A DNA stretch of 23,522 bases from a virus, in IMG/VR virus record IMGVR_UViG_3300033141_000891, positions 1-23,522 of that record. One strand, given 5' to 3'. This document shows positions 1-23,522 of the stretch, one piece after another. The notes under the pieces were generated by a model. The model did not search any database and was not told where the DNA came from. It was given only the letters and a program-made list of their open reading frames with translations. The translations under genes were made by a program, and so were the position numbers. Each line of letters starts with the position of its first letter. Position 1 is the first letter of the stretch.

Positions 1-551
1 ACCGTCTGTACGTCACGCTGCGGGGCGCTTGGCGTAGCAGTGGGCTGCGCTGTTGCAGCCGGAGCCCCTTGTGCTGGCGTGGCGGAAGCGGCTTCAGTGG
101 CCGCGGCCTGCTGCCTGTAGCGGAGCCAGATCTCCTTGGTCTCCTGGGGTACGGTGTCATTGGATTGCTTTAATAGCTCACCGTCCCAATGGGCTCTTAG
201 TACCTCCTCGGGGACGCCTCTCGCCCTGAAGGGTCGGGCAAACGTCTCGTAGGACGTCTCAATCGCCTGGATCTGTTCCACCTCAGTGGCCGGGCGGGTC
301 TCCGTACTGTCAAACCACAGCGGCCTTTCCTGCGTATACTCGACTTCCCCATATTTAGGCCCGCTCAGTATGTCCTGTGTCATCTCCGTCAATTCCTTCG
401 GGGTCACGCCAAGACCCCATCGGGACTGAGGCTTCTCGTCGGGCAATCGCCTAGCCAACGTGTCCAGCCTCTTGAGGATAGCGGTGGGATCGCCCGTATG
501 TTTGCGAAGCGCCTTGTGCAGTGCGGCAATCTCCCTCTTCGTCGCCTTCAC
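1..551 (-). CDS. Hypothetical phage protein, 3' end outside window
   Basis: This gene starts in the window and runs off the left edge without a stop, giving at least 183 residues. The start is a GTG at 551-549 that overlaps the TGA of the preceding gene (GTGA), the coupling style used throughout this genome. The protein begins MKATKREIAALHKALRKHTG. The visible part is charged and probably helical, and becomes rich in Ala, Pro, Thr and Gln from about residue 150, which looks like a flexible linker to a domain beyond the edge. I do not recognise a family. Its place after the coiled-coil protein and the virion appendage genes suggests a virion or internal protein, but this is inference from position only. 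Confidence 0.75.
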   Translation of the reverse strand, partial: MKATKREIAALHKALRKHTGDPTAILKRLDTLARRLPDEKPQSRWGLGVTPKELTEMTQDILSGPKYGEVEYTQERPLWFDSTETRPATEVEQIQAIETSYETFARPFRARGVPEEVLRAHWDGELLKQSNDTVPQETKEIWLRYRQQAAATEAASATPAQGAPAATAQPTATPSAPQRDVQT

Positions 552-1696
552 GTCGTCGCTGTCCGTTGGCTGGCGCGGATGACGTTCGCCGCCGCAAGGT
601 GATCGCGCTCCTCACGAGCCCTTCGCTTGGCGTCCTGGACGGCAATGAGGTATCGCCCCTTGGCGGTCTGTCTTCGCTCCCATCGGTCCCACGCCTGAGG
701 CGTCGTCGCCTCGATCAAGCGCCTGCGTCCACGCACGTTCATATTCGGACGCATCCGAAGCATCTGCGCCGCCGTGACGGGACTGCCGGTGGTCTCGAAC
801 TCACGCGCAATGCGGTTGAATACCTCGTCGGCGTCTGGAGCTTCCTGTTGCAGTGCCGGGTCCCACTTCGTCCCCTTAACCGATCCCGGAGAGAGAGGGC
901 TGATCTTCTTGAAGTGCCCGAACTTGCCGGGCTCGGCTTCCCTGATCCTCTTGTCTTCCTCCGCAGCTCGCTTGGCGAAGTCGCTGCGAACTTTGTCAAG
1001 TCCGACCTTTGTCCGTTCCTGTTCCGTCCGCAGCTCCGATTGTCTGGTCTTCAGTCGGGCCAGTTCCGCCTGCTGATTCTCGTCCAGTCTGTCCCTGTCC
1101 TGAAGCTCGCCGATCTGCTGCTCCACCTGCTTAAGCTCGGTGTTCAGTCGCAACAATTGCTCGCGGTGCGGGCTCGCCGCCTTGTCGTACTCGTCGAACG
1201 TCTGTTGCGTGACGGGCGTTTCCGTGCCGGGGATCTCCTGGCTCTGCTTAGGCTTCTGCGGGCTGACCCATTCGGCGATCTCGTTACCCCCGCGCCCGGG
1301 CAGGCGCACCGGCTTGTTCGTCCTGTTGGCCTTCTCCTGTGCGCGCTGCCTGCGACGCTGGCGAAGGTAGAAGTTCACCGGGACCGTCTCGCCGTCCGGT
1401 GTGGTCACCGTTCCGCCGGGTGGGTTCTCAAGCCGCTGATCGAGCAGCCACGCCGGAGGACGTATCTCCAATGCCTTCTGAACGGCGGGGTCCATGAACG
1501 GCCTCTCCCCGCGAGCGGCCTCCTTATAGATGTCGTCAGCGTACCGCTCGTAGATGTCGCTCGGCTCGCCCAGTTCCTCGGAGACCCCCATGAGCTTGCG
1601 GAGGGCCTTCCGCCGCCTGCTGACGGGGAGCGTCTTGGTCCGTCGCATCTGGCGCAACAGTTCTTCGTCCTTTCGTCTGGTCCTTGCTCGCGCCAT
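548..1696 (-). CDS. Arg-rich coiled-coil phage protein
   Basis: A 382-residue protein of unknown function. The N-terminal 40 residues are strongly basic (MARARTRRKDEELLRQMRRT). A long coiled coil is evident at about residues 175-260, with heptad-like Leu, Gln and Glu runs such as LLRLNTELKQVEQQIGELQD. The C-terminal 120 residues are again rich in Arg and Lys, with several RRR clusters. The ATG at 1696 is preceded by a good Shine-Dalgarno sequence (GAGGAG, 5 bases before the ATG), and the stop overlaps the next GTG. Basic coiled-coil proteins late in a phage structural operon are often internal virion or assembly proteins; that role is inferred from position and composition. Confidence 0.8.
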   Translation of the reverse strand: MARARTRRKDEELLRQMRRTKTLPVSRRRKALRKLMGVSEELGEPSDIYERYADDIYKEAARGERPFMDPAVQKALEIRPPAWLLDQRLENPPGGTVTTPDGETVPVNFYLRQRRRQRAQEKANRTNKPVRLPGRGGNEIAEWVSPQKPKQSQEIPGTETPVTQQTFDEYDKAASPHREQLLRLNTELKQVEQQIGELQDRDRLDENQQAELARLKTRQSELRTEQERTKVGLDKVRSDFAKRAAEEDKRIREAEPGKFGHFKKISPLSPGSVKGTKWDPALQQEAPDADEVFNRIAREFETTGSPVTAAQMLRMRPNMNVRGRRRLIEATTPQAWDRWERRQTAKGRYLIAVQDAKRRAREERDHLAAANVIRASQRTATT

Positions 1697-1708
1697 AGTC
1701 TCTCCTCA

Positions 1709-2932
1709 CTACGCCACGGCGGAGGGCGTCCAACCCTTGTTCTTGGCCACCTTCATCAGCCCGTCGCCCGGCGAGCAGAAATCGAAGTTCCACTGGCTGG
1801 TTATCCGACCGAACCGGTCGTTGATCGTCCACGAACTGCCCCGTATGCGGAAGGTCGTGGGATTTGCCGCGGACGGCCCCATCGTGAGTGTCGCCCCGGC
1901 GTTCAGGATGATCTGCGCGGGCGTGCCCGACGAGTTGTATGTGGTCTGTCCGCCGGTAATGTTGAGCGACGTGCTTATCGCCCCACTGTGATGAGTGTAG
2001 GTTCCGCCCGTGTTCAGCGTCGCGACCGCGCAGTGGGTCTCGAGCGTCCCGCTCACAAGGTCGATGATGGTCACGTCTCCCCCGCCGACCTTCGTGACAC
2101 CCGAGCCCACAACCACCTCTCCATCGCCGGATATGGCAATCGCGGTAACCGTTGCGGTCTCGCCCGCCAGTGCCGCGATCCCAAGCGTCTGCGACGAATC
2201 GTCGAGTTCCACAGTCAGCTTCGCTATCCCCGCCCCTGTGAGGTTCGTTCCGTATGCCCCGCCGCTGCTGCCTCCGGACTCGGTGACGATCACGTCGCTC
2301 GTGGGGTTGTCGATCTTGATGAACGCCTGTCCCGTCCCGGCCAGTACGACCGTATCGGCGTCGATGTGGAGCGGCTGATTAACGCTTCCGATGGCGACGG
2401 TGCAGCCCTCCTCCCGCCTGAACGACGACAGGAGAACTGTGTGCTGGTCGAGTCCGTAGAGGATGCTGTCCGTCACGTGCGAGGGTATTCTCACGTCGTC
2501 CCCGTTGACGGGGATGGCTTCCAGGGACCAGTTGTCCGTTACGTTGTAATCGTTGGGACCGGAGTTTGCCGTCGCCACGGACGGCGTGAGCGTCTGATCG
2601 TCCACCGCCCCCCCGTTGACCGTGGCCGTCGTGTAGTAGAAGGGGATCCCGGCCGTGTTCGCCGTGAGCGTGAGCTTTGTATCGTCCTCGCTGGCGGTGA
2701 CCTTCGTCCAGGGCTCCATGCCAGCGGCCTTGGCTGAGTCAGCAGCAGCCTTGAGCCCTTCCACGACGTTCTTCACGGTGACGGCGGTGGCGGTGAAGCT
2801 GATCTCGTGGGACTCGTTCTGGTCATCGCTGAGCGTGATCTTGAACACATCGTCAACCTCGATGTCGGCAGGCGTGAAGTCCGTCGCCTGAGCGATTGCC
2901 TTCGCTCCTCCAAGCCAGTTGTTAGCTCCCAT
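1709..2932 (-). CDS. Beta-helix-like virion structural protein
   Basis: A 407-residue protein. Residues 15-130 look like a globular beta domain (FKITLSDDQNESHEISFTAT). Residues 145-360 are a run of short beta-strand units rich in Gly, Thr, Val and Asn (GTGQAFIKIDNPTSDVIVTE, SGTLETHCAVATLNTGGTYT, GGQTTYNSSG). This pattern is typical of right-handed beta-helix or pectate-lyase-like phage fibres and spikes. The C-terminus carries a small Trp- and Arg-containing cap. The ATG at 2932 overlaps the previous gene by 11 bases. I infer a fibre, spike or other exposed virion protein. No catalytic motif is evident, so an enzymatic tailspike role is not claimed. Confidence 0.75.
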   Translation of the reverse strand: MGANNWLGGAKAIAQATDFTPADIEVDDVFKITLSDDQNESHEISFTATAVTVKNVVEGLKAAADSAKAAGMEPWTKVTASEDDTKLTLTANTAGIPFYYTTATVNGGAVDDQTLTPSVATANSGPNDYNVTDNWSLEAIPVNGDDVRIPSHVTDSILYGLDQHTVLLSSFRREEGCTVAIGSVNQPLHIDADTVVLAGTGQAFIKIDNPTSDVIVTESGGSSGGAYGTNLTGAGIAKLTVELDDSSQTLGIAALAGETATVTAIAISGDGEVVVGSGVTKVGGGDVTIIDLVSGTLETHCAVATLNTGGTYTHHSGAISTSLNITGGQTTYNSSGTPAQIILNAGATLTMGPSAANPTTFRIRGSSWTINDRFGRITSQWNFDFCSPGDGLMKVAKNKGWTPSAVA

Positions 2933-3284
2933 CGGTCTGTTCCTCTATCTGTCGGCGGATCGTACATTCCGCGCACGTGCCGGGATCGACGTCCGCCCCC
3001 GTCGCTCGGCATTTGTTCGGCTGTCCGCAACACGTCCGAACCATGTACGGGCATACGGTCGAACGGCGATGCGCTCGACGTCTCGCAAGCTGGCCGGAGA
3101 CCCCGCGCGGTCGCCGCCGAGACTGATATTTCCGCATCGCCGCCTTGTAGGCGGGATGCTCCGTGTCAAAGACGTAATGCTCGTCCGTAACTTCCAACAG
3201 CGCAGGCCGAATCTCGTCCAAGTACCCTTCCGGTCTCTGTGTCAGCCACTTCTGAAGCGCGTGTTTGGGAACCGTGAATCTCAT
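2922..3284 (-). CDS. Small Cys-containing phage protein
   Basis: A 120-residue protein that starts at the ATG overlapping the TGA of the cysteine-rich repeat protein (ATGA). The N-terminal half (MRFTVPKHALQKWLTQRPEG) is not recognised. A basic stretch rich in Arg (about residues 55-75) is followed by a cysteine cluster, VCPYMVRTCCGQPNKC and then GTCAEC, giving six cysteines within about 33 residues. That spacing could bind zinc or form disulfides. Its direct coupling to the cysteine-rich repeat gene suggests that the two products act together, which is inference. A longer version starting upstream at 3365 would lie inside the preceding gene and is unlikely. Confidence 0.75.
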   Translation of the reverse strand: MRFTVPKHALQKWLTQRPEGYLDEIRPALLEVTDEHYVFDTEHPAYKAAMRKYQSRRRPRGVSGQLARRRAHRRSTVCPYMVRTCCGQPNKCRATGADVDPGTCAECTIRRQIEEQTDGS

Positions 3285-5458
3285 GGCAGTGTCGGCCCTT
3301 CTATCCAGACGTAGAACCTGCAATTGGCTCCGTATATCTCGATCTCCTCGCCCTCTGCCCCGCATTCAGGATAGCCGTTCTCGTCCAACACCACGTACAC
3401 GGGCTGGGTGTACTGATCGTCGCCGGGGCATGGACTGCCTGTTCCCTCGTCCCAGACGATCTGAAGCCGCCATTGGTCATTCGACTTGTGGAGTGATATT
3501 GTCGCGTCACCTTTGCCTGCGTAAGGCCAGTCCCCGGTCCAGGTGCAGCCGGTGGTCGAACTCATCTGCACTTCATGCTCGGCCTCGCTCGTACAATCGC
3601 CATTGTCACATTCGCTGTAGATGTGAGCGGTTATGTCCGAGGTATGGCTTACGCAAGTAGCACAATCCCCCGCGTAGTAGATGCACCCTCCACCATCGGG
3701 ATTGGTCTCGTCACCGCACTTGCTGAAAGTGGCGTCGATGTCGTCCGGGTCGATGATCCTGCTGAAGTCGGGCGTCTGAGTACCCAGATAGGACTGCAAC
3801 CTGTAGCACTCGCAGTTATATCTGAAAGCGTACCCAGTGGCCGGAAGGCTCTCCGACCGCTCGACAACCAGACCGCCGTACGTTCCGTCACATTTCCCGG
3901 CCGCGAAGTAGTGGGCTACATCCATGTCCGGGAGCGGACCGTCCGTCGGGTCGCCGCCCTCCCCGGGACTGCTGTCGGGATCGTCGTCAGGGGGAGCGGG
4001 GTCTTCGTCGGGATCATCATCAATGTCTGGCGGGGGCGGTAACGGGTAATCGTCGGATTCATATCTTCCCGAACCGTGCGGCACGCAGTCCAGACAGTTC
4101 TGAAACTGTCTGTGGGGACTGACGAGGATCCCTCCCTGCTCCACCGCCGTTCGCGCCCCGTAGGCGGGCACGTAGTAACAGATCCCGTCCACCATGAAGA
4201 ACAGGTGCCTGTCTGGCGGGGCGTCCCTGCAGCGAACCCAGAGGTTGTTCCTGATGTTGGCGGGGTCCTGGTCGATCTTGAACAGCTCGATTGTGGACTG
4301 GCTCCACAGATTGACGCATGGATACGCCCTCACCCCACAGGGATAGAGTTCCCCCTCCCCGCAAACGCACTCGAAGCAATTGTTGTACTGCGAGTGGGGT
4401 ATCACTACCAGCGCATCCGGCGGTATCATCCTCTTTTGATCCGTGGGGTCGAGATAGTAACACCAGGCGCTGATGCGGAAGAACATCGTCTTCGCTGGGA
4501 GCATGTTCTCCCGGACCCAGACCTTGGGAGCCCACTGCGTATCCTGTTGCTCCTCGCACAATCTTGCCCTGACACCTATGCCGCAATCACCGCAGGTCTC
4601 GTAGAGTATCTGCGGTCGGAGGATTCGGGACTCATAGGGTATGGTCCCCGACGATGCATCCTTGTCGTATTGCCAGCAGAACCCGCTCCAGGTGAATACG
4701 CCGCTGTCGGTCGGTTGGTAGGCGGTGGGAATCCAGACCTCCGGAAGGTTCTCGTATCCCTCCAGATGCGACTGTCCCTCGCAGACGGTGGCCTTCTTTC
4801 CGGCCTGACATTGCGCGCAGTTGTCAAACACGTAGCCCGAAAGCCACAGAACATGGCGTTCGTCAGGAAGGTCCACCCAGCCCACAGACGGATCCTCATC
4901 GTCGATCTCGTAGCAGAGCGTCCCCCAGCGAAAGACGGTGCCGCCTTCCGGAATAGAACTTTCTACGACGTACACCCGAGGCACATCCGGCGGGGGATCG
5001 TAGCCGGAGCAGAGGGTGGCAAGGATGCAATCTGGGAAAGGGAAACACGGCCTGTACGGACTGCACAGACCCCAACCGCTCCCCGTGCCTCCCCAACCAC
5101 CTCCACCGCCGCCTGAGGACGAACCTCGTCCCGAGCCACCAATGACGTCCGGGTCGCCCGAGTTGTTCACGCAATCGGCGCAGTCGGTGAAGGTGGAGCT
5201 GTCGTCGGTCAGCGCCGCCTTATACACGATCTCGTCCCCGGTCGGCTGCGGAATCGCCCCGGGCGACGTGGCCGAGTTGACGTAGTAGCACCAGTAGCCA
5301 AACCGGAAATACGTAATGCCCTCCGGAACGCTGTCCATGTGAACGTACACGTCCGGCGGATCGGCCTGCCTGTTAGGATCGCAGGCGGTGGCTTTGACCC
5401 ACGAGCAGCAGTCTTCGCAGCCGAGATACCAATGGGTCTGTTTCGTAGGCTCGGCCAC
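3281..5458 (-). CDS. Cysteine-rich six-repeat virion protein
   Basis: A 725-residue protein built from about six imperfect repeats, at roughly residues 23-96, 145-217, 222-292, 297-364, 376-458 and 518-602. Each repeat has an early Cys (not obvious in all), a strand such as PKVWV or VYV, a Pro-rich turn, a central C-Y or C-W (CYY, CYE, CWQ, CYY, CYY, CYR) and, in all, a closing CxxC (CADC, CAQC, CGDC, CFEC, CLDC, CATC). A Gly/Ser linker (about 107-130) and an Asp/Pro linker (about 465-512) separate blocks. A unique C-terminal domain has further cysteines. I chose the GTG at 5458 because AGGAGG lies nine to ten bases upstream; a TTG at 5464 would sit almost on that site. No enzyme motif is visible. 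It is probably a fibre or appendage protein stabilised by disulfides or metal. Confidence 0.85.
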   Translation of the reverse strand: MAEPTKQTHWYLGCEDCCSWVKATACDPNRQADPPDVYVHMDSVPEGITYFRFGYWCYYVNSATSPGAIPQPTGDEIVYKAALTDDSSTFTDCADCVNNSGDPDVIGGSGRGSSSGGGGGGWGGTGSGWGLCSPYRPCFPFPDCILATLCSGYDPPPDVPRVYVVESSIPEGGTVFRWGTLCYEIDDEDPSVGWVDLPDERHVLWLSGYVFDNCAQCQAGKKATVCEGQSHLEGYENLPEVWIPTAYQPTDSGVFTWSGFCWQYDKDASSGTIPYESRILRPQILYETCGDCGIGVRARLCEEQQDTQWAPKVWVRENMLPAKTMFFRISAWCYYLDPTDQKRMIPPDALVVIPHSQYNNCFECVCGEGELYPCGVRAYPCVNLWSQSTIELFKIDQDPANIRNNLWVRCRDAPPDRHLFFMVDGICYYVPAYGARTAVEQGGILVSPHRQFQNCLDCVPHGSGRYESDDYPLPPPPDIDDDPDEDPAPPDDDPDSSPGEGGDPTDGPLPDMDVAHYFAAGKCDGTYGGLVVERSESLPATGYAFRYNCECYRLQSYLGTQTPDFSRIIDPDDIDATFSKCGDETNPDGGGCIYYAGDCATCVSHTSDITAHIYSECDNGDCTSEAEHEVQMSSTTGCTWTGDWPYAGKGDATISLHKSNDQWRLQIVWDEGTGSPCPGDDQYTQPVYVVLDENGYPECGAEGEEIEIYGANCRFYVWIEGPTLP

Positions 5459-6360
5459 TAGCAAGACCCTCCTATCTCGTTCATCGCAAAGAAATGCGGC
5501 TCCGCCACGTCATGACAGTTGGCATGGAAGATGAGATCGACAACAACCGGCCCAATCGGTAGCAAGCCTATCCCGGTGGGGAGATCGTTAACATTGTGTC
5601 CGTTGCCCTGCGTGCCGCTGGCGCTGTTGTAAACTTCAGCCTTATTCCATGCATAATCGTCCGTCGTGGAAGTTCTACCGCCCTGGCGAACCGTCCAATT
5701 CGCATCCTCCTCAAGTTCCACCTCGACCCAGGAGTACTTCCACCTGTTCGGCCCAACCTGTATCGCTCCCGTAAGCTTCGCATGGACGCAGGCAATGTCG
5801 TACAGCGCGCCCATGTTCTCATCTTCGCTGTCGGATTCGTCCGCTGGCAGGATCGTCGTCCCCTCGGCGCTGTGCACCGTCCGAAGCCTCCCCCCACCGA
5901 TGATAGGCGACGCCAGAGGAGCGGGCAGTTCCTCGCCGCGTTCATGGTCCCGGTCATCATCCGGCCAGGACCGTTCGCCAAGCTCGTCGATCTGCTGCTG
6001 CAACTCCGCAATATCGGCCTTGAGTTGTAGGATCTCCGCCCTCAGGGGATCAGTCGATTCTGGCTCCCGGGGACCTTCAGCAGGACGGGCGGGTTCAACA
6101 GCATCCTCGATAATGTCCCCCTCGGCAAACTCCGGTTCGATCACTTCCTCCTCGATCTCCTCCTCAGATAGCTCCAGCTCCCCCTCGTCGCTCTCGGAAG
6201 GCTCGATCGGCGCAGTGTCTTGGTGCTGAGGCTCGTCGATCTCGGCGTTGCCAAGCGGCTCGCGCTCATCGGTCGCATCCTCGACGACATCACCGTCGGT
6301 AAGTTCTTCTTCCGCCGATTGCTCGTCCGGTTCCTCGGGTTGTCTCTCGTCGGCTACCAT
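5458..6360 (-). CDS. Acidic coiled-coil virion protein with C-terminal globular domain
   Basis: A 300-residue protein starting at the ATG (6360) that overlaps the stop of the preceding gene; an upstream extension would lie inside that gene. Residues 1-100 are extremely acidic (EEEIEEEVIEPEFAEGDIIE) and probably disordered. A coiled coil follows at about 103-127 (LRAEILQLKADIAELQQQID), which would allow oligomerisation. The C-terminal 120 residues form a folded domain with aromatic beta strands (RWKYSWVEVELEEDANWTVR). I do not recognise the family. The layout, a disordered arm, a trimeric-type coil and a globular tip, is what short virion fibres look like. The gene stop overlaps the GTG of the cysteine-rich protein by one base (TAGTG). 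Confidence 0.8.
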   Translation of the reverse strand: MVADERQPEEPDEQSAEEELTDGDVVEDATDEREPLGNAEIDEPQHQDTAPIEPSESDEGELELSEEEIEEEVIEPEFAEGDIIEDAVEPARPAEGPREPESTDPLRAEILQLKADIAELQQQIDELGERSWPDDDRDHERGEELPAPLASPIIGGGRLRTVHSAEGTTILPADESDSEDENMGALYDIACVHAKLTGAIQVGPNRWKYSWVEVELEEDANWTVRQGGRTSTTDDYAWNKAEVYNSASGTQGNGHNVNDLPTGIGLLPIGPVVVDLIFHANCHDVAEPHFFAMNEIGGSC

Positions 6361-7226
6361 GAGTTGTTCAGCATGTTGTCTATGACCGAGAAGTTCTCTG
6401 CCGACAGCATGACGGTCGATTGCGTCGTCGTGGTGGCGACCAGTTCGCTCTTGACCCGCATGTCGCCCGTGGGCTCGCCGTACTCGTCGATCACAGGCAC
6501 TTGGACCGCGCAGACCGTAAACTTCGTGGAGATGCAGGGATCGGCCCATCCGAGAACGGTGTCCATGTTGAGAGCAAACTGATAGCGGGTCGTGTAGAGC
6601 TTGGAGGCCGTCGCGCGGGGCTCGCAGGATATGTAGGTCAGCAACCATTGTCCCTCGCGGCTTGCCTCGGGCCACAGGGGGAACTTCATCATGAGATTTG
6701 AGTTGTAGCCCCCGACCTTGCTGACGTACGGATAGAAGTACGTATCACGGTTGTTGATAACGGCGTACACTTCATAGACGCCCTGCCCCCTGAACAGCGT
6801 GTTGCTTCCGCTGGTAATCTTCCACTTGGTCCGTCCCGTCAGGTCGCTCGGGTCACGGCCTTCCAGGATCTTGCCGTTCCACGTCTTGCAGGGTTCGCTG
6901 ATGAGGTTGGATCGGCCTATGAGCACTCCCTTGTTGGGATGCGCCTCAAGCCACTGCTCCCAAGTTCGCGGCCAGTAATAGAGGATGATCCGCGCGAGGT
7001 TTTCCAATCCTCGCCGGGGCGTATGATCGAACTCCACGTCGCTGTCCATGAGGACGGCGGCTTCCTTGCCGCTCTCCCCCGGCCACGGCGTGCCCTCGGG
7101 CGGGACGAGCGACTCGGCAATGTCGGCGGGTACGCTCTCGAAGATGGCGCGTCGCGTCCATCCGCGTGCATGTTTCCGCCGCGCTCGTCTGCTGACGACG
7201 CTCTCATAGTCCCACAGTCCCGCCAT
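6354..7226 (-). CDS. Hypothetical phage structural protein (290 aa)
   Basis: A 290-residue protein starting with ATG four bases after the previous stop. The N-terminus is basic (SRRARRKHARGWTRRAIFES). The central and C-terminal parts are mixed alpha/beta with many aromatic residues (YYWPRTWEQWLEAHP, NNRDTYFYPYVSK). No signal peptide, membrane segment or catalytic motif is visible and no family is recognised. It sits between two small proteins and the acidic coiled-coil protein in the appendage block, so a virion or connector role is likely but only by position. Confidence 0.75.
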   Translation of the reverse strand: MAGLWDYESVVSRRARRKHARGWTRRAIFESVPADIAESLVPPEGTPWPGESGKEAAVLMDSDVEFDHTPRRGLENLARIILYYWPRTWEQWLEAHPNKGVLIGRSNLISEPCKTWNGKILEGRDPSDLTGRTKWKITSGSNTLFRGQGVYEVYAVINNRDTYFYPYVSKVGGYNSNLMMKFPLWPEASREGQWLLTYISCEPRATASKLYTTRYQFALNMDTVLGWADPCISTKFTVCAVQVPVIDEYGEPTGDMRVKSELVATTTTQSTVMLSAENFSVIDNMLNNSW

Positions 7227-7230
7227 CGCT

Positions 7231-7488
7231 CTATAGCGCCTGGAATTCGGTTCGCGTCAACGGCGATTCCCATATCGCGCTGAACAGGAACCGCTTCGGA
7301 TAGCGAGTCTCATCGACCTCCACGGCCTGACATATGGGAGGAACGGTGTACGACGTACCGGTCAGTTCCGCGCCCTGTTTGGGCGCACTGGTGTCGCCTT
7401 CCGTGGTCGCTACCCCCTGCGTCTTGATTACCCTTCGGGTGGCCTCTTTCCTGATGACCCGTCCCGCGAGTTCCACGTAATCGGCCAT
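7231..7488 (-). CDS. Small hypothetical phage protein (85 aa)
   Basis: An 85-residue protein starting MADYVELAGRVIRKEATRRV. A good Shine-Dalgarno sequence (AGGAG, 8 bases before the ATG) supports the start. It appears beta-rich at the C-terminal end (YPKRFLFSAIWES). No motif is recognised. It is adjacent to another small protein of similar size and both lie downstream of a probable head fibre gene, so they may be small virion components. Function unknown. Confidence 0.7.
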   Translation of the reverse strand: MADYVELAGRVIRKEATRRVIKTQGVATTEGDTSAPKQGAELTGTSYTVPPICQAVEVDETRYPKRFLFSAIWESPLTRTEFQAL

Positions 7489-7498
7489 AATGTAGCTC

Positions 7499-7768
7499 CT
7501 ATGATCTCGCCTTGAGCTTCTTGCACTTGAGGATCACCTGCTGTTTGTTGCCCTGAACCGACTTGCCGAAGCTGATCCCGTCCTTCTCGATGAACGGTCC
7601 GAGCAGGGCGTTGGCCTCCCCCGGCATGGGATCGCCTTCCTCGGGCAACTGGCCGCTGCCTACAAGCTCGACGGGGACGTTGTAGGTCCGCTGGTACGCC
7701 GTCCCGTCGCGCTCCTCCCACGTCTTGCGGCGGCTGATGTCCTCGCAGTCCTGGAACCGGACGCCCAT
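7499..7768 (-). CDS. Small hypothetical phage protein (89 aa)
   Basis: An 89-residue protein that begins two bases after the stop of the fibre-like gene (TGATAATG). It starts MGVRFQDCEDISRRKTWEER and contains short strands typical of a small beta barrel (AYQRTYNVPVELVG, NKQQVILKCKKLKA). It is not recognised. The tight spacing points to cotranslation with the gene before it. Confidence 0.7.
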   Translation of the reverse strand: MGVRFQDCEDISRRKTWEERDGTAYQRTYNVPVELVGSGQLPEEGDPMPGEANALLGPFIEKDGISFGKSVQGNKQQVILKCKKLKARS

Positions 7769-7770
7769 TA

Positions 7771-8415
7771 TCAGTTGCCCGTGATGGCCACGCTGCCGGT
7801 GTAGATCCGCCCGTCGATCTCAGCCATGACGTACACGGTCTTGTCGGCGGCGGTGTCGATGTTCATCGTGATCTTGCCGGTCGTGTCGCAGATCACCTCG
7901 TAGTCGGCGTCGGCCTCGACCTCGACCATCTCCTCGCCGGTGGTGACGGAGAAATCAGTCTGCGCGTCGGGCTCGCTGAACTCCGCGTTGGCGATCCACG
8001 TGCGGACCAGGAACCGCTGAGCCAGGTTGTTGCCGGCGGCGTCCTTGGCCTGGATGTCCATCGTCCCAGTACCATCACCGTCATTCGTGCCGGTCAGGGT
8101 CAGGCTCGGTATCACGTCTTGTAGTGCAACGGCCAGACCAGCGGCGTTGTGTGTGTGCAGGGCATCAGCCACCGATCCACCGATAAGGGTGGCAATGTTC
8201 GCCCCGGACATCTGGGCCTTGAACGCGCAACTGGTCTTCGTGCCCTCATTGACGTACAGGATCGTCCCGGCCGCGCCGTCGGTCTTGAAGAAAAGCGCGC
8301 CCTTCGCGTAGCCAGCCGCGGTGTCACTGGGGACTGTGTCGCCCCAGTCAAACATCTTGCCCCCGCCGGGGAGGATCGCGGCCTTGAGTTTGTCCAGAAT
8401 GTTCGCCTTGCTCAT
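7771..8415 (-). CDS. Putative head-fibre or decoration protein
   Basis: A 214-residue protein. The start is the ATG at 8415 that overlaps the TGA of the small gene before it (ATGA); the longer frame upstream lies inside that gene. Residues 1-70 contain the sequence DTVPSDTAAGYAKGALFFKT, a strand-rich head that I associate with phage fibre or decoration proteins. A short LHTHNAAGL motif follows, resembling the repeats near trimer interfaces of fibres. Residues 105-214 form an Ig-like or jelly-roll domain (TIWANAE-type strands, VEVEADADYEVICDTTGKI, YVMAEIDGRIYTGSV). No enzymatic motif is visible. The call rests on composition and layout, not on a named domain match. Confidence 0.7.
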   Translation of the reverse strand: MSKANILDKLKAAILPGGGKMFDWGDTVPSDTAAGYAKGALFFKTDGAAGTILYVNEGTKTSCAFKAQMSGANIATLIGGSVADALHTHNAAGLAVALQDVIPSLTLTGTNDGDGTGTMDIQAKDAAGNNLAQRFLVRTWIANAEFSEPDAQTDFSVTTGEEMVEVEADADYEVICDTTGKITMNIDTAADKTVYVMAEIDGRIYTGSVAITGN

Positions 8416-8633
8416 TTGCCTGTCCTTTCCGAGTGCTTCTCGTAGCCCATCTCCACGAGGGCCGTTTCGAGCACTATCTCTGCGTTTTTGCCGTCGCCCT
8501 CGCTCCACAGTGCCATTGCCAGAGCGAAGGTGTTTTTCTCCTTGAGCCGCCGGATCATCCGAGCGGCCTCATTGCCGTTGTACGTGTACGCACCAAGCAC
8601 GTCCGCGACGAACTGTGCCCACCCCCGGTCCAT
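8412..8633 (-). CDS. Small hypothetical protein (73 aa)
   Basis: A 73-residue mostly helical protein starting MDRGWAQFVADVLGAYTYNG, with AAGGCGG about nine bases upstream of the ATG. Its stop overlaps the ATG of the head-fibre-like gene. No signal peptide, membrane segment or known motif is visible. It separates the membrane/lipoprotein genes from the appendage genes. Function unknown. Confidence 0.7.
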   Translation of the reverse strand: MDRGWAQFVADVLGAYTYNGNEAARMIRRLKEKNTFALAMALWSEGDGKNAEIVLETALVEMGYEKHSERTGK

Positions 8634-8647
8634 CAGTGCCGCCTTAG

Positions 8648-9253
8648 TCAGATCACTAGGGCCGGTTTCTTGCCCTGCGACTCGTCCACGATGCGGTTGG
8701 CGGTCGCGCCCTGAGTCGCGCGGATCGCCGTCTTCTGTTCCTCAGTCAGCTTCACATCAGCGAGAATGGGCTGAACGGAGGTCGCAATGTTGCGAGCGGC
8801 CTTGCGGTTCTGTGCCGCGCGCAACAGCCCGACCACCAGACCGCCGCCAGCGGCCAGCAACGGACCCCACGGAACGGGAACAAGGGGCGCGGCTGACTGT
8901 ATGCCCGCGTCGATTACGTCGAGCGTGTCGGTCGCCTCGGCGAGCTTCGCGTTGAGTTCCGCCAGTTGGGGCTCCGCCTTCTCAAGAAACTCATTTGCAG
9001 CCTCAACCGTCTGATCCGCCACCACCTTCGCCTTCAGCAGCTTGTCCTTGAGTTCGCCATCGGGAAGCGAGTTGATCGCCTGCTCGATGTTCTCGCTCTG
9101 GGCCTGTGCCTTGCTAAGCGTATCCTTGACGACGGGGACCTGCTCTTTGAGCGTCCCGGCCGCCTGCTTCATCTTGGCGATCTGCTCGTCTGTGCATCCC
9201 GGCAAGACCAGCGCCGCTGCCAGCACGCTCACCCAAAAAGCCTTGCGTATCAT
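8648..9253 (-). CDS. Phage lipoprotein with coiled coil, possible spanin
   Basis: A 201-residue protein with an N-terminal lipoprotein signal: positive residues, a hydrophobic run and a lipobox ALVLPGC with the lipidated Cys at residue 20, followed by Thr, which fits outer-membrane sorting. Residues 25-115 are predicted helical coiled coil (LPDGELKDKLLKAKVVADQT, AELNAKLAEATDTLDVIDAG). A second hydrophobic stretch lies at about 126-146 (WGPLLAAGGGLVVGLL). A lipobox plus coiled coil plus membrane-like segment recalls spanins, which fuse the two host membranes during lysis, but the internal hydrophobic segment is unusual for an o-spanin. The ATG overlaps the stop of the 41-residue membrane gene. 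Alternative: a superinfection-exclusion lipoprotein. Confidence 0.75.
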   Translation of the reverse strand: MIRKAFWVSVLAAALVLPGCTDEQIAKMKQAAGTLKEQVPVVKDTLSKAQAQSENIEQAINSLPDGELKDKLLKAKVVADQTVEAANEFLEKAEPQLAELNAKLAEATDTLDVIDAGIQSAAPLVPVPWGPLLAAGGGLVVGLLRAAQNRKAARNIATSVQPILADVKLTEEQKTAIRATQGATANRIVDESQGKKPALVI

Positions 9254-9375
9254 TTCTCCATCTCCCGTGATCGCTTACTGTGTCCGAGCCAGTAACCCGC
9301 GATCATCAGTGCCGCCCACGCGGCGGCGAAGGCCACCAGCGTTACACCCAGTTCTCTCAGTCCCGTGCCGATCAC
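9250..9375 (-). CDS. 41-residue single-span membrane protein
   Basis: This very short gene starts with GTG at 9375-9373 overlapping the previous stop (GTGA) and ends with a TGA that overlaps the next ATG (ATGA). The product begins MIGTGLRELGVTLVAF. Hydrophobic residues about 10-30 (including AAAWAALMIAGYWLG) form one membrane span, followed by a basic and charged tail (HSKRSREMEK), which predicts a cytoplasmic C-terminus. Overlap on both sides is strong evidence that it is translated. Position between another small membrane protein and a lipoprotein suggests a lysis-cassette role, such as holin, antiholin or i-spanin fragment; this is inference. Confidence 0.7.
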   Translation of the reverse strand: MIGTGLRELGVTLVAFAAAWAALMIAGYWLGHSKRSREMEK

Positions 9376-9605
9376 AGGACCGCGAATATCTTCGCCAGCA
9401 CAACGCCGAGCCCGCTACCACTGGCAAACGCAAGGCCGACCGTGAACCAGATCGCCTTGGTCAATCGTCTGCCGTGGCTGCATCCCCGCTCGTGCTCTGT
9501 GAGAATGCGTTGAAACGGCCCGCTCAGAAACTCATCGAAGTACTGGCGCACCTTGAGTTCCGCCCTGTCATCCACTTCCTGCAACTCCTTTGCCGTCAGC
9601 ACCAT
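9372..9605 (-). CDS. Small C-terminally anchored membrane protein, holin-like
   Basis: A 77-residue protein. I chose the ATG at 9605 because GGAAGG lies eight to nine bases upstream; a GTG at 9623 would add six residues and has no clear ribosome site since it directly follows the terminator U-run. Residues 1-50 are charged and helical (AKELQEVDDRAELKVRQYFD). The C-terminal 28 residues are hydrophobic (WFTVGLAFASGSGLGVVLAK), one membrane span. It is the first gene of three overlapping membrane or lipoprotein genes. A holin or antiholin role is plausible but not proven; no endolysin is seen in the window. Confidence 0.7.
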   Translation of the reverse strand: MVLTAKELQEVDDRAELKVRQYFDEFLSGPFQRILTEHERGCSHGRRLTKAIWFTVGLAFASGSGLGVVLAKIFAVL

Positions 9606-9625
9606 TGCCCGCCCTTCCACCAAAT

Positions 9626-9662
9626 AAAAAACCTCCCCGACTCCGCTAGCAGTCAGAGAGGT
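9626..9662 (-). terminator. Intrinsic terminator after the head block
   Basis: Read on the minus strand, a 12-base-pair stem (ACCTCTCTGACT with AGTCGGGGAGGT, two G-U pairs) encloses a short loop containing GCTAGC and is followed directly by six U residues. It lies between the stop of the second concanavalin-like gene and the small membrane protein gene. It shares stem and loop sequence with the terminator at 15970-16011. Confidence 0.85.
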
Positions 9663-9721
9663 AGTGTGTCGTCTCAGCGCCCGCGACCCGGCCAGACCGC
9701 AGGACGTAGGGTCATTAGTTG

Positions 9722-10459
9722 TCAGCTTATCTGTCCGACATGGTTCGCCACACGGAACGGACCGCTGTGCGGCTGTCCCGTAACTGCGGGATCGCCGATG
9801 ACCTCGTGTTGCGGCGGCGTGAGCCAGAGGTACGCATTGGCGTAATCCGCGACGTAGTTATCCTGTGCCACCACCGGACAGCCCAACTTGAGTTTGCCGA
9901 GACCGTCGCGTTCGGTGTATATGTCGATGTCGTATCGACTGCCGATCATCGTCCGGTCGATCTTCAGGTGGCCACCGCCGTCATCGGCATCATCGCCTGT
10001 AGACCGTTGATAGTAAGTCTCGATGGTGTACCACTGATCCAGGGCCATCGCCGTGGAAGTCGCCACCGTCTGGAGCACGCTGTCATCGTTGAGCAGTTTC
10101 CATTCCACCGTCCGGTTCGGATTGACGTACAGATACCCTATCGGCATCTGACTGCTCGCTTCAAAGAACAGCGCAACCGTCGGCGCGCTCGGAGCCTCCA
10201 CGATCTTGAAATCCCACACGACGTAGAGCTTCCCGGCGGTCGCTATGGGCTCGGAGAATCCGTTTATCTGGCGAAACGCGGTCTTGCCGGCCTGCGTCGT
10301 CACCCGCCATGCGTGAAGGCCGCGACCGGGGCGACCGGGAACTTCGGGCGTGATAGTGGCAGGACTCGTAACGAACTCACTGGGCCAAGCGCCTTTGTCT
10401 TTTCCGTGTCCGCCGTCGAAGAACACGAGCTTTATGGGAGTCGGCACAGGCGTCTCCAT
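9722..10459 (-). CDS. Concanavalin-like virion protein
   Basis: About 245 residues. The start is uncertain: the ATG at 10459 has only a weak upstream site, whereas a GTG at 10447 has GGAG six bases before it. Either start overlaps the end of the PEP-CTERM gene. The body is a beta sandwich of the concanavalin/laminin-G type: LHAWRVTTQAGKTAFRQ, KLYVVWDFKIVEAP, QMPIGYLYVNPNRTVEWKLL, LDQWYTIETYYQRSTGD, and a closing aromatic strand with YANAYLWLTP. The W-Y-T-I-E strand after a D-Q turn is typical of this fold. No lyase or hydrolase catalytic set is apparent. It is likely an exposed head decoration or carbohydrate-binding protein; this is inferred from fold and position. Confidence 0.8.
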   Translation of the reverse strand: METPVPTPIKLVFFDGGHGKDKGAWPSEFVTSPATITPEVPGRPGRGLHAWRVTTQAGKTAFRQINGFSEPIATAGKLYVVWDFKIVEAPSAPTVALFFEASSQMPIGYLYVNPNRTVEWKLLNDDSVLQTVATSTAMALDQWYTIETYYQRSTGDDADDGGGHLKIDRTMIGSRYDIDIYTERDGLGKLKLGCPVVAQDNYVADYANAYLWLTPPQHEVIGDPAVTGQPHSGPFRVANHVGQIS

Positions 10460-11115
10460 CTTCTGCGACCCATGAGTCCCAAACCCATCATCAAGATGCA
10501 CGCGGTTGCGGGCTCGGGAATGGTCTGAGGACCGCGATCGTAGTCGTAGAGCGTCGTGGTTTCATCGTTCGCCGTGAATTCGCCCTGAGACGGAGATGCA
10601 AACAGGCGAACGTCTTCACCTCTATTGCTCAGCCGGATCACCGTGTCGAGGCGAATCCCTATCGGGACTTCGCTGACCCACCGGTCGTTCCAGATGTCGT
10701 CGGGGTTCGCCGGTGTCGGGTCCACGTGAAACTCGAACGTCCAGTAATCGTCCGGGTAGTATCCCGTGAGTGCCGTTGCAACGGTGTACTTCTTGCCGTC
10801 GTGCATGAACACGTCTGCTCCGCCGCGAGCGCCGTACCAGGGGTTGTCGGGATCGTCCCAGAGCCAGCCACCCCACCCCCCGGTTGTTGAGCGATCAATC
10901 GTGAACTTCGGCGAATCCAGGGCCACGGTCCCCAGTGTATTGTCCACAATGAGTCTGAACGCGGGTGCGAGGTAGCCCTGTTCGTTGGTCAGCTCCGCGC
11001 CGAGACCGTCCAGCTCGGCGGCGTCCATCCGGATGACCGGCTGGGCCTTCGCGCCTCCGCCCAGAGCCACACAGACTATCAATGTGCTTACCAACATTGC
11101 ACTCCTCTTGTGCAT
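10432..11115 (-). CDS. Secreted PEP-CTERM protein encoded in a phage operon
   Basis: A 227-residue protein with three sorting elements. Residues 1-25 are a Sec signal peptide (MHKRSAMLVSTLIVCVAL, then small residues ending AKA before Gln). The C-terminus carries a textbook PEP-CTERM tail: IPEPATAC at about 199-206, a hydrophobic span (ILMMGLGLMG) and the basic cluster RRRWRR. In bacteria this tail is recognised by exosortase in the inner membrane, and the cargo is usually sent to the cell surface or biofilm matrix. The central part is Trp-, Gly- and Asp-rich and not recognised. The ATG at 11115 has AAGGAG six bases upstream, set in a hairpin, and its own promoter lies upstream. The Arg-cluster coding region overlaps the start of the next gene. 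This looks like a host-derived accessory (moron) gene. Confidence 0.85.
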   Translation of the reverse strand: MHKRSAMLVSTLIVCVALGGGAKAQPVIRMDAAELDGLGAELTNEQGYLAPAFRLIVDNTLGTVALDSPKFTIDRSTTGGWGGWLWDDPDNPWYGARGGADVFMHDGKKYTVATALTGYYPDDYWTFEFHVDPTPANPDDIWNDRWVSEVPIGIRLDTVIRLSNRGEDVRLFASPSQGEFTANDETTTLYDYDRGPQTIPEPATACILMMGLGLMGRRRWRRLCRLP

Positions 11116-11122
11116 GGCATTC

Positions 11123-11164
11123 TCCTTTTGGTATGCGGGGTCTCCCCCAACTTGTCCAAAAGGA
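11123..11164 (-). promoter_or_regulatory. Hairpin covering the ribosome site of the PEP-CTERM gene
   Basis: On the minus strand TCCTTTTGG (11164-11156) can pair over nine bases with CCAAAAGGA (11131-11123), with an inner GGGG/CCCC stem and AGA loop. The 3' arm contains most of the Shine-Dalgarno sequence AAGGAG. The 5' arm starts at the last base of the promoter -10 box, so a transcript begun at this promoter would contain only the end of that arm. Confidence 0.6.
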
Positions 11165-11192
11165 TTATACCACGTAACATCTACGCTGGCGA
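11164..11192 (-). promoter_or_regulatory. Sigma70-type promoter for the PEP-CTERM gene
   Basis: A perfect -10 box TATAAT (11169-11164) is preceded by TGG, making an extended -10. A -35-like TCGCCA (11192-11187, four of six to the consensus) sits 17 bases upstream. The expected start is near 11157. It is the only perfect TATAAT I see in an intergenic stretch here, and it lies just before the gene most likely to be a late acquisition. Confidence 0.6.
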
Positions 11193-11801
11193 GTAAATAA
11201 CCGTTACTCCGTCGTCGGCGGTGCCCACCGCCACCTCGACAAGCTTCAGATCCCCGCCCTCAAGGCGAATCGAATTGCCGGGCGCAAGCACCTGTGCGTA
11301 TTGGTTGTTTCCCGCGCTGACGTAGATATCGCTGGTGTTGCCAGTGGGATCGTCGTTCGCATCCGCGCCGGGCTTCTTGGCCTGGATGATCGCCCAGTTG
11401 AAGGGGGTCGAATTCTCTGCTATGGCCTCGGCATTCGCGCCGCCCACAGCACTCACGCCCTTGCCCGTGCTGGCCAGGGTCTTTCTCTCGCCCGAGGCCA
11501 CGAACTCGCCGCATTCGACGTTGACCGTGGCCGTTCCGCCCGTGGGGCACACGAAGTCCAGCCACGAGGCGTCCGGACCCACCACCATCACCTCGTTGGG
11601 GTAGATCACGTTCGCGCTCATCGCCCGCAACTCCGATTCAGTCCCGGCAAAGCCGGTCACGACCGTCTTGGTCGCGTCGTAGCGGAACGCCACCAACGAC
11701 GCGCCCTCGTTGCGGAGGGTGTATCTCTTACGGGAGTCCGGGAGGGACACCCGTTGCGGAGTCGCCGTCACTGAAATCGTATTCAGTCCCTTGATAGCCA
11801 T
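11181..11801 (-). CDS. Beta-rich virion protein with possible internal duplication
   Basis: A 206-residue protein starting MAIKGLNTISVTATPQRVSL. Two halves look alike in layout: residues 20-100 (KRYTLRNEGASLVAFRYDAT, PNEVMVVGPDASWLDFV, GTATVNVE) and residues 130-206 (NWAIIQAKK, SDIYVSAGNN, VLAPGNSIRLEGGDLKLVEV, DDGVTVIYSPA). Each has a strand pair, a Pro-Gly or Pro-Asn turn and a closing V-x-V strand. This two-domain beta arrangement resembles small capsid decoration proteins. No named family is recognised. It sits between the adaptor and the PEP-CTERM gene, and its stop lies within the promoter of that gene. Its ATG is 15 bases after the adaptor stop. Confidence 0.75.
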   Translation of the reverse strand: MAIKGLNTISVTATPQRVSLPDSRKRYTLRNEGASLVAFRYDATKTVVTGFAGTESELRAMSANVIYPNEVMVVGPDASWLDFVCPTGGTATVNVECGEFVASGERKTLASTGKGVSAVGGANAEAIAENSTPFNWAIIQAKKPGADANDDPTGNTSDIYVSAGNNQYAQVLAPGNSIRLEGGDLKLVEVAVGTADDGVTVIYSPA

Positions 11802-11816
11802 TTACCACTCCTCTTG

Positions 11817-12743
11817 TCAGTGCCCCAAGTAGGTTGCAGTACCGGGGTCTCGCTCGACCACGTCGCTGTCGCTCGGGGTAGCGCCGTGTATCTTCGGCCT
11901 GTTACGGTTGTCCCTCGCGACGCTCCGAGGCAGATAGATCTTCTCGTAAAGCGTCGCGTGATTGCCGTCCATGTCGCCCTTGTGGTGCTCCCAGATGGTC
12001 AAACCTGCTTCCACGATGGTCAGACTGTGCTGTCCCCCGCCGAGCGGATAATCCGTGTCGTTGCTCATCGCGTCGGCCTCAAACCTGTACTTGACCAGCG
12101 ACGGATAGAGCCCGCTGGGATAAGGCCAGACGAGCAGATCCCATCGTTGACCGGTCGCGGCCACAAACTCGCGGGGGATGACGTCGTAGTATCGCGGCCA
12201 TCCGGGCATCTCCGAGCTGCGATAGATTCGCTCCCGAATCCATTCCTCGGGACGCCGCTTAAGCCGTGGCTGAGATATGTTGTCCATGACGACCGGATCG
12301 TCCAAGGTCGCGGCAAAATCGTCGGGAAGGACGTAAATGCCCGTCGTGGTGATCGTGAAGGTGTCCCCGTCGTCCGCTGAGGCGTCGGCGGTTACGGTGA
12401 TGGTCTTGGCGTCGGTATAACCGACTATCGTGTAGGAATTGCCGCTGGTATCGGCCACGATCGTTCTGCCCACCATCGAGGCATAGAACGTGTCAACGGC
12501 AACCGTGAGCGTCTTGTTGCCCTCGCCTCCCGCTGTCACCGCGCCGGTCTGCGTCGTCGGCCACAGAGTTACCGTGGCGGTCTTGGCGATGAACGTCCAG
12601 TCGTGGTCCGACAGAAACTTCAGATAGCCGTCGTTGGCGAGCTGCTTGGCCTCCGTGGTCTGGTCCGCACCGGGGCTCTGAGGGGCGGACTGGTCCCGTA
12701 TCCGCTCGTAGATCCCCTTGAATGTCAGTATGTTCGCCGCCAT
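11817..12743 (-). CDS. Head-tail adaptor / connector protein
   Basis: A 308-residue protein. The N-terminus (LTFKGIYERIRDQ, then QLANDGYLKFLSDHDWTFIA) followed later by GIYVLPDDFAATLDDP matches the general pattern of phage head-tail connector or adaptor proteins: a helical segment with an aspartate-tryptophan pair, a strand, then a Y-x-LP-DDF strand. Between these, residues about 65-130 form an inserted beta domain (TLTVAVDTFYASMVGRTIV, TVTADASADDGDTFTI). The C-terminal part is helical (HSLTIVEAGLTIWEHHKGDM). It should bind below the portal and receive the tail. The start has GAGG nine to ten bases upstream, right after the strong hairpin at 12755-12797. The name is a pattern-based call. Confidence 0.7.
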   Translation of the reverse strand: MAANILTFKGIYERIRDQSAPQSPGADQTTEAKQLANDGYLKFLSDHDWTFIAKTATVTLWPTTQTGAVTAGGEGNKTLTVAVDTFYASMVGRTIVADTSGNSYTIVGYTDAKTITVTADASADDGDTFTITTTGIYVLPDDFAATLDDPVVMDNISQPRLKRRPEEWIRERIYRSSEMPGWPRYYDVIPREFVAATGQRWDLLVWPYPSGLYPSLVKYRFEADAMSNDTDYPLGGGQHSLTIVEAGLTIWEHHKGDMDGNHATLYEKIYLPRSVARDNRNRPKIHGATPSDSDVVERDPGTATYLGH

Positions 12744-12754
12744 CAGCTATCCCT

Positions 12755-12797
12755 CACCGGGGGGGCGCTGCGCTGAACACAGCGCCCCCACCCGGTG
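12755..12797 (-). other. Strong GC-rich hairpin without a U-run
   Basis: CACCGGG and a G-rich CGCTG arm pair almost perfectly over about 16 bases with the opposite arm, with a one- or two-base bulge and a loop of about nine bases. It occupies most of the 60-base gap between the concanavalin-like gene and the adaptor gene. No run of U follows on either strand, so it is not a standard intrinsic terminator. It may be an RNA processing or mRNA stability element, or may dampen translation of the adaptor gene, whose ribosome site follows directly. Confidence 0.65.
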
Positions 12798-12803
12798 TTA
12801 TGG

Positions 12804-13538
12804 TTACCGCTTGTTCTGAACGAAGTAGTAGTCAATCTCCATCGACTGCGCTACCGCACCGTCGTTCCGCACCTGATACAGCGGGGAAACCGTCTGATCG
12901 GTGGGGATGTTGGTGCTGCTCGTGGCAACGTGGTTGCCGTCGATGTAGAACTTGACCTCGCCTGCATCGGCGTCGTACTCGAAGCTGAACGTGTTGGCGG
13001 TCGCATCCGCAACGTCAACTCCGGTATCGGCGATGGTGACCACGCTGTCCTTGATCGTCGCGGCATAGACGTTGCCCGACGAGTCCGGGCACAGGAACCC
13101 GATGAAATCGCTGATCCCCGGGTTCGCCCCGGCGGTGTCAATCGAGCCAAGGGCCTCGGTGTCCGAAATGCCAAGGCCGAACATGAAGTCGGTCTCCGAA
13201 ACGTCGGTGATTCGCAGCCGCGTTTCGTAGTTCAACTCCGCGTCGGCCTTGTACATCTCGCCGTTCTTCTGCATGTTAATGCAGTCGTTGTCCTTATCAT
13301 TGTTCAGCAGCTTGAGCCATCCGCCCTTGCCGTCGTCGATGATGGTAATGGTCTCGGCATTGTCTCCGTCACCGTCAACGACGGTCACCAGCCACTCGCC
13401 GCTGTCGGCGGTCTCGTCGAACTTCCCCGCACGACCGGCGGTGTCCGTGAGGAACCCGGCCTCCAGGAAGTCGTCGAACTCCTGGATGGGCAGCATCGGC
13501 CCGCCCTTGTAGGTTGCGTAAACTGTAGGTTTCATCAT
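12804..13538 (-). CDS. Concanavalin/LamG-like capsid-associated protein
   Basis: A 244-residue protein directly after the major capsid gene. The start is the first of two tandem ATGs, with AAGGAG ten bases upstream. Residues 90-244 have the strand pattern of a concanavalin/laminin-G sandwich: ELNYETRLRITDVSETDFMF, FGLGISDT, TFSFEYDADAGEVKFYIDGN, HVATSSTNIPTDQT, and the terminal MEIDYYFVQNK. The F-Y-I-D-G-N turn after a V-K-F strand is characteristic. Its position next to the capsid gene suggests a head decoration or minor virion protein that may bind glycans. No catalytic residues are evident. It resembles in fold, but not closely in sequence, the protein at 9722-10459. Confidence 0.8.
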   Translation of the reverse strand: MMKPTVYATYKGGPMLPIQEFDDFLEAGFLTDTAGRAGKFDETADSGEWLVTVVDGDGDNAETITIIDDGKGGWLKLLNNDKDNDCINMQKNGEMYKADAELNYETRLRITDVSETDFMFGLGISDTEALGSIDTAGANPGISDFIGFLCPDSSGNVYAATIKDSVVTIADTGVDVADATANTFSFEYDADAGEVKFYIDGNHVATSSTNIPTDQTVSPLYQVRNDGAVAQSMEIDYYFVQNKR

Positions 13539-13628
13539 GGTTTGTAAGCTCCTTACGAGTTACGATTCTTGTCCGTTTTCAGATCCAGCTATGCTCCCAA
13601 GTTGTAAATCCGGCAGCCGCCCGTGCTG

Positions 13629-14711
13629 CTACGCAGCGGCCACGTAGTCAATCCGCCCGCACTTGCGGCGGTTACGGCAGACGAAGTTGAACTTGTTGTC
13701 CACGTCCGTCTTGATTACGCGGTGCTGGTTGGGCAGACGGGTGGGCTGATTCTCTCGCATGAACTCGCCCTTCTGGAAGACCGGAACCCAGACGTCGTGG
13801 TTCAGGGCGATGAGCGGATTACTCGAAAGGCTGTCCAGCTCCTCCTCCCATATCCACGCGATCCCCTTGGTCACAACCGAACCGGCGAACTTGCCGAGGT
13901 CGGCTCCCAGGTTGTCGTTGTTCGCCCGCGCCTTCTTCTCCGACGCCTCCAACAACGTCTCGCCGCAATACAGGCGGATGTTGTCAAACTTTCCGCTCTC
14001 GAACTGCTTGGCGTTGATCGGACCCTTGAACCGCAGCCTGCGGAGCATCCGGGTGATCTTGACCACGTCGTCATCCGTGATCTCCGCGTTGGCGTTCGTC
14101 CAAACGTCGTTGTAGTTGCGCCAGCGTGCGTACTTCGCGGCGCTCGCATCAACTCCGTAGCAGTCCGTAAAGCCGGTGGGGTTCATGCCCTGGAACCCGC
14201 ACGTAGCCGCCGTTACCTGCGCCCCGGTGATCGGGACGACGGCATAAGGAACGCCGTACGGGTTGTCCTCATCGTCCGTCGAGTCCGGGGCGAGCCACGC
14301 GCGCTTCTCCAGCTTGTTGGCGATGTCAATAGCACAGTCCGTGCGACGGATGCGCTGAAGCCTCTGAAGCTGGACGGAGCTGCCTGAGTTCTCCTCGATC
14401 TCGTCCTGAGTGATGACGTGGTGACTTGAGCACAGCCGCCAGGGGGCCTTGAGCTTTCCCACGACGTCCTTGATCTCGTACGTCTTCGGGGTCATCGGCT
14501 GCATGAACCGGGCGAAGCCGCTCTCGTCGATCATCACTTCCCACTGAATCTGCGTGCCTCCCTGGATCTCCATCCGGTCCTTTGCGAACCACTGATTCAT
14601 GACCGGATAGTCGTGGTGGGTCTGGAGCACCTCCAGCTTGTTCCGCCAGGGGAATGCACTGAGGGTGGCCAGCCACAGGTCCAGAGTCTCGTCTGACCAA
14701 AGCTTCAACAT
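13629..14711 (-). CDS. Major capsid protein
   Basis: A 360-residue protein placed after the scaffold gene, as major capsid genes usually are. The length suits an HK97-fold capsid subunit. Features include a helical N-terminus (LKLWSDETLDLWLATLSAF), a region resembling the E-loop and spine with PKTYEIKDVVGKLKAPWR, and a stretch MNPTGFTDCYGVD...RWRNYNDVW followed by a long helix DDDVVKITRMLRRLRF, a pattern I associate with phage capsid proteins. The end is mixed with RVIKTDVDNKFNFVCRNR. The start ATG has GGGAG about nine bases upstream. A 90-base gap follows with only a weak hairpin; no clear terminator or promoter is visible there. Confidence 0.8.
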   Translation of the reverse strand: MLKLWSDETLDLWLATLSAFPWRNKLEVLQTHHDYPVMNQWFAKDRMEIQGGTQIQWEVMIDESGFARFMQPMTPKTYEIKDVVGKLKAPWRLCSSHHVITQDEIEENSGSSVQLQRLQRIRRTDCAIDIANKLEKRAWLAPDSTDDEDNPYGVPYAVVPITGAQVTAATCGFQGMNPTGFTDCYGVDASAAKYARWRNYNDVWTNANAEITDDDVVKITRMLRRLRFKGPINAKQFESGKFDNIRLYCGETLLEASEKKARANNDNLGADLGKFAGSVVTKGIAWIWEEELDSLSSNPLIALNHDVWVPVFQKGEFMRENQPTRLPNQHRVIKTDVDNKFNFVCRNRRKCGRIDYVAAA

Positions 14712-14753
14712 GTCGTTTGCTCCCGAGGCGGCTCAGTGGGAAGCGCCGACGAG

Positions 14754-15818
14754 CTACTTCATTTCCCTGCCGTGCTCGTGTGCCCACTGGCGGAGGTTCT
14801 CGCGCCCCTGCTCTTCCTCATCAACCTTCTTGGGGAGAGAGGCGGTCCCGCCGGGCTTGGCGACGGACTTCTTGTCGCGCTCGTCGATCTTGTCCTGCAC
14901 TTCCTTCTGTGCCGCCTTCTTGAATTCGTCCTTGGCGACTAGGGCGAGCGCATCCTCAAGGCACTGGGCCACCGTCGCGTCCTCGCCGTCCGCTTCATGC
15001 AGGGCCATGATCTTCTCCGCCTTGCTTATGAGCTTCTGGCGAGCGGCGTGTTCGGGCGTGCCCTTCTCGACGTCACCCTCACCGAACTGGCTGTAGGTCT
15101 TCGTGTCGAGGGCCTTGAAGAACTTCTCCACCTCGGCCGCAACTTCCTCATCTGCCGACTCGTCCGAGGCGTCCTCCAAGCCGTCGACCCGTTCCTGAAG
15201 CCGTTGCATGTGCTTCAAGAGGGCGTTGTACTTGGCGGCTATCTCCTCAGCCGAATCGTCGGGGGACATCTCTTGGAACTCTCCGGACGCCAGGGGCCTG
15301 TCCCCGCCCTTTTCTGCCTCACCGTCGTCCGTCGCTGATTCGTCGGAGTCGTCTCCTTCTCCGGCGGGCGCAGATGTGTCCAACTGCCGTTGAAGCTTCT
15401 GCTCCAGCCTGCCCAACTCGCGTTCCTTGCTGCGGAGCTTGCTCGATGCACCTTCCAGCGCCTTGGCGACTTCCGGCATCATCGCGTCGATGTCCGCTTG
15501 GGAGAACCCGAGGTGCTTCGCGGCCCGCATCTGCTTGATCGTAAGGGTGGTCTTCTGCTCGCCTTCAGCGGGTGTCTGCTCGGAGTCTTTCTTCTCGTCC
15601 GTCTTGTCCGAACCTTCTGCCGCCTTGGTCTGCTCAGTGCCTTTCGCCTCGTCAGATTTGCCGCCGGTCGCGTCGTCTGCGGGTGTGTCGGATGAGGACT
15701 TGCCCTTCGCTCGCTCGTCGATGTATTGCTGCAACTGCTCACGAGCCTGAGCGTCCTCAGCCTGGGCCGCATCGTCGCTGACCTGATCCTCTACTGCCGT
15801 GTTCGCTTCGTCTAACAT
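14754..15818 (-). CDS. Capsid assembly scaffold protein
   Basis: A 354-residue, strongly acidic, helical protein without evident globular enzyme motifs. The ATG at 15818 is chosen because AAAGGA lies about nine bases upstream and because a longer frame would run into the tRNA. Residues 1-90 are low complexity (Asp, Ala, Lys, Glu, Thr). Coiled-coil segments occur at about 110-155 (KALEGASSKLRSKERELGRL) and about 190-230, and the C-terminus is charged and helical (ENLRQWAHEHGREM), suited to capsid binding. Scaffold proteins sit between portal and capsid genes, are acidic and coiled coil, and form the core for procapsid assembly. The call rests on position, composition and length. Possible protease fusion: none seen. 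Confidence 0.75.
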   Translation of the reverse strand: MLDEANTAVEDQVSDDAAQAEDAQAREQLQQYIDERAKGKSSSDTPADDATGGKSDEAKGTEQTKAAEGSDKTDEKKDSEQTPAEGEQKTTLTIKQMRAAKHLGFSQADIDAMMPEVAKALEGASSKLRSKERELGRLEQKLQRQLDTSAPAGEGDDSDESATDDGEAEKGGDRPLASGEFQEMSPDDSAEEIAAKYNALLKHMQRLQERVDGLEDASDESADEEVAAEVEKFFKALDTKTYSQFGEGDVEKGTPEHAARQKLISKAEKIMALHEADGEDATVAQCLEDALALVAKDEFKKAAQKEVQDKIDERDKKSVAKPGGTASLPKKVDEEEQGRENLRQWAHEHGREMK

Positions 15819-15884
15819 TTCCGGTTTCCTTTCAGCCGCCCGGGTCCCGACCATTCGGGAGTGTGAGGCGGTTCGGTTCCGTAA

Positions 15885-15956
15885 TCGCGGGAGTCGGAAT
15901 CGAACCGACCACAGCGAACGCATGAGGCCCGCCAGCCCACCAGGACTCTTCCCGCA
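15885..15956 (-). tRNA. Probable tRNA-Met (CAT)
   Basis: A 72-base cloverleaf can be drawn. Acceptor TGCGGGA pairs with TCCCGCG (U-G first pair). D-arm AGTC/GGCT with a short six-base loop. Anticodon stem CGGGC/GTTCG with loop CTCATGC, giving CAT with the usual T before and a purine after. T-arm GTCGG/CCGAC with loop TTCGATT, matching the consensus. CCA is not encoded. The short D-loop, an extra base before the anticodon stem and A at position 8 instead of U mean it could be diverged or inactive. It lies between a terminator and the scaffold gene. Confidence 0.65.
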
Positions 15957-15969
15957 CTGTTCACCGAAG

Positions 15970-16011
15970 AAAAAAGCCCTCCCGACCCCTGCTAGCAGGT
16001 CAGGAGGGCTT
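15970..16011 (-). terminator. Intrinsic terminator before the head block
   Basis: Read on the minus strand, AAGCCCTCCTGACC pairs with GGTCGGGAGGGCTT over 14 positions with one mismatch, around a loop with TGCTAGCA, and is followed by a run of U. It stands after the zinc-ribbon gene and before the tRNA and scaffold gene. It shares the CTGAC, GCTAGC and GTCGGG elements with the terminator at 9626-9662. Confidence 0.9.
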
Positions 16012-16022
16012 CAGCTTCGTCA

Positions 16023-16058
16023 CCGAACACTCAGGGATGGCCGTCCCTGTTTCTTCGG
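16023..16058 (-). other. Symmetric stem-loop upstream of the terminator
   Basis: CCGAA and TTCGG form an outer stem, then four-base internal bulges on each side, then CAGGGA/TCCCTG around a six-base loop. It lies in the 60 bases between the zinc-ribbon gene stop (16080) and the terminator. No U-run follows. It could be a processing signal or a structure that helps the neighbouring terminator. Confidence 0.4.
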
Positions 16059-16079
16059 GGAGTATCCACTTGTCTGAGG

Positions 16080-16400
16080 CTATAACTCCGTAAGACCTCT
16101 CCGCTTGAGAAAGGCCCTACGGTTATTTCCGGGGACATGGGCGTTCCCCTCGCTGTCGAAACGCACGCCCAGGTCCGCATATTCTCGATTCGCTTCCTCG
16201 ACCTGGTCGGGCATCACACCGGCGTTGACCGACTCCCAATCGGGCAGATCGCCCTGCCTCATGTGCCCCTGCTCCGTGCGGAAGTCCCGCCGCATGTTTC
16301 GCCCGCACGAGCATCGACGCCGCGCGGGTCTCCGGCTGCTCGGGCAGGTCAGTTCCACCCGTTTGCCGCACTTGTCGCAGATGTAGCAGTAGGTCGGCAT
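16080..16400 (-). CDS. FmdB-like zinc-ribbon protein
   Basis: A 106-residue protein. The N-terminus MPTYCYICDKCGKRVEL, followed by RRRCSCGRNMRRDF at about residues 27-40, gives two CxxC pairs. The opening MPTY and this spacing match the FmdB/CxxC zinc-ribbon family of small regulatory or nucleic-acid-binding proteins, which are often seen in phage genomes near terminase and portal genes. The rest (residues 45-106) is charged and unrecognised. It ends a run of four small genes after the portal, just before a terminator. The start is two bases after the previous stop. Its biological role in phages is not known. Confidence 0.8.
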   Translation of the reverse strand: MPTYCYICDKCGKRVELTCPSSRRPARRRCSCGRNMRRDFRTEQGHMRQGDLPDWESVNAGVMPDQVEEANREYADLGVRFDSEGNAHVPGNNRRAFLKRRGLTEL

Positions 16401-16402
16401 CC

Positions 16403-16630
16403 CTAATCATCCAGCATGGAACTCAAGCTACGCCGAACTCGACGCACCCTGCGCCGAACCCTTCGGCCCAGTTCGTCCTCAACCAGATCGTTCCGCCCGA
16501 AGAGCTTGTTGAACCTGCGCCTCTGTCCGCTCAGGTAGTTCTCGAACGCGCTTCTCCGCGCCCTCATCCACCTGTCCACCCAGCTTGTGGGTCGCGTTCC
16601 CGGCTTGTGCACTCCGACCTTCAGGCTCAT
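16403..16630 (-). CDS. Small highly basic protein (75 aa)
   Basis: A 75-residue protein with extreme Arg content. It begins MSLKVGVHKPGTRPTSWVDR and has the stretch DELGRRVRRRVRRVRRSLSS near the end. It has a plausible ribosome site (GGAG about ten bases before ATG). Such composition suits RNA or DNA binding, for example a packaged or capsid-interior protein, but no family is recognised. Confidence 0.65.
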   Translation of the reverse strand: MSLKVGVHKPGTRPTSWVDRWMRARRSAFENYLSGQRRRFNKLFGRNDLVEDELGRRVRRRVRRVRRSLSSMLDD

Positions 16631-16634
16631 GAGG

Positions 16635-16841
16635 TCATTTCTCCGCGAGCTTCTTCAGACCGCGCCGCCGCGCACCGACCTTGGTCATCGCCGTGTCCAG
16701 CGCCCGGGCGCGTCTGGTCATTTCCTTCTTCGCAGCCGCAAAGAGCTTCTTGTCCGCCCGGATCTCCTCGGCACGAATGAGGGTGTCCACAGCGTTGCTG
16801 ATCTCCCATTCTTTGTTCGTCGTAGGCTGTGCAACTCCCAT
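16635..16841 (-). CDS. Small hypothetical protein (68 aa)
   Basis: A 68-residue, mostly helical, basic protein starting MGVAQPTTNKEWEISNAVDT. The ATG follows the stop of the 52-residue gene by one base (TGAGATG). The C-terminal 30 residues are Arg- and Lys-rich (RRARALDTAMTKVGARRRGL). No domain recognised. It is common for phages to have such a small gene after the portal. Function unknown. Confidence 0.7.
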   Translation of the reverse strand: MGVAQPTTNKEWEISNAVDTLIRAEEIRADKKLFAAAKKEMTRRARALDTAMTKVGARRRGLKKLAEK

Positions 16842-16842
16842 C

Positions 16843-17001
16843 TCAACGACCTCCCGCCAGTTTTCTCATCGCTCGACGTCGCTTGCTCATCTCGACAGCG
16901 TAGAGCTGCTTCTGTGCATCGGCCCGCGTCTTGGGCTTCTTGCTCAGGTGTCTGCCCGATTCGCTCGTGGCCTTGTATCCGCCTGGAACCTTCTTGATCA
17001 T
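16843..17001 (-). CDS. Small MIKKV-type phage protein (52 aa)
   Basis: A 52-residue gene that overlaps the portal stop by ATGA and ends one base before the next ATG. The product starts MIKKVPGGYKATSESGRHLS and continues with SKKPKTRADAQKQLYAVEMS. This matches the recurrent small phage protein type that reads M-I-K-K-V-x-G-G-Y-x-(hydrophobic)-x-S-x-x-G-(K/R)-x-L and then a helical Lys-rich tail, usually near head genes. That resemblance is from memory, not from a search. Function unknown. A longer gene in another frame over the same stretch is an artefact. Confidence 0.75.
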   Translation of the reverse strand: MIKKVPGGYKATSESGRHLSKKPKTRADAQKQLYAVEMSKRRRAMRKLAGGR

Positions 17002-18719
17002 CGCGCCGCCCCCCCTGCTGCACCTGCGCCGACTGCCTGCGCGCCCATGCTCTCAATGGGAAGGGGCGGCTGTCTGCCCGAGGTCACGCGAGGCCCGCCC
17101 TCGCCGGAAGCTCTGCCCTGCGGAGTACCCATCATCGCCGGATTCTCAAGCGGTTCGCTCTCCTCCCACAGATCGTCAATCTCGGGAAGGTCCAGGTCTC
17201 GTCCCGTGGCATTGGCCAACACATCGACATTGAGCCGCGAGCCCTGCTGTGCGGCGAGCGGCGCGATAGGCAGTACCACCCGCTCCATCCAGTTCATCAC
17301 CCGCTCGTACTGGTCCTCGGGTGAGTCGGATTGCCGGGAGTAGGCACTGAGAGAGAACTCGAAGTTATCGAACTGCCCCACCCTGACATCCGGGCTCCAC
17401 TGCATCGGCAGTTCGACCCCCCCGGGGAGCCTCTGCGTGAGTCTGAGAGAAAGCTTGGGATCGTGCCAGATATACCATCCGAGCTTCTGACAGACGTTCT
17501 CGACCAGTTCGGTCACGAACCCCCGCATGTCGTTGACACGAACGGAAGCCTTGGAAAGCTCTATCTGCGACTGCCCGAGGGTCTTCTCGTTCGCGCGGAG
17601 CCCCCCGACGATCTCGGTGTTGCCCGAGATGCGGTTGAGCCAGTCGTGGAACCACGCGACCGCGGCATACCCCTTCTCGTTGCCTCCGCCCAGACTGTGG
17701 GCCTGTACCCCGTTAGAGTCACTGACCTGAATGACCTCCCCGTCGTGAACCTTGCGGACGGTCTCAGCGTCCTCCGAATTGGGCGGCACGGTAACGAAAT
17801 CCTTCTGCTGCTGAGCCTGCCGTCCGATCTTGCGGGCAAGCTCGTTCTCCAACAGGTAGAGATCGTAGATCACCGCGTACAGCGGCACGGGCACGGGGTT
17901 CTCGTTCAGCCAGGAGTACCCCAGTACGTCGATGGGACCGTCCTCATGACCGCGCCACCCGAACTCGCGGATGTAATGCGTGTGTTCCCTCAGGTCGCCG
18001 GCAAGCCACACCACCGAGTTGCGTCGCGGGATGTACAACTCGCAAAGCTCGATCTGCGGATCGAACTCATCCAGGCTGTACTCCTTCTTGCCGGTTGCGA
18101 TCTCGTCGGCCTTGCCCGAGTGGTCCTGGGTCTGCCGTTTCAATAGGTCTTCGAGCAGACCCCTCTGGGCCTGGTTGAACAGTCCGCTCTCCATCGCCAC
18201 CTCGAAGGGCATCCTGAAGCGATGTCCCTCGTAGGCGTAGCTGCCCGGCTTGCGGGTCCTGGTGCGATGGTCGATGATGTAGTCGTCCAGACTGATCGCC
18301 TCGACGAACAGCCCGAACTTGCCCCCGGTGGCGAAGCCCGTCTTCACAATCCCCATCGACCCGAACGAGTCGCGTATGGCCTCCCGGATGCTCCACGCAG
18401 CCTTGATCTTCCTCGCCACGTGGTTGACCGTGAGTCTGAGACTGTCGGCAAAGTAACTGGCCTCGGGATCGTAGCTCGTCACGCCCGTCTTGACCCTCCG
18501 AAGCGCGAGCAGGGGCTCAAGGATGCACCCGACCGAGTACATGAGGTTCAGCGGCATCTTCGTGCTGATCTCGCTGTTGTCACCGTAGTGACGGCCTGCG
18601 AAGTGCTTCATGAACTCCGCACGCTTCTTACGGAAGCCCTCGAGCTTCTTATCGCTGATCGCCGCTGAGCGGGCCAGCTTCGCCGCATCAGACGTCTTGT
18701 CGGTGATCGCAGTTACCAT
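16998..18719 (-). CDS. Portal protein
   Basis: A 573-residue protein located after the terminase and before the scaffold and capsid genes, the standard portal position. It forms the dodecameric ring through which DNA is packaged. Features: a basic helical N-terminus (KKLEGFRKKRAEFMKHFAGR) with the FAGRHYGDN stretch typical of portals, a long helix-rich core (ENELARKIGRQAQQQKDF), a C-terminal helix-strand segment (LRANEKTLGQSQIELSKA, DMRGFVTELVENVCQKLG) and a Pro/Gly/Ala-rich tail. Length is normal for portals. ATG overlaps the stop of the gene before by one base (TGATG), and its stop overlaps the next ATG. Confidence 0.88.
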   Translation of the reverse strand: MVTAITDKTSDAAKLARSAAISDKKLEGFRKKRAEFMKHFAGRHYGDNSEISTKMPLNLMYSVGCILEPLLALRRVKTGVTSYDPEASYFADSLRLTVNHVARKIKAAWSIREAIRDSFGSMGIVKTGFATGGKFGLFVEAISLDDYIIDHRTRTRKPGSYAYEGHRFRMPFEVAMESGLFNQAQRGLLEDLLKRQTQDHSGKADEIATGKKEYSLDEFDPQIELCELYIPRRNSVVWLAGDLREHTHYIREFGWRGHEDGPIDVLGYSWLNENPVPVPLYAVIYDLYLLENELARKIGRQAQQQKDFVTVPPNSEDAETVRKVHDGEVIQVSDSNGVQAHSLGGGNEKGYAAVAWFHDWLNRISGNTEIVGGLRANEKTLGQSQIELSKASVRVNDMRGFVTELVENVCQKLGWYIWHDPKLSLRLTQRLPGGVELPMQWSPDVRVGQFDNFEFSLSAYSRQSDSPEDQYERVMNWMERVVLPIAPLAAQQGSRLNVDVLANATGRDLDLPEIDDLWEESEPLENPAMMGTPQGRASGEGGPRVTSGRQPPLPIESMGAQAVGAGAAGGAAR

Positions 18720-19129
18720 CAGGCGTTCGCGGTGTGCTTCGTGACCTCATCGGCAGGAGGACTCTCCTCCCGGTCGCCCTCGGCAATACCGGGGTCCTGC
18801 GTCTCAAGGGCGGGCTCCATGTCGATGTCCTGATCTGAATCCGCTTCCCCGGGAGCATCTTCGACGACTTCCGCCGCTTCTGCGGTCTCGGCATCGCCCT
18901 GAGGCTCTGCCACCTCGGCTGGCTTCGATGCGGCCAGTTCCGCTCGGCGGGCGTTGAGCTTGCCGACCATGCCGTTGGCGATGTCGCGCGACTGCTGATC
19001 GCGCATGGGGATTGCCCCGGTCTTGAGCGATGTCGTCAACTGGTCGATGCACGCCTGCACCTGCTCGACGTCCATCGTGGGAAGCATCTTCTCCATCTGC
19101 GGGATCGTGAGTTTTGCCTGCTCAGCCAT
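18719..19129 (-). CDS. Hypothetical acidic protein before portal (136 aa)
   Basis: A 136-residue protein starting MAEQAKLTIPQMEKMLPTMD. Residues 1-65 are helical (VQACIDQLTTSLKTGAIPMR). Residues 70-130 are low complexity, rich in Glu, Ala, Asp and Pro, with no folded look. AGGAG lies about ten bases upstream of the ATG, which overlaps the previous gene by eight bases. Not recognised. Small acidic proteins at this place could be packaging or scaffold helpers; this is a guess from position. Confidence 0.7.
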   Translation of the reverse strand: MAEQAKLTIPQMEKMLPTMDVEQVQACIDQLTTSLKTGAIPMRDQQSRDIANGMVGKLNARRAELAASKPAEVAEPQGDAETAEAAEVVEDAPGEADSDQDIDMEPALETQDPGIAEGDREESPPADEVTKHTANA

Positions 19130-19394
19130 CGTCGTTCTCTCCTGTCTGAACCGCTTCTTTGACTGGAACCGTGTGCGGCTGCTTGAGCCAGCACGCCATA
19201 CGAACCACTACGCCTTCACCCTTGACGACTATGTGCCACTCAACGGCTCGAAGCTCCCGAATCTGGAAGACGGTCAAGCCGTGGTTGCAGAAGAACGTCA
19301 AGAGGTCCATCACCGCCCTGGTCACCGCCATGTCGGGCGTAGAACCGAAGCCCTGAACCAAGACGCGATCAAATGTCTTGCTCGGGCCTACCAT
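19122..19394 (-). CDS. Small hypothetical protein (90 aa)
   Basis: A 90-residue protein with the ATG at 19394 overlapping the end of the nuclease-type terminase gene (ATGGTAG). It starts MVGPSKTFDRVLVQGFGSTP and has strand-like stretches VEWHIVVKGEGVVVRMACWL. It is placed between terminase and portal. No motif is recognised. A longer frame reaching back to 19727 lies inside the terminase gene and is not supported. Confidence 0.65.
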   Translation of the reverse strand: MVGPSKTFDRVLVQGFGSTPDMAVTRAVMDLLTFFCNHGLTVFQIRELRAVEWHIVVKGEGVVVRMACWLKQPHTVPVKEAVQTGENDDG

Positions 19395-20449
19395 TGCCTC
19401 TCCCTCTCTCGAACCCTCTGTCTCTCGCGCGCACGGTACGCATAGGAAGTCGGATCGGGCTCCTTCGCCACGGGCTTCTTGAACAGCGGCGAGTCGATGC
19501 ACGCGCGGTATGCCAGCGCACAGGCGACGACGTAATCGCCATGCCGCTTGCGAATCTCCATCGGCGCGCTGCTGAGGCTCGCCAGCGTGATTCGCCCGAG
19601 ATCGTCGTAGAGATATTGCTGATGCTGATCCAGACAGCGAACGGAACGCAGGATCGTCTCGGCGTGCTGAATCGCGTCGATCCACTTGCCGAACAGGTTC
19701 TCGTCGCTCGATTCCCCCCCGCCCCATCCGAGCCGGTTGACCGGCGTCTCGGCCACCGTGAGCTGCTTCTTGGACCGCCAGATGTAGCTGTAGCCCGCGT
19801 CAACCATCGCCCGCAGCGTGGTGACGCCGTGGAGCTTGTTAACCGGGCAGATGAGGGCGTTGTTGAAGTACTTCGCAACCTTGACGGCCAGCCGTCCGAG
19901 TTCAGCCGGTTGAATGGTGTTCGATCCGAACTCCGCGGCCTGCTCGCGCCCCGCGACGGCGAAGACCTCGATCGTGCTGTCCGACTCCCCTACGCCCGCA
20001 CCGATGTCCATCCCGATGGCGAAGGACCGCTCAATGGTCTCGATCTCGCCTGGAAGGCTCACGGGCTGATCCCTGGGGTCGATGAATACCAGGACCGGCC
20101 CGTCGTCCATCCGGACCAGCTCGTCGTTCTCATCGAGGCCCATGCGGTAGAGCGGCTCTCCCAGGTGCGTCCGCTGGACGGCGAGCCATTCGTTCTCGAA
20201 GACCGGACGGCCGCTCTGTGCGGTCCAGTCCAGCTCCATCTCCTTCTGCCACTTCCAGGACGCCTTCCACGAACCGTCGTGTTCAGTAGTGCATCCATGC
20301 CGTCTGCGCTCGCGGGCGAGGACCTCCGGCGTGAACGCCTCGGGATCGGCGGAGTAGTGGAGGTTGACTACCACGATGTCCCGGCGGGTCGGTCGTGCCG
20401 TCACGCCCGGCATTATCACCCTCGGCCTGTCGATCCTGGTCCCGCTCAT
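19388..20449 (-). CDS. terL: Terminase large subunit, nuclease part (split gene)
   Basis: A 353-residue protein starting MSGTRIDRPRVI at the ATG that overlaps the stop of the ATPase part (ATGA). The linker region includes VVVNLHYSADPEAFTPE and the strand SGRPVFENEWL. The RNase H-like nuclease fold follows: RSFAIGMDIGAGVGESDST gives the first catalytic Asp (D148) and a second acid (D157), and RKRHGDYVVACALAYRA gives the terminal Asp (D305). The middle strand ALICPVNKLHG lacks an obvious acidic residue where many terminases have Glu. It cuts concatemeric DNA during packaging. Together with the ATPase gene it gives about 574 residues, normal for an intact TerL. Confidence 0.85.
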   Translation of the reverse strand: MSGTRIDRPRVIMPGVTARPTRRDIVVVNLHYSADPEAFTPEVLARERRRHGCTTEHDGSWKASWKWQKEMELDWTAQSGRPVFENEWLAVQRTHLGEPLYRMGLDENDELVRMDDGPVLVFIDPRDQPVSLPGEIETIERSFAIGMDIGAGVGESDSTIEVFAVAGREQAAEFGSNTIQPAELGRLAVKVAKYFNNALICPVNKLHGVTTLRAMVDAGYSYIWRSKKQLTVAETPVNRLGWGGGESSDENLFGKWIDAIQHAETILRSVRCLDQHQQYLYDDLGRITLASLSSAPMEIRKRHGDYVVACALAYRACIDSPLFKKPVAKEPDPTSYAYRARERQRVRERERQW

Positions 20450-21111
20450 TGTCCGGGGTCCGGTAGATCGTTGGCGATCCGCATGGAGCATCCGCCGTCC
20501 TTGAGGTCGGGCGTCGTGATCCCGAGCCACCAGCCGTGCCTGATCGACGCGACGGACGCCACGAGTGCATCCTCGAACTCGTCCTGAAAGGCGGTCTCGT
20601 CCGTTACCATCCCCGAGACCGTGTGACTGCGTATCTTGTCGCCCCCCTGAGCGATGGGTGTGATGGATGAGTTCCGCCTGGGAAACGTGATCTCCTCGGA
20701 GAGGATCTCGATGTCGCCGTCCTGCAACACCCAGTCGCGGTACGGAATGTGGTTGAGTATGAACTTCGTGCGTCCGAGCAGTCCGTCGCCCGTGAACTCG
20801 TTGCCCACCACGTCGATCAATCGCTTGGACTGCTGATAGATCAATCGTCCCTGATGGAACAGCGGATCCCACGCCGAGAGCATCGCCGCCCACCAGGTCA
20901 CAACCATCTGTCTCGACTTGGGCACGAACATCATGCGGTTGCCCTGCCAGATCCGCGTCAAAGCGATGATGTGAGGCTTGTGCGCGGGAAAGGGCTTGAC
21001 CGGGTGCTCCTCGTCGTGCTGATCCAGCGTGAAGACAAACCAGCGCGCAAAGTACAAGGGATCCCGCCGTGCGAGTTCCCATCGCGCCTGTACTATTTCG
21101 CGCTCGCTCAT
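20446..21111 (-). CDS. terL: Terminase large subunit, ATPase part (split gene)
   Basis: A 221-residue protein carrying the packaging-motor ATPase. The region before the P-loop is aromatic (FARWFVFTLDQHDEEHPVKP). The Walker A-like loop is MFVPKSRQMVVTWW (residues about 61-74), the variant used by TerL proteins with SRQ instead of the classical GK(S/T). Walker B with catalytic Glu is GMVTDETAF (D171, E172). The coupling motif GITTP is at about 197-201. The ORF ends 20 residues after that motif, in the linker to the nuclease, where TGA overlaps the ATG of the nuclease gene. The start overlaps the stop of the small subunit (ATGA). Confidence 0.88.
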   Translation of the reverse strand: MSEREIVQARWELARRDPLYFARWFVFTLDQHDEEHPVKPFPAHKPHIIALTRIWQGNRMMFVPKSRQMVVTWWAAMLSAWDPLFHQGRLIYQQSKRLIDVVGNEFTGDGLLGRTKFILNHIPYRDWVLQDGDIEILSEEITFPRRNSSITPIAQGGDKIRSHTVSGMVTDETAFQDEFEDALVASVASIRHGWWLGITTPDLKDGGCSMRIANDLPDPGQ

Positions 21112-21701
21112 TCACTGTCCGTCTCGTTCAGAAAGCCGTCGTCAACCCCCGCCGCGTGCGCCCTGCGTGTCAGCTCCTCGTCGCTCAGGTTCGAGGGGTC
21201 CAGCCCGCCGATGCTCCCGCTGTGCTGGTGCTTCTCGGTTACCATGCCTATCACGCGAGCCAGTTCCTTCAACGCGTCGATGCGGCTGTAGGTCCTCAGC
21301 GTCCTTTCCCCGGTCTTCGGGTTGAGCTTGACTTGGTGGACCAGGGAGGTGTTCAGTCCCCTCTCACGCAATTGCTCAAGATTCTCCTCCCCGGCCAGGT
21401 ACTTCTCGAAATCCGCCACGTCCTCGTCGAACGCTATCTCCAACAGGGCGATCTTGATCCTCTCGGGAGTCAGGCCGTGCGTGGGCAGAAGCTCAGCGAT
21501 AGCCGCCTTGATCGCAGGTTTTCTAAGGTTCTCGGTCGCTATCGAATACGCCGAATCCTCGCTGTAACCTGCAAGACGTGCGGCCTTTGCCCCGTTGAAC
21601 TTCGCGTCGGTGAGATAGTGGAGCACGAACTGCTGTTGCTTGGTGGTCAGCGACTCGTATGCCGACTTACCGTCCGTGGATTGTGGCGTTTCGTCTTCCA
21701 T
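21108..21701 (-). CDS. terS: Terminase small subunit
   Basis: A 197-residue protein with the DNA-binding helix-turn-helix pattern of the Terminase_2 type: LTTKQQQFVLHYLTDAKFNG and AAKARLAGYS-like segments at about residues 18-60 (AARLAGYSEDSAYSIATENL, with the Ala-x-x-AGYS turn), then a helical oligomerisation region. It recognises the packaging site and recruits the large subunit. An in-frame stop lies eight codons upstream, which fixes the first ATG; the ribosome site is a G-run immediately before the start and is weak. Its stop overlaps the large subunit ATG. The C-terminal 40 residues are charged and polar. Confidence 0.9.
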   Translation of the reverse strand: MEDETPQSTDGKSAYESLTTKQQQFVLHYLTDAKFNGAKAARLAGYSEDSAYSIATENLRKPAIKAAIAELLPTHGLTPERIKIALLEIAFDEDVADFEKYLAGEENLEQLRERGLNTSLVHQVKLNPKTGERTLRTYSRIDALKELARVIGMVTEKHQHSGSIGGLDPSNLSDEELTRRAHAAGVDDGFLNETDSE

Positions 21702-21740
21702 CCCCCGTATTCTGTGCGGTTCTTTTCAGGCAAGTCCACC

Positions 21741-21769
21741 AAAAACGCTGCAAGAATTCAAATTCCTGC
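21741..21769 (-). terminator. Possible terminator between replication and packaging genes
   Basis: On the minus strand GCAGGAATT pairs with AATTCTTGC (one G-U pair) around TG, and UUUUU follows four bases later. It overlaps the last codons of the small winged-helix gene. The stem is AT-rich in the middle and the U-run is displaced, so the call is tentative. Confidence 0.4.
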
Positions 21770-22147
21770 ACGGTCTGTGTGACCACTCAGAAAGCCCTTT
21801 GACCACCGATAAGCGGCACTCGTCAGTGTGTAGCCGATGCGTTCCGTGCCGAAAGGAACGTTCTGGGTATGAACGGCATACACGGCATTGCGATCACGCA
21901 ACAGCCGACCAAAGTGGCTCTTGAGTTCTTGGATCGCATCACGGACCGCCCGGCGCTGCTGTTGGACGGACAGACCTGCCCGCCCCGTAAATCCCCAAAT
22001 GGGGTTGCTGAAAACGTCGGTAGCGATCTCAGACACTCGCGCACCGACAGGAGCGTTTCCCCCCAGACATGCAAGCACCTCAACAGCCAGCGGAGAGAGC
22101 TTCGCCTGCACCGACTTGGGTTTCCGTACCTTCGTCGCCTTGCTCAT
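21758..22147 (-). CDS. Small winged-helix-like DNA-binding protein
   Basis: A 129-residue protein. The ATG at 22147 is preceded by AAGGGAG with seven bases spacing; the in-frame sequence further upstream lies inside the preceding gene. Residues 1-20 are basic (SKATKVRKPKSVQ). Residues 16-100 look like a winged helix: PLAVEVLACLGGNAPVGARV, then VRDAIQELKSHFGRLL as the recognition helix, then the strand pair NAVYAVHT and GYTLTSAAYRW. It may regulate transcription or replication. It sits between the replisome-like gene and terminase genes. No specific family recognised. Confidence 0.7.
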   Translation of the reverse strand: MSKATKVRKPKSVQAKLSPLAVEVLACLGGNAPVGARVSEIATDVFSNPIWGFTGRAGLSVQQQRRAVRDAIQELKSHFGRLLRDRNAVYAVHTQNVPFGTERIGYTLTSAAYRWSKGFLSGHTDRAGI

Positions 22148-22178
22148 CTTCGAACTCCCTTTCTTGATTGGGCAAGTC

Positions 22179-23159
22179 CTAATCTCTCCACTGATACCCA
22201 TGCTCCCGCAACTGTCCCTTGAACCATGCAATGAACTTGGCCATCGGGTTTCGCACATCGGGACGGCCGCGAATGCGCTCAGCTTTCCCGTAGCAGCCTT
22301 GAGCTGCGGTCACCGGTGGCCCAAGGTGTCCCTCACAGACATGCCCTGCGATGATCTCGAAACTCGTCTGATCGGCGGAGTGTTGCTGGCGGGTCTTGTC
22401 CTTCGCCGAGTAGTCAAGGGCGAGCTTGATCCGCTGGATCACCGCCTGCGGGTTGACGCGTTGCCCGCTCGAATTCGAAACCGAATCGGCCTGCCCCCCC
22501 TCCTTGGTCGAGACCGAGACTGCCTCCGTCTCTGCCTCGCCGGTTTGTTCGTCGGGAGTCTCCGTGGAGATAACGGGCTTCGGCTTCGGCTCTGCCTCTG
22601 GCTCTGGCTTCGGCTTCGGCTTCGGCTTCGGCTTCGGCTTCGGCTTCGGCTTCGGCTTCGGCTTCGGCTCTGGAGACACAACGTCCACAGAACCTTCCGG
22701 GTCTGGTTGCTTTGTGGGCGTTGTCCTGGAGGTTTTGTGGGGTTTTCGTGGTCTGCCGGAAGTGCCGCATCGGGCAGGACTTCCGTCATACCAAGTCAGT
22801 CCGGCGCGGTCGAGATACTCCCGCCAATTATTGTCGGCGTGGTCCTTCACGTCATGGACTACGAGTCGGTATTTTCTGTGTTTGTCCACGAACCCGCACT
22901 TGATAAGCACCGCAATCAGCTCGTCGGCGTCCCAGTTGTAGCCAATCCCCTGGCAGATGACCTCGTTGGGCCACTTGCCGATGTCGCCCTGAATCGCAAA
23001 CTTCGCGCACCACTGCCAGAGGCTTTCCATGATCCCAATGGCCATGAGCCTCCCGGATATTCCCGATGGTACTCCAAGACTCGGTTGCGAAGCCCGGATG
23101 CGGTCGAGTTCCGCCGCGAGCATCAGCATCTTCGGGTGATCTATCGCAGTGCGTTTCAT
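22179..23159 (-). CDS. Replisome-organiser-like protein with Lys-Pro repeat
   Basis: A 326-residue protein starting at the ATG (23159) that overlaps the resolvase stop (ATGA). Residues 1-120 resemble the N-terminal winged-helix region of phage replisome organisers: the opening KRTAIDHPKMLMLAAELDRI, then ESLWQWCAKFAIQGDIGKWP, the LIAVLIKCGFVD helix and the strand YRLVVHDVKDHADN. Residues about 162-195 are a Lys-Pro and Glu-Pro dipeptide run, encoded by the hexanucleotide repeat at 22576-22671. The C-terminal 70 residues are another helical domain (NPMAKFIAWFKGQLREHGYQ). Proteins with this layout bind the phage origin and load the helicase. The family call rests on sequence pattern only. Confidence 0.7.
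   Translation of the reverse strand: MKRTAIDHPKMLMLAAELDRIRASQPSLGVPSGISGRLMAIGIMESLWQWCAKFAIQGDIGKWPNEVICQGIGYNWDADELIAVLIKCGFVDKHRKYRLVVHDVKDHADNNWREYLDRAGLTWYDGSPARCGTSGRPRKPHKTSRTTPTKQPDPEGSVDVVSPEPKPKPKPKPKPKPKPKPKPKPEPEAEPKPKPVISTETPDEQTGEAETEAVSVSTKEGGQADSVSNSSGQRVNPQAVIQRIKLALDYSAKDKTRQQHSADQTSFEIIAGHVCEGHLGPPVTAAQGCYGKAERIRGRPDVRNPMAKFIAWFKGQLREHGYQWRD
22576..22671. repeat. Hexanucleotide tandem repeat GGCTTC
   Basis: Sixteen units of six bases, of which ten (22606-22665) are perfect copies of GGCTTC on the plus strand. It encodes the Lys-Pro dipeptide run of the replisome-organiser-like protein. Units outside the perfect block differ by one or two bases and encode Glu-Pro or Ala. 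Perfect repetition of a six-base unit keeps the reading frame when copy number changes, so length may vary between isolates. Confidence 0.95.
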
Positions 23160-23522
23160 GATGCGAGCTCCTTCTCGTCTGCGCTGAACAGCGTGTCCTG
23201 GGGAACCTGAATCTCTACCTCCACGCCCTCCTTGCCCTTCTCGGCGTAGCGCTTGGCGAGCCTGCCGTCCACGACGTGACAATCATCCACCCACATGCCG
23301 ACGTTGGTCAGAGCGTCGAGCAGCGCCTTGTCGAGGTTATCGACGTCGGGCCTGCTCGTCGGGAACCGGGGCGCGGAGGGCTTCAACCGATGCGAGTTTC
23401 CGCCGGTTCCATAGTGCGACTTCGGACGGGGCAAGAGGAAAACGCGAGTGACCCGCACGGGACCGGCTATGGGCTCCTCCAGCACATGACCGAGCGCAGC
23501 GCAGGCGATCTCCGTCTTCCAG
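23156..23522 (-). CDS. rusA: RusA-type Holliday junction resolvase, 5' end outside window
   Basis: The frame is open through the right edge, so the gene begins beyond it; an internal GTG at 23485 is not the true start because the in-frame sequence before it (WKTEIACAALGHV) fits the family. The 121 visible residues contain the strand RVTRVFLLPRPKSHYG, then the catalytic region RPDVDNLDKALLDAL and the acid pair VDDCHVVDGRLAKRY. These are the D-x-D and D-D elements and the conserved Lys of RusA. The enzyme cuts Holliday junctions and resolves branched replication intermediates before packaging. The stop overlaps the next ATG. Confidence 0.85.
   Translation of the reverse strand, partial: WKTEIACAALGHVLEEPIAGPVRVTRVFLLPRPKSHYGTGGNSHRLKPSAPRFPTSRPDVDNLDKALLDALTNVGMWVDDCHVVDGRLAKRYAEKGKEGVEVEIQVPQDTLFSADEKELAS

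Follow-up and report, generated by a model that had tools for sequence, protein, structure and literature searches.

A PEP-CTERM gene among the late genes of a tailed phage, and predicted exosortase-substrate genes in other viral contigs

The window analyzed here is the whole of a 23,522-nucleotide stretch of viral DNA, which is the entire IMG/VR record IMGVR_UViG_3300033141_000891 and is classed as linear. Its minus strand carries genes for a terminase small subunit, TerS (21108-21701; PF03592, E 6e-19; phrog_51), a terminase large subunit, TerL (19388-21111), which is split across two frames and was assigned by phrog_2 and by tblastn to an annotated TerL, a portal protein (16998-18719), a major capsid protein, MCP (13629-14711), and an adaptor or head-completion-like protein (11817-12743); profile searches show that a RusA resolvase is also encoded on the record. 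Nothing in named phages matches the capsid-like and portal-like genes, and the portal and MCP were named from position and synteny and the adaptor by position. Profile-guided scans found 24 relatives of the capsid protein in IMG/VR, and a further 6 lie on genome contigs. The portal (about 25-31% identity over about 530 aa), the MCP and the adaptor (by tblastn to L118, L119, L130, L144 and others) are all conserved in many of the capsid relatives, and the portal-MCP-adaptor synteny is common to about 20 related phages. Judged by TerS, TerL, RusA and this synteny, the record is a tailed phage. An earlier note on this DNA had taken the operon to be phage-derived and named a chromosomal origin as what would refute it; a chromosomal, non-phage operon is ruled out by the presence on the same record of the packaging genes TerS and TerL together with RusA, portal and MCP.

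The TerL reading frame is broken near 20446, by either a sequencing error or a frameshift, and relatives such as L118 apparently have one long ORF. Elsewhere on the minus strand, an ORF at 22179-23282 is replication-initiation-like (phrog_9474, E 2e-6) and contains a long Pro-Lys repeat, and an FmdB-like zinc-ribbon protein is weakly matched between the capsid and portal genes (16080-16400; phrog_1076, E 0.007; PF09723 below cut-off).

Downstream of the portal, capsid and adaptor genes, in the late region, lies a minus-strand gene for a 227-aa protein at 10432-11115, the coordinates given for it in the earlier note. A Shine-Dalgarno sequence, AAGGAG (11122-11127, minus strand), stands 6 nt 5' of its ATG by sequence reading. 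The product is MHKRSAMLVSTLIVCVALGGGAKA|QPV... ...TIPEPATACILMMGLGLMGRRRWRRLCRLP, and its C-terminal end is IPEPATACILMMGLGLMGRRRWRRLCRLP. Residues 1-24 (11044-11115, minus strand) form a predicted Sec signal peptide with n-, h- and c-regions and an AKA|Q cleavage site, as judged solely by reading the sequence and by a rule-based scan with a shuffle control. At the other end, a PEP triplet, a hydrophobic span and an RRRWRR cluster (10450-10524, minus strand) make up a PEP-CTERM sorting signal. Searching the protein against the PEP-CTERM models, as had been proposed, gave scores over both curated cut-offs: PF07589 matched residues 198-222 with 29.4 bits (E 7.6e-7; gathering cut-off 20.7), and TIGR02595 matched with 18.3 bits against a cut-off of 16. 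A six-frame PF07589 search of the whole record gave 32.1 bits (E 4.4e-9). As a control we applied a rule that combines a signal peptide, a C-terminal hydrophobic span and a basic tail; this gene was the sole ORF picked in the window, 20 shuffled versions of the window yielded none, and 470 kb of loci from related phages yielded one doubtful ORF. From the curated-model scores, the rule with its shuffle control and the AAGGAG site we conclude that the predicted product has a genuine PEP-CTERM signal at the position first noted, so that both the signal peptide and the PEP, hydrophobic span and RRRWRR tail described from the letters were read correctly. Surface anchoring of the protein is predicted.

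The PEP-CTERM gene is co-cistronic with a gene for a 245-aa protein beginning METPVPTPIK... (9722-10459, minus strand), whose ATG at 10459 lies 28 nt inside it. Just 5' of the PEP-CTERM gene is a promoter-like site, TCGCCA-17-TATAAT with an extended TG (11192-11164, minus strand), the sole site in the window with 10/12 sigma-70-like matches, and 3' of the 245-aa gene a terminator-like 12-bp stem with a T tract (9662-9631, minus strand) closes the pair; both are consensus matches only, and the sigma factors of this organism may differ from consensus. With its good Shine-Dalgarno sequence, its overlap and these promoter-like and terminator-like flanks, the pair looks like a moron-like two-gene cassette. 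No relative of the 245-aa partner was found in IMG/VR. The gene upstream of the cassette, for a 206-aa protein (11181-11801, minus strand), and the 245-aa gene gave no virion-family match in profile searches, nor do they match any other family. The location had been described as between two virion-type genes; the late-region position downstream of capsid and adaptor genes bears this out in part, but flanking by two virion genes is only probable because both immediate neighbors are without a family match.

A second predicted envelope protein is encoded near the cassette (8648-9253, minus strand); its 201 aa include a lipobox-like signal, VLPGC|T, and, further along, a hydrophobic span.

A late-region site close to this lipoprotein-like gene, whose product has a second hydrophobic span, as in a two-part lysis system, would suit a spanin- or holin-like lysis or envelope-disrupting protein whose C-terminal span merely resembles PEP-CTERM. 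We consider this very unlikely, given model scores that exceed the curated cut-offs, a large passenger unlike spanins or holins, and no PHROG lysis match. A further reading is that host DNA entered a phage contig by chimeric assembly or a binning error. The record is a single metagenome fragment, and no second copy of the locus was found in IMG/VR or in genome contigs; against that, the PEP-CTERM gene has the strand and composition of its neighbors and overlaps the 245-aa gene by 28 nt, phage genes are present in the rest of the record, and like arrangements occur elsewhere, for example on contig L103, making a chimera extremely improbable.

The passenger, that is, the portion of roughly 170 aa that would be delivered, has no homologue in INPHARED phages, in IMG/VR or in genome contigs. 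Homologues in other phages, which the earlier note had suggested looking for, are thus absent for this passenger in the databases searched, but other viral contigs do carry PEP-CTERM proteins. A single-sequence AlphaFold prediction of the passenger had a pLDDT of 33 and gave no usable fold. Two weak passenger matches were seen in 392 Planctomycetota genomes; the better covered a C-terminal part only, in a 557-aa protein, and on inspection neither was a relative.

We looked for the host by capsid alignment against 84,980 species genomes. Six loci were found, five on Planctomycetota-named contigs (GWF2_50_10, Bythopirellula, Phycisphaerae, Sedimentisphaerales and Phycisphaerales) and one in an unclassified MAG (L144), with portal homology at all six and adaptor homology at five. 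Exosortase (PF09721) is present in four of the six genomes and PEP-CTERM proteins in five; in the unclassified genome neither was found. In one candidate host class, that of one of the capsid-bearing genomes, exosortase was present in 147 of 150 genomes. The host is therefore probably a Planctomycetota bacterium, an assignment made at phylum level only because the capsids are 26-31% identical. The exosortase-bearing host foreseen in the earlier note is likely at the level of these genomes and that class. The phage record itself encodes no exosortase.

PEP-CTERM genes are not confined to this phage. Two exact-pattern scans of IMG/VR, with a pattern that takes only PEPAT with chosen codons, gave 112 raw matches with 37 kept loci (in 36 records) and 71 raw matches with 24 kept, a kept locus being one with an ORF-terminal PEP-CTERM-like tail. 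About 60 viral contigs were found in this way, a count that is neither a rate nor complete because of the narrow pattern and because most raw matches were dropped for having no ORF-terminal PEP-CTERM. The PF07589 cut-off was passed by 31 of the 36 first-scan records, and 16 of the 36 matched the TerL profile phrog_2. The passengers fall into families common to several contigs (of 17, 6, 6 and 3 members, with several pairs), some members being identical copies from related samples; two of these families were tried against isolated phages and gave no match. On several contigs the gene lies directly beside packaging genes: between TerL (phrog_38, E 1e-32) and portal (phrog_21, E 6e-54) on L103, before TerL and portal on L052, and before TerL on L062, L014, L005 and L150. 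On L181 a different passenger, whose tail scores 19.4, slightly below the Pfam cut-off, is followed by a related portal (phrog_21, E 6e-65). The earlier description of PEP-CTERM genes as normally chromosomal therefore needs correcting, and phage PEP-CTERM is more general than the single gene first noted. Exosortase was found in 0 of the 36 PEP-CTERM-bearing viral records, most of which are fragments, and so viruses seem, on predicted gene content, to bring exosortase substrates and not the enzyme.

The PEP-CTERM passengers at L103:8866-9990, which has HAF repeats, and L181:846-1889 are unrelated and occupy the same slot before the portal in related phages, which suggests repeated acquisition of PEP-CTERM genes at one site. 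On two other contigs the stop codon of the PEP-CTERM gene contains the start of a gene for a large protein (L009:4321-6315, minus strand; L111:11721-13802, plus strand); the two large proteins have similar N-termini, and neither has a family match over cut-off.

These comparisons bear on whether the gene is a host PEP-CTERM gene captured as passenger cargo, functionless for the phage. Chance capture is plausible since Planctomycetota genomes hold many PEP-CTERM genes, and in the phage pair L074/L103 the GC3 of the PEP-CTERM gene, 0.62, is below that of neighboring ORFs. No PEP-CTERM gene was found in related phages: PF07589 had no match in 23 MCP-related viral records, many of them fragments and, at only about 30% MCP identity, none of them close relatives. 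This absence would suit cargo and also fits an accessory gene. In the window, by contrast, the PEP-CTERM gene has a GC content of 0.605, and its codon usage and GC are inside the range of the correctly framed phage genes (the codon table leaves out the scaffold-like and 245-aa genes), so that it does not look freshly acquired. Its ORF is intact, with a good Shine-Dalgarno sequence and an overlapping downstream gene, and PEP-CTERM genes occur as families common to many viral contigs. Taken with these points, functionless cargo appears unlikely.

In the exosortase model (PMC1569441, PMC12188702), Sec exports a protein whose C-terminal span keeps it in the inner membrane until exosortase cleaves it, after which it reaches the surface or matrix. 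Applied to the 227-aa protein, the signal peptide read in its sequence would direct it through Sec, and its tail, whose hydrophobic span and Arg cluster are likewise read in the sequence, would anchor it in the inner membrane so that PEP faces the periplasm. The host exosortase may then cut at the PEP-CTERM signal and pass the passenger to the host surface or matrix, where it could alter the surface to the benefit of the phage, with superinfection exclusion, or some other form of lysogenic conversion, as the likeliest outcome. The earlier note had raised possible effects on adhesion, matrix or superinfection; these, like surface display itself, stay at the level of inference here.

The bor and lom genes of lambda are lysogenic-conversion morons, that is, late-region envelope genes. 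By analogy with late-region envelope morons such as these, we favor surface remodeling, whether as superinfection exclusion or lysogenic conversion, as the most likely use of the gene. The chief alternatives are that the gene is neutral cargo or that it acts in matrix or adhesion. In the second case, the exosortase route would build or decorate matrix or release the passenger, aiding virion dispersal or host aggregation and not superinfection exclusion. Passages of PMC12188702 and of PMC12642866 (citing Gao et al. 2018) describe known PEP-CTERM proteins as acting in matrix, floc formation and adhesion, and several PEP-CTERM proteins of other viral contigs partially resemble the flocculation-associated protein floc_PepA beyond the C-terminus, all below cut-off; the window passenger, however, resembles it over the C-terminal signal only, and a matrix role is in our judgment a minority prospect. 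Returning to surface remodeling, we see about an even chance that a tailed phage of Planctomycetota has, in a moron-type late-region cassette, a gene for a secreted protein that makes use of the host exosortase for this purpose. Recurrence in other phages, together with the lack of exosortase in the 36 records, fits a phage strategy of supplying the substrate only. The broader proposal, which could equally well prove right or wrong, is that phages of exosortase-bearing bacteria commonly encode exosortase substrates, that these genes have been acquired repeatedly and retained next to those for terminase or portal, and that the host exosortase serves to display the products on infected cells or lysogens.

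PEP-CTERM/exosortase sorting is widespread among environmental bacteria, and for the majority of its substrates no role is known. If phages provide substrates of their own, the exosortase pathway would be a viral route to reshape the host surface and matrix, and the phage substrates would offer a way to probe the purpose of exosortase surface delivery. A PEP-CTERM gene in an uncultivated phage would also be a clue to an exosortase-bearing host. PEP-CTERM proteins and morons are each known, and the two seem not to have been described together in phages in the literature searched, of which coverage was partial: no description of phage-encoded PEP-CTERM substrates was found there.

As predicted from the DNA, the window gene would share with lambda bor and lom and like morons the character of an accessory late-region envelope or surface gene with promoter-like and terminator-like flanks, and would differ in using a C-terminal exosortase signal in place of a lipobox or beta-barrel. 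Likeness to floc_PepA (NF033554), a flocculation-associated PEP-CTERM protein, is partial and extends beyond the C-terminus in other viral PEP-CTERM proteins, whereas all viral matches fall below the 80-bit cut-off and the window protein matches at the C-terminal signal only. The founding paper on PEP-CTERM sorting by exosortase (EpsH, Xrt; Haft et al. 2006, PMC1569441), in which the word 'phage' is absent, describes the same signal peptide and the same kind of tail, with PEP near the C-terminus, a hydrophobic span and a basic cluster. An orphan passenger domain is likewise shared with that system, and the genomes of the likely hosts hold exosortase genes and many for PEP-CTERM proteins; the difference from it is that here, in a record without exosortase, the predicted substrate comes from the late region of a phage.
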